A DNA stretch of 62,378 nucleotides from a virus: positions 1 to 62,378 of IMG/VR virus record IMGVR_UViG_3300033148_010415; one strand, given 5' to 3'. The notes under the pieces were generated by a model, which saw only the letters and a list, made by a program, of their open reading frames with translations, was not told the origin of the DNA and made no database searches. Positions within the stretch are counted from its first letter, which is position 1. Each line of letters opens with the position of its first letter. Shown in pieces: positions 1 to 62,378 of this stretch. The position numbers and the translations under genes are program-made.

Positions 1-57
1 AGCTTTATGATCTGCTTCATTGACATTACCATTCACTCTTTCTTTCATGGCTGTATT

Positions 58-79
58 GGGGCACAGCGCGCTGTGCCCC
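58..79. terminator. 22-bp perfect palindrome after the portal gene
   Basis: A perfect inverted repeat (GGGGCACAGCG and its complement) lies just beyond the stop codon of the minus-strand portal gene. A stem this strong could end the resident phage packaging transcript or be a protein-binding site. No clear U-tract follows on the minus strand, so the terminator reading is tentative. Confidence 0.4.
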
Positions 80-88
80 TGCGGAATG

Positions 89-2080
89 TCACACCCCCGC
101 AACCCCGGCATTCCCGGCATAATCGGGCTGAGGGGATGCAAAAGCCTTCCCTGACCTGGCCATGTACTCCAGGTGCTCCTGCACGTGCCGCTCGAGCAGC
201 AGTTCCACTTCGGGATGCCGGGCCGCGATCTGCTCCACCTCGTAGAGCTTGCGGTGGTGATTGTGGAGTCTCAGGTGCACCTCGTGGTTGTCGAAGGGAC
301 GCACGCGAACCAGCCTCCCCTCCACCATGGCCTTGTTCTCGCGCTGGGCGTTGGACTCATCCAGCCTGTCGTCGCTGTAGATGTCCTCCACGATGGTGTC
401 CTCCAGCATCTTGAGAACCTTTTTCCGCACATCAGGCTCTGAGGGCGGGCCGTAGAGCCCGAGGCGATAGCGGTCCTTGATCTCCTGGTGCCGCGTGACC
501 TTGAGTTGGGGCAGGGCGGAGCCGATGTTGACGAACACATCGTGGTTTCCCCTGAGGTCGGCTCCGATGAAGTCCCGCACGTCGGGCCGCCGCTCGTTGC
601 CCGCCACTTTGAGGGTCCGCGTCTCGGTGTAGTGCTGCTCCACGATCTCCAGCATCCGCTTTCCCACCTGGGAGAGGGCGTGGGTGATATCGGTAAAGAT
701 CGCCCCCAGGGTGGTCTCGTCCTGCTCGATGAGCTGCTCGATGGCGATCCCGGAGCGCACTCCCACCGGTGCGAAAGCCTGGGAGACCTCGTGCTGGCTC
801 CAGATGTCCATCATTGTCTCGCGGATATTTTCCAGCTCTTTCCACACGTCCGAGGGCAGCGGGTGCAACTGCATCTGGAACGGCGGCCCGCCCATCGGGT
901 TGTACTGGATAATCTCGGCGTGCTCCGAGGTGAACGCGCTCTTGCGCACCTCTGCCGTGGTGGGGATGAGGATCTTCCCCTTTTTCATGGTCTCTCTATG
1001 CTCTATGACCTGGGAGAGTATCTTGTTCCATTCTTTCTGCAGGGGAATGGCGCTCACGATGGGCGACTCCCCCCAGAACCGCCCTGGGAGGCGAATGCGG
1101 CGGATGCGCACCAGGTCGTATCGGCCGAAGGGCAGGGAGGCATTCCTTAAAAGCACGCCGTTGGCCGCGGTGATCAAACGGCCTCCGGGGTACCGGGCCG
1201 AGGGGCGCTCCCGCATTTCCTTCACCACCGCGTATTGTGCCGCGTCGTTGGTGGTTGCGCCGGAGAGCCGTTCCCGGCCCAACAGATACCCCGGGTGCCC
1301 TGTGGCGGGGCCTGGTGTAACGTCCTCTGCGCCGACCTTTTCTCCGGCTGCGGGATAATCCGTGCGGATATCTTCCAGCGTGCGCACCCTGGCATTGATT
1401 ATCCAGGGCTGCCCCTCCAGATCAACACAACGGGCACTGGCAGGAAAAACCTCGAAGGGGCTCAGCACCTGGCAGTTCACCTCTCCCAGGTTGAATTCGT
1501 CCACCGTCGGCAGTCCCGTCTCATCCAATATCGGACTCTCCACCAATTCCTCACCCGTCCGGTTCCCCTGCTCGTCCAATACCGGGATACTCACCGTTTC
1601 CATCCGGGGTTTCCGGATGCGCTCCCCGGCGCGGGGGTCCCACCCCACCTGGAAGAAAACCGTGCCCACCCCTGCCAGCCACTCCCGGGCCTCCAGGTAT
1701 TTGCGTCCCATGTCCAGGGACCTCCACAGGTACTGGAGCACCATCTCAGCCACACGGGCCGCCGAGACATCCTCGTCGTCGTTGGTGTTCTGCACCACGT
1801 TGAAAATAGGGTCGTTGCGGCCCAGTCTGGCCACCTCGCGGTTCCAGTACGGCAGGATAATGTTGCTCACATGGCGAACCCGGTGGGGCACCGGCCGCAG
1901 CTCCTCCAGCCGCTGGGTGGCCCGGTTCCAGAATGCGTAGTGATGCCCCTCCAGAAAGGCCAGGTTCAGATGCCACTGCTGTTCATAGGGAAGCCGCTCT
2001 TGCCTGGCCCGGTGGAATCTCTCCTCCACCAGTGCCACCAGCTCTTTTTCCGTGGGTGTGCCTTCTTTGCTTTTCATCAT
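89..2080 (-). CDS. Portal protein of the resident (interrupted) phage
   Basis: A 663-residue protein resembling P22-type portal proteins, the ring at the capsid vertex through which DNA is packaged and ejected. The N-terminal part (about residues 15-130) has the charged helical start and the NIILPYWNREVARLGRNDP segment typical of such portals; the C-terminal 150 residues are charged and helical. It follows TerL and a small membrane protein on the same strand, the usual terminase-portal order. The start codon follows an A/G-rich stretch on the minus strand. Base composition is clearly GC-richer than the inserted phage. The family call is from overall pattern, so the exact portal subfamily is uncertain. 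Confidence 0.75.
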   Translation of the reverse strand: MMKSKEGTPTEKELVALVEERFHRARQERLPYEQQWHLNLAFLEGHHYAFWNRATQRLEELRPVPHRVRHVSNIILPYWNREVARLGRNDPIFNVVQNTNDDEDVSAARVAEMVLQYLWRSLDMGRKYLEAREWLAGVGTVFFQVGWDPRAGERIRKPRMETVSIPVLDEQGNRTGEELVESPILDETGLPTVDEFNLGEVNCQVLSPFEVFPASARCVDLEGQPWIINARVRTLEDIRTDYPAAGEKVGAEDVTPGPATGHPGYLLGRERLSGATTNDAAQYAVVKEMRERPSARYPGGRLITAANGVLLRNASLPFGRYDLVRIRRIRLPGRFWGESPIVSAIPLQKEWNKILSQVIEHRETMKKGKILIPTTAEVRKSAFTSEHAEIIQYNPMGGPPFQMQLHPLPSDVWKELENIRETMMDIWSQHEVSQAFAPVGVRSGIAIEQLIEQDETTLGAIFTDITHALSQVGKRMLEIVEQHYTETRTLKVAGNERRPDVRDFIGADLRGNHDVFVNIGSALPQLKVTRHQEIKDRYRLGLYGPPSEPDVRKKVLKMLEDTIVEDIYSDDRLDESNAQRENKAMVEGRLVRVRPFDNHEVHLRLHNHHRKLYEVEQIAARHPEVELLLERHVQEHLEYMARSGKAFASPQPDYAGNAGVAGV

Positions 2081-2163
2081 TTTAATTTCTCTTTTTTACG
2101 CGGCACGGTCATCATGCCCATGATGGCCATGCCAGGGTTTCAGATCACAGCTTAATACTACTT

Positions 2164-2442
2164 TTACTCGGCCGGGATATGTTGCACCGTTCCGGCTATG
2201 CCGTCATCTTCCAGGGGGTCATACTCCTCCTCTACCGCAGCCTCGGGCGTCTGCTGACCCGGCGTTGACAGGCAGAAACGGGTATAATCCACCGCCATGA
2301 TGCGATCCAGCAGCCGGGCGCGTTCCCGGGCCCATCCCCTGCGCTCCCCGGCGGCTCGCTCCCGCTCGCGGACCAGAAGGCCCAGAAGACACAGCCCGAT
2401 AACAGACAATGAGCCAATCGCCACAATCATAGCTTCCTGCAT
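2164..2442 (-). CDS. Small single-span membrane protein of the resident phage
   Basis: A 92-residue protein with one N-terminal hydrophobic segment (about residues 5-24, IVAIGSLSVIGLCLLGLLV) followed by a very charged arginine/glutamate stretch and an acidic C-terminus. Its ATG overlaps the stop of the terminase fragment (TAATG), so translation is likely coupled. I do not recognise a family. Small membrane proteins between terminase and portal exist in several phages without an assigned role. Confidence 0.6.
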   Translation of the reverse strand: MQEAMIVAIGSLSVIGLCLLGLLVRERERAAGERRGWARERARLLDRIMAVDYTRFCLSTPGQQTPEAAVEEEYDPLEDDGIAGTVQHIPAE

Positions 2443-2875
2443 TAGATAATCCCTCCCATATGATCATCCATCACCCCGACTTTCTGAGCGGCAAGCTCAT
2501 CGGGGTGCCCTCGAGCTTTTTGCTGCAGAGTAAGATATTCGGGTTTTTCCTTTTCCAGGGGGCCGGGTCGGCTAGCCAAAAAATACCGAAGGGCATCCAG
2601 CGCGTGGTCGTCCACGCCCAGAGGCTCCTCCGGCTGGTTCCTGGCCCCCATCTCCGCGCTCTGGAGTTGCCTCCACCGATACCGGGGAAACTCTCGGATA
2701 AGGTTCTCGCATGAGCCGAAAACGAAAAGCCTCGGAGATCCCTTCTCCCCCGTCAGGGGATGAATGCGCTCCGGGTCCACCCGCAGGTATTCACCCACAC
2801 GGTTGATTCCAGCCCTGAGTCCGTTGGCGGCGGGCACGGTATCGATCCCGTGATCCAGGTACTCGGCCACCACAG
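2442..2875 (-). pseudogene. C-terminal part of the resident phage TerL, cut off by the prophage
   Basis: This frame encodes the end of a terminase large subunit: AEYLDHGIDTVPAANG, then GINRVGEYL, a conserved stretch near the end of the nuclease domain, and a closing segment GVDDHALDALRYFLASRP that is typical of TerL C-termini. The homologous part starts at 2875. The open frame runs on to 3044 through inserted-phage DNA, giving unrelated residues. The N-terminal half is at 60847-61816. Both halves share CTGTGGTGG (minus strand) in the same codon phase, so excision would restore a continuous gene. Any protein made from this fragment alone would lack the ATPase. Confidence 0.85.
2867..2875. other. 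attL core (CCACCACAG)
   Basis: Nine bases are identical to the right junction at 60847-60855, and TGTA four bases beyond also matches (2879-2882 and 60859-60862). On the minus strand the core encodes the VV of the TerL motif GYSSVV in the right half and sits in the same reading phase in the left half, so it is the most economical crossover site. A competing 7-bp match (AAAACAT at 2913 and 60815) does not restore the terminase. Confidence 0.75.
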
Positions 2876-2913
2876 CAATGTACCCCTTTTCCAGGAGGTT
2901 CAAAGAAATTACA

Positions 2914-3020
2914 AAACATCGATGTTTACATGATTCTCGAAAAACGTCGGGGTAAAATCCGGAGTAAATTATTACGATTTTGCAGCGTTTTGAAAATGTT
3001 TTTACCCCGGATTTTACCCC
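2914..3020. promoter_or_regulatory. Left integrase arm-site region: palindrome and inverted repeats
   Basis: Three elements lie just inside the left junction: a 14-bp perfect palindrome AAACATCGATGTTT (2914-2927) and a pair of 20-bp inverted repeats (2949-2968 and 3001-3020, 19 of 20 positions complementary) built around TTTACCCC-GGATTT-ACCCC. A close relative of this 20-mer lies at the right end (60765-60784). Repeats of this type at both ends of a prophage are typical arm-type binding sites for a tyrosine integrase or excisionase. No protein-binding data can be read from sequence. Confidence 0.6.
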
Positions 3021-3034
3021 AAAGGTGATTGCGA

Positions 3035-3253
3035 ATGAGGCCACGATATAACTCCGAAAAGATGATTAAAGAGCAGGGAGGAATTATCAAGCAGACAAGC
3101 ACATCCCAGCCAAACAGATGTGGAATTTGCGGTGGACCCATTCTGACGGCATCCATCTGGACGGCAGAAAGGGGGTATGTGCATATAAACGAAAAGGATT
3201 GCCTGAAACAGAAGTACAAGGTTTTGGATGAAGACGACGGGTATTGCGATTGA
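3035..3253 (+). CDS. Small zinc-binding phage protein
   Basis: A 72-residue protein with a C-G-I-C motif near the middle and two later cysteines, suggesting a small zinc ribbon. ATG 3035 is preferred over an upstream TTG because AAAGGTG lies eight bases before it. It is the first gene inside the left junction and overlaps the terminase-fragment frame on the other strand. The function is unknown. Confidence 0.5.
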   Translation: MRPRYNSEKMIKEQGGIIKQTSTSQPNRCGICGGPILTASIWTAERGYVHINEKDCLKQKYKVLDEDDGYCD

Positions 3254-3257
3254 GCCG

Positions 3258-3370
3258 CCGCGTGCTTGAAATCCATAGGAGGTATGCGAGCCATTGATGG
3301 TGTGAAACCCAAAAATATGGTGCGAGCCACTGCGATTTTGAAATCCAGAAGCGATGCGACCAATATGGAA
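3258..3370. repeat. Degenerate tandem repeat, about 35 bp, roughly three copies
   Basis: Units of the form TGAAAYCCA...TGCGAGCCA...recur at about 3266, 3302 and 3339, with a partial fourth (AAACCCAAAAAACC). Copies differ by substitutions and small gaps. The array overlaps the start of the next small gene. It may be a binding-site array or simply a decayed duplication. Confidence 0.45.
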
Positions 3371-3574
3371 AAACCCAAAAAACCACGAAAATCAGGACCC
3401 CATCAGCTAGATAGTAGAAAAGCTCTTTTCCGCCGAACGGAGAAGACAAAACGAAGGTGCTTGAAATGCAACCGGATATTTCTGTCCGAAGGAAAGCATA
3501 ACCGGTTGTGCATTAGGTGTATCGATTGGAATCGGCATGTAATTACAGGGGAAGAATATGGAGGGTTGATCTAA
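3284..3574 (+). CDS. Small zinc-finger protein, start uncertain
   Basis: The C-terminal half carries C-L-K-C and C-I-R-C pairs about 18 residues apart with a basic region before them, a common small phage zinc-ribbon layout. A strong AGGAGG touches ATG 3284 with almost no spacing, so the true start may be a later codon such as ATG 3365 (MEKPKK). The first 27 residues come from the repeat array. No function is assigned. Confidence 0.5.
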   Translation: MRAIDGVKPKNMVRATAILKSRSDATNMEKPKKPRKSGPHQLDSRKALFRRTEKTKRRCLKCNRIFLSEGKHNRLCIRCIDWNRHVITGEEYGGLI

Positions 3575-3580
3575 AAAAAA

Positions 3581-3615
3581 GGGGGGGAAGGGGGACTATA
3601 GGGGGATAGGGGGGG
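3581..3615 (+). promoter_or_regulatory. Four long G-runs (predicted G-quadruplex) before the morphogenesis genes
   Basis: Runs of 7, 5, 5 and 7 guanines are separated by loops of 2, 6 and 3 bases, which satisfies the usual quadruplex rule. An AT-rich stretch with TATATATATAAG follows (3619-3655), then the first gene of the long rightward operon. The position fits a regulatory role in late transcription, but no consensus promoter with -35 and -10 is clear. Confidence 0.55.
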
Positions 3616-3712
3616 AATATAATAATAAGAGTATATATATAAGTAATTTATAAGTAAGGGAAAAACCGGAACCAGGTAATTTCTAACTCATTGAATTTAT
3701 AGGAGGTATTGG

Positions 3713-4480
3713 TTGTTACACAAATTTAAAAGAGATTCAAGATATAGCAGAAACGGTAAGGGAGTCCGGATGGCATACGATAGAATCGCTTCGTCATACG
3801 ATCTCCATTATCGAGACAATTTCTCAGTTGCAGAAAACGCTGTTATCAAACAATATCTTGCCAGAAAGGGTTTTACCAATGGTAGGGTCCTGGATTTGGG
3901 ATGTGGAACCGGCCTGTTGATAACAATGTTCAATATCCCTCCGACCTATTACGCCGGCCTGGATGTTTCAGAAGGGATGTTGACCGTGGCTCGGAGGAAG
4001 TTTCCGAATCATCACTTCGTGCAGGCGAGTATGGATAACATCCCTTTTGGAGATGCGGAATTCGACCGGGTGATATGTCTGTTCGGCGGTATAAGCTATG
4101 TGAAATCGCATCATCTCAGCGCTACGATCCGTGAGATATTTCGAGTCCTGCGTGCCGGCGGAAGGCTGTTTATCATGGCGTATGGGAAAGCTCATTACTG
4201 CAAAAAAGAAGATTATATTTTACATGATCAGAAAATAGAGAGGCATCTTTTCACGAACAGAGAATTATTTGACCTGGTTTTTCCTTTATTCCCAGTATCA
4301 AAGGTCATTGGGATGAATTCAGCGGTTGAGTTATATCGTCGGGCTTCTCTATCAATTAAATCCTTAATGTTTCTTATGCAAGCCGAGATTGATACTGTGG
4401 GCCATGAGATACCGGATTTTTGCCAATATCAAATAGCGATAGGAGAAAAGATAATTGGGGAAACGAGTTTTAAACATTAA
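3713..4480 (+). CDS. Class I SAM-dependent methyltransferase
   Basis: A 255-residue protein with the Rossmann motif I VLDLGCGTG (about residues 60-68), motif II LDVSEGM, and a FRVLRAGGRLFI stretch typical of the small-molecule/UbiE-like methyltransferase fold. No catalytic NPPY motif is visible, so it is not an obvious DNA N6-methyltransferase. TTG 3713 is chosen because AGGAGGT ends five bases before it. It overlaps the following PAPS-reductase-like gene by 26 bases, suggesting they work together. The substrate is unknown. Confidence 0.75.
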   Translation: MLHKFKRDSRYSRNGKGVRMAYDRIASSYDLHYRDNFSVAENAVIKQYLARKGFTNGRVLDLGCGTGLLITMFNIPPTYYAGLDVSEGMLTVARRKFPNHHFVQASMDNIPFGDAEFDRVICLFGGISYVKSHHLSATIREIFRVLRAGGRLFIMAYGKAHYCKKEDYILHDQKIERHLFTNRELFDLVFPLFPVSKVIGMNSAVELYRRASLSIKSLMFLMQAEIDTVGHEIPDFCQYQIAIGEKIIGETSFKH

Positions 4481-5603
4481 CGTATTTGATGCTGCAATAG
4501 ACAGGTTGATCAGGTTATATCGAGACGGCCATAGGGTCGTTGTTTCTTTTTCCGCAGGTAAAGACTCCGGAATATGCTTGGAGCTTGCCATTATAGCAGC
4601 CAGTGTAATGGAAAAGCTTCCAGTGGATGTAGTCATGCGGGATGAGGAGATCATGTATCCAGGAACATTCGAGTATGCTGAAAGAATGGCGAAACGCCCG
4701 GAAGTGAAATTTCACTGGATGATAGCCAATCAACCTGTAGTTAATTGTTTTAACCGTAAACAACCGTACTTTTGGGTGTTTGATCCTCTCCTAAAACCGG
4801 AGCAATGGGTCCGTCAGCCGCCGGATTTCGCAGTCCATATCGAAGAGAAATGTATTGAGGGAATGATTACAAAAGAGCGGTTTCCCCCCGATCCTGGAAA
4901 AGAGCTTATAACTATTATCGGACTTCGGACTCAGGAAAGTATGCTGAGAAGATTAGGGGTTTTCTCTTCTCAGGGATACATTACAAAATCTAACCGATAC
5001 GGCTGCCGATATGCCCGGCCTATCTATGACTGGTCTGATGGAGATGTATGGAAAGCGGTTTGGGATAACAAATGGGACTACAATGAGGCTTACGATGTTA
5101 TGCACCGCCTAGGGGTTCATAGAAACAGGCTCAGGATCGCTCCCCCGACCCTGACAGCTGCAGGAATCGATGAGTTGAAAATAGCCTCCCAGGCATGGCC
5201 GAAGTGGTTCGACAAGGTTTGCGAACGGCTCCCTGGAGTGAGAACGGCAGCCATGTTCGGACGGCGGGCCGTAGAACCGAATCGAAGGCTCGGGGAGACC
5301 TGGGAGCAAGTCTTTAAGCGCGAATGCTTGGAAGAAGCACCGGATTGGATCAGGGAGAGGGCTCAAAGAGTTATGGGAAGAGCATTGCAGGAGCATAATC
5401 GGCATTCTACCCATCCCTTTCCGCAAAGCGATAAATGTAATAGATGCCAAATGATTGGTTCCTGGAAGCATCTGGCAAAGATCATGTATATGGGAGATCC
5501 TTTCGCGATGAAAACGAGCGGGGGTTCTGGAAGGCTAACAGCTATTGAACCCGAATTTTTCAGACCAGGAGCAGGAACATGGGGAGGGAAACCAACATGG
5601 TGA
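4455..5603 (+). CDS. PAPS-reductase / ATP-pyrophosphatase-like protein (IbrA/DndC-like)
   Basis: The N-terminus has the PP-loop signature SFSAGKDSG (residues 29-37) of the adenine-nucleotide alpha-hydrolase family, which includes PAPS reductase, DndC and IbrA. The C-terminal region has conserved cysteines (CNRC near residue 345), possibly an iron-sulfur or zinc site. TTG 4455 lies eight bases after AGGAGA. Phages often encode this protein beside a ParB-like protein, as here, an arrangement like IbrA/IbrB. The chemistry (sulfur transfer, nucleotide activation or regulation) is not established. Confidence 0.8.
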   Translation: MGKRVLNINVFDAAIDRLIRLYRDGHRVVVSFSAGKDSGICLELAIIAASVMEKLPVDVVMRDEEIMYPGTFEYAERMAKRPEVKFHWMIANQPVVNCFNRKQPYFWVFDPLLKPEQWVRQPPDFAVHIEEKCIEGMITKERFPPDPGKELITIIGLRTQESMLRRLGVFSSQGYITKSNRYGCRYARPIYDWSDGDVWKAVWDNKWDYNEAYDVMHRLGVHRNRLRIAPPTLTAAGIDELKIASQAWPKWFDKVCERLPGVRTAAMFGRRAVEPNRRLGETWEQVFKRECLEEAPDWIRERAQRVMGRALQEHNRHSTHPFPQSDKCNRCQMIGSWKHLAKIMYMGDPFAMKTSGGSGRLTAIEPEFFRPGAGTWGGKPTW

Positions 5604-5902
5604 AACCGAAAAAAAGAGAAATACAAAGAGTTAGAAATTATATCGCATCCGTACATTGGAAATTCGCCAAGACTTACGCAAAAACATGGCCTCACGAATA
5701 TACGGTAAAGGACTGGAACCCTGATAAAAAAAAAGAATTTGAATTTTTTGTCATGTTTATTCGAGAGTATGGTTATCCTGAGATGTTTTTCAGAAAACAC
5801 CATATTTACTATAACTTAGATGGATATAAATACTGGACAATGGGAGCACCGTTGGAGCAAACCATCATCATAAACAGGGTAGTATTAGAGGAGGTAAGAT
5901 GA
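5597..5902 (+). CDS. Conserved small partner of the PAPS-reductase-like / ParB-like pair
   Basis: A 101-residue protein from ATG 5597 (GGGGAGGG lies eight bases upstream). It has conserved-looking blocks: ASVHWKFAKTYAKTWPHEYT near the start and DGYKYWTMGAP near the end, rich in aromatic residues. It overlaps the gene before it and shares ATGA with the gene after it. I recognise its position between PAPS-reductase-like and ParB-like genes rather than a named fold. Confidence 0.6.
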   Translation: MVKPKKREIQRVRNYIASVHWKFAKTYAKTWPHEYTVKDWNPDKKKEFEFFVMFIREYGYPEMFFRKHHIYYNLDGYKYWTMGAPLEQTIIINRVVLEEVR

Positions 5903-6714
5903 AAGATAAAGGCCGTAAAGCAATTGAGAAAAAGAACCAGGTACTGGAGAAATTGAGTATTGAGTATGTCCCTGTAAATTCCATTCAACCGAACAAGTAC
6001 AATCCTAATCGCCAGAGTGAACATGATTTTGAGCTTCTCTTAAGGTCCATGCGCGAAGATGGATTTACTCAGCCTATTGTCTGTCAAAAAAAGACGAGAG
6101 AGATCGTAGATGGGGAGCATCGATGGCGCGCAGCGATGGAATTAGGATTCAAAGAAATCCCGGTGGTTTTTGTGGATATGACGCCGGAGCAAATGAGGAT
6201 TTCCACACTCCGGCATAACCGGGCCAGAGGTTCGGAGGATATTGAACTATCGGCACAGGTCTTAAGAGACCTTCAGCAGTTAGGAGCACTTGACTGGGCT
6301 CAGGATTCGCTGATGATAACGGATACGGAACTGAACCGTCTCCTGGAAGATATTTCAGCACCTGAAGCCCTTGCTGGAGAGGAATTCTCGCAAGCCTGGC
6401 TACCGGATAACGTAAATCAAGAGGATATAGAGGGGATCGAATCAAGAACGGTATCCGATGTATCCAGCGAATCGACAGTTGAAACTTTCATGTCTAAAGA
6501 TGCAATCATGAAAGCCAGGGAGCGGGAAAAGCAAATCAAAGAAGCCAAAACCCTGGAAGAACGTGAGATGGCTCAAAAAGATCGATCCCTTTACCGGATT
6601 TCACTTATTTTTTCAGGGGACGAGGCGGATATGGTTAAATCCGTATTAGGAAAGGCTCCTGCGGATAAAATCCTAACGTGGTGCAAACAAGAATATAAGG
6701 CGAAGAATAATTAA
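5899..6714 (+). CDS. ParB/sulfiredoxin-domain protein (IbrB-like)
   Basis: Residues 20-120 form a ParB N-terminal domain: VNSIQPNKYNPNRQ, then EDGFTQPIVC and the signature DGEHRWRAA. The remainder is helical and charged. The ParB fold binds or hydrolyses nucleotides (CTPase in chromosomal ParB, nuclease or kinase-like in others). Its tight coupling to the PAPS-reductase-like gene matches IbrA/IbrB-type pairs. It may act on DNA or regulate its partner; no partner ParA is present, so plasmid-type partition is unlikely. Confidence 0.8.
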   Translation: MKDKGRKAIEKKNQVLEKLSIEYVPVNSIQPNKYNPNRQSEHDFELLLRSMREDGFTQPIVCQKKTREIVDGEHRWRAAMELGFKEIPVVFVDMTPEQMRISTLRHNRARGSEDIELSAQVLRDLQQLGALDWAQDSLMITDTELNRLLEDISAPEALAGEEFSQAWLPDNVNQEDIEGIESRTVSDVSSESTVETFMSKDAIMKAREREKQIKEAKTLEEREMAQKDRSLYRISLIFSGDEADMVKSVLGKAPADKILTWCKQEYKAKNN

Positions 6715-7388
6715 TGGAACCCTGGGAACGACAAAAGGGAGAGCGGTCAAGAGCTTATAGCGCATTCGTATATTACCGCGATATGGGCCCCAAACGAAGC
6801 CTTAAAAAAATGGCTACTGAAACAGGTCGGTCTCTTTTCCCTTTACAGCGATTTTCAAAAAAATACAACTGGGTAGCCCGTGCAACCGCCTGGGATGAAG
6901 AAGTAGATCGTCGCCGGCGGGAAGCGCAGATAAAAGAAATTGAAGAAATGAGCAAACGCCAAGCCCAGCAGGCTCAAGCGATAAACCAAGCTATCATGAT
7001 TCCGGTGATGGCCTTCTTGGAACGCTTGAAAAAGTCTCAGAGGGAAAAAGGCGCTGAAGCAATAGACAGCTTGATGAATATGCTGGGAACATCTGATTTG
7101 CTCGATCTGGTTATTAAGATAGGTCATGTCTGGCCTCATATAATGAGGGCCGAACGGCTTGCACGAGGAGAATCCACGGAAGCCGTCGAACAAAAAGTAT
7201 CTGCAAAAATACGGGTAGTGGAGGAAGAGATTGCCTTTCAACGTCTTATCAGAGACGAGGATAGCAGGCAGTTGCTATGCGAAGTTTACAGACGAATTGT
7301 TGAGTGCGAGGATGATGCCCGCAGGACTGGCTCGTTTAGCCAGTCGGAAAACATGGCAACTTCCGAGGCATCTATCAGCACTGAATAA
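6714..7388 (+). CDS. Terminase small subunit
   Basis: A 224-residue protein with an N-terminal helix-turn-helix region (YRDMGPKRSLKKMATETG, then FSKKYNWVARATAWDEE) followed by a long helical segment, the usual layout of small terminase DNA-recognition subunits. It directly precedes the large terminase. The ATG overlaps the ParB-like stop (TAATG). Confidence 0.75.
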   Translation: MEPWERQKGERSRAYSAFVYYRDMGPKRSLKKMATETGRSLFPLQRFSKKYNWVARATAWDEEVDRRRREAQIKEIEEMSKRQAQQAQAINQAIMIPVMAFLERLKKSQREKGAEAIDSLMNMLGTSDLLDLVIKIGHVWPHIMRAERLARGESTEAVEQKVSAKIRVVEEEIAFQRLIRDEDSRQLLCEVYRRIVECEDDARRTGSFSQSENMATSEASISTE

Positions 7389-8661
7389 CTTTTTACTGGC
7401 AGCATCTGAAGGGATAATCAAGAGGTTAATGATCTTTATACCTCCAAGGCACGGGAAATCGGAGTTCATATCCAAATACTTCCCGGCCTGGTATATCGGT
7501 AAATATCCTGATCGCAGGATTATCCTTACAAGTTATGAAGCGGCTATTGCATCATCCTGGGGCCGGAAGGCCAGGGATATTCTTTTAGAGTATGGAGAGC
7601 AAGTATTCGACATGAAGGTTACCCAGGATGTAAAAGCCTCGAACTGGTGGGAAACTCGAAACGGCGGCGGTATGATGACAGCGGGTTCTTTAGGGCCTAT
7701 TACCGGTAAGGGAGCCAATTTATTCATTATTGATGACCCCATCAAGAATTTCCAGGAAGCATTAAGTTCCACGCATCGGGAAAACCTTTGGGAATGGTAT
7801 AGATCAACAGCGTATACGCGGCTGGAACCTGGTGCTTCCCTGATAATTGCGATGGCAAGGTGGGATCGTGATGATATCGCAGGAAGGATTTTAAAAGAAA
7901 TCGGTGATAATTGGGTGATATTGAAGTTACCGGCTATCGCTACAAGGCATGAAAAAGAGACCGGACGTAAACCCGGAGATCCGCTTTGGCCCGAAAGGTT
8001 CCCACTTCAAACTCTTAACGAAATTAAAAATCAGGTGCAAACGTATTGGTGGGAAGCATTATATCAACAAAGCCCGCTTGAGCGAAGGGGAACAGGGATT
8101 TTTCAGCCCCAATGGTTTGAAATCATTGACCCTGGCAATGTATCAACCAGCTTGACCAAGGTCCGTTATTGGGATTTAGCAGCGACACCGGCAAGCGATG
8201 GGGAGGACCCTGATTGGACCGTAGGGGTACTAATGGGTATCAGGAATAATATCTATTATGTACTGGATATTCGGAGAGACAGAAATACTCCGGCACGGAT
8301 AGAAGCTTTAGTAAGAAAAACAGCGGAAATAGACGGTACATCTGTACGTATTTTTATGGAGCAGGAACCCGGAGCAAGCGGTGTCAATACTATCGATCAT
8401 TACAGACGTAATATTCTGCAAGGATTCAGTTTCCGGGGAGATAAAGTATCAGGCTCGAAAATATTAAGAGCTATGCCGTTCAGCGCAGCAGCCGAAGCTG
8501 GACGGATTAAATTAGTCAAAGCTTCTTGGAATAAAGATTTTCTTGAGGAATTAACCAATTTCTCAGGAAACGAGACTGAACATGATGATCAGGTTGATGC
8601 TGCTTGCGGTGCTTTTGAAAAACTATCAACTCCGAAAAATCTATTTGTATGGGGGAGATAA
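7231..8661 (+). CDS. Terminase large subunit (TerL) of the inserted phage
   Basis: Packaging motor ATPase and nuclease. The Walker A-like motif PPRHGKSE is near residue 70, Walker B LFIIDDP near residue 165, and the C-terminal nuclease domain shows YWDLAATPAS with later EQEPGASG and DDQVDA. TTG 7231 has GGAGG six bases upstream; ATG 7312 is an alternative. The start lies 158 bases inside the small-subunit gene, an unusually long overlap. This TerL is unrelated in sequence to the resident phage TerL that the prophage interrupts. Confidence 0.9.
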   Translation: MPFNVLSETRIAGSCYAKFTDELLSARMMPAGLARLASRKTWQLPRHLSALNNFLLAASEGIIKRLMIFIPPRHGKSEFISKYFPAWYIGKYPDRRIILTSYEAAIASSWGRKARDILLEYGEQVFDMKVTQDVKASNWWETRNGGGMMTAGSLGPITGKGANLFIIDDPIKNFQEALSSTHRENLWEWYRSTAYTRLEPGASLIIAMARWDRDDIAGRILKEIGDNWVILKLPAIATRHEKETGRKPGDPLWPERFPLQTLNEIKNQVQTYWWEALYQQSPLERRGTGIFQPQWFEIIDPGNVSTSLTKVRYWDLAATPASDGEDPDWTVGVLMGIRNNIYYVLDIRRDRNTPARIEALVRKTAEIDGTSVRIFMEQEPGASGVNTIDHYRRNILQGFSFRGDKVSGSKILRAMPFSAAAEAGRIKLVKASWNKDFLEELTNFSGNETEHDDQVDAACGAFEKLSTPKNLFVWGR

Positions 8662-8663
8662 TT

Positions 8664-8864
8664 TTGACTGAAGAACTACTCAGGGGATGGAAAAAAATAG
8701 CACGATACATGGGTGTATCAGAATCCAAAGCAAGACGATGGCGGCGGGAAATGATTAACGATCGAGTAATACGTTGCATGCTCGAAGGACGGCCTCCGCG
8801 GAGAATATATCATGCGTTTGGCTCCGATTTGAAAGAATTTATTAAGAAAAAATGTATTTTATGA
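8664..8864 (+). CDS. Small helix-turn-helix DNA-binding protein
   Basis: A 66-residue basic protein with a MerR/excisionase-like helix-turn-helix: LLRGWKKIARYMGVSESKARRWRR. TTG 8664 is favoured by GGGGGAG six bases upstream. Its location after TerL and before the structured portal leader would suit a packaging or late-gene accessory factor, but this is inference. Confidence 0.6.
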   Translation: MTEELLRGWKKIARYMGVSESKARRWRREMINDRVIRCMLEGRPPRRIYHAFGSDLKEFIKKKCIL

Positions 8865-9007
8865 AAAAAATAGCAGGGTTATAACTGCACATATAATCAT
8901 CATATATGATTTCCTTCCTATAACTATCTTAAAACCATCCTTATGACCACTCTAATTATCGTTTTATAAAATCCAGTTAAGCCATATATAATTAGAATAA
9001 AAGGGTT
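8865..9007. other. AT-rich spacer before the portal leader
   Basis: About 140 bases without a gene. The right part contains TATATAATTAGAAT about 10 bases before the GGG that starts the leader; TAGAAT resembles a -10 box but no good -35 is present. It may hold a late promoter. Confidence 0.25.
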
Positions 9008-9088
9008 CTGCCTGATGTACTGATCAGCATCACGCAGCTAAGAAACAAGGGCGGCTGGTGGGAGCCCACCCTCCATCAGTCGCTTTTT
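9008..9088 (+). ncRNA. Two-hairpin leader with terminator-like second stem before the portal gene
   Basis: Hairpin 1 pairs CTGC (9008) with GCAG (9034) and TGATG (9013) with CATCA (9028). An A-rich linker follows. Hairpin 2 pairs GCGGCTGGTGGG (9051) with the complement ending at 9083, allowing G-U pairs, and runs straight into TTTTT. The portal Shine-Dalgarno TGGAG begins nine bases later. The layout matches the leaders before the capsid (16137) and tail-tube (23518) genes. It could end most transcription or protect the 5' end of a processed mRNA. Confidence 0.6.
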
Positions 9089-9107
9089 GTTTGCCCTGGA
9101 GTCGATT

Positions 9108-10523
9108 ATGGCTTTAAGTAACGCGGAAAGACAACGTAAATATAGAGAAAAACGCCGTAGCGCGGAAAGCCAGAAATTAGTCGTTCTGGCCTCAGAACTC
9201 GTAAGCAGGGCTACCCTTGCTCAAAAACTGGGCCAGAGCTATGGGACCGCCAGGGATATTTACACTGCGCTAGGATATCCTAAAATCCTAACCTTCGATC
9301 ATTACTATTCTCGATATAAACGGCAAGATATTGCAAAACGAATAGTAAACATGCCAGCTATAGCAACATGGCGCGGGAAACCGGTCATCACGGAAAACGT
9401 GGACAAAGAGACGGAATTTGAAAACGCATGGGCGAAGCTGGTCAAATCATTGAATGTCTATCATTACCTGACGCGGGTAGATAAGATCGCCGGTATCGGG
9501 CAATACGCGGTTTTGCTGATGGGTTTTGATGACGGGCATCCGTTGAATCAGCCCGTAGAAAAAGCAACGAAAGTGCTTTACTTACGCCCGTACAATGAAA
9601 ACCATGCGCAGATAAATACCTGGATACTGGATACAAAAAATGAACGATACGGATTACCGGAGACATACAGAATAACAATATCCGCGGGAAACAAATCTAA
9701 CAGTGTAAGCCAGGTAGTTCATCATTCACGTGTCTTACATGTGGCGGAAGGTCTTGATGAGGATGATATTTACGGTACACCCCGCTTGCAAGCAGTCTAT
9801 AACAGATTGCAAGACCTGGAATTAATAGTTGGGGGTTCAGCAGAAATGTTCTGGCGCGGGGCTTTCCCAGGATATGGATTCAAGGCCTCTGCGGATGCTA
9901 ATATTGATCCGCAGGCTATGAGCGCGCTTGCGGATGAAATTGACGAATACATGCACGGACTCAAAAGATACCTGAGACTCCAGGGGATTGACATAGAAAA
10001 CCTAGCTATGCAGGTGGCTGATCCATCGAATCACGTTGAAGTTCAATTAAAGCTTATATCGGGAGCCACAGGTATTCCAGTGCGTATTTTGACTGGCTCT
10101 GAGAGAGGTGAATTGGCCTCATCGCAAGATGAGACCAACTGGAACGCAAGGATAGACGAAAGACGGAAGGATTTTGCAGAACCAAGGATTCTGAGGCCAT
10201 TCATCGACCGGTTGATCGAGATCGGTATTCTTCCAGAGCCAAAGGAAGGCTATACCGTAGAATGGCCCGATATATTCGCCTTGAATGAGGAGACAAAGGC
10301 TAAAATCGGGGAGATCAAAACCCGATCACTGGCAGCTTATGTTAATGCTCCTGGTGCCGATATGATGGTACCGATAGAAATCTTCCTCGAAGAAGTCTTG
10401 GGGTTTGAGCGGGAAAAGATAGATAAGATCAGAGAAGTTGCTGAAAAAGAACTCCGCGAAGAGGCCGAAGAGGAAGAAACGGAAAACGAGAGCCGCAATT
10501 ACAATAATGGCAACCGCACTTAA
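9108..10523 (+). CDS. Portal protein (DUF1073-like)
   Basis: A 471-residue portal-type protein. A basic N-terminus is followed by the helical core (TFDHYYSRYKRQDIAKRIV), the stretch IPVRILTGSERGELASSQDE that closely matches DUF1073 portals, and an acidic C-terminus. It forms the dodecameric DNA channel to which TerL docks. ATG 9108 is chosen over TTG 9087 because TGGAG lies six bases upstream and the leader hairpin covers the earlier codon. Confidence 0.8.
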   Translation: MALSNAERQRKYREKRRSAESQKLVVLASELVSRATLAQKLGQSYGTARDIYTALGYPKILTFDHYYSRYKRQDIAKRIVNMPAIATWRGKPVITENVDKETEFENAWAKLVKSLNVYHYLTRVDKIAGIGQYAVLLMGFDDGHPLNQPVEKATKVLYLRPYNENHAQINTWILDTKNERYGLPETYRITISAGNKSNSVSQVVHHSRVLHVAEGLDEDDIYGTPRLQAVYNRLQDLELIVGGSAEMFWRGAFPGYGFKASADANIDPQAMSALADEIDEYMHGLKRYLRLQGIDIENLAMQVADPSNHVEVQLKLISGATGIPVRILTGSERGELASSQDETNWNARIDERRKDFAEPRILRPFIDRLIEIGILPEPKEGYTVEWPDIFALNEETKAKIGEIKTRSLAAYVNAPGADMMVPIEIFLEEVLGFEREKIDKIREVAEKELREEAEEEETENESRNYNNGNRT

Positions 10524-13011
10524 AATACCTTTGACTTTCAATGAGATTTCAAACGCGGACCCGACCTATACACGTATGATCCGTAGAGCATTCGTGGCAG
10601 AAGTTAACAAGCGCTTTAGGCGACTTAAGGGTGCCATTCGCAAGGCTATCGTGGATCAAGATTGCTTCGGGCTGCAATCGCCATCCTTGATCGCGATGGA
10701 CGTTGCGCTTTCCCTGCCACGGGAGAGACAGTTCGCATTTACACGGTCAGCTGATAAAGTCCAGGCATTCATGGACTGGCTGGACGAAGCAGAAAAAGCT
10801 GAAATTCTAGAAGTTGTGATCCGCCCAGGAATACGGCCTGGTGTGGAAGGTGCTTGGACGGATAGGTTCATACGTTCGGCTTACCAGAGAGGTATCGCTA
10901 GGGCCCGGACTGAACTTAGAAATGCTGGGAGGACAGATATTCCATCGTTTGAGCAAATTCCGGGCGGGATAAGCGCAGTTTTCAACCAGCCGTTCCATGC
11001 TGATAGAGTGGGGCTTCTGTATACCCGTTGTTTCAGCGAACTCAAGGGCATTGATCAGGCAATGGATCAGGCCATATCACGTTCTTTGGCTGAAAGCATT
11101 GCGGAGGGCAGGAACCCCAGACAGATAGCCCGGATATTGAATAAGCGTGTTGATGCAATCGGGATCACCCGGGCCAGAACAATGGCCCGTACTGAGGTGA
11201 TAAGAGCGCATCATGTAGCAAGCATTCAAGAATATAGACATGCAGGGGTTGAGGATGTCACGGTAATCGTTGAATGGCTCACCGCCGGATACAACGTCTG
11301 CCCGGTATGCCAGGAACTCGAGGGACGTACGTTCACCTTGGACGAGATTGAGCCGATGATTCCCAGGCACCCGAACTGTCGGTGCGCAAGCATACCTGCG
11401 GGTGTGGGGGAATGGCCTCATGAATTCCTCAGGCCGGAGAAGGAGACAGCTAGGGAACGGGCTGCAAAAAAGGCGGCAGAAACAAGGAAAAGAAAAGCTA
11501 AGCTTAAAGCCGTTCCTCCAAAAGCGAAGGAACCAGATATAGGTCTTGCCGATGATATTGTAAACCGCCTCGAATACCAGCCAGGAACGCAATTAGGAAG
11601 CAATCCTGGCGGGATGTATAAAGACCCGCAAACCGGCAAGCAATATTATATCAAGTTCTACGCTGATCCCGATCAGGCCCGGACGGAATGGGCTGTCAAC
11701 CGGATATATAATGAGTGGGGGATAGAAACCCCGAAGTCCTATCTAAACGAAATGCCAAGGTTGGGAGGAGAGACCAAAGCGCTGGCACACGTTACTGAAT
11801 GGGAAAAGAATTTGACACGGGTAGACTGGACACCAAGAAACATCAAAAAATATTCAAAAGAACTGGCAAAGATTCATCAAGCATCAGCGATGGTGGCTAA
11901 CTGGGACGTGGTAGGACTTGAGTTCGACAACCTAGTACTAAACAAAAAGACCAAGAAACTATTCGTGATAGATTCCGGCGGTTCCCTTAGATTCCGGGCA
12001 CAGGGAGCGTCAAAACCGTTTACCGGAACACCGGAGGAAATCAAGAGCCTGCTTAATACTCGATATCCAGCCGGAAAGGTTTTTTCCAAGGTCTATGAGA
12101 TGGATGTTTTCCTGGAAGAAGATGGTGCAAGGGGAATATGGCAGGCCTGGAATAAAAGGACCTTTGATAACATCCTTATCCAAAGCGGAATTAAGAATGC
12201 AAAAGAATTATCCGAAGCACTCGCCCAGCGTATAGAATATATGATTGACCGTTATAACCTGGATGGTAGACATAATGTCTTTGGTCCCGAACAGGGTAAA
12301 TGGATAGCTAAGTTTAGGAAGTTGAAAGGTGGAGAGCGATGGCCTGATATAAAGATAGGTGAATATGGCTCAGTATATACGGTTGAAGGGCGAAATGAAA
12401 TGAGGTTACTTGCGAAAAGTTTACTTGAAAAAGAGTTAAAACGCGAATTAAGTACCGATAAAATGCAAAGATTACAGTATCTTTTTAACAGTGAATGGTC
12501 AAGTTCGAGCCAGAGCAGAGGCGGTATGGTGCTGAAATACTGGGCGAAACATATCAAAGGGATCGGCGGTAGTATTTACCCTCATCAGGAAATAACCTCA
12601 TTAAAGGAAATGTATGAAGCATATGCAGCCCTTTACGGGGGTCTTGATAATTTTCATAAAGCTTTACAGATTGAATACGAATTTAACCAATACATCTTGA
12701 GACGGCTGCATGGCTATGATAAATTCAAATTATGGCGCGGATGCGGTTTAAATGAAATGAGGATAGCGGCTCCTGGATTGCGTAATGGAGAGGTTGGTAA
12801 TTATATGAACGGTAATCCCGTAATCTCTTCTTCAGCTAGAAGGAGTAAGGGTTTTATTTTCGGGAGCACTACAATTGAAATAGACGCGAGGATAGAAGAT
12901 GTGTTAAAAGTCTATTATCAGGGTAGCAAGTGGATGCACTATGGCCCAAGTGAAGCAGAATATATTCTTATAGGAAACAGGTGGGGAAGACAGGTAAGAA
13001 GAATACGATGA
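10507..13011 (+). CDS. MuF head morphogenesis protein fused to kinase-like and ADP-ribosyltransferase domains
   Basis: From ATG 10507 (834 residues; the stop of the portal is inside it). Residues about 220-300 form the MuF domain: ARTMARTEVIRA, then C-P-V-C, and the closing HPNCRC motif. Residues about 365-520 look like a HipA/phosphatidylinositol-kinase-type fold: YYIKFY lysine, NWDVVGLEFDN catalytic loop, and IDSGGSLRFR. Residues about 735-820 match an R-S-E ADP-ribosyltransferase: KLWRGCG, ISSSA, and SEAEY. MuF proteins are carried in the capsid and those with toxin domains are known polymorphic effectors. Two enzymatic domains in one MuF protein is unusual. Confidence 0.8.
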   Translation: MATALKIPLTFNEISNADPTYTRMIRRAFVAEVNKRFRRLKGAIRKAIVDQDCFGLQSPSLIAMDVALSLPRERQFAFTRSADKVQAFMDWLDEAEKAEILEVVIRPGIRPGVEGAWTDRFIRSAYQRGIARARTELRNAGRTDIPSFEQIPGGISAVFNQPFHADRVGLLYTRCFSELKGIDQAMDQAISRSLAESIAEGRNPRQIARILNKRVDAIGITRARTMARTEVIRAHHVASIQEYRHAGVEDVTVIVEWLTAGYNVCPVCQELEGRTFTLDEIEPMIPRHPNCRCASIPAGVGEWPHEFLRPEKETARERAAKKAAETRKRKAKLKAVPPKAKEPDIGLADDIVNRLEYQPGTQLGSNPGGMYKDPQTGKQYYIKFYADPDQARTEWAVNRIYNEWGIETPKSYLNEMPRLGGETKALAHVTEWEKNLTRVDWTPRNIKKYSKELAKIHQASAMVANWDVVGLEFDNLVLNKKTKKLFVIDSGGSLRFRAQGASKPFTGTPEEIKSLLNTRYPAGKVFSKVYEMDVFLEEDGARGIWQAWNKRTFDNILIQSGIKNAKELSEALAQRIEYMIDRYNLDGRHNVFGPEQGKWIAKFRKLKGGERWPDIKIGEYGSVYTVEGRNEMRLLAKSLLEKELKRELSTDKMQRLQYLFNSEWSSSSQSRGGMVLKYWAKHIKGIGGSIYPHQEITSLKEMYEAYAALYGGLDNFHKALQIEYEFNQYILRRLHGYDKFKLWRGCGLNEMRIAAPGLRNGEVGNYMNGNPVISSSARRSKGFIFGSTTIEIDARIEDVLKVYYQGSKWMHYGPSEAEYILIGNRWGRQVRRIR

Positions 13012-13298
13012 CGATACCAACAGATAAACAGTTAGAAAAATATAGAACACGGTTTGAATCCATCCGTATAGACTGGGATGAAGTCAAAGGTACATGGGCT
13101 AAACGCTTCCTGATATGGAAGCATTTTAAAGACTTTGGTCCTGGAACCGCTGTCATGATGTCGGGAATGAATAAAGAACAACAAAATGAAATGCGCAGCA
13201 TCCTACCAGAATTATTCGATCTAGTAATAGATGCTTTTTCCGGGGTAACTAGAGAGGATTTAGATAATTTTTACGATAACATGCCCTGGGAGGATTAA
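13008..13298 (+). CDS. Small acidic protein overlapping the MuF effector; possible immunity factor
   Basis: A 96-residue protein whose ATG shares four bases (ATGA) with the MuF stop. It has an acidic C-terminus (REDLDNFYDNMPWED) and no recognisable domain. Genes placed exactly here after toxin-bearing MuF genes are often immunity proteins, so this is the leading candidate for one. A head-assembly accessory role is the alternative. Confidence 0.6.
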   Translation: MTIPTDKQLEKYRTRFESIRIDWDEVKGTWAKRFLIWKHFKDFGPGTAVMMSGMNKEQQNEMRSILPELFDLVIDAFSGVTREDLDNFYDNMPWED

Positions 13299-13341
13299 TG
13301 CTGTATTTATCATAACAATTAAAAATTAATTTACAATCAAC

Positions 13342-13397
13342 AAAAGCCGGGTTTTCCAGGGGGTTCTACCCGGCTCCCCCTGGTACCCGGCTTTTTT
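13342..13397 (+). terminator. Long hairpin with competing stem before the protease gene
   Basis: An 11-bp outer stem (13342-13352 with 13385-13395) and an 8-bp inner stem (13356-13363 with 13376-13383) form a strong terminator ending in TTTTTT. The loop carries ACCCGGCT (13368-13375), an exact copy of the outer 3' arm, so the 5' arm could first pair with it to form a different 8-bp hairpin. This gives two mutually exclusive folds. Confidence 0.8.
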
Positions 13398-13419
13398 GTT
13401 GAGATACAGGAATCAAAAA

Positions 13420-13536
13420 ATGCGCTTGATAAGGGCATTACAGGCGATCTTGAAAACAATATGGAAATTTATAAGCTGTGTTCATCTCTGCTACTCGTAT
13501 GATCTTGAACGCAAAAGTAATGATACCAAGAAATGA
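13420..13536 (+). CDS. Possible 38-residue basic peptide
   Basis: A short frame between the terminator and the protease gene encodes a basic peptide with a hydrophobic first half (MRLIRALQAILKTIWKF). No strong Shine-Dalgarno precedes it. Coding status is uncertain; similar short peptides are sometimes overlooked in phages. Confidence 0.25.
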   Translation: MRLIRALQAILKTIWKFISCVHLCYSYDLERKSNDTKK

Positions 13537-13550
13537 TAGGAGGGGTGTTA

Positions 13551-15596
13551 ATGCCCTGGAAAAAAAAGGACGTTGACCGTTTCAAGAAAGGTCTTACCGA
13601 TAGGCAAAAGGAGCAATGGGTCGAAATAGCGAATGATGTGCTCAGGCGATGTAAGGCCGATGGCGGTAACGAGAAAGAATGCGAAGCCAAGGCCATAAGA
13701 CAAGCAAACGGCGTTGTGGGAAATATGAAAGCAAACTCGTTTAAAACATGTGCCAGTTCTATTCTTAGACATGAATGGTGGGAAGGAAAATATTACGCCG
13801 TAGCCCCTGTAGTGGCGCTAGTAGAGGGCGTGCATAACGGATTTCTCTACCCCCTAGATGAAATATCCAAATTTGTACCGGCGTGGAACGGCGTTCCGGT
13901 TCCTGTATTCCATCCGGAGGACGATTTCGGGCCTATCAGTTGCAACGATCCCCAGATCATTCAGAAGCAATCCATAGGACGATTTTTTAACGCTTACATG
14001 GAGGACGGAAAACTCAAGGGCGAAATATGGATCGATGTTGAAAAAGCCCAGAGGATAGCACCTGAAGTTATGGAATATCTCCAATCGGGAAAACGATTAG
14101 AAGTATCTACCGCTCTATGGAGCGATCATGAAGCGATTACCGGGGACTGGAACGGTGAGCCATACGAGGCGATATTTAGAAATATCCGGCCCGATCATTT
14201 AGCTTTACTTCCGGGCGGACAGGGGGCTTGTAGTTGGGAGGATGGATGCGGCGTAAGAATAAACCAGGGAGGAAACAATGACATGGAAAGTAACGTGAAA
14301 GGCAGAGCTAGAACTCCCGAATACAAGGGAATCGAAAATATATCCTGGGCTAACGTTACTAAGACGTTCGCTGCCTATCGGGATGGATATTATAAACACG
14401 GCGGAGAAAAACCTTCTGACAAAGATGATATTCCTAGTCGAATCCAGGATGCACCGGCAGCCATGAAGCGCTGGATCGCGTCAAAAACGCTTTTAGGCGA
14501 TGCTGGAGCGGATAACGAGCGCGATCTTATCTTTTTTCCTGTGGTGAACCCCTCGACAAACAAGCTGAATGAGGGCGCATTGCGGGCTGTGCTTGGTGGC
14601 AGAGCGGCTCAGGCGGACATCCCGGAAGCTGCGAAGGAATCGGCCCGCGCCAAGGCTCGAAGCCTTTTGAATAAGGAATTTGATGCAGGGCTGGAAACAA
14701 GCGAAAAAAGCGGTATCAGGCATTGGTTCAAGGGGCTTGCGGAAGCGCTTGGCTTCAATATTCAAGAGCCAAGCCATGAGGATATCAGGGTAAAGCTCCA
14801 ACAGGCTATCGACGGGCTGGATCAGGCTCCGGTGACTATGCCTGCACTGGTGCATTATGTGAAAGAAGTCTACGACGACTATTTCATTTATGCGCAGGAT
14901 GGTCCCGATGGACAGAAACTTTTCAAGCGTGGTTATTCTATCGATGATAACGGGCAGATTAAACTAAAAGACAAGATTGATGAGGTCAGGCAGGAAACCC
15001 GCTATGTTCCTGTTGGAAACGAACAAAAAAATATGGAGGTAAATAAAATGAATAAAGTCAAAGAACTTGTAGATGCTCTCATTACCAATGATAATACACG
15101 GTTTGTAGAGTGCGACCGTGGATGGCTTGAGTCGTTGGGTGAGGAGCAATTGACAAAACTGCAACCGGTAGAGCCGAAGGCGAACGAGAAAAAACCTAAG
15201 GATGAAGACAATGAGAAGCCCAAAACTAACGAAGACACCCATGATGACAAGCCGGATACCCATGAAAAATCCGAGCACGGTGTTCCGACGTTTGAGCAGT
15301 TCATCGCCAATGCCCCTGCCGATTATCGCGAGATGATTGAAAGCGGGGTAAGGATGCATAAGGAACGAAAAGCTGAGCTGGTAAAGAGGTTGTTAGCCAA
15401 CAAGCGCAACCGGTTCACTGAGGAACAGCTTTCATCGAAAAGTATTGAAGAATTGGATAACCTTGCTGTGCTTGCACAGGTGGAGGTTGATTACAGCGGT
15501 AATGCCGGGGCTCCGAGTGAACAGTTCAAGCCAAATGAACGAAAACCGGATGGTACCGGTGTTCCCGATCCCCCGGTTCCCCAGTGGAATAAATAA
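13551..15596 (+). CDS. Prohead protease-scaffold fusion with ChaB-like N-terminus
   Basis: From ATG 13551 (AGGAGGGG upstream) to 15596, 681 residues. Residues 1-55 look like a ChaB-like helical domain. Residues about 60-240 match DUF2213-type prohead proteases (PVFHPEDDFGP, SIGRFFNAY, and LEVSTALWSDHE). A second ChaB/DUF-like segment (about residues 265-380) carries NISWANVTKTFAAYRDGYY. The C-terminal 180 residues are charged, proline/lysine/glutamate-rich and helical, as in scaffolds. The protease matures the shell and cuts the scaffold. Confidence 0.75.
   Translation: MPWKKKDVDRFKKGLTDRQKEQWVEIANDVLRRCKADGGNEKECEAKAIRQANGVVGNMKANSFKTCASSILRHEWWEGKYYAVAPVVALVEGVHNGFLYPLDEISKFVPAWNGVPVPVFHPEDDFGPISCNDPQIIQKQSIGRFFNAYMEDGKLKGEIWIDVEKAQRIAPEVMEYLQSGKRLEVSTALWSDHEAITGDWNGEPYEAIFRNIRPDHLALLPGGQGACSWEDGCGVRINQGGNNDMESNVKGRARTPEYKGIENISWANVTKTFAAYRDGYYKHGGEKPSDKDDIPSRIQDAPAAMKRWIASKTLLGDAGADNERDLIFFPVVNPSTNKLNEGALRAVLGGRAAQADIPEAAKESARAKARSLLNKEFDAGLETSEKSGIRHWFKGLAEALGFNIQEPSHEDIRVKLQQAIDGLDQAPVTMPALVHYVKEVYDDYFIYAQDGPDGQKLFKRGYSIDDNGQIKLKDKIDEVRQETRYVPVGNEQKNMEVNKMNKVKELVDALITNDNTRFVECDRGWLESLGEEQLTKLQPVEPKANEKKPKDEDNEKPKTNEDTHDDKPDTHEKSEHGVPTFEQFIANAPADYREMIESGVRMHKERKAELVKRLLANKRNRFTEEQLSSKSIEELDNLAVLAQVEVDYSGNAGAPSEQFKPNERKPDGTGVPDPPVPQWNK
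15048..15596 (+). CDS. Scaffolding protein from an internal start in the protease gene
   Basis: An in-frame ATG at 15048 has ATGGAGGT (15033-15040) seven bases upstream, a clearly functional Shine-Dalgarno inside a coding region. It would give a 182-residue acidic, helical protein identical to the C-terminus of the protease fusion. Nested scaffold genes of this kind are known in lambda (C/Nu3). Confidence 0.75.
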   Translation: MNKVKELVDALITNDNTRFVECDRGWLESLGEEQLTKLQPVEPKANEKKPKDEDNEKPKTNEDTHDDKPDTHEKSEHGVPTFEQFIANAPADYREMIESGVRMHKERKAELVKRLLANKRNRFTEEQLSSKSIEELDNLAVLAQVEVDYSGNAGAPSEQFKPNERKPDGTGVPDPPVPQWNK

Positions 15597-15635
15597 TACA
15601 CGAAGGACTAAACCTTAATAACGGAGGTAACAATA

Positions 15636-16112
15636 ATGGCTCACAAAACTATAGTTCTAAAGGGCGATCCCCTGCAAAAAGAAAAGGTAGCGGCGGGAAC
15701 CATTACGCCGGGGGATCTGATCGAGCGAACAAGTGCCGGTAAGGTGCAGCGGCATTCCACGAAAGGTGGTGATGCTTTCCCGATCATGTTTGCTATCGAG
15801 GATTCTCTACAGGGTAACGAGATTGGAGATAATTATAGTACTGGTGATCAGGTGCAGTTCGTCTGCCCGCGTCCCGGCGATGAAATCTATGCTTATCTGG
15901 CTCAGGGTGAAAATGTCAGCATCGGTGACCCGCTGGAAAGCGATGGTGATGGTAAACTACGGAAACACACTACAAAGACGGTGGCTGCCAGTAGCGCTCA
16001 GGAACTTTCCGAAACCATTTACTCCCAACCAGTCGTGGGTATAGCGCTGGAAGCACTCGATTTGTCTACTTCCGCAGATAGCGATACAAGGATAAAAATC
16101 GAGATCGTATAA
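15636..16112 (+). CDS. Head decoration protein
   Basis: A 158-residue beta-rich protein (AAGTITPGDLIERTSAGKV, PRPGDEIYAYLAQG) placed between scaffold and major capsid, the normal place for a capsid decoration or cement protein that stabilises the expanded shell. It has a good AACGGAGGTAAC ribosome site. The call rests mainly on position and the repeated G-D turns. Confidence 0.7.
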   Translation: MAHKTIVLKGDPLQKEKVAAGTITPGDLIERTSAGKVQRHSTKGGDAFPIMFAIEDSLQGNEIGDNYSTGDQVQFVCPRPGDEIYAYLAQGENVSIGDPLESDGDGKLRKHTTKTVAASSAQELSETIYSQPVVGIALEALDLSTSADSDTRIKIEIV

Positions 16113-16136
16113 GGAGTATATAACTTAACTAATAAT

Positions 16137-16226
16137 GGGGTCCGGCCAGGATAAGGCCAAATCCGGTGCCGGTATAAAAACAAGAGAGGGCAGTCTAGGT
16201 GCCTAGACCACTTAGACTGCCCTTTT
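16137..16226 (+). ncRNA. Two-hairpin leader directly before the major capsid gene
   Basis: Hairpin 1 centres on GGCC (16144) and GGCC (16155), followed by CCGGTGC. After an A-rich linker, hairpin 2 pairs AGGGCAGTCTA (16187) with TAGACTGCCCT ending at 16223 and runs into TTTTT. Inside hairpin 2, GTCTAGG and CCTAGAC can form a small alternative stem. The capsid AGGAGG begins about 13 bases after the U-tract. The sequence is clearly homologous to the leader at 23518: GGATA, GGCC, CCGGTGC and GGGCAGTCTAGGT are shared in order. Confidence 0.75.
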
Positions 16227-16252
16227 TCTTTGCCCCGATAGGAGGATAACAA

Positions 16253-17227
16253 ATGAACGATTTCTTTGCCAAAGGAAAAGCGGTAGGAAGCGTAGCGAAA
16301 AAGCTTCTTGCATGCGGGTTCAATGTCAATGCCTTAAGAACAAACGATACGTTACTCTATGACGAGTGGAAAGAGATTGATAAGGCTGTATTGAAGTCTT
16401 ATCAACAGCGGCTCGTGGGAGTCGCCGACCTCGAGTCCCGGGGTCTTGTCTACAACATCGGCAACGGTATGGCCAAGACCGTACTTGCCTATCAGGATGC
16501 ATCCGATACCGAGGTTGCCCAGATGAGCATGGACGGGAAAACCAGGGGACAGCGCGACCGGCCAGAGTTCGATATCAATTATTTACCCCTGCCGATCATC
16601 CATAAGGATTTTTCGTTCAGCGCACGTGAAATCCAGGCCTCGCGAAACGGCAACATGCCCCTGGATACGACCATGGCGGAGCTCGCTGCTCGTAAGGTGG
16701 CTGAGAAGATCGAAGAGCTTCTATTCGTTGGTTCCGGCAGTTACACCTTCGGAGGCGGGACAATACATGGATATACTACGCACAGTAGCCGAAATACAGG
16801 AAGCCTGAACGGCAACTGGGATGATTCTGCTACTAGTGCTGATAATATCCTGGATGATGTGCTCTCCATGAAGCAGGCCCTGATCAATGATCGTTGCTAT
16901 GGACCGTATATGCTGTATATCCCGACCAATTTTGAAACGGCCATTGAAGAGAATTACAGCGACTCATATCCGGGTTCGATCCGACAACGGCTCATGCAGA
17001 TCGATAATCTCCTGGGTATTAAGGTGGCTGATAAGCTCACCGCAGACAACGTTGTTATGGTGCAGATGACAAGCGATGTAGTGCGCATGGTCAACGGCCT
17101 TGAAATCCAGACCCTGGAGTGGGAAGAGGAAGGCGGCTTGGACCTCAAATTCAAAGTCATGGCCATCAAGGTCCCGCAGATCCGGGCGGATCAGGACGGG
17201 CGTTGCGGCGTAGCTCACTGGTCATGA
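16253..17227 (+). CDS. Major capsid protein (HK97 fold)
   Basis: A 324-residue protein with family patterns of encapsulin-like/DUF2184-type phage capsids: SRGLVYNIGNGM, RPEFDINYLPLPIIHKDFSF, and a closing FKVMAIKVPQIRADQDGRCG. It assembles the icosahedral shell. AGGAGG lies six bases before ATG 16253, immediately after the structured leader, consistent with very high expression. Confidence 0.85.
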   Translation: MNDFFAKGKAVGSVAKKLLACGFNVNALRTNDTLLYDEWKEIDKAVLKSYQQRLVGVADLESRGLVYNIGNGMAKTVLAYQDASDTEVAQMSMDGKTRGQRDRPEFDINYLPLPIIHKDFSFSAREIQASRNGNMPLDTTMAELAARKVAEKIEELLFVGSGSYTFGGGTIHGYTTHSSRNTGSLNGNWDDSATSADNILDDVLSMKQALINDRCYGPYMLYIPTNFETAIEENYSDSYPGSIRQRLMQIDNLLGIKVADKLTADNVVMVQMTSDVVRMVNGLEIQTLEWEEEGGLDLKFKVMAIKVPQIRADQDGRCGVAHWS

Positions 17228-17242
17228 TGGTACTGATAGAAT

Positions 17243-17275
17243 GCCGGTAACCAGTCCGGCTTTATCGATATTTTT
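17243..17275 (+). terminator. Hairpin after the capsid gene
   Basis: GCCGG (17243-17247) pairs with CCGGC (17256-17260) and a T-rich stretch ends at 17275. The stem is short, so it may only partly reduce transcription into the next genes or protect the capsid mRNA 3' end. Confidence 0.45.
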
Positions 17276-17292
17276 CAAAATGGAGGCTACCC

Positions 17293-17649
17293 ATGTCCAA
17301 ATTTAAAGTTAAATCCGGGAAGCATTACCGGAAAGAAAAAGATGGTGTGAAGGTTTATTGCACCGGCGATGTTATCGAGGCGGAAGAGCATGAACTCCGC
17401 AACTGCATGGATAAATTCGAACGGCTTGATCCGAAAAAGCCCGAGGAGGCTATGAAGCCGAAAGTGGGCCTTAAAGCTGTGCATCGCGGTGGGGGGAAAT
17501 ACAACGTCATTAATGAGCGCTCAGGCAAGCCCATAAATGACCAACTGCTTTCGAGGGAAGAGGCCGAGCAACTCGCAAACAGGGGCTTTGATGAGAATAT
17601 AGTTGAAGAACCTGAGGCGGCCGGAGACGTGACAGTCATTGAGGAATGA
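17293..17649 (+). CDS. Small head protein after the capsid gene
   Basis: A 118-residue charged protein with an N-terminal KVKSGKHYRKEKDGVKVY that resembles small phage proteins found just after the capsid gene; it may be a head-closure or spacer protein. The C-terminus is acidic. The stop overlaps the next start. No clear fold can be assigned. Confidence 0.5.
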   Translation: MSKFKVKSGKHYRKEKDGVKVYCTGDVIEAEEHELRNCMDKFERLDPKKPEEAMKPKVGLKAVHRGGGKYNVINERSGKPINDQLLSREEAEQLANRGFDENIVEEPEAAGDVTVIEE

Positions 17650-18323
17650 ATTGGAGCGCACCCAAAATATGGCCGGATGCGACCGCATATATCATCGGCG
17701 GCGGGCCCAGTGTCAACAGCACGAACCTTGAGCTCATCAAGGGAAAGCACGTCATAGGCGTGAATAACGCCTATCTGCTCGGTGATTGGGTTGATGTTTG
17801 CTGGTTCGGGGACTGCCGGTGGTTCGATTGGCATAAAAAGAATCTCAAAAGATTTGCCGGCCTGAAGGTTACGTGCTGCGAACGATGCATCCGGGAACCC
17901 GGCATTAATGTGCTTAAACGCAGCACGAAGCGGTGGGGCATCGAAAAAAATCCCAATGCCGTGTCATGGAACTTGAGTTCCGGCGGGAGCGCTATCAACC
18001 TGGCGGTACATTTCGGAGCAAAAAGGATCGTGCTTATAGGGTTCGACATGAAACGGGTGCGGGTCGAGGTCGCACCGGGGAAATTTGCAGATAAGGCTAA
18101 CTGGCATGATGACCATCCTGCACCGGATAAAAATCCTTACGAGCGGTTCCTGAGGCCGTTCAAGATCATCAGGAAGGACCTCGAGGAGCTCGGGATCGAA
18201 TGTATAAATGCGACACCCGGAAGTGCGCTGACGCTTTTCCCTGTGATGGCTTTGGAGGAGACGTTTAAAGATGGCGCGAACGAAACGCTGGCAATGGCTG
18301 GCCAAAATCGTCAGGAAACATAA
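17646..18323 (+). CDS. DUF115-like Rossmann-fold protein (putative glycosyltransferase-type)
   Basis: A 225-residue protein beginning with YIIGGGPSVNS, the nucleotide-binding signature seen in DUF115/MptE-like and sialyltransferase-like proteins, followed by GVNNAYLLG, GGSAINLAVHFGAKRIVLIGFDM and a C-terminal domain. Phages carry it near glycan genes. It is the first gene of the sugar/sulfate block. The actual donor and acceptor are unknown. Confidence 0.65.
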   Translation: MNWSAPKIWPDATAYIIGGGPSVNSTNLELIKGKHVIGVNNAYLLGDWVDVCWFGDCRWFDWHKKNLKRFAGLKVTCCERCIREPGINVLKRSTKRWGIEKNPNAVSWNLSSGGSAINLAVHFGAKRIVLIGFDMKRVRVEVAPGKFADKANWHDDHPAPDKNPYERFLRPFKIIRKDLEELGIECINATPGSALTLFPVMALEETFKDGANETLAMAGQNRQET

Positions 18324-18789
18324 TCTGATGTTTGGCGCTGAGCTAGGCGTCAAAAGTGGGAGAACCTGTATATATCTCCTTGAGCAATTCCCGCGCTTAA
18401 GAATGATCGCGGTGGATTGCTGGCAGCCTCAACCCGATAATCCCGGACCTCAGAACTACACCGATGGATGGGATCACATCGCTAATGAACAGCAGTTCAG
18501 GCGCCAGGCCGCGCGCTTCAAAGACAGGTTAATCATATTCAAGGGCTTTACGCATCAAATAGCCGGGAAGATACAAGACAGCTCTCTGGATTTCGTGTTC
18601 ATCGATGCAGACCACGGGTATGAGGCATGTAAGCGGGATATTCTGATGTGGCGGTCGAAAATCAAACCCGGCGGTTTTCTTACAGGCCATGATACCCATT
18701 TTGAGGGCGTTCACCGGGCTTTAATGGAACTTTATCCTAGCTATAAAGATACGGGAGTCGATCACGTATGGTACGTAAGACTACCATAA
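18271..18789 (+). CDS. Class I methyltransferase of the sugar block
   Basis: A 172-residue protein with a shortened Rossmann fold: AELGVKSGRT (motif I), then DFVFIDADHGYEACKRDI and KPGGFLTGHDTH, the pattern of Methyltransf_24/cephalosporin-hydroxylase-type methyltransferases that often modify sugars. It overlaps both neighbours (52 and 22 bases). Confidence 0.75.
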   Translation: MARTKRWQWLAKIVRKHNLMFGAELGVKSGRTCIYLLEQFPRLRMIAVDCWQPQPDNPGPQNYTDGWDHIANEQQFRRQAARFKDRLIIFKGFTHQIAGKIQDSSLDFVFIDADHGYEACKRDILMWRSKIKPGGFLTGHDTHFEGVHRALMELYPSYKDTGVDHVWYVRLP

Positions 18790-19394
18790 AAGCAGGCAAA
18801 GAAATTCTACTCTTGCCCAATGAAAAGCTGATCTTTCTTCTCAGTGCCAAGTGTGGCAGTAGCTCGATACGGCGTATGGCCATGTATAAGCTTGATTATG
18901 ATAAACCCGGAGACCCAAACCGGGGCCTGCACTATCTTCAAGCTCATGAAGTAAAAAATTATCCGGAGTATTTCAAAATTATGATCACGCGGAATCCTTG
19001 GGCAAGGATTGTATCTCTTTACACTGACAAGGTGGTGCGAACGCTTTATAAGTCTTTCAGATTATTTGGGATTAAACGTAAGTGCCCTTTTGGGGAGTTT
19101 GTCAGAATCATTTCCCGCGTACCTGATCATAGGACAGACCCGCATTTCATATCGCAATCGATTTTTATTGATCAAGTAAAGCCGCACATCGTTTGCAAGT
19201 TAGAAGAAGTGAGGAATTACTGGCATTTTTTACAGCATGCATTGAAAAAGATAAATGATATAGATTTGCCTGATTTGCCTCACTTTAATAAGAAACCACA
19301 CGGGCCTTACCGGGAATATTATGATGACGAAACCAGGACATTGATTGCTAAACGCTATAGACGCGATGTGGAGCTTTTCAACTATGCATTCTGA
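18768..19394 (+). CDS. Sulfotransferase (HNK-1/carbohydrate type)
   Basis: A 208-residue protein with the two PAPS-binding motifs of Golgi-type sulfotransferases: AKCGSSSIRR (5' phosphosulfate loop, about residue 27) and ITRNPWARIVSLYTDK (3' phosphate loop, about residue 70). It would move sulfate from PAPS to a hydroxyl, probably on a glycan. The next genes supply a second sulfotransferase and an APS-kinase-like enzyme. Confidence 0.8.
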   Translation: MVRKTTIKAGKEILLLPNEKLIFLLSAKCGSSSIRRMAMYKLDYDKPGDPNRGLHYLQAHEVKNYPEYFKIMITRNPWARIVSLYTDKVVRTLYKSFRLFGIKRKCPFGEFVRIISRVPDHRTDPHFISQSIFIDQVKPHIVCKLEEVRNYWHFLQHALKKINDIDLPDLPHFNKKPHGPYREYYDDETRTLIAKRYRRDVELFNYAF

Positions 19395-20034
19395 TATTAC
19401 CGTAGCCTGCGTTTTTTGGAAGGGCAGGTTCAGGGGCCGTGATTATACGCCGGAGTGGGTAGAGAAACTCAAGAATATGGTCTCACGTAATTTTTCTATA
19501 CCTCATAGATTTGTATGCTTTTCCAATGTTGAAGTACCGGTTGAGAGGATTCCATTGCGTCATAATCTCCCCGGGTGGTGGAGCAAGCTCGAGCTCTTCG
19601 ACCCTGACAATAGATTGCGGGGACGAATCCTTTATATTGACCTGGATGTGGTGATTGTCGATGACCTTTCGCCAATCGTGGACTATCCATCAGAATTTGC
19701 CATTGTGCCGCATTTCCACCCCTCCATGAAGTCTGGAACGATAATTGGCAACGAGGTGGTCAGATACAACTCATCGGTAATGGTTTGGAACGCGGGCGCT
19801 GGGGGAAGGATATGGAAATATTTCAAGCTTAAGGATATGGCTCTTTTCCGAGGCGACCAGGACTGGATAGCCTCTATTATGCCGGACCTTGACACATTTC
19901 CGAAGAGATGGGTGACCAAGCTGCGGTTTTGCCCGGATGGCCCGCCGCCGGATGCGAAGGTAATCCTGGTAATGCCTGGAAAAAATGAAAAAGCTGCAAG
20001 GCGGTACAGATGGATAAAAGAACTCTGGATTTAA
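19384..20034 (+). CDS. Glycosyltransferase, DXD type (copy 1)
   Basis: From ATG 19384, 216 residues. It has the pattern PHRFVCFSN early and LYIDLDVVIVDDLS in the middle, the D-x-D metal/sugar-nucleotide site of GT-A fold enzymes (GT8-like). It is paralogous to the next gene (shared FVCFSN, WSKLELFDP versus CLPKITAFDP, and the D-x-D stretch). It probably builds a glycan on virion proteins or host surface; the target is unknown. Confidence 0.75.
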   Translation: MHSDITVACVFWKGRFRGRDYTPEWVEKLKNMVSRNFSIPHRFVCFSNVEVPVERIPLRHNLPGWWSKLELFDPDNRLRGRILYIDLDVVIVDDLSPIVDYPSEFAIVPHFHPSMKSGTIIGNEVVRYNSSVMVWNAGAGGRIWKYFKLKDMALFRGDQDWIASIMPDLDTFPKRWVTKLRFCPDGPPPDAKVILVMPGKNEKAARRYRWIKELWI

Positions 20035-20681
20035 CTGTAGTGTGTTTTCTCTGGATCGGGGATCGATGGCATCGATCAGACCTGGGAGTTGAATACGTAA
20101 ACCGACTTTTCCGGGGAGTGCAGAGGAATATTTCAGCATCTCATCGATTCGTATGTTTCAGCAATATATCAGGGAATTACGAGAATTTGATTGAGGTTCG
20201 TCCTTTGAATGCTCCGAGCTGGAAAGGTTGCCTGCCGAAAATAACGGCCTTCGATCCGAAACACGGTTTTCACGGGCATGTGATGGTGATGGATATTGAC
20301 ACAGTCGTAGTCGGCTCCCTGGATGACATTGCGTCTTACAGGGGGGACTTCTGTGTCAGGGCGAAATTCCGGGCGCCGCACCTACCGGACGGCGATCTCG
20401 TAGGCTTCAATGCGGAAAAATGCGCATGGATATGGAGCGAATTTGCGGAGAACGTAGACAATGTTGAGAAAATGACTCGGGGACGAGAACGGTTTTTTTA
20501 TCGTGAATTACCCATCAAGCCCGACATCTGGCAGAGACTTTTCCCTGGCCAGCTTGTGAGTTACAAGAATCACGTGAGGAAGCAAAAAACGCTTCCCGAT
20601 AATGCGCGACTTGTCTCATGCCATGGTAATCCCAGGCCGCACGAGATCAACGAGTCCTGGGTAAAGGAGCATTGGATATAA
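20010..20681 (+). CDS. Glycosyltransferase, DXD type (copy 2)
   Basis: A 223-residue paralogue of the preceding gene with SHRFVCFSN, GHVMVMDIDTVVVGSLDD (D-x-D) and a C-terminal SCHGNPRPHE. Overlap with copy 1 is 25 bases. Two diverged copies suggest addition of two different sugars or branches. Confidence 0.75.
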   Translation: MDKRTLDLTVVCFLWIGDRWHRSDLGVEYVNRLFRGVQRNISASHRFVCFSNISGNYENLIEVRPLNAPSWKGCLPKITAFDPKHGFHGHVMVMDIDTVVVGSLDDIASYRGDFCVRAKFRAPHLPDGDLVGFNAEKCAWIWSEFAENVDNVEKMTRGRERFFYRELPIKPDIWQRLFPGQLVSYKNHVRKQKTLPDNARLVSCHGNPRPHEINESWVKEHWI

Positions 20682-20683
20682 TC

Positions 20684-21127
20684 ATGGTCTACTGGATCAC
20701 GGGACGTGCGAAATCCGGCAAGACGACGCTGGCGAAGAGCCTGATCGAGGCTAATAAATTCAAGTCTATCGTATTATTGGATGGGGATGAGGTTAGAGAG
20801 CATTTTCCGGGTACCGGCTACTCGGATGAGGAACGATATGAACATATCATGCGCATCGCCCGGTTCGCAGCCATCCTGGAGAAGCAGGGATTTCTCGTAA
20901 TCATCGCCCTGGTTTCTCCCCGCAAAGCGTGGCGCCAAGAGGCCCGGAAACTGTTTAGGGAATCGAAGCTGATCTATCTCCCCGGCGGCCACCTCTGGGA
21001 AGGAACGGTCTATGAAGAGCCGGATGAAGAGGAACTGAGAGATAGCGGAATGGTTTATGAGCGCCATCCGAGTTATTACCGAAGAATCTTATGTACTCTC
21101 ATGAACGAGGGAGGAGGCGGTGACTGA
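20684..21127 (+). CDS. Adenylylsulfate (APS) kinase-like protein
   Basis: A 147-residue protein with Walker A TGRAKSGKTT, the LDGDEVRE motif that in CysC binds APS, and YSDEERYEHIMRIARFA plus ALVSPRKAWRQ, all matching APS kinase. The usual C-terminal CEKRDPKGLYKKAR lid is replaced by a shorter segment, so activity or substrate may differ. APS kinase makes PAPS, the donor for the adjacent sulfotransferases. Confidence 0.75.
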   Translation: MVYWITGRAKSGKTTLAKSLIEANKFKSIVLLDGDEVREHFPGTGYSDEERYEHIMRIARFAAILEKQGFLVIIALVSPRKAWRQEARKLFRESKLIYLPGGHLWEGTVYEEPDEEELRDSGMVYERHPSYYRRILCTLMNEGGGGD

Positions 21128-21815
21128 TCCCATTCTGATAACCGGGGCGGCCCGTTCGGGAACATCCATGATCGCCGGCTGTGTATTCCGCTGCGGTGCC
21201 TGGGGCGGGAAAATGTCCGGCCCTACACGCTATAACCAACGAGGAATGTACGAAAACTCGGAAATTCGCAATCAGATCGTGAAGCCTTTCCTGAGAAAAA
21301 TCGGGGTCGATCCTTTGTGCCAGAATCCATTACCGGATATCGTGAAGATTGAAGAGATGGCATACGAAGTCGGGGAGCAATGGGTAGGATGGGTTTTGAG
21401 AATCATCAAGCGGCAGGGGTACAAAAAGGGTCCCTGGTTTTATAAGGGAGCTAAAATGTGCCTGCTATGGCCTATCTGGCACGAGATGTTTCCCTTTGCG
21501 AAATGGGTCATTGTGCGGAGGAATGCACATGATATTGCTTCGTCATGCCTTAAAACCGGATTCATGCGCGGCCACAAAAATCGTGCAGGCTGGTTATATT
21601 GGGTGGCGCAACACGAGAACCGTTTCCGGGAGATGTACGAGGCCGGACTGAAAATCAGGGAAGTGTGGCCGCATAAAGCTATTGTGTATGCCGATTTTTC
21701 GGAATTAAGGGGTGTTATCGAGTGGCTCGGTCTCGAATGGAACGAGAAAGAGGTCATGGAATTCATTAGCCCTGCACTGTGGAGCGGGAAGAAACACCAG
21801 GCAAACGTAGCTTGA
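21120..21815 (+). CDS. Second sulfotransferase
   Basis: A 231-residue protein (GTG start sharing bases with the kinase stop). The 5' phosphosulfate loop ITGAARSGTSM is at residues 7-17 and the 3' loop WVIVRRNAHDIASSC near residue 130. It differs from the first sulfotransferase, so two acceptors are likely. It closes the block before the head-tail genes. Confidence 0.75.
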   Translation: MTDPILITGAARSGTSMIAGCVFRCGAWGGKMSGPTRYNQRGMYENSEIRNQIVKPFLRKIGVDPLCQNPLPDIVKIEEMAYEVGEQWVGWVLRIIKRQGYKKGPWFYKGAKMCLLWPIWHEMFPFAKWVIVRRNAHDIASSCLKTGFMRGHKNRAGWLYWVAQHENRFREMYEAGLKIREVWPHKAIVYADFSELRGVIEWLGLEWNEKEVMEFISPALWSGKKHQANVA

Positions 21816-21834
21816 GTATAAGAGTTAGGGGGAC

Positions 21835-22197
21835 GTGGTGGCTAGGGTAACCGATGACGAAGTCAAGGAAATCATCGAAACATCAATAACGACAACGCCG
21901 TTTATTACCGTAGCCAATCTGATAGTAACAGAAAGGCTGGCTAATGAAGGACTTGGTGATAGTCTACTCAAGGAAATAGAACGTTGGTTGGCAGCACATT
22001 TAGTAGCTATACGCGATCAGAGACCACAAAACGAAAGGATTGGAGATGCGAATATTACTTACCAGGGCCGGAGCGGTTTGGGATTAGATGCTACACAGTA
22101 TGGCCAGCAGGTTAAAATTTTGGACACTTCCGGTAAGCTTGCTAATCTTGGTAAACGGGTCGCCAGAATAGAGATGATCGACTTCAGTACGGAATAA
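21835..22197 (+). CDS. Head-tail connector protein (gp6-like)
   Basis: A 120-residue mostly helical protein that begins with VTDDEVKEII and contains ERWLAAHLVAI, as in phage adaptor proteins that bind under the portal. The first of four short genes in the usual connector / stopper / tail completion / tail terminator order. Confidence 0.7.
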   Translation: MVARVTDDEVKEIIETSITTTPFITVANLIVTERLANEGLGDSLLKEIERWLAAHLVAIRDQRPQNERIGDANITYQGRSGLGLDATQYGQQVKILDTSGKLANLGKRVARIEMIDFSTE

Positions 22198-22212
22198 AGG
22201 ATAGTAAAAAAT

Positions 22213-22551
22213 ATGGATACTAGCAGGTTTTTAAATCAAACTATCACTTATTGGGCTAATCCGTTAACTGATGGATGGGGAGGATATACGTTCGATGATC
22301 CCATAGCCATATCAGGCCGCTGGGAGGATAGACAGGAGCTTTTCATTGACGCGGAGGGCCGGGAGGTTAGATCACAAGCGGTGGTCTACCTGAACCAGGA
22401 CGTGGAACTCGGCGGTTATCTGGCCCTAGGAACGCATACAGACTCTTCGGATACTGATCCGAGGGATGTAAGCGAAGCTCATAAAATACGATCGTTTCAA
22501 AAGATTCCCGATGTAAAGGGAAGTACATACGTGAGGAAGGCGTGGCTGTAA
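22213..22551 (+). CDS. Head-tail joining (stopper) protein
   Basis: A 112-residue beta-rich protein with TITYWANPLTDGWGGYTFDDP and SQAVVYLNQDVELGGYLALG, similar to phage stopper/closure proteins. It follows the connector and precedes the gp10-like gene. Function is read from order and beta pattern. Confidence 0.65.
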   Translation: MDTSRFLNQTITYWANPLTDGWGGYTFDDPIAISGRWEDRQELFIDAEGREVRSQAVVYLNQDVELGGYLALGTHTDSSDTDPRDVSEAHKIRSFQKIPDVKGSTYVRKAWL

Positions 22552-22913
22552 ATCCTGAAATTAAGGGCCTGGATGAGGTTTTGAAAAATTTAAACCGTGA
22601 AATCCAGGCTATCGAGGGGAGGTCAAAAGCGGGTATCAGGCAAGCAGTACTTTTGGTAAGACGCAGATCGCAAATATATACGCCCGTAGATACAGGCAAT
22701 CTAGTTAATAGTATATATACTGAGGTTTATGATACATCGAAAGGTCCCGTAGGAGAAATCGGTTATACAGCAGCATATGCACCTCGTGTTCATGAAATGA
22801 TAGGAGCCACTTTCAAAAAGCCAGGTGCGCGGGCAAAGTTTCTTGAAACGGCCTTGAATGAGAGCGTAAAAGATATTTTAAGTACTATTAAAAAGAGAGT
22901 AGAGGTGAAATAA
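22542..22913 (+). CDS. HK97 gp10-like tail completion protein
   Basis: A 123-residue protein with the family signature YTPVDTGNLVNSI and GYTAAYAPRVHE, then KKPGARAKFLETAL. It joins the tail to the head connector. GTG start overlaps the gene before it; the stop overlaps the next ATG. Confidence 0.85.
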   Translation: MAVNPEIKGLDEVLKNLNREIQAIEGRSKAGIRQAVLLVRRRSQIYTPVDTGNLVNSIYTEVYDTSKGPVGEIGYTAAYAPRVHEMIGATFKKPGARAKFLETALNESVKDILSTIKKRVEVK

Positions 22914-23116
22914 TGGCGAAAATGGGAAATATAACGATGCAAATTGATAAATATTTTATTCAAACGAGAATCCCTATATGTTTATCTAAGCATTGCAAAC
23001 ACAATATGCTAAGTTTACATGACGTTGCTTTCTGTAATCTTAAAACAATTGAAATTGGAAAAGAGGGGAATTGTTTATCTTTTGAGGAGCGCAAAAAGGA
23101 TGAACCCTCCCAGTGA
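22913..23116 (+). CDS. Small cysteine-containing protein
   Basis: A 67-residue protein with four cysteines (CLSKHC, FCNLKTI and GNC), possibly metal-bound. Inserted between the gp10-like and tail-terminator genes with TAATG overlap on the left and a 17-base overlap on the right. Function unknown. Confidence 0.5.
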   Translation: MAKMGNITMQIDKYFIQTRIPICLSKHCKHNMLSLHDVAFCNLKTIEIGKEGNCLSFEERKKDEPSQ

Positions 23117-23495
23117 AGATATTAAGGATATATTAGAAAGCTCACAGTCAGGCACCGGGCTTGTATTCGGGACTGATCTATTTATCGGGGAGGAGCCGGT
23201 ATCACCCGACCAGTGCATAACTATCTATGATACAGGCGGGCCGGAACCGCAGGCAGGATATGTCTACGATTATCCTACGGTGCAAGTTAGGATTCGCGGG
23301 AATAAAGGAGCGTACAAAGAGACATGGGCGCTTGCTGATACCATCAAAAGCGCTTTGCATGGGCTTCATAATGAATCATGGAACGGGACGAAATATCATG
23401 GTATCTGGTGTCAATCCGACATTATTTTTATCGGATATGATGATAATTCACGGCCTGTATTCACCGTGAATTTCAGGATACACAGAAGCGCATAA
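23100..23495 (+). CDS. Tail terminator protein
   Basis: From ATG 23100, 131 residues. The pattern PTVQVRIRGNKGAYKETWALADTIKSALHGL is typical of small tail terminators that cap the tube. Position directly before the tail tube supports this. Confidence 0.7.
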   Translation: MNPPSEDIKDILESSQSGTGLVFGTDLFIGEEPVSPDQCITIYDTGGPEPQAGYVYDYPTVQVRIRGNKGAYKETWALADTIKSALHGLHNESWNGTKYHGIWCQSDIIFIGYDDNSRPVFTVNFRIHRSA

Positions 23496-23507
23496 CGTAA
23501 CGTAACG
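23496..23507. repeat. CGTAACGTAACG, copy 1
   Basis: This 12-mer follows a stop codon immediately. An identical copy begins at 53535, overlapping the last codons of the DUF932 gene. The recurrence at two gene ends may be chance or a binding motif. Confidence 0.4.
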
Positions 23508-23517
23508 AAAATTCAAT

Positions 23518-23609
23518 ATCGGACCTGGTTTCGGATAGGCCGATCTGAAGCCGGTGCAAAAAAAGGAAAAGGGCAGTCTAGGTACCCATTACTTAGACTG
23601 CTCTTTTTT
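23518..23609 (+). ncRNA. Two-hairpin leader directly before the tail-tube gene
   Basis: Hairpin 1 pairs ATCGG (23518) and CCT (23524) with AGGCCGAT ending at 23544. CCGGTGC and an A-rich linker follow. Hairpin 2 pairs AGGGCAGTCTA (23570) with TAGACTGCTCT ending at 23604, then six T. The Shine-Dalgarno TTAGGAGGA begins immediately after the T-run, closer than in the capsid leader. Shared blocks with 16137-16226 show common descent. Confidence 0.75.
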
Positions 23610-23626
23610 ATTAGGAGGATAAAAAA

Positions 23627-24055
23627 ATGGGAAGCGATGGAATTGTTGGCGTTGGAACCTTGTTTAAACGAGGGGGAACTGAAGATTCCAGCTCACAATC
23701 TTTTACTACCATTGCAGAAGTGAATTCTATTAGTTGGGGCGGAATGAGCCGTGCAATTATAGATTTCACTAACCTTAACTCTACAGGTGGATACCGGGAG
23801 TTCAAGGGTGGTTTCCGGGATGCCGGTGAACTTACTCTGAACATGAATTTTACCCGAGACGGGTACGATCAGATGAAGGATGATTTCGAGTCCGACGACC
23901 TTCGGTATTACCAAATCGTTTTACCGGACGATGGACAGACCACATTTGAATTTCTCGGACTCGTGACCGCTATTCCATTCGATATTCCGACCGATGACAA
24001 GATCACCGTATCGGTTACCATCAAAGTTAGCGGTCAAGTGACTATGAGTTCATAA
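23627..24055 (+). CDS. Major tail tube protein
   Basis: A 142-residue protein with a beta-barrel pattern like lambda gpV: WGGMSRAIIDFTNLNSTGGY, RDAGELTLNMNF and ISFGLVTAIPFDIPTDDKI-like end. It follows the tail terminator and precedes the frameshifting chaperone pair. A strong ribosome site and the structured leader suggest high expression. Confidence 0.85.
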   Translation: MGSDGIVGVGTLFKRGGTEDSSSQSFTTIAEVNSISWGGMSRAIIDFTNLNSTGGYREFKGGFRDAGELTLNMNFTRDGYDQMKDDFESDDLRYYQIVLPDDGQTTFEFLGLVTAIPFDIPTDDKITVSVTIKVSGQVTMSS

Positions 24056-24067
24056 AAAGGAGGAACC

Positions 24068-24463
24068 ATGAGAGTCTTAACCAAAGACGATATATTAAAT
24101 GCGGATGATCTGCCGCGCGAAACAATCGAGGTACCAGAATGGGGTGGAAGCGTGATCATACGCACACTCACTGGAGCGGAAAGAGACGAGTTTGAAGCAT
24201 CCCGGTTCATAGTAAAGGGCCGAAGCGTTAAAACTAACCTTGTCAACCTGAGGGCACGGTTAATATCAATGTGCGCGGTTGATGAAGAGGGAAATCGGCT
24301 TTTCACATCGGAAGACGTTCGCAAGCTCGGAAAGAAATCCGCCAAAGCCCTTGATCGATTATTTGAGGCCGCACAGAGGTTATCCGGTCTGACTCCCGAA
24401 GATATTGAGGATATGACAAAAAACTCCGAGAGCGGCCAGAGCGAAGGTTTTATTTCAGATTAG
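24068..24463 (+). CDS. Tail assembly chaperone, upstream frame (gpG-like)
   Basis: A 131-residue helical protein. It guides tape-measure folding together with a longer frameshifted form. The sequence A AAA AAC at 24418-24424 sits in the zero frame near its end, the classic slippery heptamer. The unshifted product stops at 24463. Confidence 0.8.
   Translation: MRVLTKDDILNADDLPRETIEVPEWGGSVIIRTLTGAERDEFEASRFIVKGRSVKTNLVNLRARLISMCAVDEEGNRLFTSEDVRKLGKKSAKALDRLFEAAQRLSGLTPEDIEDMTKNSESGQSEGFISD
24418..24424 (+). promoter_or_regulatory. Programmed -1 frameshift site (AAAAAAC)
   Basis: Zero-frame codons are ACA AAA AAC. Slipping back one base joins the upstream chaperone to the downstream frame, which reads FRLALALGCTVKELLDRI, a typical start for the T-part of a lambda-type G-GT pair. 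The fusion would be about 246 residues. Confidence 0.8.
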
Positions 24464-24807
24464 CTTTGGCCTTAGGTTGTACGGTTAAAGAGCTTTTAGA
24501 CAGGATAGACAGTAGGGAGCTTGCCGAATGGATAGCATTTTATCGTTTGGAACCGTTCGGGGAGGAGATGGCTTTTTTGCGGGCAGGAATTATCTCTTCA
24601 ACGATGGTCAATATGTGGAGGGATTCAAAGAGTAAGCCGGTCAAACCGGAGGATTTTATTCCGACTTGGGATGTTAAGAAATTAGCGGAAACCAAACAAT
24701 CCCCTGACGAAATGAAGCAGATACTTCAAACGATCACAAGATTATTCAAGAATAGAGGCAAAGAAAATGGCAAACATCGGGAACCTCGTAGCGACAATCG
24801 GGGCTGA
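24424..24807 (+). CDS. Tail assembly chaperone, frameshift extension (gpT-like)
   Basis: This frame is in -1 relation to the gpG-like gene and has LALGCTVKELL, SRELAEWIAFYRLEPFGEE, a recognised gpT-like pattern. It is probably made only as the C-terminal part of the fusion, not from the ATA/ATG-poor start near 24466. The end overlaps the tape measure by 41 bases. Confidence 0.75.
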   Translation, partial: LRERPERRFYFRLALALGCTVKELLDRIDSRELAEWIAFYRLEPFGEEMAFLRAGIISSTMVNMWRDSKSKPVKPEDFIPTWDVKKLAETKQSPDEMKQILQTITRLFKNRGKENGKHREPRSDNRG

Positions 24808-26695
24808 TGTTAGTAAGCTCCAAAATGATCTGCAAAAAGCAGACAGAATGTTTAAGTCTTTTGCTAATCGTACGGCAAATCATCTCAAAAGGGTGAAATC
24901 GGCTGTTTTTTCGCTTCAGGGTGCTTTTATTACGTTAGCTGGTGGATACGGTCTAAAGCGACTTATGAGTAGTTTTCTCGATACTGCTCGTACTATGGAA
25001 AACTATCAAGTGAGATTAAAAGTCTTGCTTGGCAGTACGGAAAAAGGGAACAAGCTTTTTAAAGACATGCGCGATTACGCGTCAAAGGTGCCTTTTACCT
25101 TTCAAGACATCATGGGCGCAGCTACTCAGCTAGCTGGTATTATGGGAGGCAGCGTTGACAGGATAAATCAATGGATACCTTTGATAGGAGATCTTGCCGC
25201 TGCTACTGGTCTGAGTATACAGAAAACCACAGAGCAAGTATCAAGGATGTATTCAGCCGGGGCTGCGAGTGCTGATCTGTTTCGAGAGCGCGGCGTTCTG
25301 GCTATGTTGGGATTTCAGGCAGGGGTTAGTTACTCGGCTGAGGAAACTCGGAAAAAGCTCATAGAAGCTTGGACCAAATCGGATAGTAGCTTCCGAGGTG
25401 CCACAAAAGAGATGGCTAAGACGTGGGACGGGCTCATGTCGATGATGGAGGACGCTTGGACAGATCTAAGGGACATGATTATGAAGGCCGGCATCTATGA
25501 TGCCTTGAAACAAGCCTTAAGTGATGTGAATGAAGGCCTGAGAATGTGGATCGCAAATAATAAAGAATTAATCCAACAAAAAATACCCGTGTGGGTAGAG
25601 AGGTTCAAGCAAGAGCTAAAGGATATCAAATCTCTTTTGATCGGTATCTATGAACTCTATCAGATTATATCATTGCCAGCAGATAAACTAATAAATTTTA
25701 CTAGAGATTTAGGAAAAGCTCTTGGAATGGCGACTGGCGGTCTTTTTTCATTTAGCCAGGTAGCTGAAGCCGTGGCAAAAGGCCAGTTGGCCGAACTGGT
25801 AAAAAGAGGCGAGGAACTTCTAAGTATCTACGACAAGATCAATAAGGGCAGGCCAGTAATAGATGTTTTCAATAGAACCCCACGCGGTCCAATTGAAGGA
25901 TTATCAAGGGATACCCTGACGCTTAAAGAGAAAACTGAATTATTGAACAGAGCGCTTTTAATTTCAGAAGATATTCTAAGAGCTAGAGATCTGGCGATGG
26001 AAGAGGCGGCGATTCCTATCGGGGAAATAATCGCGGGTACGAAGGAATATCAGGAGTTGCTACGACGCGGTATGCTTATCAGCGATGATTACATTAGAGC
26101 GCATCATATAGGATTGGAACTAGCTGCTCAATCTGTTGACGACATGAGCGATAAAATAAAGAGACTTAGCGATACGTTCTCACGGGCCTTCGTCGACATG
26201 CTTTGGGAGGGAGAGTTCACGTTCAAGAGGCTCGGTGAATCGCTAGTTAAGGATTTCCTTTCAAAACTTATGAGTGAGCAGATGCAGAGTCTGTTCACAT
26301 CTGTAACTAATACAGGCGGAATGTTTGGTGGCTTTTTCCGAACCCTCGCAAGCATTTTCCATGGTGGCGGTATCGTCGGCATGGGCAGTCCGAGCAGGAT
26401 GGTCCCAGCAGCAGCTTTCATCGGAGCGCCGCGGCTTCATTCCGGTCTTGCAGCGGACGAATACCCGGCAATTCTGCAGCGCGGTGAAGTGGTGTTGCCC
26501 AGGATCACAGGTAGAACCGCATACGGTCCTAGCATCCAGATCACAAACAACAATGATTTCCGCGGTGCGGACCCAACCTCGGAAATGCGTATGATTTCCG
26601 CAATGGAAATCCGGGATGAGCAAACCAAGCAGGACATACTAGAATCCCTCGAACGTGGTGGTTTGTTTGCAACGGCTATTAGGAGGATATCGTAG
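24767..26695 (+). CDS. Tape measure protein
   Basis: A 642-residue lambda-type tape measure: helical N-terminus (ATIGADVSKLQNDLQKADRMFKSF), hydrophobic segment near residue 45, conserved PFTFQDIMGAATQLAG, central helices, and a C-terminal glycine-rich HGGGIVGMGSPSR plus RGEVVLPR motif. Length sets tail length; about 640 residues suggests a tail near 95-100 nm by the usual 0.15 nm per residue rule. Confidence 0.85.
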   Translation: MANIGNLVATIGADVSKLQNDLQKADRMFKSFANRTANHLKRVKSAVFSLQGAFITLAGGYGLKRLMSSFLDTARTMENYQVRLKVLLGSTEKGNKLFKDMRDYASKVPFTFQDIMGAATQLAGIMGGSVDRINQWIPLIGDLAAATGLSIQKTTEQVSRMYSAGAASADLFRERGVLAMLGFQAGVSYSAEETRKKLIEAWTKSDSSFRGATKEMAKTWDGLMSMMEDAWTDLRDMIMKAGIYDALKQALSDVNEGLRMWIANNKELIQQKIPVWVERFKQELKDIKSLLIGIYELYQIISLPADKLINFTRDLGKALGMATGGLFSFSQVAEAVAKGQLAELVKRGEELLSIYDKINKGRPVIDVFNRTPRGPIEGLSRDTLTLKEKTELLNRALLISEDILRARDLAMEEAAIPIGEIIAGTKEYQELLRRGMLISDDYIRAHHIGLELAAQSVDDMSDKIKRLSDTFSRAFVDMLWEGEFTFKRLGESLVKDFLSKLMSEQMQSLFTSVTNTGGMFGGFFRTLASIFHGGGIVGMGSPSRMVPAAAFIGAPRLHSGLAADEYPAILQRGEVVLPRITGRTAYGPSIQITNNNDFRGADPTSEMRMISAMEIRDEQTKQDILESLERGGLFATAIRRIS

Positions 26696-27330
26696 TGGCA
26701 ACGATAAACTTTCCCACGTTATCGAGATACCCGGATAAGATTAATTTTTCGCCTATATCCAATACCCAGAGGCATCAAAGCCCTCTGTCCGGTTCAATCC
26801 AGACAAAAGAAATACCGGGCACCAGGTGGAAAGTTGTTCTCCAGTACGGCATTTTGTGGGAAGACGATATCCGAAAATTACAGGCTTTTCTTGCTGAAAT
26901 GAATGGCATGGCGGGAAGATGTCATCTGTGGGATTTATCACGCGAAACGCCGCGAGGAGTTGGTACGGGAACGCCCCTGGTTAAGGGAGGCAGCCAGACA
27001 GGAAAAACTTTGAATACCGATGGATGGACTCCCAACCAGACCGGAATACTTCTAGCTGGTGATTATTTTGAAGTCAATAGCGAGATTAAACGCATGACTG
27101 CTAATGTGAACAGCGATGGAAGCGGGAACGCCACGCTCCAGTTCGGGCCGGAATTGCGGGTCAGTCCCTCTGATAATGATCCGGTTAAAGTTAACTTTTC
27201 CATGTCTTCCCAGTCCGCCTCGAAATTCATGCTTATTGATGATAATCAGGACAAATTGATGATTGAGGGAACACGGGATTTAAAGGTTTGTAAAAATATC
27301 GTTTTAACGTTCATTGAGCAGTGGTTATGA
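26695..27330 (+). CDS. Distal tail / baseplate protein (DUF2460-like)
   Basis: A 211-residue protein (GTG start adjoining the tape-measure stop) with FPTLSRYPDKINF and WEDDIRKLQAFLAEMNGMAGRCHLWDL, a pattern seen in minor tail proteins after the tape measure. It likely forms part of the tail tip. Confidence 0.65.
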   Translation: MATINFPTLSRYPDKINFSPISNTQRHQSPLSGSIQTKEIPGTRWKVVLQYGILWEDDIRKLQAFLAEMNGMAGRCHLWDLSRETPRGVGTGTPLVKGGSQTGKTLNTDGWTPNQTGILLAGDYFEVNSEIKRMTANVNSDGSGNATLQFGPELRVSPSDNDPVKVNFSMSSQSASKFMLIDDNQDKLMIEGTRDLKVCKNIVLTFIEQWL

Positions 27331-27887
27331 CAAGAAATCTCACACAAGATTTTAAAAATGCGATTACAGCAGACCATGTTCCCTACTTAGTTTTTGCGGA
27401 ACTGGACTTTGAATCAGGCCCGCTACGCGTCTGCAATGCTGGGTACAATTTTACCTGGGATGGCAAGACATGGCTCGGTGTAGGGCACCTTGGAAGGATA
27501 GATGGTATTAAAGAAGAAGCCAGCTTGACGGCACATGGTATCAAGTTGACGATAAGCGGAATTCCTACGGAGCATGTTTCAAAAGCCCTGGGGGAGCATT
27601 ACCAGGGTAAATCATGCAAGGTATGGCTAGCACCGCTCGATCCAGTCACATATCAGCCAGTATCCAATCCTCACATGATATTCGATGGCCTAATGGATAC
27701 GATGGACCCTAAAATCGGTAAACGGGCAACCATCACCGTTAGTGCTGAATCTATACTTGCCGACTGGGACAGGCCGAGAATACGGCGCTATAACCATCAG
27801 GATCAGATCGCGGAATTCCCGCAAGATAAAGGGTTTCAGTTCGTGGAAAAAATGGCTGACCTCACATTGATATGGGGGCCGAAATGA
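27327..27887 (+). CDS. Tail tip / baseplate hub protein (DUF2163-like)
   Basis: From ATG 27327 (ATGA overlap), 186 residues with YLVFAELDFESGPLRVCNAGY and EEASLTAHGIKLTISGI, then ESILADWDRPRIRRYNHQDQ, a typical DUF2163/tail-hub ending. It lies between the distal tail protein and the NlpC-like gene, matching the usual order. Confidence 0.7.
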   Translation: MTRNLTQDFKNAITADHVPYLVFAELDFESGPLRVCNAGYNFTWDGKTWLGVGHLGRIDGIKEEASLTAHGIKLTISGIPTEHVSKALGEHYQGKSCKVWLAPLDPVTYQPVSNPHMIFDGLMDTMDPKIGKRATITVSAESILADWDRPRIRRYNHQDQIAEFPQDKGFQFVEKMADLTLIWGPK

Positions 27888-28285
27888 GAAAGCAGAATTG
27901 GCCTCATATATTAGCAATGGAAATCGAGGCATGGAGGAATCAGCCGTTCAGCTGGGGATTCAACGATTGCGCGATGTTCGCGGCCAACGTAGTAGAAGCG
28001 ATGACCGGAATCGACTATGCAGCGGAGTTTCGTAATAAATACACTACCCGCGAGGAAGCACAGGCCATGCTCGATGAGCACGGTGGGTTATGTTCCATCA
28101 TGGATAAGCTGTTCGACAGGATTAACCCCCGGCTTGCCCACCGGGGAGACGTAGTCTTGATAGAGGTGGATAGCCGCGAATTTCTCGCCGTAGTGATTGA
28201 TTGGCGGTGCGCAGCGCCAGGTAATGACGGGCTTTTGTTCAACAACGTCATTGACGTGGCGAAAATCGCTTGGAGGATCGATTAA
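27884..28285 (+). CDS. NlpC/P60-like tail assembly protein (DUF6950-like)
   Basis: A 133-residue protein with WGFNDCAMFAANVVEAMTG (cysteine as nucleophile) and HRGDVVLIEVDSREFLAVV, the core of small NlpC/P60-type tail proteins. It may digest peptidoglycan during DNA entry or help tail assembly. Confidence 0.75.
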   Translation: MRKQNWPHILAMEIEAWRNQPFSWGFNDCAMFAANVVEAMTGIDYAAEFRNKYTTREEAQAMLDEHGGLCSIMDKLFDRINPRLAHRGDVVLIEVDSREFLAVVIDWRCAAPGNDGLLFNNVIDVAKIAWRID

Positions 28286-31200
28286 GTGGAAGCGGTAACA
28301 GCCGCAATACTTGATTTTCTTGTTATAGAAATTGGCGCAACCGTGGGATTTGCCAACGTTGTAGCCGGTGCTGTAACGTTCGGTCTGAAAGTAGCAGTAT
28401 TAGGTAGTGGAGCCTATCTGGCCGGGCGCGTATTCCAGGGCCGTAGGCCTTCTTTTACCTCTGAGGCGCAGGACAGGACGCACGTTGTTCGTTCGGCAGT
28501 GCAACCGTATCGCGTCATATATGGTGAGACCATGACCTCCGGTGCGCTGGTTTTCGCCACATCCGTAACGGGCGAATCCTCTTCCCAGAGCCAGAATTCA
28601 TATGCGTTAAAGGTTTGGGCCGATGAAGAGGCTGGGAGCAATACTATTACACTCTACACAAACGTATTGTGGAATCCACACAACACAATAGACCTCACTA
28701 TAGAGCAAAACACGGAGATTACTTTCGCCGGCGATGGTACCACCTACACCGTCCAAGCCGATGCCACGGGTACGCTCCTTTATCATGATGATGACCATAT
28801 CTGCAAAGTTGATCTAACTATATCTCCGGCCCTGCAGCAATATACCAATTCTGAAACAGAGGTCTACGAAGGCTCGGTTCCCCTTGCCTTTGTGGAAACC
28901 GTACCTGCGCGACAAGGAACAACCCATAAATACGTACACATGGTCATTTCGCTTGCGGGACATCAGGTACAGGAAATCGGTGATATATATTTTGACGATA
29001 CCATCCCGCACGATATTCCGATAACCTCATCGAGTGTCGCCAACCCTACAACTATAACTACCACGAGAAGGCACAGCCTTAAGACCGGGGATAAGATAAA
29101 GATTCAGAATCATTCCGGCGGATCTCCGGATATTAACGGAGAGCATACGGTCCTTGCTGCTCCTACTCCCACTACGTTCCAGATAGACGTGAACGTTACC
29201 CAGGCTGGTACCGGAGGGGAGTGTTTTGTAACGAGATTCTATGAGGATGGTGATTATAATAGCCCGCTTTTCCGCATCAAAAAACATCTTGGTAGCCGGA
29301 ACCAGGATGCAGACCCGGACCTTGTCTCCGAAGTTTCGGACTGGACTAATGACCACAGGCTTAGGGGGCGAGCTTATATTTATGTGAGATTTACGTTTGA
29401 TGAAAAATACAAGGCATGGCCCAACGGCATTCCCAACATCAAGGCTATCGTCAAGGGGCGTCGCGTCCATGACCCACGGACAATGCAAGAGGGCGATATA
29501 ACGTCTTCAGTTCCCTACGATTCGGTGAGCACCAAGATAACAGCGATCGGACACGGCCTCGAAACCGATGATTTGGTGAGAATTACAGGACACAGTGATG
29601 ACGATATCAATGATGAGCATATCGTAACCGTGCTCGATGACGATAATTTCACCGTTCCAATCGTCATGTCTTCAAGTGCGGGATCCGGCGGAACGTTCAG
29701 CGAAATAGCGTATTCAAACAATTCGGCTTTATGCGTACGGGACTATTTGACCGCTGAATTCGGTCTGAATTGCGGTAGAAATCGTATTGACGATGCTATC
29801 TGTATTGCAAGCGCCAATGTATGTGATGAAGACGTTGAACTTGATGCCAGTTCCGATCCTGAGACCCAAAAGCGCTATACATGCGACGGGTCGTTTACGC
29901 TCGACATGATTCCCAAGGATATCCTCGAATCACTTTGTAGCTCCATGGCAAGCCCTCCGCCGGTATGGACTGAGGGTAAATATAGGATTTTTGCCGGCGC
30001 GTATCAGGCACTGTCTTTGACCCTTGATGAAGACGATTTAAGAGATGATATAGAAATTCATCCGCGGACGTCGCGTCAAAAACTGTTCAACGCCGTGCGC
30101 GGCGTATTTACCGATCCCAACCGTGAATGGCAGCCCACAGATTTTCCACCCATAGTAAATTCTTATTACGAATCTCAGGACGGCGGACAACGCATCTATA
30201 AGGACATAGAGCTTCCATTTACCCAAAACATAATCCGGGCCCAGCGGATAGCGAAAATATATCTTGAGAAGGAAAGGCAGCCTATAACCGTTCGATTTCC
30301 TGCAAAAATAACAGGATACCAGGTCGCCCTGCTGGACACGATCGGGCTCAAGATAAACGTCCTTGGATGGAATGGTTCGGCATTTCCCAACGGCAAGGAG
30401 TTTACCTGTGTTGGCTGGTCTATCTCAAAGGACGGAGGAATCGATCTTGATTTCAGGGAAGAAGCATCCGGGATCTATGATTGGAATTATGGCGAAGCTA
30501 CGACTTTTGACTATGCGCCCGATACGGCATTGCCGCGACCTCACGAGATCGATGCACCTAACAATCTCACGTTGACTGAAGAAGTTTACAAAGAGGGAGG
30601 ACGATACAAATCCCGCGTGCGGATCACCTGGGACCCGGTAGATGATTATTCGATCATGCACTATATCCTTGAGGGGGCTTATTACGGCTCTGATACCTAT
30701 TATTCGCTCAATATGGGTACCCGCACCTGGTATGTGGTTGAGAACGTACCGCGGGGACGATATAGCGTGCGGTTGAAGGCGGTCAACCTCTACCAGTGCT
30801 CCAGCGACTGGATAAGCGCAGATATCACGGTCTTCGGTATAAACCCGATCCTCGCGTCCGCGGGCCTGGCGCCTCCGATTCAGCCGAAGCTCTTCTACAC
30901 GCCGGACAAATACGGCCACGTCAACAAGGTACGGTTTCAGTGTCAGTACAGGGTCGGTGCGGGCGGAGTCCCCACCGGCATACTGCTTCTTTATGCCATA
31001 TCCGACTATCCGAACATGCTCACCCTGGGGACCGACTCCGGATCCACTATCGACATCGCAGGGGGAGCCGTCATCGACCAGGGTGAGTACGAGGGGGAGA
31101 TCCTCGCCGGCTCCACCAGGTCCCGGCTAATTCTCAGGACGGAAACGAACCCGTTTTCCACCGAGTTCGACCGGGCCGGGATGTTCTGGTTCCAGTTCGG

Positions 31201-31705
31201 CTCGTCCCAGTGGCGCAAGGCCAGCGGCTACGATGAGCTGGGCGTCGACTTCCGCATTCCGTTCGATGTGGACCCCACGCCCGGGCAAAAACTGAACTAC
31301 ATCATGATCGGCTGGATAGACGACCGGGACCCCGACAACCGGCTTCTGTTCGTCAGGAACGCGGGCGGCGACTACGAGGTCATCAAGTGGGGCGCGGTGG
31401 AACAGGCCGGTAACACGTTCCGCCTCACCGGGTGCAGCCGCGGGCAGGAAGGAACTACCCAGATGGACGTGAGCGGCCTTGATGCTCATTATTACCCGTG
31501 GATCGGCCCGGGCACGGCCTTCATCAACTTCCCGCTGGATTCGTTCTCCGAGGTCGGCAAGGGCATCTACGAAGCCAACGCGGACGCGGGGTTCAACTGG
31601 CTGCCGCAGTTCTGGTCATCGTTCGCCTGCCTGGCGTATATCGAGACCGAGGGCGGGTATATCCGTTCTTATATCGTTCCGGCGCAAAGAGGAGGAGGGT
31701 TATGA
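28286..31705 (+). CDS. Tail tip protein J-like (central fibre / host specificity)
   Basis: A 1139-residue GTG-start protein. An N-terminal membrane-like segment (VVAGAVTFGLKVAVLGSGAY) is followed by the J-type hub region (PYRVIYGETMTSGALVF, KYVHMVISLAGHQVQEIGDIYFD). Two small beta inserts of related sequence occur at about residues 250-325 and 405-480. A fibronectin-III-like domain follows (APNNLTLTEEVY, ITWDPVDDYSIMHYILEG). The C-terminal 250 residues are GC-rich. It carries host recognition and joins to the fibres. Confidence 0.8.
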   Translation: MEAVTAAILDFLVIEIGATVGFANVVAGAVTFGLKVAVLGSGAYLAGRVFQGRRPSFTSEAQDRTHVVRSAVQPYRVIYGETMTSGALVFATSVTGESSSQSQNSYALKVWADEEAGSNTITLYTNVLWNPHNTIDLTIEQNTEITFAGDGTTYTVQADATGTLLYHDDDHICKVDLTISPALQQYTNSETEVYEGSVPLAFVETVPARQGTTHKYVHMVISLAGHQVQEIGDIYFDDTIPHDIPITSSSVANPTTITTTRRHSLKTGDKIKIQNHSGGSPDINGEHTVLAAPTPTTFQIDVNVTQAGTGGECFVTRFYEDGDYNSPLFRIKKHLGSRNQDADPDLVSEVSDWTNDHRLRGRAYIYVRFTFDEKYKAWPNGIPNIKAIVKGRRVHDPRTMQEGDITSSVPYDSVSTKITAIGHGLETDDLVRITGHSDDDINDEHIVTVLDDDNFTVPIVMSSSAGSGGTFSEIAYSNNSALCVRDYLTAEFGLNCGRNRIDDAICIASANVCDEDVELDASSDPETQKRYTCDGSFTLDMIPKDILESLCSSMASPPPVWTEGKYRIFAGAYQALSLTLDEDDLRDDIEIHPRTSRQKLFNAVRGVFTDPNREWQPTDFPPIVNSYYESQDGGQRIYKDIELPFTQNIIRAQRIAKIYLEKERQPITVRFPAKITGYQVALLDTIGLKINVLGWNGSAFPNGKEFTCVGWSISKDGGIDLDFREEASGIYDWNYGEATTFDYAPDTALPRPHEIDAPNNLTLTEEVYKEGGRYKSRVRITWDPVDDYSIMHYILEGAYYGSDTYYSLNMGTRTWYVVENVPRGRYSVRLKAVNLYQCSSDWISADITVFGINPILASAGLAPPIQPKLFYTPDKYGHVNKVRFQCQYRVGAGGVPTGILLLYAISDYPNMLTLGTDSGSTIDIAGGAVIDQGEYEGEILAGSTRSRLILRTETNPFSTEFDRAGMFWFQFGSSQWRKASGYDELGVDFRIPFDVDPTPGQKLNYIMIGWIDDRDPDNRLLFVRNAGGDYEVIKWGAVEQAGNTFRLTGCSRGQEGTTQMDVSGLDAHYYPWIGPGTAFINFPLDSFSEVGKGIYEANADAGFNWLPQFWSSFACLAYIETEGGYIRSYIVPAQRGGGL

Positions 31706-33342
31706 GCCTCGCGGGGATCGGCGACTATCTCATAGGCGTCCAGGCCAGCGAGGGGCTTGATTTCGGGATAATACCGCCCAATCCCTTTGAGGAAGGCCCG
31801 GTGGATCCCTACGGCATCCTCCTGGATTTCGCAAAGCGCCTGGCGGATGTGGAGGATCGTCTTGAGTTCAAAGTAGACAAAGGCCGCGTGGCGTCCGAGA
31901 TCGTCATTGCAAAAGAGGCCGTGAAAATTCAGAGCGACATGATCGGCCTTATCGGGGCCGTTTCCTTCTGGGACTGGTACAGGGATGTCTCCGGCGCGGC
32001 CACGGGCATCATCGATCCAAGCCAGACGCAGATCCGCGGCGGCGTCATAAGGACTGAAAAAATCCTGAACTGGGACGGAGACTCCTATATCAACCTGGAA
32101 GCAGGTAAGAATCCCGAGGACGATATATTTCTAAAAGCCCTGGATGGGGTGAAGATTTACTCCGATGGCAGCGCTTTTCTCGGCAAGGAAACGGGCGCAT
32201 ATCTGGAGTACGACGCGGACACCGGCGCATTCCTGATCCAGTGCGCGGGGACAAGCGACATTGAGGGCCTTATCGTCGGAAACGTTCCCACCACAACGGG
32301 ATATCTCATCAATGACAAGGGCCAGCGCGGATTTTACGGCGGAGACCTCGTGTTCGTCCACGCCCTCCAGGACATCAACGAAGGCGGGTGGAACATCGGC
32401 GCGGGCGATGTGGGATGGGGTAGGCCGAACCAGTCATACATCTACTGGGACCAGGATGAGAACCGCTTCCTTATAGATATCAAATCGACTGCGAACAATG
32501 CGGGACTGGCGATCGGCGACTTTTCATCCTTCGACCCGATCACGGGCAGTGGGTTCATCCACAACGCAAAGGCTATACGAGGATACGCGGACAGCGATCT
32601 GGTCTACGTCGCGGCGATCCAGGCGATCAACGAGGGAGGGTGGAACATCGGCGCGGGCGACGTGGGATGGGGCAGGCCGAACCAGTCATACATCTACTGG
32701 GACCAGGATGAGAACCGCTTTCTCATAGATATCAAATCGACTGCGAACAACGCGGGTTTGGCGATCGGCGACTTTTCATCCTTCGACCCGATCACGGGCA
32801 GTGGGTTCATCCACAACGCAAAGGCTATACGAGGATATGCGAACAGCGATCTGGTCTACGTCGCGGCGATCCAGGCGATCAACGAGGGAAACTGGAACAT
32901 ACCAGCGGGAAGCTGGGGCATAGGGAATCCCTCCACCAACAAGTATCTCTACTGGGACGGATCGACTGGTGATATGACGATCAGAGGAAACCTGAATGCT
33001 GATGATATCACGGCAGGCACCATCACCGGCAGGATGCTCAGGACAGCCGTTAGCGGCCAGAGATTTGAGGTAAGTGTATCGGATAATTGTGCTTACTGGT
33101 ATAATTCCAATGGAATAAAAAAAGTCATAATAGGTGGAGGTGGTGGAGGAGCATTTGTTGATATAGCTGGTTTATTATACACCGATGGCATATGGAGCAA
33201 TGGAAATGTAACCTTGGATGGTACCGGGTCAGACCTACGCGTGGGTGGCACCATAAAGTGGGCCGGGAGCCAGTCAAATCCGTTTACTCTGTATATTTAT
33301 CAAAACGGATGGAAGGCCTATTCAGCTTACATACTTACATAG
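31702..33342 (+). CDS. Tail fibre with internal 84-residue repeats
   Basis: From ATG 31702 (ATGA overlap with J), 546 residues. N-terminal helical region, then two nearly identical 84-residue units and part of a third (each carrying INEGGWNIGAGDVGWG and AIGDFSSFDPITGSG), then glycine-rich and beta-rich C-terminus (GNLNADDITAGTITGRMLR). Repeats like this form trimeric fibre shafts. Confidence 0.75.
   Translation: MSLAGIGDYLIGVQASEGLDFGIIPPNPFEEGPVDPYGILLDFAKRLADVEDRLEFKVDKGRVASEIVIAKEAVKIQSDMIGLIGAVSFWDWYRDVSGAATGIIDPSQTQIRGGVIRTEKILNWDGDSYINLEAGKNPEDDIFLKALDGVKIYSDGSAFLGKETGAYLEYDADTGAFLIQCAGTSDIEGLIVGNVPTTTGYLINDKGQRGFYGGDLVFVHALQDINEGGWNIGAGDVGWGRPNQSYIYWDQDENRFLIDIKSTANNAGLAIGDFSSFDPITGSGFIHNAKAIRGYADSDLVYVAAIQAINEGGWNIGAGDVGWGRPNQSYIYWDQDENRFLIDIKSTANNAGLAIGDFSSFDPITGSGFIHNAKAIRGYANSDLVYVAAIQAINEGNWNIPAGSWGIGNPSTNKYLYWDGSTGDMTIRGNLNADDITAGTITGRMLRTAVSGQRFEVSVSDNCAYWYNSNGIKKVIIGGGGGGAFVDIAGLLYTDGIWSNGNVTLDGTGSDLRVGGTIKWAGSQSNPFTLYIYQNGWKAYSAYILT
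32346..32900 (+). repeat. 252-bp tandem repeat in the tail-fibre gene
   Basis: Two near-identical units (about 32346-32597 and 32598-32849) and a partial third, 252 bp apart (84 codons). Differences are few and mostly silent, so the duplication is recent or kept uniform by recombination. Copy number may vary and change fibre length. Confidence 0.9.
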
Positions 33343-33359
33343 CTTAGCAGGAGGCGTTC

Positions 33360-33665
33360 GTGAAATTCCGAATAATCAATTACTTCAAAAGTCCGGATGC
33401 CAGCAAATTCACGGCTTCGATTGAGATTGTGGATAATGACGGGCATGCCGTATACCAATGCCACGTCGATGTGCCGACGGATAGAGCGATGACGCAGCAA
33501 GAAATCGAAGAATATATTCGATACTCAGCGGAGAAGCGGTATGACCGATACCTTCGAACGATCGCGAGGGCCGGAAAGGTCTCCGAGGACAAGGTCGGAG
33601 CGCTCGTTGGGAAAACCTTTGATCTGCGCAGGGGAGGCAATCATGGCCAAAAAACCGAAAATTGA
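33360..33665 (+). CDS. Small protein after the fibre gene
   Basis: A 101-residue GTG-start protein with beta-alpha pattern (FRIINYFKSPDASKFTASIEIVDNDG) and a helical second half. Possibly a fibre chaperone or small tail protein. No family recognised. Confidence 0.45.
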   Translation: MKFRIINYFKSPDASKFTASIEIVDNDGHAVYQCHVDVPTDRAMTQQEIEEYIRYSAEKRYDRYLRTIARAGKVSEDKVGALVGKTFDLRRGGNHGQKTEN

Positions 33666-33906
33666 GCCGGTTACGAGTGAAGCGATCAACATCGAGGTCG
33701 CCAAAGACCAGATCGCTCAGATACTGCGCCGGAACATCGGCAGCATGATGACCGTCGATCTTTACAACGGCGTCATGGTGGCGATCAATCAAATACTCCC
33801 GAGGTCCCCGGCTCTAACAAACGTGGGGACCAAGAAAGTCGGCAAGCAGCAGAAGGAAGCAAAGGAAACAGCCAATGACAGCGCAAGGAATACCGACAAA
33901 GCTTGA
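33643..33906 (+). CDS. Small hypothetical tail-region protein
   Basis: An 87-residue protein from ATG 33643 (GGGGAGG upstream), with a helical core VAKDQIAQILRRNIGSMM and a lysine-rich end. It overlaps both neighbours. No function assigned. Confidence 0.45.
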   Translation: MAKKPKIEPVTSEAINIEVAKDQIAQILRRNIGSMMTVDLYNGVMVAINQILPRSPALTNVGTKKVGKQQKEAKETANDSARNTDKA

Positions 33907-35458
33907 TCTGATCATCAAGCAATTAGTAGAACTCAGGGCTTACGTGCACGGCAAGTATCCCAGCGGCAAGCTCTACGCAATGATCGGGAACCATTGCGTC
34001 TACGGATGCAAGGTAACAGAGGGTTTCTCCGCATCCGACATGCTCCTGGCGTTGGACGGCCAGGCCGCGGGCGATGAGTCTCACCTGAACCCCGACATCG
34101 AAGATCCCCCGACCAGGTATGAACATTACCCGAACATGGCTCTCGTTTACGGCGAGGTCTTCCTCAAGAAAAACGTGAACAAAACCACGGAGGAAGACGA
34201 TTCGCTGCTCCTGGGCGATGCTCCAGGCACGTCGGGCTATGGGCGCTATGATGTTATCTATCTTTACATGGGCCATGCGGGTCCGGGGATCGGCATCCTG
34301 CAGGGGACGGCGTCAACGGAGTGCTATAACGACTTCCAGGCGAACGGATTGGAACAGGGCGCCTATCCTCAGACATACGACCCCACCGGACTGCCTGCCG
34401 GCGTTATGGTCGTAGCGCGTGTTTACGTGCAATACGGAGATACGGGCATCGGGAATGCACGGATAGCCGACTTGCGAACGTTTACGGGTCGCATACACAG
34501 CGACGTGATGGAACTGGCCAATGCCAAGGGCGACCTACTGGTCGGCAAAAGCAACAATGTGCTGGAAGCGATTACGGCGGGTTCTCAAGGGCAATTGCTC
34601 ATAATCGACAGCAATCAGACTCTTGGCGTCAAATGGGAGTCAGTTCTCAAGAATCTGTGCGACGGGCGGGTGATACGTCAATCGGCGACCGTAGCGAGGC
34701 TTCAGGGATTGGACGGCTCAAGCAAGCTTATTTTCATCAACGGCAATTTCGGAGATCTTTCCACACCCTGGGACTGTGATCTAACGGCTGATAATACCAT
34801 TACCGCTGCGGGAGTGGATTCGGGAAGCTTACCGTCTGCTGATACAACATATTGTTCATATGCGATAGGTCCTGGTCATAGCAATGCAAATCTCAGAAAC
34901 AAACTAAGATTAAGTACAACCGCGCCCGCGAGCGATGGATATTTGGGGGGAAGTGGAGACGCGGCCCACTGCAGGCATGTGGGATGGTTGCATACGGATG
35001 GAAGCACGCAGATTGCGGATGAGACTTGCCACAGCAAATTCAAGGGAAAAACCGCCTCGGTCAGAAATACTTTAACTTCAGGCACTTATTCTCCCGGCAA
35101 TGCGTCCACATGGGAGGATACGGGCGTGGAGGTCGATTTTCTGTGGCCTCCCGGCTGGGCTGCGATCATTGAATTCACTTCCACTTCATATCATAACGCA
35201 GCCAACCAGAACATAATGGTCAGAACACACCTCCAGCAGAAAAACGAAGAAACGGTCGGGCCGCTCGCCACATGCGCTGCTAGCACTGCTAGGGTTGTCA
35301 TCGCGGGAGCGAGGACATGGCGCGGTGGGGCGTCGCCAGTTTTTGAAACGGCGAAGCTGCAGATATGGACAAGTCAGGTATCCCCGAACAACGCTACTAT
35401 TTTTAAAAGCAACGTTTATTCGGACGTGATTGTCACACTGATACCGGAGGTAACATGA
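33875..35458 (+). CDS. Tail fibre / receptor-binding candidate
   Basis: A 527-residue protein with a helical N-terminus, a repetitive beta-rich centre (GNARIADLRTF, DLLVGKSNNVLEAI) and a C-terminal region with beta strands and many Ser/Thr/Asn, as in receptor-binding tips. The last structural gene before lysis. Confidence 0.6.
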   Translation: MTAQGIPTKLDLIIKQLVELRAYVHGKYPSGKLYAMIGNHCVYGCKVTEGFSASDMLLALDGQAAGDESHLNPDIEDPPTRYEHYPNMALVYGEVFLKKNVNKTTEEDDSLLLGDAPGTSGYGRYDVIYLYMGHAGPGIGILQGTASTECYNDFQANGLEQGAYPQTYDPTGLPAGVMVVARVYVQYGDTGIGNARIADLRTFTGRIHSDVMELANAKGDLLVGKSNNVLEAITAGSQGQLLIIDSNQTLGVKWESVLKNLCDGRVIRQSATVARLQGLDGSSKLIFINGNFGDLSTPWDCDLTADNTITAAGVDSGSLPSADTTYCSYAIGPGHSNANLRNKLRLSTTAPASDGYLGGSGDAAHCRHVGWLHTDGSTQIADETCHSKFKGKTASVRNTLTSGTYSPGNASTWEDTGVEVDFLWPPGWAAIIEFTSTSYHNAANQNIMVRTHLQQKNEETVGPLATCAASTARVVIAGARTWRGGASPVFETAKLQIWTSQVSPNNATIFKSNVYSDVIVTLIPEVT

Positions 35459-36447
35459 AAAAATTATACTTTTTGTTTCTTTTATTATGGGTATCAACAG
35501 CATTCGCTCAAGATATCAGGCCTGATGTTCTTGAACGAAGAGATTATGTGATCTATGACTATATATGGAAAGCTGGTGATATTCCAACGATTGAAGTCGA
35601 ATACAATATCAGCGACCTAATATATGCGGACGTGGATAGGCTTGGTCGCATTGACAAATTGATTGTCCAAATGGATAACGGTTTTTCATCTACTGTCTAT
35701 CACTTCAGGTCTCGTCTGGGGAATAATCGCTTAATCATTTATCATCAGGGACATGGGGGGCACTTTAATATCGGCAAAGACACTATAATTTTCTTTATTG
35801 AACATGGTTATGATGTTCTGGCATTTGCGATGCCGCTTCGTGACCCGAATCCACACCCAGTTGTCGTCAATATTCCAGGATTTGGCGACATCACCATTGC
35901 CAATCACCCGGATTTTCACTTCATGGAAATTCTTGGAATTTCGCCGATTAAATATTTTCTTGAACCCGTGGGAATGGGGGTCAATTATGTAAAAGAAAAT
36001 TATGACTATGACCTTATTGCCATGATAGGGATAAGTGGCGGGGGATGGACAACAACGGTCTATTCAGCCCTTGATTCTCGAATAGATAAAAGTTATCCCG
36101 TGGCTGGCAGCTTGCCCATGAGATATAGGAACATGGAAAACGGTACGAGGCATCTCGGAGATTATGAACAATCAGTACCGGAATTATATTCGATATTAAA
36201 TTGTACTGAACAATATTTCCTTGGAGCACAGGGGGGCAGGAGACAGCTACAGATTCTCAATAAATACGATCCTTGTTGTTTTCAGCCTCCAGCTAACTAT
36301 CAAGAAGAAGTGGTCCAGCAAATTAAAGATGAATTGCGACGGCGATGGGATACCGGGCAATTCGATTTATTTATTGATGACACACACAGCAGTCATATGA
36401 TTTCCCCTACCGCTTTAAATGTTATTTTACAAGACTTGGAGCAATAG
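35455..36447 (+). CDS. Secreted alpha/beta-hydrolase-like protein
   Basis: A 330-residue protein with a clear signal peptide (MKKLYFLFLLLWVSTAFA, cut before QDIRP). GHGGHFNIG and the nucleophile elbow MIGISGGGW (G-x-S-x-G) near residue 195, with later D and H residues (FIDDTHSSHM), fit a serine hydrolase. It is AT-richer than the fibre genes before it and begins inside their stop (ATGA). It may be a lysogenic conversion gene or a surface-active esterase. Confidence 0.65.
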   Translation: MKKLYFLFLLLWVSTAFAQDIRPDVLERRDYVIYDYIWKAGDIPTIEVEYNISDLIYADVDRLGRIDKLIVQMDNGFSSTVYHFRSRLGNNRLIIYHQGHGGHFNIGKDTIIFFIEHGYDVLAFAMPLRDPNPHPVVVNIPGFGDITIANHPDFHFMEILGISPIKYFLEPVGMGVNYVKENYDYDLIAMIGISGGGWTTTVYSALDSRIDKSYPVAGSLPMRYRNMENGTRHLGDYEQSVPELYSILNCTEQYFLGAQGGRRQLQILNKYDPCCFQPPANYQEEVVQQIKDELRRRWDTGQFDLFIDDTHSSHMISPTALNVILQDLEQ

Positions 36448-36471
36448 AGACCACGCAGGGATCGTGTGATG

Positions 36472-36508
36472 CGGGATCGGTGAGAAGTATTGATCAGCCC
36501 GTTTTTTT
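36472..36508 (+). terminator. Probable terminator after the hydrolase gene
   Basis: CGGGATC pairs imperfectly with GATCAGCCCG, followed by seven T. It separates the structural operon from the lysis genes, whose first Shine-Dalgarno overlaps the end. Confidence 0.55.
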
Positions 36509-36520
36509 CGAGGTGGAATG

Positions 36521-36715
36521 ATGACTCAGGAAAGAAATGTTTGTGCCCTGCATGAGGGCATGAAAGACAATGTCGATTGTCTCTGGGAGAAGATCGGCAA
36601 GCTTAATGACAAGCTTTTCTGGATCATGCTTTTGCTGGCGCTGAACCTGTTTCTCTCAGGCATGAATGTTGCCAGGGAATTTATGATGATTTTCGTGAGG
36701 GGAATCCCGAAATGA
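36521..36715 (+). CDS. Haemolysin XhlA-like small membrane protein
   Basis: A 64-residue protein with an N-terminal helical region, one transmembrane segment (FWIMLLLALNLFLSGMNV) and short positive end, like XhlA proteins that assist lysis. First of the lysis cassette. Confidence 0.6.
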   Translation: MTQERNVCALHEGMKDNVDCLWEKIGKLNDKLFWIMLLLALNLFLSGMNVAREFMMIFVRGIPK

Positions 36716-36927
36716 TTGGTTCACCGGCTAGAGATGCAATCATAAGATATCATGCGGCGGTTGCGGGGCTGCTGCTGAAAGCGAAAGTCCCGGCGGAATA
36801 CAAGACACGAATATGTGTGATCCTGGCGCGGGGAGAAAAGGAGCTTGACAGGTGCTGCAAGAAATGTGTGGAGCGGCCCAGGCCGTGGTATTGGAAACTG
36901 TTTAAGAGAGGAGGGGCAAAGACATGA
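36712..36927 (+). CDS. Small lysis-region protein
   Basis: A 71-residue basic protein with a CCKKC cluster and no transmembrane segment. ATGA-type overlaps tie it to both lysis neighbours. Function unknown. Confidence 0.45.
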   Translation: MIGSPARDAIIRYHAAVAGLLLKAKVPAEYKTRICVILARGEKELDRCCKKCVERPRPWYWKLFKRGGAKT

Positions 36928-37094
36928 AGGCGCTGACAAGGAAGGCAACGGCTGCAGGTATCGGGATGCCTGTAGCGGTCATTTCTGTATGGCTTATTGA
37001 GACATTCGGCAAGATCACGGTTCCGGCGGAAGTGGCGGCGGCTATGGGATCAGTGGCGAGTTTTGTACTGGCGTATGTGGTCAATGAGAAGTGA
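36924..37094 (+). CDS. Small holin-like protein
   Basis: A 56-residue protein with two hydrophobic segments (GIGMPVAVISVWLIETF and AAMGSVASFVLAYVV), the size and shape of class II holins, which permeabilise the membrane. Preceded by GAGAGGAGGGG. It overlaps the next gene by GTGA. Confidence 0.6.
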   Translation: MKALTRKATAAGIGMPVAVISVWLIETFGKITVPAEVAAAMGSVASFVLAYVVNEK

Positions 37095-37876
37095 TCAGAT
37101 TTCTGCATATCAGCGACCGACACTGGCATTCATCGAATGAGAGAAATGATACCCAGCTGAGGCTTCAGGAGGCCTTGGATAGCCGGTTCCGGGACCATAT
37201 CCTCATCGAGACAGGCGACATTACCGATGACGGCCACCAGGCGCAGTACGAGCGGGTCAGGGAGGCTATGGAGTCCTGGAGAGGGAGATGGTTTTTTTGC
37301 CCGGGCAACCACGATTATGGCATAGCAGGCAATTTCTATGATTCCGTGAGGGCGCTGCGCTTTGACGAAATGCTTTCGGAGCCGTTCAGCCAGGGCGGGG
37401 TATTCAGCGGAATAAATGCGCCCGTGGTCAATATGATCGAGGATGAAACCGACAGGGTAATGCTTATTGCCCTGGATTCCAATCTTGAGACGCCAAGTCC
37501 GTGGGATTTTGCTTGTGGAGAGATCGGGAATCATCAATTGAAGCCCTTAAGCCGGATATTGAAAGACGTTCCCCGGGATGTGATCAAGATCGTCTTCATG
37601 CACCATCACCCGTGGATCCACTGGGACCCGTTCATGAAGCTCCTGGATGCTCAATCACTTCTCATGCGCCTGCGGGGCAGGATCAACGTTCTTCTGTTTG
37701 GGCACCGGCACAAGGCGGGCATATGGAAAGGGAAATGGAACATTCAGCTGGCAATTGCGGCGCCCAGATCGCCGGAGGTTCCGTGGGTCAGAGAGATTGT
37801 GGTGGATAACGGCGAAATAATTATTAACCGTTTGTCATGGAGGGAATCAAACCATGAAAAGGAACCAGTTTTTTAA
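37091..37876 (+). CDS. Calcineurin-like metallophosphoesterase
   Basis: A 261-residue protein with all metal-ligand motifs: HISDRHWH, ETGDITDDGH, PGNHDYG, MHHHPW, and FGHRHKAG. These enzymes hydrolyse phosphate esters such as cyclic nucleotides or nucleic acid ends. Its position inside a lysis cassette is unusual. No signal peptide is seen, so it acts in the cytoplasm; it might cleave a signalling nucleotide. Confidence 0.85.
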   Translation: MIRFLHISDRHWHSSNERNDTQLRLQEALDSRFRDHILIETGDITDDGHQAQYERVREAMESWRGRWFFCPGNHDYGIAGNFYDSVRALRFDEMLSEPFSQGGVFSGINAPVVNMIEDETDRVMLIALDSNLETPSPWDFACGEIGNHQLKPLSRILKDVPRDVIKIVFMHHHPWIHWDPFMKLLDAQSLLMRLRGRINVLLFGHRHKAGIWKGKWNIQLAIAAPRSPEVPWVREIVVDNGEIIINRLSWRESNHEKEPVF

Positions 37877-38252
37877 ATGTATGGCTATGTTGCTGTTTTG
37901 TACGTTTCTCCTTGGCTGTGCTCATGGCAGGGATGCGATGCTGAGAGTAACGGATGAGCACGTGGCCAATGTGAAGGCAGCGAAAGAGGTGGCTGATAAA
38001 ATAAGAGATGTTGTGGTTTTTGAAATCACCTTCATCCGTGCGGCGCTGGGGTCAAACATCAACATGCTGCCGATGGAATCGATTAAGGCGATGGAATATA
38101 CATATCTTATCGCTAAAAAAGAAGGTCCTCTCACCGATGAGGAATTGGGCTGCCTGCTGGGATGGAGGGTGAATTTTTACAGTCATATTGTATTAGAAGT
38201 TCTTAATGCTTATGCTCCTGATGTACTCAAGGCCCTTAAAATTACTCTATGA
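37854..38252 (+). CDS. Lipoprotein of the lysis cassette (possible spanin)
   Basis: A 132-residue protein with a lipoprotein signal ending in LLGC (residues 19-22) and a helical mature part. An outer-membrane lipoprotein here could act as a spanin component disrupting the outer membrane, which implies a Gram-negative host. It is longer than typical Rz1. Confidence 0.55.
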   Translation: MKRNQFFKCMAMLLFCTFLLGCAHGRDAMLRVTDEHVANVKAAKEVADKIRDVVVFEITFIRAALGSNINMLPMESIKAMEYTYLIAKKEGPLTDEELGCLLGWRVNFYSHIVLEVLNAYAPDVLKALKITL

Positions 38253-38659
38253 TGAGAGATATTGCGGAACGTATTGCCTGGCATTTCCTGGGGACTCCTT
38301 ACCTGTGGGGCGGGGATGATCCCTCCGGCTATGACTGTTCTGGGTTTGTCATTGAGATACTGAAGTCCGTGGGCATCCTTCCTGGGAAAGGGGACTGGAC
38401 GGCGGACGGGTTGTGGCGGATGTTCAAGGATCAGGAGGTTCCCTCCCCTGCCCGTGGATACCTGGCTTTTTGGTTTAATGATGCAGGCCGAGCAATTCAT
38501 GTGGAATTTTGTCTTGATGATAAGCTTTCCATCGGGGCGTCGGGAGGCGGGCGGAACGTCAAGACGTTCGCAGATGCATACAGAAAAAACGCATATGTCA
38601 AAATCAGACCCATCGCGTCAAGGCGGGGATGGGTGAGATTTGTTAATCCTTTCAAATAA
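38249..38659 (+). CDS. NlpC/P60 endolysin
   Basis: A 136-residue protein with PYLWGGDDPSGYDCSGFV (catalytic cysteine) and AIHVEFCLDD (catalytic histidine), the NlpC/P60 core. No signal peptide, so it depends on the holin. The last gene of the lysis set. Confidence 0.8.
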   Translation: MMRDIAERIAWHFLGTPYLWGGDDPSGYDCSGFVIEILKSVGILPGKGDWTADGLWRMFKDQEVPSPARGYLAFWFNDAGRAIHVEFCLDDKLSIGASGGGRNVKTFADAYRKNAYVKIRPIASRRGWVRFVNPFK

Positions 38660-38720
38660 CCTTCCATTCAAAAATCATTAAAAAAAATTAAATTTTTTTT
38701 AAAAAAATTGCATTTTTTAC

Positions 38721-38755
38721 TTGACATTGTCAGACAAATGTCATACTTTATACTC
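38721..38755 (+). promoter_or_regulatory. Promoter with overlapping operator palindrome
   Basis: TTGACA (38721-38726) follows an A/T-rich tract. TGACATT (38722-38728) and AATGTCA (38737-38743) form a 7-bp inverted repeat spanning the -35 and spacer, with an inner TTGTC-A-GACAA. The -10 is weak (TACTTT at 17 bases). A repressor could act here. Confidence 0.5.
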
Positions 38756-38807
38756 AGAAGCCGGGATGACGACCTGGCGGAATCAAAAAAAACGAAAGGA
38801 GAAAAAA

Positions 38808-39215
38808 ATGAAAAAGATTGTCAGCATCCCAAATATCGGGGACCGGAGATTTAAAAAGTGGGCGAAATTGCTCTCAAATGTCGATCAATCCAAAACGAAC
38901 GGATATGCGTTTGAGGGTGAATTCCTCAGGTTTGACCGCAAATATGAATTAGAAATAGGGACCATTGTGCTGTGCTATGGCGAATCGGGTAGTGCAAAAT
39001 ACCATTATCCGGAAGTAAGGCTTTGCATCTTGACTGAAGATGGATGGAAGGAACTTTTCTATCGAGATAATTTGGATAAAGCCTGGGCCCTGGACGTGCG
39101 CGATGAGATCGCACGCCTGATGGATGAGGCCAAGGGCCTTGAGCCCCCGAACCCTTTAGCAGCATGCAGTGATGAAGAGCTTCTAGACGAAGTGAAGAGG
39201 CGAGGATTGATCTAA
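38808..39215 (+). CDS. Hypothetical protein of the small independent unit
   Basis: A 135-residue protein with GAAAGGAG before the ATG. C-terminal SDEELLDEVKRRGL resembles a short motif seen in many phage proteins. No family known to me. It has its own promoter and a terminator further on. Confidence 0.5.
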   Translation: MKKIVSIPNIGDRRFKKWAKLLSNVDQSKTNGYAFEGEFLRFDRKYELEIGTIVLCYGESGSAKYHYPEVRLCILTEDGWKELFYRDNLDKAWALDVRDEIARLMDEAKGLEPPNPLAACSDEELLDEVKRRGLI

Positions 39216-39225
39216 TAAACGGAAA

Positions 39226-39280
39226 GCCGGGGGTTTCGGGCAGGAGAAAGCCCCCGCGGTGACGAGCCGCGGCCCCCGGC
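39226..39280 (+). ncRNA. Structured leader with alternative stems
   Basis: GCCGGGGG (39226) pairs with CCCCCGGC (39273), enclosing CCGCGG/CCGCGG (39254, 39267). GGGGGTTTC (39229) can instead pair with GAAAGCCCCC (39246), so two folds compete. It lies 15 bases before the next Shine-Dalgarno. Confidence 0.6.
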
Positions 39281-39304
39281 AATAATATTTTAAGGGAGGT
39301 CATC

Positions 39305-39745
39305 ATGGCTGTCAAATCGGAAAGAATAACAGCAAGAATTGACCCTGAGCTGAAAAGTTTCCTGGAGAGATATGGCGCGGATATTTCCGCACAGCTCCGG
39401 GAAGACCTGATTGTTTTACAGGAATTGGTCCGCCGGACAGAGGCGGACCTGGCTGGCCGCTTCACCGTTGGTGAGGCGAGCCTGCTTTGCGATGTGCTCA
39501 ACGGCTACCATTTTACCCCGGAGCACATCGGCAGTCAGGCACAGGGCCTGGCCCTGGAGGTCTCAGACGGATGCCGTCTGAACGCCTTGGACGAGAAGTG
39601 GGGGGTTTTTGCCGAAGGTCTTGTGGACAAGCTCAAAGATCTGACGTCCCTGGAGGCATATATCCTGGTCCATTGGGCCCGGATATTCTGGACCAAACCG
39701 GAGGCTGGAAAAGATGATATCAAGAAAATATTCAGGTGCAACTAA
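39305..39745 (+). CDS. Hypothetical protein with ribbon-helix-helix-like start
   Basis: A 146-residue protein. SERITARIDPELKSFLERYG resembles the start of small DNA-binding ribbon-helix-helix proteins; the rest is helical (FTVGEASLLCDVLNGYHF). Good AGGGAGGT upstream. Possibly a regulator. Confidence 0.5.
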   Translation: MAVKSERITARIDPELKSFLERYGADISAQLREDLIVLQELVRRTEADLAGRFTVGEASLLCDVLNGYHFTPEHIGSQAQGLALEVSDGCRLNALDEKWGVFAEGLVDKLKDLTSLEAYILVHWARIFWTKPEAGKDDIKKIFRCN

Positions 39746-39756
39746 AGATTCTTGCC

Positions 39757-39800
39757 AAAAAAACGCTTGACACCCCCTCGATCAAGCGCTATTTTTTTTA
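39757..39800 (+). terminator. Strong intrinsic terminator
   Basis: CGCTTGA (39764) pairs with TCAAGCG (39782), followed by nine T, preceded by an A-run that would make it work in both directions. Confidence 0.85.
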
Positions 39801-39855
39801 AGCCCCATCCTGCCTGCCCCCTCCGGGCGCCGCCGGTCCCCGGGGGAGAAAAGAG

Positions 39856-39966
39856 GGTCGCCCGACACGCTGAAATCGTGTCTGATCGCCACGCATGCCG
39901 GCGGCGATCGGGAGTGAATGGGGCGACCGGCGCAAAAAAAGAGCGGCCATGAGCCGCTTTTTTCTT
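39856..39966 (+). ncRNA. Candidate small RNA: three-way junction plus terminator
   Basis: GGTCGCCC (39856-39863) pairs with GGGCGACC (39921-39928) and encloses two hairpins: GACAC/GTGTC (39864-39882) and GATCGCC/GGCGATC (39884-39909). A terminator follows at once (GAGCGGC, loop CATGA, GCCGCTTTTTT). No reading frame explains the region. All stems are perfect. No matching promoter is obvious upstream. Confidence 0.65.
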
Positions 39967-40052
39967 TCTTTTGCGGTGCGGGGCTACTCTTTCAGTCCCC
40001 GAGCTTCCGCCCTTGATAGAAGTTTCTTCAGGGACTCTGGCGAGGTGCCCAC

Positions 40053-40078
40053 GAAGCGCTCCGGAGGGCGCTTCTTTT
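40053..40078 (+). terminator. Second terminator-like hairpin
   Basis: GAAGCGC (40053) pairs with GCGCTTC (40068), then TTTT. It may end another transcript or help separate the accessory island from the morphogenesis genes. Confidence 0.5.
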
Positions 40079-40318
40079 GACTAGGACAGGAAGCTGCATG
40101 CTTATTGGGAGATGTTGGGTGGCGAACCGATGCTCAATTGGGATCTGGCGCATTTTGAGGGGTGATCCTCTGGCTGTTCCACGTTGAACGGTCAGTGAGA
40201 AGCGCCATGCCGTTGTCCCGAAATCAAGAAGTCACATCGGCGGGGTTTACTGAAAAAATAAAAAGATGCTTAAGAAATTAAACAAATGTATCGATAATAT
40301 AAATACAAGAAAATGCTC

Positions 40319-40347
40319 TTGCAGTTGTATGAATCTTATGGTACAAA
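40319..40347 (+). promoter_or_regulatory. Possible promoter before a mini-gene
   Basis: TTGCAG, 17 bases, TACAAA. It matches a sigma-70 layout moderately and lies just upstream of the strong Shine-Dalgarno at 40369. Confidence 0.35.
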
Positions 40348-40385
40348 ATAAATCACCAAAGGAAACGAAAGGAGGAGATATACTA

Positions 40386-40424
40386 ATGAACTGCAAATGG
40401 CCGTTTCCAGAACCACTTGAATAA
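40386..40424 (+). CDS. 12-residue mini-gene with a strong ribosome site
   Basis: ATG 40386 follows AAAGGAGGAGAT. The peptide is MNCKWPFPEPLE and then stops. It may be a leader peptide, or the start of a gene lost when the accessory island was rearranged. Confidence 0.35.
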   Translation: MNCKWPFPEPLE

Positions 40425-40446
40425 ATAAAATAAATTTCTTGCTCAA

Positions 40447-41829
40447 TCAACGATACATTTGAGCTAGGCGGAGAAAGGCAAGGCGTTCATGCCTAGCGCA
40501 AAATGTATCAGCAAACAATATCGCTTTAGAATCGTTGCTTTGATACGCCAAGGAACGAGCTAGGCGAACAAGCTTTAATCCCTCTTCAATTTTTTTAATA
40601 TCCTTTTCGAGTGCAATCAAAACAAAACCCCCTGTGTCTAAATAACTTGGATTTTTAGGATGCTTATCAATTAGTTCATGTGCATATTTTAACACCTGAG
40701 AATAGATTTCCGGATTTAATTTTTTCCCTTTAAGAACAGCATCAGCAGCCCAATAGCAAAAATTGGCTTTATGCGGATCAAGTTTCTTTCCTTCTTGATT
40801 TTCAATTGATTTTTCAATGGCCTCTTTTCCACAAATGATGGCTTGATCAAAACGGTTAAGCCCCCAGCATACCGCGGCTTTTGCGGCCACCGCAATTGGA
40901 TCGTTTGGGTGAGTATCTACATATTCATTAGCGAGAGTTAATGCCAACCCCTCTTGTTGGGGATCCTTGTGGCATATCGCAATCAGTGCTGCAAGATAGC
41001 AGAGGTGGATGTTCACCCCTGCTTCTCGACGATATTGGATAAGAGCGATATTAAGATTTTGGCAATCTTGAAATGTCCACTGACGAGGATCGTCAACTGA
41101 AAAATTAATGCTATATCGATCTTTAAGATAATTAATAAGAGATGTGGATTCCCCAAAAAAGGTAATTGCAGCCGCATCTTTACGCTCTCGCTCTTCCAAT
41201 TCTAACCACTCTATTTGCATTTTTATGATTTCTCCCTGCTCATCGACTGCAGTTAAAATATGGCTGAGTTGTGTCATGTGTCGCAAGAGATATGGATCGA
41301 CAGTCTCCTCCTGTTTATACGTGATTTCATGTGTCATGGCATCCCACGCCTCTTGACACATCGTTTTAACTTGGATCTCACAAATGAGATCATACCAATC
41401 TTGGTATCTGATAACATTTGGTGTGGCGGCAAAATGATAACCTATATAACCCGTCTCATAACTCACAAATGCTTCTTCAATGGTTAGAGGAGAGATATTA
41501 AAGTGATCGGTATTAGTATAAAGCCATTTACAAACTTCTTTCACGCTCGATGTATATGGGCAAATGATTTTGATCCCAATCAAATCTGTAACATCCCTTA
41601 AGTCAAAATTTGGATTGTTTTTACGTTCCTTGGTTATCTTCATAACAATACTCTTTAAGCTTTTCACTTTATGACGAGCCAAAACTACTCTAATGAATCG
41701 CATATCCATTCTTTGGCGTTGCTCCTCACAAATCTTATATGCCTCATTTTGAAAGGCCATAAGCCTTTCGTTATCAGAATATAATCGTTTTTCCCAGGAT
41801 TCTATTTCCTTTGGAGTTGGATCTTTCAT
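40447..41829 (-). CDS. RelA/SpoT-domain protein with TPR-like C-terminus
   Basis: 460 residues from ATG 41829 (AGAGGTG upstream). Residues about 20-200 match the (p)ppGpp synthetase fold: KSLKSIVMKITKER, VTDLIGIKIICPY, GYIGYHF (for the usual G-Y-x-S-x-H) and CEIQVKTMCQEAWDAM. No HD hydrolase domain. The C-terminal half is TPR-like helices (PNDPIAVAAKAAVCWGLNRFDQAI). It could make an alarmone or pyrophosphorylate tRNA, as toxSAS defence proteins do. The terminal repeats may sense phage. Confidence 0.8.
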   Translation of the reverse strand: MKDPTPKEIESWEKRLYSDNERLMAFQNEAYKICEEQRQRMDMRFIRVVLARHKVKSLKSIVMKITKERKNNPNFDLRDVTDLIGIKIICPYTSSVKEVCKWLYTNTDHFNISPLTIEEAFVSYETGYIGYHFAATPNVIRYQDWYDLICEIQVKTMCQEAWDAMTHEITYKQEETVDPYLLRHMTQLSHILTAVDEQGEIIKMQIEWLELEERERKDAAAITFFGESTSLINYLKDRYSINFSVDDPRQWTFQDCQNLNIALIQYRREAGVNIHLCYLAALIAICHKDPQQEGLALTLANEYVDTHPNDPIAVAAKAAVCWGLNRFDQAIICGKEAIEKSIENQEGKKLDPHKANFCYWAADAVLKGKKLNPEIYSQVLKYAHELIDKHPKNPSYLDTGGFVLIALEKDIKKIEEGLKLVRLARSLAYQSNDSKAILFADTFCARHERLAFLRLAQMYR

Positions 41830-41932
41830 AAATACACCTCTTTCCCAAAATTTAAAATCCCCTCTTTCCACTATGGGAAACGGAGTCTTTTCAACCTTTT
41901 AATTCATGGTGTTTTTCCGAAAAAGCATGTGT

Positions 41933-42172
41933 TTACACCATAGAAATAGACCAGAAAAACGTTTTAAAATTAACATGAAATTGGTCAGCCTTGACGCGAA
42001 AATACGTCCAGATCCCCAGGATGGGCTTTCCCAGGCCGAAGGCGTATCCCACTTCCCAGCTCGTTCCCGAGTCGGTGTTCGCCTGGTCCAGTATCGTTAT
42101 CATAATATCACATTTCTGGATAGCGTCAACGTTCTTTTTGAAGATGTAGCGCCCGGTTCCAGGAGCGCTCCG
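41933..42172 (-). pseudogene. Remnant of a nucleoside 2-deoxyribosyltransferase-like gene
   Basis: The minus strand encodes DIMITILDQANTDSGTSWEVG then AFGLGKPILGI, the core of the nucleoside 2-deoxyribosyltransferase family. The N-terminus is missing (a stop precedes at 42173) and the C-terminus is cut short at 41933. No Shine-Dalgarno or start remains. It is a decayed gene left in the accessory island. Confidence 0.75.
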
Positions 42173-42244
42173 CTAGGGTGAAGAGGGGGGCTGATAGGTA
42201 GATTATCATTTTTCTGGATATCTTATTAAATCATTTTATATGGG

Positions 42245-42258
42245 ACCACTTATTCACG
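42245..42258. repeat. 14-bp direct repeat, left copy, framing the HEPN-like gene
   Basis: ACCACTTATTCACG, identical to 43161-43174. The left copy includes the HEPN-like stop codon region. See the right copy. Confidence 0.85.
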
Positions 42259-43182
42259 AAAGCTGTTGCTATTGAATGGGAGAGCATCTAAATATTTTTC
42301 TCTTTCCTTATCATTATTGAATTTTTCAATTAATTTGTGATTTATGAGTATCTTATTCAATGTTTTCCTTATTAAGCACTCGGTTTTATATAAAATTTCT
42401 TCTGATTTATTTTGTTTTCTCGAGTCCATTCTCAATCCATGAACCACTTTACATCTCCAATCATAACAACACTTTGCAACTTCAAATTGATTTAAGGCTT
42501 CTTTCCTGCTTGAGGATAAAAAGAAAGCGATTCTCTGAGATAACTTATATCTAATCTCTCGCGCATCCTTTGGACCAAAAATGCTTTCCAAAGCAATCCA
42601 TAGTAGCATGTATCTAATTTCCCATATCTCAGAAAGAGCAGCATAAACCGCCCAAATAGCTCTCCAAATAGGACCATTCCTGGTCAAGCAATTAATAGAT
42701 GAAAAAAGTTTACGGGCTAAATTTAAGTCATTTATTTTTAGACGATTATCACAATCCCTTTCATGAGATAGAAGTGGGCGGGGGTAATAAAGTGTTCTGA
42801 GATACCATTTATCATTGATTTGCTCTGAGTGAATTAATATCTTAAGTTTAAAAGAAGAAGGCTTTGCTAGCCATAGTGATAAAGAGCATATTTTTATTAA
42901 TTCATCAGCAATATTTTGTTTTGATCTTGTCTTCTTCCCCTGCCAAGAAGGGTCTGTTTCACCCATAGACCCTGCTTCATATTCACGAATAAGAGCAAAT
43001 TTGGCGGAATCTATTATATTGCTATAAAAACCTAACTCTTTTCTCATATCCTCTTGTGTAAGCCAACTTGGCGCCGGACGAAGAATAATTCCCTTTTCAA
43101 ATTCAAAGGGTTCCTTGATAAAATTCCATGATTTCCAATAAGAGATTGGAGCTATAGTGCACCACTTATTCACGGCCCACAC
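42250..43182 (-). CDS. HEPN-like protein (RxxxxH motif)
   Basis: 310 residues. An N-terminal beta-rich part (KSWNFIKEPFEFEKGIIL) is followed by a helical C-terminal half with YDWRCKVVHGLR, the R-x4-H of HEPN ribonuclease domains, in a setting like Apea-type HEPN proteins. AT-rich. Likely an abortive-infection or RNA-cleaving defence protein. The start GTG/ATG lies inside the repeat-framed unit. Confidence 0.65.
   Translation of the reverse strand: MWAVNKWCTIAPISYWKSWNFIKEPFEFEKGIILRPAPSWLTQEDMRKELGFYSNIIDSAKFALIREYEAGSMGETDPSWQGKKTRSKQNIADELIKICSLSLWLAKPSSFKLKILIHSEQINDKWYLRTLYYPRPLLSHERDCDNRLKINDLNLARKLFSSINCLTRNGPIWRAIWAVYAALSEIWEIRYMLLWIALESIFGPKDAREIRYKLSQRIAFFLSSSRKEALNQFEVAKCCYDWRCKVVHGLRMDSRKQNKSEEILYKTECLIRKTLNKILINHKLIEKFNNDKEREKYLDALPFNSNSFRE
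43161..43174. repeat. 14-bp direct repeat, right copy, framing the HEPN-like gene
   Basis: Identical to 42245-42258. On the minus strand it covers the thermonuclease stop codon (CGTGAATAAG). Removing one unit (916 bp) would leave one copy and keep the thermonuclease intact, so the HEPN-like gene looks like a cassette added at this point. Confidence 0.85.
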
Positions 43183-43898
43183 ACCTTACACGGCACATAC
43201 CCTCGATCAAGCGCCTCCTGCCTCGAATTGAAATACACCCTGTTCCCCGGGGATATCTTCTTGGCCCACCTGCAGGAGGGATAATGGAATTTATTGGACT
43301 TCTTGCTCCCGACGTATTTCCCGGAGGAAGGAACGACAGAATATTGCTCACGGGGTGGCGGTCTTCTCTGTCCCCATTTTGATTTGAGCCTCAGGTATTT
43401 TCTTGCAAGCTGGGGATCACCCCAAATGTTCAGTCGGTTTTTCCGGGCGTATCTTTCGGCCTCTCTGAATTGCCGGTCATACTTTTTACTCAGACCATAC
43501 TTCGTGTAATACGGGCTTAATCCTTGCTTGACCAGCTCTATGTTGAAATTAACCCCGTCGATGATGACATAGGCCAGGAGCCGCCCATAATTTCCCCTGC
43601 GCCGTCCCTCGAATTCAAGATCAACCGCTTTCCCCTCAAGCCTGGTTTCGGTGTACCTGGAGGCCGTCTTGCCCATAGGGATGTTTTGTTTCTTGTCCCG
43701 ATGGACGGATTCGGGTGTGTTCACGCATAGTAGCCTCACCTTCTCCAGCTTCCCGGTGGGCATCCTCACGACTATGGTATCTCCATCAACGACGCGGGTG
43801 CAGAAGGCTTTGAAGCCATTGGAATAGGATGCTGTGAGAGACAGAAAAGCAAGAATGAAAAGGAGAGATAAAATCACTCGGAGAGGTTTGTATAACAT
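43170..43898 (-). CDS. Secreted thermonuclease (staphylococcal nuclease type)
   Basis: 242 residues from ATG 43898 with a signal peptide (VILSLLFILAFLSLTASYS). RVVDGDTIVV, VRLLCVNTPE and YGRLLAYV are the SNase catalytic motifs. C-terminal KFHYPSCRWA plus VPCKVCG is a metal-binding Ada-like tail often attached to exported nucleases. It degrades extracellular or incoming DNA. Confidence 0.85.
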   Translation of the reverse strand: MLYKPLRVILSLLFILAFLSLTASYSNGFKAFCTRVVDGDTIVVRMPTGKLEKVRLLCVNTPESVHRDKKQNIPMGKTASRYTETRLEGKAVDLEFEGRRRGNYGRLLAYVIIDGVNFNIELVKQGLSPYYTKYGLSKKYDRQFREAERYARKNRLNIWGDPQLARKYLRLKSKWGQRRPPPREQYSVVPSSGKYVGSKKSNKFHYPSCRWAKKISPGNRVYFNSRQEALDRGYVPCKVCGP

Positions 43899-44117
43899 AG
43901 CGATCCCCTCCCTACCCCATATGGGTACAGAATTCAGATTATGTGTTCCGGCCCGCAGTTGCCAACCTTTCCTCATAGGTCAAAATTATTAAATATCAAC
44001 CATCCCTTTGCCCGCAAATTGAGGATAATAATAGGTGGAATGATGATTTGCTAATAGTGCCCTAATATGGTATGGCTCTTTTGCAATGTATTTGAGAAGT
44101 TTTTTCCTAGTATTTTT

Positions 44118-44597
44118 CTATTTGCATTGACAGTTGTTTTGTCGAACCCAGCCATGCCTAGCAATAGCTGAACATATATAACCTTCTAAAGGTCTTTTCT
44201 TGAATTTATAGTTAACAGCAGTCACATTAGTATCATAATTCAAAGCGATGTTTCCTTGAAGAGCGGCACCAGCAATAATTAAACAGATATCAGGAGATAT
44301 GGTTTTGAATCCAATATATACAAAGTTTCTGTGAAATTTGACCCATGATACTTCTTCTATATCATCCAAATAATAAAGTCTCTCTTTGAGTATAGAAGAA
44401 GCGTTTTTTGGTAATTTATCTTGAGTCGACCCCCTGATTATTGATTTTGATGGTTCTACCTTTTCTTTCTGACTGGGAATAACCCAAATAACGATAAAAA
44501 CAAGCAAAATGAATAAAAACCAACCTTTAACTTTAGAAAAACTTTGCCTTTTTATCCGTGCTTTGGGATTTGATTCCCAACAGTTTAATTTGCCCAT
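44118..44597 (-). CDS. Single-span membrane protein of the accessory island
   Basis: 159 residues with one transmembrane helix (GWFLFILLVFIVIWVI) and a mature part having several cysteines (C-L-I-I, YICSA, NNCQC). It may be exported and disulfide-bonded. No family recognised. Confidence 0.45.
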   Translation of the reverse strand: MGKLNCWESNPKARIKRQSFSKVKGWFLFILLVFIVIWVIPSQKEKVEPSKSIIRGSTQDKLPKNASSILKERLYYLDDIEEVSWVKFHRNFVYIGFKTISPDICLIIAGAALQGNIALNYDTNVTAVNYKFKKRPLEGYICSAIARHGWVRQNNCQCK

Positions 44598-44629
44598 TTT
44601 CGAAATTACATATATAGTAATTTTTAATT

Positions 44630-44730
44630 TAATATAATGATGGTGTCCTCATCAACAACACAGGTGAATCGGTGGCGGTGAGAGAAAGAGCGGTGAGGAT
44701 GAGAAGAGCTGGGAGGAGATTTGAAAGAAG
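44630..44730 (-). pseudogene. Remnant of a second thermonuclease gene
   Basis: On the minus strand a hydrophobic LLPALLILTALSLTAT stretch is followed, after a one-base frame change, by FTCVVDEDTIII. This mirrors the signal end and catalytic FCTRVVDGDTIVV of the intact gene at 43898. The rest is lost. Confidence 0.55.
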
Positions 44731-45012
44731 TATTGAGCGACGGTTTTGGAACATCGGGCAACCTCACCATGATGAGCGGTTATCCGCCGGAGAGCATAAT
44801 GATATTCTGCTATTCGGTCTGAGGATTTACATTCCACCTATGACAGAAAAATGAGCAGGAGTCAAGAAAAAATGTAAAAAGAGCAGCCACCATCGCATGA
44901 CGCCCAGGATAATTTCCTGTTCAAATATACTTTGAAAAAGAAATATCAGGGACAGTTAATAAAGTTAGCTATCATCAGTTTTAGCCTCCTTCCTGGATGC
45001 GTGCATAATTAT

Positions 45013-45041
45013 TTGACAAACATGCAATAATCTGCTATTAA
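45013..45041 (+). promoter_or_regulatory. Sigma-70 promoter for the SocA-like / proteasome-like pair
   Basis: TTGACA (45013), 17 bases, TATTAA (45036). Near-consensus, about 45 bases before the gene, with a strong GGGAGGGGAG ribosome site following. Confidence 0.75.
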
Positions 45042-45086
45042 AAAAAATAGTATTGTTTTGGACCTTTTTAAAAAGGGAGGGGAGTC

Positions 45087-45539
45087 ATGGAAAAAAATCA
45101 GTCAGCTATGAAAAGGGAAGAACTTATTCTAGCAGCGATGTCTGTGGCCGGATGCGCTGATTACCAACCAGTCCAAGTTCAAAAACTATTTTTTTTGATC
45201 GATAAGACTATAGGTCATAAAATTGGCGGGCCTTTTTTTAATTTCCAACCCTATGATTATGGTCCTTTTGATAAAGATGTGTACATTACGCTCGAAAGGC
45301 TTGAACTTGAAGGTCTTGTGGAAATAGTTTATGAATATGGTTTTAGCCGCCGACGGTTTCGCCTTACACCTACTGGATTAGCGGCAGGGAAAAAATTCTT
45401 TTCAAACCTTCCTGAAGATCTCAAAGAGTACATTTCTAAACTTGTAGAGGCAATTCGAAGACTCTCCTTTGCGCAGTTGGTCTCAGCAATATATAAAGCT
45501 TATCCAGAAATGCAAAAATATAGCGTATTTTCGGAATAA
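45087..45539 (+). CDS. SocA/DUF4065-like protein
   Basis: A 150-residue protein with VQVQKLFFLIDK and FNFQPYDYGPFDKDVY, a pattern of DUF4065/SocA (Panacea) domains, which serve as antitoxins or proteolytic adaptors, then helical C-terminus. Its stop is five bases before the proteasome-like gene, so the two are co-expressed. Confidence 0.6.
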   Translation: MEKNQSAMKREELILAAMSVAGCADYQPVQVQKLFFLIDKTIGHKIGGPFFNFQPYDYGPFDKDVYITLERLELEGLVEIVYEYGFSRRRFRLTPTGLAAGKKFFSNLPEDLKEYISKLVEAIRRLSFAQLVSAIYKAYPEMQKYSVFSE

Positions 45540-45544
45540 TAAGA

Positions 45545-46306
45545 ATGACCATTCTAGTCGGGATTCTCTGTGAAAACGGTATCGTAATAGGAGCTGATAC
45601 CTCAGCAACGTTTGGGCGAATTTCACGTTCAACCATCGAGCAACCATGTAAAAAAATCACAATTATCAATAATTATGTGATTATTGCAGGAACCGGTTTT
45701 ATGGGTTTAGGGCAGCGTTTTGTTGAAGTTATAAGAAAACAATATGAAAATAAATTGTTTCAAATTTCCTCACCTATTGAGATAGCTAGAATATTATCAA
45801 GAGAAGCAATAAAAGATTTTCAAGAAACTAACACTCCTAAAGGTTTGTTTGGTGCGCTTGTTGCTTTCCATTGTGGGGGAAGGGCCTGCCTTGTTGAATT
45901 TGATATTGATAATTTTCAACCATCTGTGATGGATACAAATATATGGTATGCATCAATGGGAAGTGGACAACCCATTGCAGACCCTTTTCTTGGATTAATG
46001 AGGCGTGTATTTTGCCCCAAATCACCGCCGCAACTTGCTACAGGCATTTTCATTACAGCGTGGACACTCGAGCATACCATTGATGTCAATCCCGGAGGTA
46101 TAAAAGGTCCTTTTCATTTGGCAATCTTAAAAAGAGATGTTGCAGCTAAAGGGAAATTCGTTGCAAAAGAATTGGATGAGGCAGAATTAGACGAGCATTA
46201 TAACAACGTTGAAGCGGCTTATAAACATTTGGGGGAATATGCATACATTATTTCAGGAAAAGATGCTCCGGAACTACCGAAAACACCAGTATCCAGTATA
46301 ATATAA
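45545..46306 (+). CDS. Proteasome-type Ntn-hydrolase peptidase
   Basis: A 253-residue protein starting MTILVGILCENGIVIGADTS, where Thr2 would become the N-terminal nucleophile, Asp18 and lysines 36-37 fit the usual D17 and K33 sites, and GTGFMGLGQRF matches the later proteasome pattern. Bacterial relatives are HslV, Anbu and BPH. No ATPase partner is nearby. With the SocA-like protein it may form a protein-degradation switch. Confidence 0.75.
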   Translation: MTILVGILCENGIVIGADTSATFGRISRSTIEQPCKKITIINNYVIIAGTGFMGLGQRFVEVIRKQYENKLFQISSPIEIARILSREAIKDFQETNTPKGLFGALVAFHCGGRACLVEFDIDNFQPSVMDTNIWYASMGSGQPIADPFLGLMRRVFCPKSPPQLATGIFITAWTLEHTIDVNPGGIKGPFHLAILKRDVAAKGKFVAKELDEAELDEHYNNVEAAYKHLGEYAYIISGKDAPELPKTPVSSII

Positions 46307-46417
46307 GTATCTATTATTTCATTTTTCTTTCTCATGTTAATTCAAGTTGTTCGGGTTTTTTCTTTATTAATTTCGGGGCTTTTTTAAAGGAGATTGATAA
46401 AATCCGGCTTAGCCATA

Positions 46418-47503
46418 TTAACTCAACAAAGCTTTCAATTGATCATTCCATGCCACTTTAAGGTTGGCAGGGACATCGGGTGAATCCAATAATTTTAAAA
46501 ACTCACTGGTGAAAATTCCACGACATGATGGACCTATTGTGCCAAGAGAATTTACTAACCAGTCTTTTACTGGTAAGAAGCTGATATCATGGCCTTGGGC
46601 GAAATACTGTCGCGCGGCAGCTCGAGCTTCATTATCGGGTAGACCAGAAGAAAAGAAAAAGAGATAATCATCTATTCCTTGGGGCGAAATTTTTGTATTA
46701 AAAGTTGAGACGACACGGGAGCGGTCTATCGGCCTTTCTGTAACTTCAACGGCAAGAACAATATCTCCATTAGATTCTAGTGTGATATCACCTCCAGCAC
46801 CAGAAGCTCGATCAGCCACATTTATTCCCTGCCATTTTATTTGCCAATTGAGATTAAAACATTTACGTATAGTTCCAAACATTGCAACTGATAATAAGAC
46901 AGGTAACAAGCCGCCGCTTGGTATCTCAAGAAGGCGACTAATCAAAATTTCATACTGCTCCAAGCTTAATCGATGGATCTTTGTAAGAGTAATTTTTGAA
47001 TCACTTCGAAGGATAAGGAAGGTATAAAATAGAAATCGAAGATAATCACGGGCTTTCTCAGACTCTACTTTCTCCAATTCGCCAATAAAATCAAGAAATG
47101 CTGCATATGCTTTCTTATCTCGGACTCCTCGTGCCGTTTCGGGTACAAATCTGATATTGCGTCGAAAAACATTCAGATATGGACCTTTGGAACAGGGAAT
47201 TTCTCGGTCTTGAAGAAATGGATTGACTACTCTTTCGTCAAGAGTGCGCCCATTAAAGGCGTTATCTCCTTGATTCATGTAAGGCAAGCGAATGTCAATA
47301 TTTGAATCTATGATGCGTGCCAAGGCGCAACCGAGCAAAGCTTCTCGGTAAGCCTGAGTTGAAGAGATGAATAAGGATTTTATAGCCTTATGGAGTGCTT
47401 GAGGTACATTCACAGACTTATTGATACTGAAATCGCCTTCTGCTTTTCCAAACTCCTCAGAGAGGATTTGTCGGGCTATAATGTAATCTATTTGCCTGCC
47501 CAT
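46418..47503 (-). CDS. Type II restriction endonuclease (SacI-like)
   Basis: 361 residues. FNGRTLDERVVNPFLQDREIP is typical of type II restriction enzymes of this kind, and GAGGDITLESNGDIVLAVEVTER gives a D...E-x-x core like the SacI group. It is paired with a DNA methyltransferase 25 bases upstream on the same strand. The target site is unknown. Confidence 0.75.
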   Translation of the reverse strand: MGRQIDYIIARQILSEEFGKAEGDFSINKSVNVPQALHKAIKSLFISSTQAYREALLGCALARIIDSNIDIRLPYMNQGDNAFNGRTLDERVVNPFLQDREIPCSKGPYLNVFRRNIRFVPETARGVRDKKAYAAFLDFIGELEKVESEKARDYLRFLFYTFLILRSDSKITLTKIHRLSLEQYEILISRLLEIPSGGLLPVLLSVAMFGTIRKCFNLNWQIKWQGINVADRASGAGGDITLESNGDIVLAVEVTERPIDRSRVVSTFNTKISPQGIDDYLFFFSSGLPDNEARAAARQYFAQGHDISFLPVKDWLVNSLGTIGPSCRGIFTSEFLKLLDSPDVPANLKVAWNDQLKALLS

Positions 47504-47528
47504 GGATTGACCTGTAATTGAGCTAACC

Positions 47529-48452
47529 TTAATAATTCATCCAAAGACATTCTTGGCGGAGTTTCTTGATGGAATGGCAATGCTTAACAGGGGCATCGAA
47601 GCGCCGCCAATCCTTCCAAAGCTGATCCATCGAATCGCACCGATAGCCGGAGACAGCGACCTTGCCTTTGCAGTGGTGCAATAAGGCGGCAAGTTCGGAG
47701 TGTTGCTCCCTATCCATCTCAAAACCATAAGCTTTGTCATCACCGCGGGTTTCGTGAAGATAGGGTGGATCGCAATAAAAAAGTGTGTCTGTATCATCAT
47801 AAAGTCGAATTACATCCTTAGCGGGTCGGTTTTCAATCTGTACCCGTAAAAGGCGTTCAGCGATATCCGCCAGAGCATCGATTCCACCTAACCAGCGAGA
47901 AATTACGCCAGACATCCCAGATCGACTGGTGTTCTTACAGTTAGCCCATCGCCCTAAAGTGGCTGTTTGAGCCAATCCGGTTCGCGCTTGGCGAGCTCTC
48001 ACATAAAAGAGACGAGCGCGTTCAAGCTCCGAGATTCCTCGCGGTGAACCGTTAGTTGCCTTGTAAAATTCCTCGCGAGAGAACGGTGTAAGCCCAATTG
48101 TTTGGATGAGATCTTCGGGTCTATCTCTAAGAACCCGAAAGAAATTTACAACATCGCCATCAATATCGTTGTATGTTTCAACTGGGGATGGTTCCCGATT
48201 TAGCAACACAGCAGCGGAGCCGGCAAACGGTTCACAATAATGATGAGCTTTGGGAAGCAAAGGGAGAAGCCAATCGAGATGACTGAACTTACCTCCATAC
48301 CAACCGAAGGCGATTCGTTTTCGCATGCGTGATCGAGGAAAGATAACAATGGAGTTGTCTGTTTCGTTTTTGTCAAGGTAAATTGGGGATAAATTGCGCT
48401 TGCCATTATTTATTTTTTCTGGACGACTATTTTTCGTCATTACTTTCCTCAT
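47529..48452 (-). CDS. Dam-type adenine DNA methyltransferase (D12 class)
   Basis: 307 residues. YCEPFAGSAAVLLNREPSPV (motif I with F-A-G-S) and FYCDPPYL (catalytic D-P-P-Y) define a D12-class N6-adenine methyltransferase. It protects phage and host DNA from the neighbouring endonuclease; expression first would be expected. ATG 48440 is an alternative start. Confidence 0.85.
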   Translation of the reverse strand: MRKVMTKNSRPEKINNGKRNLSPIYLDKNETDNSIVIFPRSRMRKRIAFGWYGGKFSHLDWLLPLLPKAHHYCEPFAGSAAVLLNREPSPVETYNDIDGDVVNFFRVLRDRPEDLIQTIGLTPFSREEFYKATNGSPRGISELERARLFYVRARQARTGLAQTATLGRWANCKNTSRSGMSGVISRWLGGIDALADIAERLLRVQIENRPAKDVIRLYDDTDTLFYCDPPYLHETRGDDKAYGFEMDREQHSELAALLHHCKGKVAVSGYRCDSMDQLWKDWRRFDAPVKHCHSIKKLRQECLWMNY

Positions 48453-48505
48453 ATATTTATCCTTATTAAAGAGTAAAATGGCTGATAGTCTGTTATATTA
48501 CACTT

Positions 48506-48533
48506 GTTCTATATATACCTCAAACATCGTCAA
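48506..48533 (-). promoter_or_regulatory. Promoter for the restriction-modification genes
   Basis: On the minus strand TTGACG (48533-48528) is followed after 16 bases by TAGAAC (48511-48506). A reasonable sigma-70 match about 55 bases before the methyltransferase. Confidence 0.5.
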
Positions 48534-48622
48534 AAAGTCATATCTCAAATAAAATCCTCATCCCCAGACGACGGAGCACGTAGGTCAAGGTATGGCTTCG
48601 TGCAATAATTACTTGCTTTTCA

Positions 48623-48847
48623 TCATAACTGCTGGACATTAATTACGATACCGTCTTTCATGGTCAGGTTTAGGTTTTGTAGTTTGACAGTTCCCGTTCC
48701 GAGAAAAATCATGCCGGCGATGATTGCTATCAAATTATCAGCATTGTCACGAGTAAGTATGTATTCACCAACCTTTCCGGATCGTCTTTGAGATTCCTTC
48801 TCAAGGAATTCAAGGACAGCATCTTTGCCTTTTGCTATGGTATTCAT
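48623..48847 (-). CDS. Small hypothetical protein
   Basis: 74 residues from ATG 48847 (AAGGAGAA upstream). It has a hydrophobic segment (LIAIIAGMIFLGTGTV) and a beta-rich end. It may be a membrane or small antitoxin-like protein. Unknown. Confidence 0.45.
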   Translation of the reverse strand: MNTIAKGKDAVLEFLEKESQRRSGKVGEYILTRDNADNLIAIIAGMIFLGTGTVKLQNLNLTMKDGIVINVQQL

Positions 48848-48983
48848 GGCATTCTCCTTATTTATCTGCCAGAAAGATAATCCGCAACCCGAAAATATGC
48901 TTCTTTCTGATCTATCGGCCATGTTCTTATATCAGTATTCGGATTTGTTGCGATGGCTTTAGTTCCAATTGTTGTATGTCCTT

Positions 48984-49565
48984 CTAATATCCCCCTTTTA
49001 TTGGTGGATGCTTATTGAGCCACTTCTCAATATTCCGCTTCAAGCACGGATCGGCTTGTGCTTTAGACAATATAAGTTTGTTTACTTCAATTAGATCATC
49101 AATGAAATCTTCGGCGACAAAGAGAGCGGCGTTCAATTTCTGCGGTCCAAGATAATTACACAGATGCTTCCACCCTTCTGCATCTGCTTGCTTCTTATGC
49201 ATAAGCGCTATTGAGCGATTTCGACCTGGCTGACTTAAACGTGATTTGTCAGGGATTAACGAGAAAGAATGTACGATGCCACATCGTAACACGTGCCACA
49301 TTTGATCATGAAGGTCTTGTTTTCCATTTTTGTAAGTGAAATTAGCATAGGCTGGTCTAATCTTGCCAAGGTATTTTTTGATGAAATCTTTATATCCTGA
49401 TCCTTTATTGTCTTCCCCTGCGACCATCTTGGAAAAATAATCGATGAATGCTGCACCAATGACAAAAGGCAATGGTTTTCCATCTTCGCAATACTTCCGC
49501 GTAGCATCAAGAAGATCCCTGAAATAACATTCAGCTTCTTCTGCTTTCACCAAAACCTCCAACAA
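48984..49565 (-). CDS. Second RxxxxH (HEPN-like) protein
   Basis: 193 residues, helical. LHDQMWHVLRCGIVHSFSL carries R-x4-H as in HEPN domains. The remainder is helix-rich. Possibly an RNA-cleaving toxin or defence protein. It is the last gene before the immunity genes. Confidence 0.5.
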   Translation of the reverse strand: MLEVLVKAEEAECYFRDLLDATRKYCEDGKPLPFVIGAAFIDYFSKMVAGEDNKGSGYKDFIKKYLGKIRPAYANFTYKNGKQDLHDQMWHVLRCGIVHSFSLIPDKSRLSQPGRNRSIALMHKKQADAEGWKHLCNYLGPQKLNAALFVAEDFIDDLIEVNKLILSKAQADPCLKRNIEKWLNKHPPIKGGY

Positions 49566-49643
49566 ATTCCTCCAACCTAGACAACCCGGCCAATCAAACC
49601 AGCGCGAGACCGGCTTTGATGCAGATTCGGGTTAATTGAGGTG

Positions 49644-49889
49644 TTAACAAACATAATTACTTATAAGCTGAAGCACAAAGCCGAAAATTATTAACGCAAG
49701 CCCAATACTTGATAAAATGTTCATGCGTTTCAGCTTCTTCTGATAATTTTCAGGCAATTCTTCTTTAAAAGTTGCCAGCATACCTATAAAAGCTGTCTGG
49801 GGTACCACCCAGAAAAAGAGCAATAGTAAAACGCCGATTATATCACATATGAGACCAATACTATTCAGTGTTGTTGATGAAATGCACAT
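49644..49889 (-). CDS. Two-span membrane protein next to the repressor
   Basis: 81 residues from ATG 49889, two transmembrane segments (IIGVLLLLFFWVV and SSIGLALIIFGFVLQLI) around a charged loop. Being expressed with the lysogenic repressor, a superinfection-exclusion role is plausible but not shown. Confidence 0.55.
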   Translation of the reverse strand: MCISSTTLNSIGLICDIIGVLLLLFFWVVPQTAFIGMLATFKEELPENYQKKLKRMNILSSIGLALIIFGFVLQLISNYVC

Positions 49890-49893
49890 TCCA

Positions 49894-50664
49894 CTACCCC
49901 CTCTTACTCCACCACCAGGCAATCCGGCCCACGATGGCATTATCGATTTCCTCATCCACAAAAATCAGGGTGGTATCCTGGCGGTCTTTATTCTCAGGAT
50001 AGCAGATCAATTCATTCCTCTTTCCTCTTTTTCTCAGGAAAACCCATTTAATGGTCACTCCTCCGTCTTCTCTGATCGCCGTCATAACAGGTTTTTTTGG
50101 ATTCCTGGACGGTTTTCTGGCTTCTTCTGAATGTTCTATGGCCACAATATCGTTGGGCGCGAGAATCGGGTACATGGAATCGTCTGTAGGCCCGATGCGG
50201 GCGCAGGTGAAGTTTTCGGGATTGCGGCACCATTCGCGGTAGATGACGGCGGCGCCATCGAGGTCGTTTTCATTTATCTCCCTGGGGTGACCGGCGGCCA
50301 CGGGGTCCTTGAGAAGCGGGATGGGCACATAGTTGTCGAGAGGTTCCTTGGCCTTGCCGGGTTCGTCGGATATGAGGCGGTCACTCCAGCGTGGGTGATC
50401 GGCAAGGACGAGAAGAAAATTTTCGAGGGAGATTTTTTTTGGCTGTTTATCTCGACCAAGAAAATAATCGGCAGAATATCCTGTTTGATCGCACAACATT
50501 TTTAAATGATCCGCTCGAGGAATTGCATTGTTATCAATCCAATTACGGACAGTCGTGTAATTAATCCCGATTTTCCGCGCAAAAGCTTTTTGGCCTCTTT
50601 CCTCAAGACCCATCAACGACAATACACGTTCTTTAAATACAGGTAATTTATGATTATTTGACAT
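49894..50664 (-). CDS. CI-like repressor (HTH + S24 peptidase)
   Basis: 256 residues. N-terminal helix-turn-helix (FARKIGINYTTVRNWIDNNA) and a C-terminal LexA/S24 domain with catalytic serine in DDSMYP and lysine in TIKW. VAAGHP near residue 127 holds the expected Ala-Gly self-cleavage site. It should be cut during the SOS response, inducing the phage. It binds the operators at 50678-50747. Confidence 0.9.
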   Translation of the reverse strand: MSNNHKLPVFKERVLSLMGLEERGQKAFARKIGINYTTVRNWIDNNAIPRADHLKMLCDQTGYSADYFLGRDKQPKKISLENFLLVLADHPRWSDRLISDEPGKAKEPLDNYVPIPLLKDPVAAGHPREINENDLDGAAVIYREWCRNPENFTCARIGPTDDSMYPILAPNDIVAIEHSEEARKPSRNPKKPVMTAIREDGGVTIKWVFLRKRGKRNELICYPENKDRQDTTLIFVDEEIDNAIVGRIAWWWSKRG

Positions 50665-50677
50665 TTTCTTAAAAAAA

Positions 50678-50747
50678 GTTCAGCAAACTGTATTTTTATC
50701 CTTGACAAAATACATTTTACTGTATATATTAATACATGAAACTGTAT
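50678..50747 (+). promoter_or_regulatory. Right promoter with three CI/Cro operators
   Basis: Two perfect ATACA-N6-TGTAT sites (50710-50725 and 50732-50747, 22 bp apart) and a weaker one (50678-50693). The first sits between TTGACA (50702) and TATATT (50725) with 17-base spacing, so binding blocks the early promoter. Divergent CI transcription starts on the other side. Confidence 0.85.
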
Positions 50748-50763
50748 AGGAGTATACAACAAA

Positions 50764-50994
50764 ATGGATTCCCTGACAATAAATTATTTCCTTCGGCAGA
50801 TGGGTAAAACACAGGGCGACATCGCCGATGAGTGCGGGGTTTCTACGCAATATATCTCTCATGTGATCACTGGCCGCCGCAACGGGCCCAAGACTATCCC
50901 GATCCAGGAAGCGGTCGCCAGAGCATTGAACCGAAAACGAGAGGATGTTTTTCCTGACAGCAAAAAGAAACCCAGGGAGGGTACAAGCCGTTGA
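50764..50994 (+). CDS. Cro-like HTH regulator
   Basis: 76 residues with TQGDIADECGVSTQYISHVITGRR, a clear XRE/Cro helix-turn-helix. It begins 34 bases from the early promoter -10 and is transcribed away from CI. Confidence 0.85.
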   Translation: MDSLTINYFLRQMGKTQGDIADECGVSTQYISHVITGRRNGPKTIPIQEAVARALNRKREDVFPDSKKKPREGTSR

Positions 50995-51000
50995 TCCATT

Positions 51001-51074
51001 GGCGGCGGATGCCCCGGGTCCAATGACCCGGAGAAAAGACCCCGGTAGGGACTTCCAAGATAGCCGCCCCGGGG
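51001..51074 (+). ncRNA. GC-rich structured leader between Cro and CII
   Basis: CCGGGTC/GACCCGG (51014-51031) forms a perfect 7-bp hairpin with loop CAAT. CCCCGG (51040) can pair with CCGGGG (51069), and GGCGG (51001) with CCGCC (51064), the last two being alternatives. The position matches the tR1/nut area of lambda. No U-tract is seen. Confidence 0.5.
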
Positions 51075-51123
51075 GATGGCCCTGGCGAGTACCCTCCTCC
51101 TTTTCAAATAACAGGATAAAGCC

Positions 51124-51618
51124 ATGAGTTCAGGCAATCAATCCTATTCTCATACCACATCTAGTACTCTCGCTGAGGAGATACACAACTGGGCGCGCTC
51201 CCAGAAAAACATCAAACAGCTTGCCTCAGACCTCTATCCCCACCTGTCGCTGGATTCATCATATGCCCGGTTCATGGATGAAACGGATAAAAACCGGGAC
51301 CGGGCGAAGTTCGGTCTCCTGGATGCAGTAAAGGCTGCCAAGCTGTCGGGTGACCCCTCGCTGTTTATCAGGATTATGTGGGAGCTGGGTTATTCGGTAG
51401 TGCCGCGGGAGAGGGCAAAAACAATCGATGACTTGAGGGATGCAGCTATGAGCACTGCTAAGGAGACGGGGGATTTCATAGGCGCAGTACACGAAGCGGT
51501 GCAGGACGGGAAGATAAGCTGGTATGAAATTTCCATCCTGGAGAAAGAGTGCAGGGAGGCCAAGCAGGCCCTGTGCGATGCCCTGCAAAGGGCCAAGGAT
51601 ATGGCGGACAGGACGTGA
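51124..51618 (+). CDS. CII-like phage regulatory protein (CP76 family)
   Basis: 164 residues with LAEEIHNWARSQKNIKQLA and FMDETDKNRDRAKFGLLDAVKAA, the pattern of the CII/CP76 family. A transcriptional activator of lysogenic genes in related phages. Confidence 0.75.
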   Translation: MSSGNQSYSHTTSSTLAEEIHNWARSQKNIKQLASDLYPHLSLDSSYARFMDETDKNRDRAKFGLLDAVKAAKLSGDPSLFIRIMWELGYSVVPRERAKTIDDLRDAAMSTAKETGDFIGAVHEAVQDGKISWYEISILEKECREAKQALCDALQRAKDMADRT

Positions 51619-51668
51619 ATGTAATGGGGGGGCCGCGCATCCCGGACCACGCGGGGAAAGGAGAGAAG

Positions 51669-51845
51669 ATGAAAAAAAAGGACGTGGAAATTGGCAGGAA
51701 ATACATGGCGAAGGTGAGCCGCCAGATGACGGTGGTCAAGATACTGGATGAATCGCCGTACGGCGGCTGGAGGGCGCGGAATGTCCTCACGGGCAGGGAG
51801 GTCAGGGTTAAGAGCGCGGCCCGGCTGAGATATCCAGTTCGATGA
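51669..51845 (+). CDS. Small phage protein (58 residues)
   Basis: ATG 51669 follows GGAAAGGAGAGAAG. GRKYMAKVSRQMTVVKILDE and GWRARNVLTGREVRV look like a small beta-barrel often found in early regions. Unknown role. Confidence 0.5.
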   Translation: MKKKDVEIGRKYMAKVSRQMTVVKILDESPYGGWRARNVLTGREVRVKSAARLRYPVR

Positions 51846-51857
51846 AAGGAGGAGAGA

Positions 51858-51965
51858 ATGAGTGCATCGCTGACATTGTTGAAATTACTGGAAAAATATT
51901 CCATCCAGGAAATCATGGCAGCGCTCGAAAAACTCCGGGAGCGATATGAAAGGAAGACAAAATGA
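51858..51965 (+). CDS. 35-residue helical peptide gene
   Basis: ATG 51858 follows AAAGGAGGAGAG and the stop shares ATGA with the next gene. The peptide is amphipathic helical (LLKLLEKYSIQEIMAALEKL). Too short for a family call. Confidence 0.5.
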   Translation: MSASLTLLKLLEKYSIQEIMAALEKLRERYERKTK

Positions 51966-52405
51966 CTGATTTCACCCATGCACGAAATCTGGTATGCCCC
52001 GAATGCTTAACAGAGTACTGCGACCAGGAGGGGTACAACTGTGATTGCCTCCTGCCGCGGGTTCCGTTCAACTTCGGCGGTGAAACTTTTGAAATCCCGG
52101 AACACATTTATGAAGAGATTATATCTCTCCGGGATGTTGATGAACTACCACCGGATGAATGGGAAAAGGCGGTTGAGAAGATCCTTATCGACATGGGTCT
52201 TATCGTGAAAAGACCTTTACCAAAGGAGGTGCACGGTCAAAACGGAGATGAATTTCTAAGGAAATGGCAAGAGGCCAAAAAAGAAGTCCCACCAGAGCAT
52301 ATGTGTGAGGCATATGGCTATCTGGTGGGAACAATGGCAGGGTATATACCCTCAAGCAAAGCTGAGGAGATTATATCCTGCGTCCTTAAGTATGTCAAGC
52401 AATAA
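51962..52405 (+). CDS. Early protein with cysteine cluster
   Basis: 147 residues. LVCPECLTEYCDQEGYNCDC holds six cysteines in 20 residues, likely a zinc site, followed by helices. No family recognised. Confidence 0.45.
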   Translation: MTDFTHARNLVCPECLTEYCDQEGYNCDCLLPRVPFNFGGETFEIPEHIYEEIISLRDVDELPPDEWEKAVEKILIDMGLIVKRPLPKEVHGQNGDEFLRKWQEAKKEVPPEHMCEAYGYLVGTMAGYIPSSKAEEIISCVLKYVKQ

Positions 52406-52412
52406 TTTCTGT

Positions 52413-52449
52413 CCCGGCCTGGGAGCCGCTGGTAAGGCTCCGGGCCGGG
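52413..52449 (+). ncRNA. Strong hairpin upstream of the DUF932 gene
   Basis: CCCGGCC and GAGCC pair with GGCTC and GGCCGGG (12 bp with one internal mismatch, loop GCTGGTAA). The ribosome site AAGGAGG starts three bases later. No U-tract, so it is more likely a 5' mRNA structure than a terminator. Confidence 0.6.
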
Positions 52450-52462
52450 TGAAGGAGGCGTT

Positions 52463-53539
52463 ATGAAACAAGGGATGAAATTGATAGAAATGGCGCAGGA
52501 GATCGAGAGAATCGAGCGGTCTAAGCGTGACTATATTGCGCCGACCACGAAGCTCCACATGACAGTTGTCGGCGATCCGAACTTAGAGGATGGCGGGTTC
52601 GAGACGGAAATGACGGTGGAAGGCAACGGGACATACTCTATCGGCGAAGTTGCCCACGAACAAATCGCCGATAGGCTGGGGATACCGTTCCGGTATTACA
52701 ACAGGATGTTATCCGAAGCCCCGCAGCTGGCGGCAGCCAATGTGAACACCTGGCTCAATAAGAAACCGGAGCGCCGTCTCATCCGTACCCTGGACGGGCG
52801 GGTCCGGGCCTTCCTGTCCGACCGTTATCGGCCCTTGGACAACGCCTTGATCGCCCAGGCTACGCTTCCTGTCCTGATGGAGCAGGGAGAGCAGATCAAG
52901 GTCAAATCTACAGCCCTCACCGAACGGCGTCTATACATCCAGGCGATCAACGAGAGGATCGCGGGAGAAGTCAGGGTCGGAGATACCGTTCAGGCCGGGG
53001 TTGTGATCAGCAATTCCGAAGTCGGGTGCGGGAGCGTTCGTGTGGAGCCGCTGATCTACCGGCTGGCATGCCTCAACGGGATGATCCGGGCATCGGCCCT
53101 CAAGCGCTACCATGTAGGAAAACGGATCGAAACAGATGGAATAGTCAATTACGAATTTTACGAGACTGAGACTATCGAGGCCGATAACCGAGCATTCCTG
53201 CTGAAAATCAGGGATACCGTCCGGCACGCCTTCGATGAGATCAAGTTCGTTGAGGAAATCGAAAGACTCAAGGCCGCGACGGAACGGGAAATTCCGCCGG
53301 CGAAGATACAGGATACCGTTGAAGAGGTTACCCGGCGGTTCAGCCTCACCCAGGGAGAAGGCGAGAACGTTCTGGGGTTCCTGATCCGGGATGGCGATCT
53401 CACGCAATACGGAATGGCCAATGCGGTTACTTCCTTTGCCAATACTGTAGAAAGCTACGACCGGGCGGTAGAACTCGAACGAATCGGGGGCCAAGTGATC
53501 GATCTCGATCCGAAGGAATGGCAGGCGTTAACATCGTAA
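52463..53539 (+). CDS. DUF932-family phage protein
   Basis: 358 residues matching phage/plasmid DUF932 proteins: IADRLGIPFRYYNRMLSEAP, FLSDRYRPLDNALIA, VRVGDTVQAGVVISNSEVG, and LACLNGMI. Roles are unknown; frequent near recombination genes. Confidence 0.8.
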   Translation: MKQGMKLIEMAQEIERIERSKRDYIAPTTKLHMTVVGDPNLEDGGFETEMTVEGNGTYSIGEVAHEQIADRLGIPFRYYNRMLSEAPQLAAANVNTWLNKKPERRLIRTLDGRVRAFLSDRYRPLDNALIAQATLPVLMEQGEQIKVKSTALTERRLYIQAINERIAGEVRVGDTVQAGVVISNSEVGCGSVRVEPLIYRLACLNGMIRASALKRYHVGKRIETDGIVNYEFYETETIEADNRAFLLKIRDTVRHAFDEIKFVEEIERLKAATEREIPPAKIQDTVEEVTRRFSLTQGEGENVLGFLIRDGDLTQYGMANAVTSFANTVESYDRAVELERIGGQVIDLDPKEWQALTS

Positions 53540-53546
53540 CGTAACG
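53535..53546. repeat. CGTAACGTAACG, copy 2
   Basis: Identical to 23496-23507 and again at the end of a gene. Confidence 0.4.
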
Positions 53547-53566
53547 CCGTTGGTAACGGAGGAATT

Positions 53567-53764
53567 ATGAATACTCAAGTAATGCCGGTTGACGGCACAA
53601 AATACTGTCCCTTATGCAGGTCGTTTTTCAGGAATGCAGGGGATCGTTGCCCCTGCGGTTCCAGATTGTGGAAATACGCCAATCGGCTGGTGGATGACCC
53701 GCGAAAGCACGTTTTTGAAACCACGAATGATATCCCCTGGCCGCTGAGGAGACAGGCGATATGA
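53567..53764 (+). CDS. Small zinc-ribbon protein
   Basis: 65 residues with YCPLC and RCPCGS, a zinc ribbon. GGAGGAATT upstream. Its stop shares ATG-A with the next small gene. Confidence 0.55.
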   Translation: MNTQVMPVDGTKYCPLCRSFFRNAGDRCPCGSRLWKYANRLVDDPRKHVFETTNDIPWPLRRQAI

Positions 53765-53901
53765 AACGAAGGGGAGGGCGCCATTTAGCAAAAAATACGT
53801 ATTGGTGCCCAAGATGTAAAGAGTACTGGGTGGCAGGGCTTTATGTAGAAAAAAACCCTGTTAACGCAAAACGCAAAATTTGTAAAGCTTGCAAATCATG
53901 A
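53761..53901 (+). CDS. Second small zinc-ribbon protein (46 residues)
   Basis: ATG 53761 inside the previous stop. Contains YWCPRCKEYW and ICKACK, two C-x-x-C pairs. ATGA overlap leads to the nuclease gene. Confidence 0.55.
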   Translation: MKRRGGRHLAKNTYWCPRCKEYWVAGLYVEKNPVNAKRKICKACKS

Positions 53902-54443
53902 AATGGGTGAGTGTTACGGAATGTCTCTCGATTTTGAGACGGTTCGAGGGGATTCCCGATCGAATATTAATACAGGCTGCTGAAGAGGGGACGCAGGTAC
54001 ATAAATACTGTCTAGCCTATGCAAAAGGGTTGTATCTGCCCCCTCCGGCAGAACTTGCCCTAGCTATCGGAGGTTTTAAACGCTGGTTCAATACCGCAGT
54101 CGATCAGGTTCTATGTGTAGAGGAGCAATTAGAAGATCAGAATCTCTGTTTGACAGGTCGTCTTGATCTTATAGCAAAGCTTAAGGGTGAGCGGCTGTAT
54201 AGCGTGATAGACCTCAAACGGGCTTCCGCAGACTGGATTGTAGGGCTCCAACTTGCAGCATATGAACATCTGGCATCCAAGCGATTCGAGCGGAAATTCG
54301 GTCCGCGTTATGCCCTTCTGATCGGTAAGGATGGCTCCACGAGAATGATACCGTTTCAAGACCCGAATGACTTTCCAGTATTTCTAGGCATTCTATCTGC
54401 TTATAACCATTCAAGAAAGAGCTTTGAACAGGAGGCGATATGA
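53898..54443 (+). CDS. PD-(D/E)XK nuclease (RecB/Cas4-like)
   Basis: 181 residues. CLTGRLDLIAKLKGERLYSVIDLKRAS has the R-x-D...D-x-K core; LQLAAYEHLA matches the later Q-x3-Y motif. These nucleases resect DNA ends for annealing. Neighbours support a recombination module. Confidence 0.75.
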   Translation: MKWVSVTECLSILRRFEGIPDRILIQAAEEGTQVHKYCLAYAKGLYLPPPAELALAIGGFKRWFNTAVDQVLCVEEQLEDQNLCLTGRLDLIAKLKGERLYSVIDLKRASADWIVGLQLAAYEHLASKRFERKFGPRYALLIGKDGSTRMIPFQDPNDFPVFLGILSAYNHSRKSFEQEAI

Positions 54444-55108
54444 ATATCATCGCATTGGCGGAAAAGAAAAGTATGATCGAGCATGATCCCGAGGTGATGA
54501 GCGCCACGGAGATCATCTCGGCCATTGCTCGGACGAAAGTTCTAACTATTAAGGATGACGGCCAAGAAAAGCAATATTCCGAGATGTTGATCCAGGCCAA
54601 AAGCGTTGAGAAAGCGCTGGATACAAGACGCCGTCATTACACGGACCCGCTCAATCAGGAGGTCAAGGCAATTAAGGCCATGTTCGACCAATTGGCCCAC
54701 CCGGTCAAAAAGAAGGTTATCGAGATTGAGGGTGTGATCCGCAAGTGGCGCATCCACAAGGCGGAAGAGGAACGCAAGGCCCGGGAGCGGGCGGAGCGAG
54801 AGCAGGCCCGTATCCGGGCCCGGCTTGAGAAACAGGGTATGACCGAGGTCCCGGTTCCGACCATCGTCACACCAAGGCGGGAGACGATAACCCGGACCGA
54901 GAGCGGCGCTATTCATGAACGCAAGACGTGGAAGGTAGAGGTGGAAGATATCCGCGTCTTAGCCCGGGCTGTCGCGGATGGGCAAATACCTCCCCATTGC
55001 ATCCAGCCCGTTATCAGCAACTTGCAAGCCTTGGCACGCCAAGGAGTAACGAACATCCCAGGTTGCAAAGTCTGGCAAGAGACTTCGATCAGTACAAGGA
55101 GTGCATAA
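54440..55108 (+). CDS. Coiled-coil protein of the recombination region
   Basis: 222 residues. A long helical, charged middle (RKWRIHKAEEERKARERAER) and IPGCKVWQE near the end. It resembles phage proteins found beside annealing proteins, but no catalytic motif is visible. Confidence 0.5.
   Translation: MNIIALAEKKSMIEHDPEVMSATEIISAIARTKVLTIKDDGQEKQYSEMLIQAKSVEKALDTRRRHYTDPLNQEVKAIKAMFDQLAHPVKKKVIEIEGVIRKWRIHKAEEERKARERAEREQARIRARLEKQGMTEVPVPTIVTPRRETITRTESGAIHERKTWKVEVEDIRVLARAVADGQIPPHCIQPVISNLQALARQGVTNIPGCKVWQETSISTRSA
55094..55104. repeat. 11-bp direct repeat, left copy, framing the tRNA
   Basis: ACAAGGAGTGC, identical to 55235-55245. Each copy contains AAGGAG. The segment between holds the whole tRNA-like gene. 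Confidence 0.8.
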
Positions 55109-55115
55109 ATGATAT

Positions 55116-55224
55116 GCCAGCGGCGGCGTGGTGGGAACACCGGGGGAGTTGCTAACTCCGGACCTCCTGCTCGTGGTACCGGAGACCAGACGAGCAAACC
55201 AGGTTCAAATCCTGGCCGCTGGCA
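55116..55224 (+). tRNA. Serine-type tRNA, anticodon GCU, with unusual acceptor
   Basis: GCCAGCGG (55116) pairs with CCGCTGGC (55216), giving an 8-bp acceptor if A224 is the discriminator. The T arm is CCAGG-TTCAAAT-CCTGG (55199-55215) with no gap to the acceptor. The anticodon loop is TTGCTAA (anticodon GCT at 55151). A long variable arm (TGCTCG...CGAGCA) marks a type II serine tRNA. The D-stem is weak and the anticodon stem has about four pairs. No CCA is encoded. The 13-bp acceptor-T stack resembles selenocysteine or allo-tRNA forms. Confidence 0.7.
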
Positions 55225-55234
55225 TTTAAATATC

Positions 55235-55245
55235 ACAAGGAGTGC
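55235..55245. repeat. 11-bp direct repeat, right copy, framing the tRNA
   Basis: Identical to 55094-55104, 141 bp apart. It supplies the ribosome site for the following gene, as the left copy might have done before tRNA insertion. Confidence 0.8.
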
Positions 55246-55248
55246 GTG

Positions 55249-55437
55249 ATGTCTGTTGACCTTCGCTTAGAAATTGAAAGGGCTATAGGGTGCGACAAGA
55301 ATGATTTTACCCCAGAGCATCTCCAGCTATTACTCATTATCGCAAAGGGGATGCTCTGGACTCGCGTGTTGTACTTAAAAGCACAGCTATTGGCCGAGGA
55401 AATCAAGGAAGACATGCGGATTTTTGAATTTAAATAG
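55249..55437 (+). CDS. Small helical early protein
   Basis: 62 residues, mostly helical (VLYLKAQLLAEEIKEDMRIF). Ribosome site AAGGAG is the right-hand repeat. Unknown function. Confidence 0.45.
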   Translation: MSVDLRLEIERAIGCDKNDFTPEHLQLLLIIAKGMLWTRVLYLKAQLLAEEIKEDMRIFEFK

Positions 55438-55448
55438 GAGGTATCAAA

Positions 55449-56786
55449 ATGGAAGATCAAAGTTATCCGGCTCCGATTGGCCCAGGGGGAATTGAATTAA
55501 TAAATCAAGGTAAAACGCTAACAAAAATAGAGGCGGGATATCAGACGGCTATCGCTGTACAGAGGCCAAGAAAGTTAAAAGAAGTTACCGAAAGATGTTT
55601 ATCCGAAGCGGATATAGCAGGCGAAGCGTTTTACTGGACCTGGCAGGTCTGGGACAATAAAGAGAAAAAATATAAGACGGTTGAGGGACCCAGCATCGAT
55701 CTGGCCATGACCGTTGCTCGGAATTTTGGCAACTGTGCAGTTCCGACCGAAGTTGTGGAAATAGAAGGCGAATGGATATTTCGGGCTGCTTTCGTGGATT
55801 TAGAAACAGGATTTACTTTTCAACGAGTCTATCGAGTACCCAAGTCCGAAGCTCCCGGAAAATTTGATCAGGACCGCTGGGATGATATGACTTTTCAGAG
55901 AGCACAATCTAAGGCTCAGCGAAACGTCATCATCAAGGGCGCTCCCCCGTGGCTTATACAACAGACCATGGATAGGGCCAAAGAAGCGGCGTTGAAAGGC
56001 ATCGGCAAGATGGGCAAGGAAACGGCGAAAACAAAAGTACTCCAGTTTTTCATGCGCTATCAAGTCACAAAGGAAATGCTTGAAAAGCTCATGGATGAAT
56101 CGATAGGCAATTGGACAGAAGAAACACTAATGAAACTACGAGGTATAGCGCGAACTCTTCAAGATGGACAGGAGACCGTTGAGACGATCTTCGGTCATGC
56201 TAAATCGGAATTTGACGAAGGCGAAAAAACAATATTAGTAGCCGCTTTCTGGTCAATACTAAACGAGTCCGCCGGTATCAAGCCTGATGACGAGCAAATG
56301 CTCGCATACATCAAAGAAACCGCTCAATTTGTTGACAATAAAAACTATATCGAGGGCGAATCGGAAAAGAAGTTGATGGCTGATTTAAGTAAAGCTTTCC
56401 AGGCAGATCCATCGCAGGTTGAGTTGTTCGTAAAAGCATTTCGGTTGAAACATCAAAATGAGACCGAATCAAAACCAGAGGAACACTCAACACCCAAACG
56501 TGGCCGTAAAAAGCAAGAAACCCCCGAACCTCCGCAAGAAACACAGTCCGAATCAATAGATGAGGAAAAGAACGCCCAGGCTCATGAGTTCGTTGAACGC
56601 ATTCGTCCAGACCTCCGGGAGCACATTAAGGAAAAGCTCCCGTACTATAACGATGATCAGATCATGCTAATGATGAGTAGCAAAGGCATGCTCTATCCGG
56701 AGAAAATGACGGAAAAACAGATAATGGATATCATGACATATGTCAATGAGCTCTATCACCAGAGGAATATACCTGATGACGATTAA
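55449..56786 (+). CDS. Phage recombination-associated protein
   Basis: 445 residues. The N-terminal 200 have a conserved phage pattern: TKIEAGYQTAIAVQRPRKL, IAGEAFYWTWQVWDN, EGPSIDLAMTVARNFGN, and FQRAQSKAQRNVI. Proteins of this type occur with DNA recombination genes and may be single-strand binding or annealing proteins. The C-terminus is helical with a Lys/Glu-rich linker (KRGRKKQE). Confidence 0.6.
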   Translation: MEDQSYPAPIGPGGIELINQGKTLTKIEAGYQTAIAVQRPRKLKEVTERCLSEADIAGEAFYWTWQVWDNKEKKYKTVEGPSIDLAMTVARNFGNCAVPTEVVEIEGEWIFRAAFVDLETGFTFQRVYRVPKSEAPGKFDQDRWDDMTFQRAQSKAQRNVIIKGAPPWLIQQTMDRAKEAALKGIGKMGKETAKTKVLQFFMRYQVTKEMLEKLMDESIGNWTEETLMKLRGIARTLQDGQETVETIFGHAKSEFDEGEKTILVAAFWSILNESAGIKPDDEQMLAYIKETAQFVDNKNYIEGESEKKLMADLSKAFQADPSQVELFVKAFRLKHQNETESKPEEHSTPKRGRKKQETPEPPQETQSESIDEEKNAQAHEFVERIRPDLREHIKEKLPYYNDDQIMLMMSSKGMLYPEKMTEKQIMDIMTYVNELYHQRNIPDDD

Positions 56787-56799
56787 ATCTTACGCCCGC

Positions 56800-56935
56800 C
56801 TCCGAGGCGTCAATATCGGGGCATGATTCTCCTTTCAATAGCCCGCTGGCAGGCCGGTCTGAATAGCCTGCTCCCCCAGCTGATCTTAGGTAGCCGGATG
56901 TGGGAGGAGCTTCCCTGATAAATCCTAACAAGAGA
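56800..56935 (+). ncRNA. GC-rich leader before the replication initiator
   Basis: CGCC/GGCG (about 56800), GGCAGGC/GCCTGC (56859, 56877) and CTCCC/GGGAG (about 56890, 56910) suggest several stems. The arrangement is not certain. A 13-codon frame (MEIVHEPEKHEWI) follows at 56943 and overlaps the initiator start. Confidence 0.35.
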
Positions 56936-56974
56936 ACGGGCTATGGAAATAGTCCACGAACCGGAGAAACATGA

Positions 56975-57895
56975 ATGGATATAAGATTAGCGGTATCGTT
57001 CCAAAATCATCCTAAAAGAAAAAAACTTAAAAAGAAATTAGGCGCCGAAGGCGTGCTCGGATTCATAGACTTGATGCTTTCAGTAAGGGAAAACAAGCCT
57101 GATGGCATATTGACGGGTTGGGATGAGGATGATATCGCGCTGGCCGCGCAATGGGAAGGAGATGTTAACATTTTCGTCAATACCTTACTCGAATTGAAAC
57201 TCATTGAAAGAAACGGTTCGGGAGAGTATCTGATTCACGATTGGGAGGAACACAATCCCTGGGCAGCACATGCAAAAAAGAGATCGGAGCAGGCGAGGGA
57301 GGCTGCAAAGATAGGTTGGGAAAAACGTAAACAGAATAAACCTGATATGCGAAATGCATGCGAAACGCATACGAATAGCATACGAAACGCATGCGAAACG
57401 CATGCTGATCGCAATGCCCCATCTCCATCTCCATCTCCATCTCCTTCTCCTTCTCCAAAAGATACAGGGGTTGTCACCCCTGTTATCCCCGAAAACGGGG
57501 ACGATGCAAAAATCCCATCATGTCCTCACGGGAAAATCATCGACCTTTATCATGAAATCCTGCCAGAACACCCTAGAGTCGACAAGGACGATTGGAGAGA
57601 AGATCGGGCTCAATTTCTACGTACCAGGTGGAGGGAAAAACCTGAACGTCAATCCCTCGATTGGTGGCGCGGTTATTTTATGAGTGTGAGGACTTATCCT
57701 TGGCTTATGGGAAACAATGACAGCGGTTGGATGCCCGACCTGGAGTGGCTTGTAAGACCAAAAAATTTCAGAAAGGTTAACGAGGGGTTTTACCAGTCCA
57801 GGGCTTCACCGTTGAAGGGGAAATACGGCGAAAAGGCTCTCAAGTCGGTACAGAATATCAAGAATTGGGTGAATAAACCGGAGGAGCCGCCATGA
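56975..57895 (+). CDS. Replication initiator (O-like)
   Basis: 306 residues. N-terminal domain (FQNHPKRKKLKKKLGAEGVL, GFIDLMLSVREN) of the phage DnaD/O type, followed by a linker encoded by the iterons and an SPSPSP stretch, then a helical C-terminus (WWRGYFMSV). It should bind the origin inside its own gene and load helicase. Confidence 0.7.
   Translation: MDIRLAVSFQNHPKRKKLKKKLGAEGVLGFIDLMLSVRENKPDGILTGWDEDDIALAAQWEGDVNIFVNTLLELKLIERNGSGEYLIHDWEEHNPWAAHAKKRSEQAREAAKIGWEKRKQNKPDMRNACETHTNSIRNACETHADRNAPSPSPSPSPSPSPKDTGVVTPVIPENGDDAKIPSCPHGKIIDLYHEILPEHPRVDKDDWREDRAQFLRTRWREKPERQSLDWWRGYFMSVRTYPWLMGNNDSGWMPDLEWLVRPKNFRKVNEGFYQSRASPLKGKYGEKALKSVQNIKNWVNKPEEPP
57347..57500 (+). other. Predicted replication origin: 11-bp iterons, hexamer tract and hairpins
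   Basis: Six back-to-back 11-mers (57347-57412) with consensus ATGCGAAACGC, then (ATCTCC)4(TTCTCC)2 at 57421-57456, then hairpins ACAGGGG/CCCCTGT (57464-57483) and CCCCG/CGGGG (57487-57500). Iterons inside the initiator gene mirror lambda ori. Confidence 0.8.
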
Positions 57896-58542
57896 GAAAT
57901 CGAAAAGAATTCGCTGAAACGATGATTGCCATAGCGGCTATGTTCGAGAAGGTATTATCCGAAGCTGTAATCGATATCTATTGGCAATCGTTCAGAGAAT
58001 ACGATGATTCCGTTGTAAAGGAAGCTCTCATGAGAGGTGTCAAGACCGTATGGAAATTTTTCCCCAAGCCGGCGGAGGTGGTGGAGCTTATTGAAGGCTC
58101 TCCTCAAGCAAAACAAACAATGGCTTGGATGCTTCTCGTTGAAGGGATCAAGAAAGCAGGCGCCAAGGAGTCGGTAAGATTTCAAGACCCGATAATTCAT
58201 ACCATTGTGGAACTGTGGGGCGGATGGACGCAAGTTTGCTATGAGTATGATTTAGACGCCCGGGATTTTAAATTCAAAGAGAAGGATTTCAAGACTCTGT
58301 ATCAATACTTCTTATCCAGATGCGAAAAACATCCAGAATATTTACCCGGTGGTGCGGAAAAGCATAACAAGAAATACAGCTTTCTGGATGCGATCAAGCC
58401 GCCATTGGAGATAGGGTTTTCGGATGGCACTATTATGATAACAAGAAAGCCTGAAATAACCGATGGAAGAGGGGGAGATAATCAACAAAATGTCATAGAT
58501 CAAGCTTCCCGTGAGGAAAGCATAGAACTTGCAGGGGGATGA
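57892..58542 (+). CDS. Helicase-loader-type replication protein
   Basis: 216 residues. VWKFFPKPAEVVELIEGS matches a phage loader-type motif and QAKQTMAWMLLVEGI follows. Its position right after the initiator fits the P-type partner. Overlap is four bases. Confidence 0.6.
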   Translation: MRNRKEFAETMIAIAAMFEKVLSEAVIDIYWQSFREYDDSVVKEALMRGVKTVWKFFPKPAEVVELIEGSPQAKQTMAWMLLVEGIKKAGAKESVRFQDPIIHTIVELWGGWTQVCYEYDLDARDFKFKEKDFKTLYQYFLSRCEKHPEYLPGGAEKHNKKYSFLDAIKPPLEIGFSDGTIMITRKPEITDGRGGDNQQNVIDQASREESIELAGG

Positions 58543-58543
58543 A

Positions 58544-58672
58544 ATGATTGAGTCTTGGCAATCCTTCATATTCGGTTTTCTGAGCGCCATAGTTTTAATC
58601 ATCGTCATGATTTGCTGGTTCATGGTGAGATTGAACCGAATCGATGATGATTATGATAACCCCTGGAAATGA
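58544..58672 (+). CDS. 42-residue single-span membrane protein
   Basis: GGGGGATGAA precedes ATG 58544. One transmembrane segment (FIFGFLSAIVLIIVMICWFMV) and acidic end. Unknown role in the replication region. Confidence 0.5.
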   Translation: MIESWQSFIFGFLSAIVLIIVMICWFMVRLNRIDDDYDNPWK

Positions 58673-58673
58673 G

Positions 58674-59291
58674 ATGAAAATCCTTGGTATTGATCCAGGC
58701 CAAACAACCGGATGGGCAGTAATTGAAATCGGAAAAGACAGGATCATCAAACCTATAGACTTCGGCACTATTCCGGTTTTAAGCAACCATCCTCACGCTC
58801 CGCTTGAGTGCGTCTATGATTGGCTCAGAGATGAGTATCACGTCAACGAGAGATTTCAGGTTTTGGTTTATGAAGAGGCTCCAACCAAGGGACGGTTCGT
58901 CAGCTATTGGCAGCACCAGCTCCTGGGAGTAGTTAAGCTTTTCATCTACCAGGAGCCTGAATTGAAATCATACCGTTATCACGCTGTGACGGTCAAAGCA
59001 ACTCTAGGGTGCGGGCGTATGACAAAGGCCCAGATGCAGACGAGGATATCAGCTTTCCTGGGGATACAGAGGATCAAATCTCCGGACGCGGCTGATGCGA
59101 TGGCTCTGGCCTGTACGTGTGCGTTGAGGATATACGGCGCTCAGTGGCCGCAAGGGATAGGACAGATCGAGGCACCCAGGGCAAGGGGCGGCAGGAAGAA
59201 AGCGGACAGCCTCACGCCGGAGCAGATGGCGGAAGCGATCCGCACCGGGCGGGCGGTGTGGCAGGGCAAGAGGATCGTGGGGATCAAGTAA
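58674..59291 (+). CDS. RuvC-like Holliday junction resolvase
   Basis: 205 residues. GIDPGQTTGWAVIE (residues 5-18), YEEAPTKG and SPDAADAMALA give the acidic active site of RuvC-type nucleases. It resolves branched DNA during packaging and replication. C-terminal lysine-rich tail. Confidence 0.8.
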   Translation: MKILGIDPGQTTGWAVIEIGKDRIIKPIDFGTIPVLSNHPHAPLECVYDWLRDEYHVNERFQVLVYEEAPTKGRFVSYWQHQLLGVVKLFIYQEPELKSYRYHAVTVKATLGCGRMTKAQMQTRISAFLGIQRIKSPDAADAMALACTCALRIYGAQWPQGIGQIEAPRARGGRKKADSLTPEQMAEAIRTGRAVWQGKRIVGIK

Positions 59292-59334
59292 ACAGGCAAA
59301 GTCAGAGAAATCATTTGTTTAATATAGTGAATCA

Positions 59335-59610
59335 ATGAGTATCAACATAAATCCAACCGAATGGCTCAACCGGAACGCCTTTTATTGCGAAAAACATAAA
59401 GCTCGTATTAGCCTAAAAGCATGTAAAAAAATTAGAAAAGAAGCGAAAAAGCGAGGTTCAGCATGGAGCTGGGGAAACGGCTATCTTATTCCAGGGGAAT
59501 ATCATCCGTGCAAAAGCTGTCCAGGCCCTAAACCGAAATGGACAAAAGAAGAAGTAGAAAAAATAGCGGATAGAATTGTCAGGCAGTCGATGAGAGATTT
59601 AAGGTTATGA
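59335..59610 (+). CDS. Small cysteine-containing protein near excisionase
   Basis: 91 residues with YCEKHKARISLKACKKIRKE and CKSCPG, a likely zinc site; basic. Four-base overlap with the excisionase. Confidence 0.5.
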   Translation: MSININPTEWLNRNAFYCEKHKARISLKACKKIRKEAKKRGSAWSWGNGYLIPGEYHPCKSCPGPKPKWTKEEVEKIADRIVRQSMRDLRL

Positions 59611-59927
59611 CCATCCTTACCCCTCAAGAAGTAGCAAGCATGTTGAACAAATCCACCCGATGGGTTTATATTCATGCCGGTGATCTGGGAGCGGCCCGGA
59701 TTGGAGGCTCATGGATTTTCACACAGGAGGGGTTAAAAAATGCCATACAGAGAGGGCAAGAGATGGCGCGGATGCGTGATGCACGCCGGACGGCGGTATC
59801 AAAAGCTGTTTCAGTCAAAGAAAGAAGCCCTGGCTTGGGAGTACGAGAAACGGAAAGAGATGATGTCAGGGACAGAAAAAAAAGAGACCGTCATAACATT
59901 GTTCGAGTTGTGCGACCGGTACCTTGA
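59607..59927 (+). CDS. Excisionase (HTH_17 family)
   Basis: 106 residues. ILTPQEVASMLNKSTRWVYIHAGDLGAARIGGSWIF is the winged-helix pattern of excisionases. The frame extends 188 bases into the integrase gene, giving a basic arginine-rich tail; it may be real coding in two frames or read-through of a shorter ancestral stop. Confidence 0.75.
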   Translation: MTILTPQEVASMLNKSTRWVYIHAGDLGAARIGGSWIFTQEGLKNAIQRGQEMARMRDARRTAVSKAVSVKERSPGLGVRETERDDVRDRKKRDRHNIVRVVRPVP

Positions 59928-60807
59928 TTATGCTGAAAGGTTTCATAAGAGGACATATAGTCAGAAGCGTCTGGTATGTAGAAAAATTATAGCAGAATGG
60001 GAGCCGGATCGCGAGGCTGACAGTATAACACCGGCGATGGTCTTGGAATATTTGGATAGACAAGCCAGGGAGAGGACGATCTGTGCATCGAACATGGACC
60101 GAAAAGAACTGATGGCCTTGTGGCGCTGGGGAGCTGAGTTCTGTGGACTAAAACATAATCCCATAGCCATGGTAAAGCCGAGAGCTTATGAAAGGATACC
60201 TCAATATACGCCGCCGCAAGAGGATGTTCTGAAAGTCCTTGCCGTGGCCACCAGGGAGGAAGGGGTTTTTCTCGATGCGTATTTGCAGACGGGCGCGAGG
60301 AAATCGGAGATATTCAGGTGGACTTGGATTGAGGATGTCAATTTCGAGAGACGAGAGGTTCGACTGGGCACGAGGAAAACTAAGGATGGTTCGATGGAAT
60401 ACGAATGGATACCGATGAGCGATAGTTTGTTCAAATCCCTGATGTGGTGGTGGCAAAACCGGCCTGTCAAGGATTCACCTTATGTATTTTGCAGGATTGG
60501 AGCAACCGACAGGGGAGAGCCTTTTACTGTGAGAAGGAATTTCCTGAAAAGATTGTGCTTGAGGGCGGGAGTTAAGGCATTTGGGTATCATGCCCTCAGG
60601 CGTTACGTGGCCTCTGTTCTGGCGGATACCCATAAGGTGAGCGCTAAGACGATTCAACGTATTCTCAGGCATAAGAACGTGAGCACGACTGAGAGATATA
60701 TCCAAAACATCAACAAGGATTTGCAGGCCATTATCAATTTGCTTTCAAGGGAAAATAAAACTGATTTACCCCTGGATTTACCCCAGAGCAAAAGGGATGA
60801 TGTTTAA
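59740..60807 (+). CDS. Tyrosine integrase
   Basis: 355 residues. N-terminal arm-binding region (PYREGKRWRGCVMHAGRRYQ), core-binding region, then catalytic residues Arg in TGARKSEIFRW, His and Arg in HALRRY, His in RHKN, and Tyr in TERY. CAGGAGGGG lies eight bases before ATG 59740. The gene ends beside attR. Confidence 0.9.
   Translation: MPYREGKRWRGCVMHAGRRYQKLFQSKKEALAWEYEKRKEMMSGTEKKETVITLFELCDRYLDYAERFHKRTYSQKRLVCRKIIAEWEPDREADSITPAMVLEYLDRQARERTICASNMDRKELMALWRWGAEFCGLKHNPIAMVKPRAYERIPQYTPPQEDVLKVLAVATREEGVFLDAYLQTGARKSEIFRWTWIEDVNFERREVRLGTRKTKDGSMEYEWIPMSDSLFKSLMWWWQNRPVKDSPYVFCRIGATDRGEPFTVRRNFLKRLCLRAGVKAFGYHALRRYVASVLADTHKVSAKTIQRILRHKNVSTTERYIQNINKDLQAIINLLSRENKTDLPLDLPQSKRDDV
60765..60784. 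promoter_or_regulatory. Right integrase arm site
   Basis: TTTACCCC-TGGATTT-ACCCC, a near copy of the left arm sites (3001-3020 and the inverted 2949-2968). It lies within the last codons of the integrase. Confidence 0.6.
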
Positions 60808-60846
60808 CTATTTGAAAACATTAACATATTTTTTTGATGTCATGCT

Positions 60847-60855
60847 CCACCACAG
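60847..60855. other. attR core (CCACCACAG)
   Basis: Identical to attL. To the right the terminase N-terminal half begins; to the left phage DNA supplies the last codons and stop of the truncated TerL. Confidence 0.75.
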
Positions 60856-61816
60856 AGCTGTATCCAAGGGCGGAGGATTGCCTGGCGGACGGGTCGATCA
60901 CGGTATAGACGTAGCGTTCGGCTCCGGACATTTCAGAGACGGCACGGGCGTTTTCGCTGACAATTCGTCCGGCCCGGTAATATTCCCGGTACACGAATAC
61001 GTTCCCGTCGGTATCCAGCGCAAACCAGAGACAGCATGTAGGGTTGGTCCGGCCGGGATCGATGGATCGATATCGCGGCCATCCCTCAGGGATGCGGAAC
61101 GGCTGGATCACATGGACCCCGGGGTCGAACCCGCCGTAAATCTGTCCCTCGAACACATCCCAGGAGCCATACACATAGCGCCGGACCCAGACCTCCGGGT
61201 AACTGCGCATAAGCATGGGCACATAGTCCGGGGGCAGATGGGGATTCTCAAGGCTGGCGGCCTGCACCATATGATACTCCGGGTTGCCTTCTTTTATGAA
61301 GCGCCGCCAGATCCAGTTGTGGCCCTCGGGATTGCCCGTCAAAAAGCCCTGACGCACAGGTACGCCCTCCAGACGCAAACGGCTCTGAAGGATCAAAAAC
61401 ATATTCTCTGAGATCTCCTCCGCCTGATCCACATAAAACCACCCTAAGTTCAGGCTGAGCAGGTCCGAGGGCGTGTCCAGATGGCGGAAGAGAATCTCGG
61501 ATCCATTGGAAAAGCGCAGCAGGTTCTCAACTTTATTGAACTTGCTCACGAGGGGGTGTGCGGCGACGATGTCCTCATTGCACCCGAGCAGTTCGAAGAA
61601 TGTTTTCCGGGTTGTCGCCCTCAACTGCGGCTGGGATAGGCGACCCATGACCCCCACGTTGCCCGGATGCTCCATGCTTAACCGCAACGCCTTGATGCAC
61701 CCCGCCAGGGTCTTGCCGTTTCCGAAGCCCCCGAAAAAAGCGCAAAACCGGGCATTGCTGAAGACGAACTCATCCTGTTGCGGAAGCAGTCGAATTTCCA
61801 TGACCTCGTATTGCAT
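60847..61816 (-). pseudogene. N-terminal part of the resident phage TerL, cut off by the prophage
   Basis: ATPase region of a terminase: GGFGNGKTLAGC (Walker A-type), LGWFYVDQAEEIS (Walker B), ILQSRLRLEGVPVRQGFLTGNPEG and the start of the nuclease domain (YRSIDPGRTNPTCCLW). Homology ends in GYSSVV at the core; phage DNA then adds about nine codons and a stop. ATG 61801 is a possible alternative start. Confidence 0.9.
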
Positions 61817-61919
61817 TTCGTAATTGAAGTTTGAAATCTTGATAAGATGACAGGAGTGAGAAAATCAAGTTGACCCTGTTATCCCTTCGAAACTCTCTCT
61901 GTTTTTAAGGAACGTAACA

Positions 61920-62378
61920 TTACGTCTCCATGCGACCGGGTCGTATTATTACCACCGGGCTGCCCGGGCCTTCGGGCTCATCACCCCGGGGCCGGATATC
62001 CCCGGCCAGCTCAAGATACAGCTTGATGTGCTGGAAGCTTCCCTTTAGGGCCTCCCGGATCAGGGCGCGCCAGACCGCGGCGCGTGCCTCTCCCCGCCGC
62101 TTCACAAGCTCGGCATCGACTTCCGTCTGGAAGTCGGGCTCATCCATCCAGGCCCGAACATCCTCCTCAGAGACCCCCAGACCCCTGATCAGGTCGGCAT
62201 CCAGTCGAACCTCCAGCGGGTTGGCCAGCGCCCGGATCAGTCGTTCCCGCGCTTTCATCCACCGATCAGGCGGGTCAGCTTTCTGCGGGGATACATCCTG
62301 AATAGACAGGGAGGTCTGTTTCGCGCTGCCGGCCTCACTTGCATCGCCATGTCGATTTTGTGTCTGTTTCGGCTTCAT
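61920..62378 (-). CDS. Small terminase-like protein of the resident phage
   Basis: 152 residues starting at the window edge. An N-terminal basic region, then DLIRGLGVSEEDVRAWMDEP and AAVWRALIREALKGSFQHIKLYLELAGD, a helical pattern of small terminases. It precedes TerL as expected. Confidence 0.7.
   Translation of the reverse strand: MKPKQTQNRHGDASEAGSAKQTSLSIQDVSPQKADPPDRWMKARERLIRALANPLEVRLDADLIRGLGVSEEDVRAWMDEPDFQTEVDAELVKRRGEARAAVWRALIREALKGSFQHIKLYLELAGDIRPRGDEPEGPGSPVVIIRPGRMET

What the first reader, a model, noticed from the sequence alone, without database searches (positions are those of the whole stretch)
55094..55245. Unusual serine-type tRNA framed by 11-bp direct repeats
The acceptor (8 bp) plus T-stem (5 bp) stack, long variable arm, weak D-stem and GCU anticodon depart from normal 7/5 tRNA design and recall selenocysteine-type or allo-tRNA shapes. 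The repeats ACAAGGAGTGC on both sides, each with a ribosome site, suggest the tRNA was inserted with target duplication.
Basis: partly seen in the sequence, partly recalled or inferred. Interest (0 to 1): 0.65.

Follow-up and report, generated by a model that had tools for sequence, protein, structure and literature searches.

The report
Selenocysteine-shaped serine-anticodon tRNA in a phage
A virus of bacteria carries one odd transfer-RNA gene that has the lengthened shape of selenocysteine tRNAs but an ordinary serine anticodon; it is clearly built like a tRNA and standard tRNA finders miss it, but no relative was found and nothing here shows that it works.

Summary
At 55116-55224 (+) an RNA folds as a cloverleaf with a 13-bp acceptor+T stack (8/5 or 9/4), canonical T-loop, UUGCUAA anticodon loop (GCU), 4-nt D-loop and very long variable arm. 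ARAGORN (default) and the Rfam tRNA model miss it; the Rfam selenocysteine-tRNA model finds it end to end (26.4 bits, E=0.0013 over all Rfam), below its 47-bit cut-off. A strict cloverleaf descriptor finds only this place, and none in 4555 simulated windows. It is tRNA-derived, but not tRNA-Sec (GCU, A73) nor a described allo-tRNA (13 bp, not 12). Best reading: a phage-borne serine-type tRNA in a Sec-like frame. Insertion with target duplication is only weakly supported: repeat copy 1 is the upstream gene's coding end, copy 2 the next gene's ribosome site, and three other pairs of AAGGAG sites here match over 11-12 bp. Distant relatives of the locus lack the tRNA, so it was probably gained, by an unknown route. 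No homologue was found; expression, charging and decoding are untested, and an odd 8-nt linker leaves a decaying or non-translational tRNA-like RNA possible.

The parts
55116..55224 (+). tRNA-like gene, GCU anticodon, 13-bp acceptor+T stack, type II (long variable arm), no encoded CCA
   Evidence: RF01852 match 26.4 bits; cloverleaf is MFE; descriptor test
55116..55123 (+). acceptor stem 5' strand GCCAGCGG (8 bp; the helix can extend to 11 bp from 55114 to 55124)
   Evidence: inverted repeat, 100% complementary
55216..55223 (+). acceptor stem 3' strand CCGCTGGC; 55224 A = likely discriminator (A73)
   Evidence: inverted repeat, sequence
55129..55142 (+). D-arm: TGGTG-GGAA-CACCG, 4-nt loop
   Evidence: pair probabilities about 1
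55145..55159 (+). anticodon arm GGAG-TTGCTAA-CTCC, anticodon GCT
   Evidence: pair probabilities about 1; the same loop in an ordinary viral tRNA-Ser(GCU), L005
55168..55196 (+). variable arm, 7 bp + 3 bp with a 2-nt bulge; preceded by 8 nt GGACCTCC
   Evidence: fold
55199..55215 (+). T-arm CCAGG-TTCAAAT-CCTGG
   Evidence: sequence; descriptor
55094..55104 (+). direct repeat copy 1 ACAAGGAGTGC, inside the last codons of the upstream gene (T-R-S-A-stop)
   Evidence: reading frame
55235..55245 (+). direct repeat copy 2 ACAAGGAGTGC, ribosome site of the 63-aa ORF
55049..55108 (+). extended, weak repeat with 55190-55249 (offset 141; 22 of 45 identical upstream of the 11-bp repeat)
54440..55108 (+). 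upstream gene (PHROG 10477 'exonuclease' group, weak match); C-terminus aligns with that of a Methanosarcina virus MetMV protein
55249..55437 (+). 63-aa ORF, no family found
55449..56786 (+). PHROG 3657 protein, in the place of the RecT gene of the relatives

Best explanation
A phage-borne, type II tRNA gene built on a selenocysteine-tRNA-like frame (13-bp acceptor+T stack, short D-loop, very long variable arm) but with a serine anticodon, transcribed as part of the phage's early recombination operon. Inferred mechanism: RNase P and 3' nucleases cut it from the operon transcript, the host adds CCA, host SerRS charges it through its long variable arm, and it reads AGC/AGU as serine during infection. 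Shown: the structure, its non-chance nature and its position. Inferred: transcription, processing, charging and decoding.
For: Only RF01852 recognises it among the tRNA models, over the full model. Descriptor significance 0 of 4555. Canonical T-loop and anticodon loop; MFE cloverleaf. Same strand as, and fitted between, two genes of a co-directional operon. GC 0.65 in a phage of 0.47, as is usual for structured RNA. AGC+AGT are about a third of the phage's serine codons. SerRS is reported to recognise 7/5, 8/5, 9/4 and 8/4 tRNAs (PMC7609411).
Against: No homologue and hence no covariation. Score far under the curated 47 bits. A73 and not G73. An 8-nt linker between anticodon stem and variable arm, 5 nt before the D-stem and a G-G opposition below a 4-bp anticodon stem are unlike known Sec or Ser tRNAs. 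The T-arm competes with an alternative helix. No encoded CCA. RF01852 is not specific: other viral tRNA-like places reach 37 bits with it.
Confidence: 0.5

Rival explanations
1. A decaying or rearranged tRNA (pseudo-tRNA), captured by the phage from a host Ser or Sec tRNA gene and now without function in translation.
For: Odd linkers, an anticodon stem of 4 bp, a competing fold, no relative, below all cut-offs.
Against: The main helices are perfect Watson-Crick, including 11 bp of closing stem and a T-arm without mismatch; decay should show in them too.
Confidence: 0.25
2. A tRNA-like element that acts in the operon message: a cut site for RNase P / 3' nucleases, or a structured spacer that separates the upstream gene from the RecT-place gene and keeps the latter's ribosome site free.
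For: It sits exactly between two genes of an operon; both sides carry AAGGAG sites; no promoter or terminator beyond chance.
Against: A full anticodon loop and T-loop would not be needed; phage tRNAs in operons are cut in the same way and are still tRNAs.
Confidence: 0.13
3. A true selenocysteine tRNA or a described allo-tRNA.
For: RF01852 match; long variable arm.
Against: Anticodon GCU, A73; 13 bp and not the 12 bp of allo-tRNAs (PMC7609411); score under cut-off.
Confidence: 0.05
4. Not tRNA-derived at all: a chance hairpin cluster, perhaps a diverged tandem duplication of the upstream gene's end (offset 141).
For: 55049-55093 resembles 55190-55234 at the same offset as the 11-bp repeat; about 0.1% of random pairs of phage windows reach this.
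Against: Descriptor test, Rfam match; the 5' part of the unit shows no such similarity (57-35 = 22 of 89, background).
Confidence: 0.07

Closest known systems
Bacterial selenocysteine tRNA (selC, Rfam RF01852)
   Same: 13-bp acceptor+T stack, 4-nt D-loop on a lengthened D-stem, very long variable arm; only this tRNA model finds it
   Different: Anticodon GCU for UCA, discriminator A for G, 4-bp anticodon stem, 8-nt linker before the variable arm, below the curated score
Allo-tRNAs (8/4 and 9/3; reviewed in PMC7609411)
   Same: tRNA-Sec-like outline with a sense anticodon and expected serine charging
   Different: Allo-tRNAs have a 12-bp acceptor domain, this one 13 bp; the review does not mention phages
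Ordinary viral tRNA-Ser(GCU), e.g. L005 3367-3456
   Same: Anticodon, anticodon loop TTGCTAA and T-loop GGTTCAAATCC
   Different: 7/5 frame, the stretch between anticodon loop and T-loop about 20 nt shorter, 56 bits with RF00005
selC* tRNA-Cys (PMC7609411)
   Same: Sec-like outline in a tRNA for another amino acid
   Different: U73, GCA or UCA anticodon, 8/4

Membership tests
tRNA-Sec | Match to RF01852 over the curated cut-off (47 bits) | tested here: not met
   26.4 bits, full length
tRNA-Sec | 13-bp acceptor+T stack (8/5 or 9/4) | tested here: met
   GCCAGCGG/CCGCTGGC + CCAGG/CCTGG, all Watson-Crick
tRNA-Sec | Six-bp D-stem with a 4-nt D-loop | tested here: inconclusive
   4-nt loop GGAA yes; stem 5 bp by folding
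tRNA-Sec | UCA anticodon and G73 | tested here: not met
   GCU; A at 55224
Allo-tRNA | 12-bp acceptor domain, 8/4 or 9/3 | tested here: not met
   13 bp
Allo-tRNA | Serine identity through the long variable arm | not testable with these tools
   variable arm present; charging needs an experiment
Canonical tRNA-Ser (7/5) | Found by ARAGORN and RF00005 | tested here: not met
Canonical tRNA-Ser (7/5) | Serine anticodon and long variable arm | tested here: met
   GCU; 29-nt arm
Insertion with target-site duplication | Direct repeats beyond what the sites' own function explains | tested here: inconclusive
   11 bp exact, 13 of 15; 4 of 253 AAGGAG pairs reach 11 bp
Insertion with target-site duplication | Single-copy empty site in a close relative | tested here: inconclusive
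   only distant relatives found; they lack the tRNA but differ in the next gene too

The most novel reading that the evidence does not exclude
A new class of virus-borne sense-decoding tRNAs with the 13-bp frame so far kept for selenocysteine, missed by routine annotation, that a phage brings to supply a host-charged serine tRNA (or one that resists tRNA-cutting defence) during infection.
Probability: 0.15. Interest if true: 0.75.

Novelty: new variant of a known kind. Interest (0 to 1): 0.42.

Why it matters
If it is charged and used, it would show that the 13-bp frame is open to sense decoding and that phages carry such tRNAs, which default tRNA finders overlook; viral genomes could then be rescanned with Sec-like models. 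It would also give a natural type II tRNA of unusual geometry for work on genetic-code expansion, where allo-tRNAs are already in use.

Tried and rejected
Relatives of the upstream protein, the RecT-place protein and DUF932 in IMG/VR: none or one distant. The single genome-contig scan gave only a chance hit, an HdrB-like gene, so the host is unknown. DNA similarity in phages and plasmids: nothing. Pattern TTGCTAA-(34..63)-GGTTCAAATCC in IMG/VR: 119 stretches, scan cut at its limit; after testing T-stem and acceptor pairing only ordinary tRNAs or chance remained. A covariance model of the element found nothing convincing elsewhere in 23 related or comparison records (one 15.9-bit match, E 0.18). 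A resemblance to the minus strand near 30.4 kb scored higher than that to the upstream gene; it has no tRNA features that I could see. The 46-aa ORF 55109-55249 through the tRNA was considered as a small gene: low-complexity R/G/P/S protein, no support. The constrained energy used an acceptor register off by one; one search replaces it. Rfam with 601 bases did not list the tRNA-Sec match, with 141 bases it did: a filter effect.

Full report
What is there. The window is a virus record of 62,378 bases. Between the gene at 54440-55108 and a 63-aa ORF at 55249-55437 lies a 140-base gap with a structured RNA. Its arms are an acceptor stem GCCAGCGG/CCGCTGGC (55116-55123/55216-55223), extendable to an 11-bp perfect inverted repeat, a D-hairpin with a GGAA loop, an anticodon hairpin GGAG-TTGCTAA-CTCC, a long variable hairpin and a T-arm CCAGG-TTCAAAT-CCTGG that abuts the acceptor strand. 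The 8/5 and 9/4 readings differ only in one C-G pair and cannot be told apart; both stack 13 bp. The cloverleaf is the minimum-free-energy structure and the stretch folds 4.5 standard deviations better than shuffles.

Is it more than chance? A descriptor made of an 8-bp Watson-Crick acceptor, a 5-bp T-stem, TTCRA in the T-loop and an anticodon-like hairpin finds this one place on both strands, and none in 4555 simulated windows (16 if G-T pairs are allowed). The descriptor was written after seeing the element, so the figure is somewhat flattering; the Rfam result is not open to this objection. The Rfam tRNA-Sec model matches from its first to its last position with E = 0.0013 over all families and 1.4e-4 for the record. 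The tRNA model finds nothing and ARAGORN with default settings finds nothing. The contrast with an ordinary viral tRNA-Ser(GCU), L005, is clean: 56.2 bits with the tRNA model, 13.7 bits with the Sec model. But the Sec model is not specific: other places in viral records, probably ordinary tRNAs, reach 37 bits. So the match says 'tRNA-like with a long acceptor domain', not 'selenocysteine'.

What kind of tRNA? Secmarker's description of tRNA-Sec (PMC5330540) lists a 13-bp acceptor+T stem, a very long variable arm, and a 6-bp D-stem with a 4-nt loop. The element meets the first two and half of the third. It fails UCA and G73. Allo-tRNAs (PMC7609411) have sense anticodons and serine identity but 12 bp (8/4, 9/3). 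The element therefore belongs to neither by tested features; it works, at best, like an allo-tRNA with a Sec-length frame. Unlike all of these it has 8 nt (GGACCTCC) between anticodon stem and variable arm, and this segment can pair with AGGTTC of the T-arm. This is the main reason for doubt about function.

The repeats. ACAAGGAGTGC occurs twice, 141 bases apart, 13 of 15 if extended to the stop codons TAA and TGA. Because 141 is 47 codons, both copies stand in the same frame; copy 1 codes the end T-R-S-A-stop of the upstream protein, copy 2 is the ribosome site of the next ORF. In Methanosarcina virus MetMV the homologous protein ends ...DTRFRT at the equivalent place, so copy 1 is the native gene end. 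But among 253 pairs of AAGGAG sites in the window four, this one included, match over 11 bp or more, so the repeat alone is weak evidence. Upstream of the 11 bp the two sides also resemble each other (22 of 45 without gaps, about 0.1% of random window pairs); this may be a faint trace of a longer duplication or a coincidence of the T-arm with the codons of a conserved I-P-G-C motif. It remains unexplained.

Relatives. Six loci with a related exonuclease gene were found; L168 is on the same IMG/VR contig as L047, whose upstream-gene stretch is identical to MetMV's. In MetMV, L167, L169 and L170 the homologue of the upstream gene follows, and in MetMV, L167, L169 and L170 the next gene (RecT or single-strand-binding type) starts within about 30 bases of its stop, without a tRNA; no tRNA or Sec-like match lies in the L167 and L169-L172 loci, and a model of the element finds no convincing second copy in the full records of 23 related or comparison viruses. 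The tRNA was thus probably gained in the lineage of this phage. These relatives are distant (28-39% protein identity), so they do not give the empty site itself.

How it most likely works. The element lies on the strand of its operon, and no promoter or terminator stands out. RNase P cleavage before 55116, 3' trimming and CCA addition by the host would give a 112-nt tRNA. The long arm would bring SerRS; A73 is unusual for serine and would rather suit LeuRS (from general knowledge), which is why charging must be tested. AGC and AGT make up about a third of the phage's serine codons, so a codon-supply role is possible but not argued for by any bias. I put a working serine tRNA at about one half, a decaying copy at a quarter, a message-processing element at one in eight.

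Limits. Absence of homologues here is therefore weak evidence of rarity.

Verdict. Observation confirmed; the Sec-like shape is supported; the insertion mechanism is unproven; function is untested.

Noticed in passing
window 60821-62378 (-) and 89-3044 (-): A terminase large-subunit gene seems split between the two ends of the window (N-part 60821-61816, C-part 2442-3044, same strand, with a small-terminase-like ORF before and a portal-like ORF after), while the phage in between has its own terminase (7231-8661), portal-like ORF and integrase (59740-60807). This looks like a phage integrated into the terminase gene of another prophage; satellites embedded in prophage late genes are known (PMC10111431). 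No att core of 10 bp or more was found at the junction itself.
   Followed up: partly
window 55049-55108 and 55190-55249: Weak extended direct repeat at offset 141, which aligns the coding end of the upstream gene with the T-arm and 3' acceptor strand of the tRNA.
   Followed up: partly
window 55109-55249: A 46-codon ORF starts right after the upstream stop (TAAATG), runs through the whole tRNA and ends at the TGATG of the next ORF.
   Followed up: no
window 55312-55359: A 13-bp imperfect inverted repeat CCAGAGCATCTCC/GGGGATGCTCTGG inside the 63-aa ORF.
   Followed up: no
window 4455-5603 and 5899-6714: A PAPS-reductase-like ORF next to a ParB-like ORF before the terminase genes (read by eye from the translations).
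   Followed up: no
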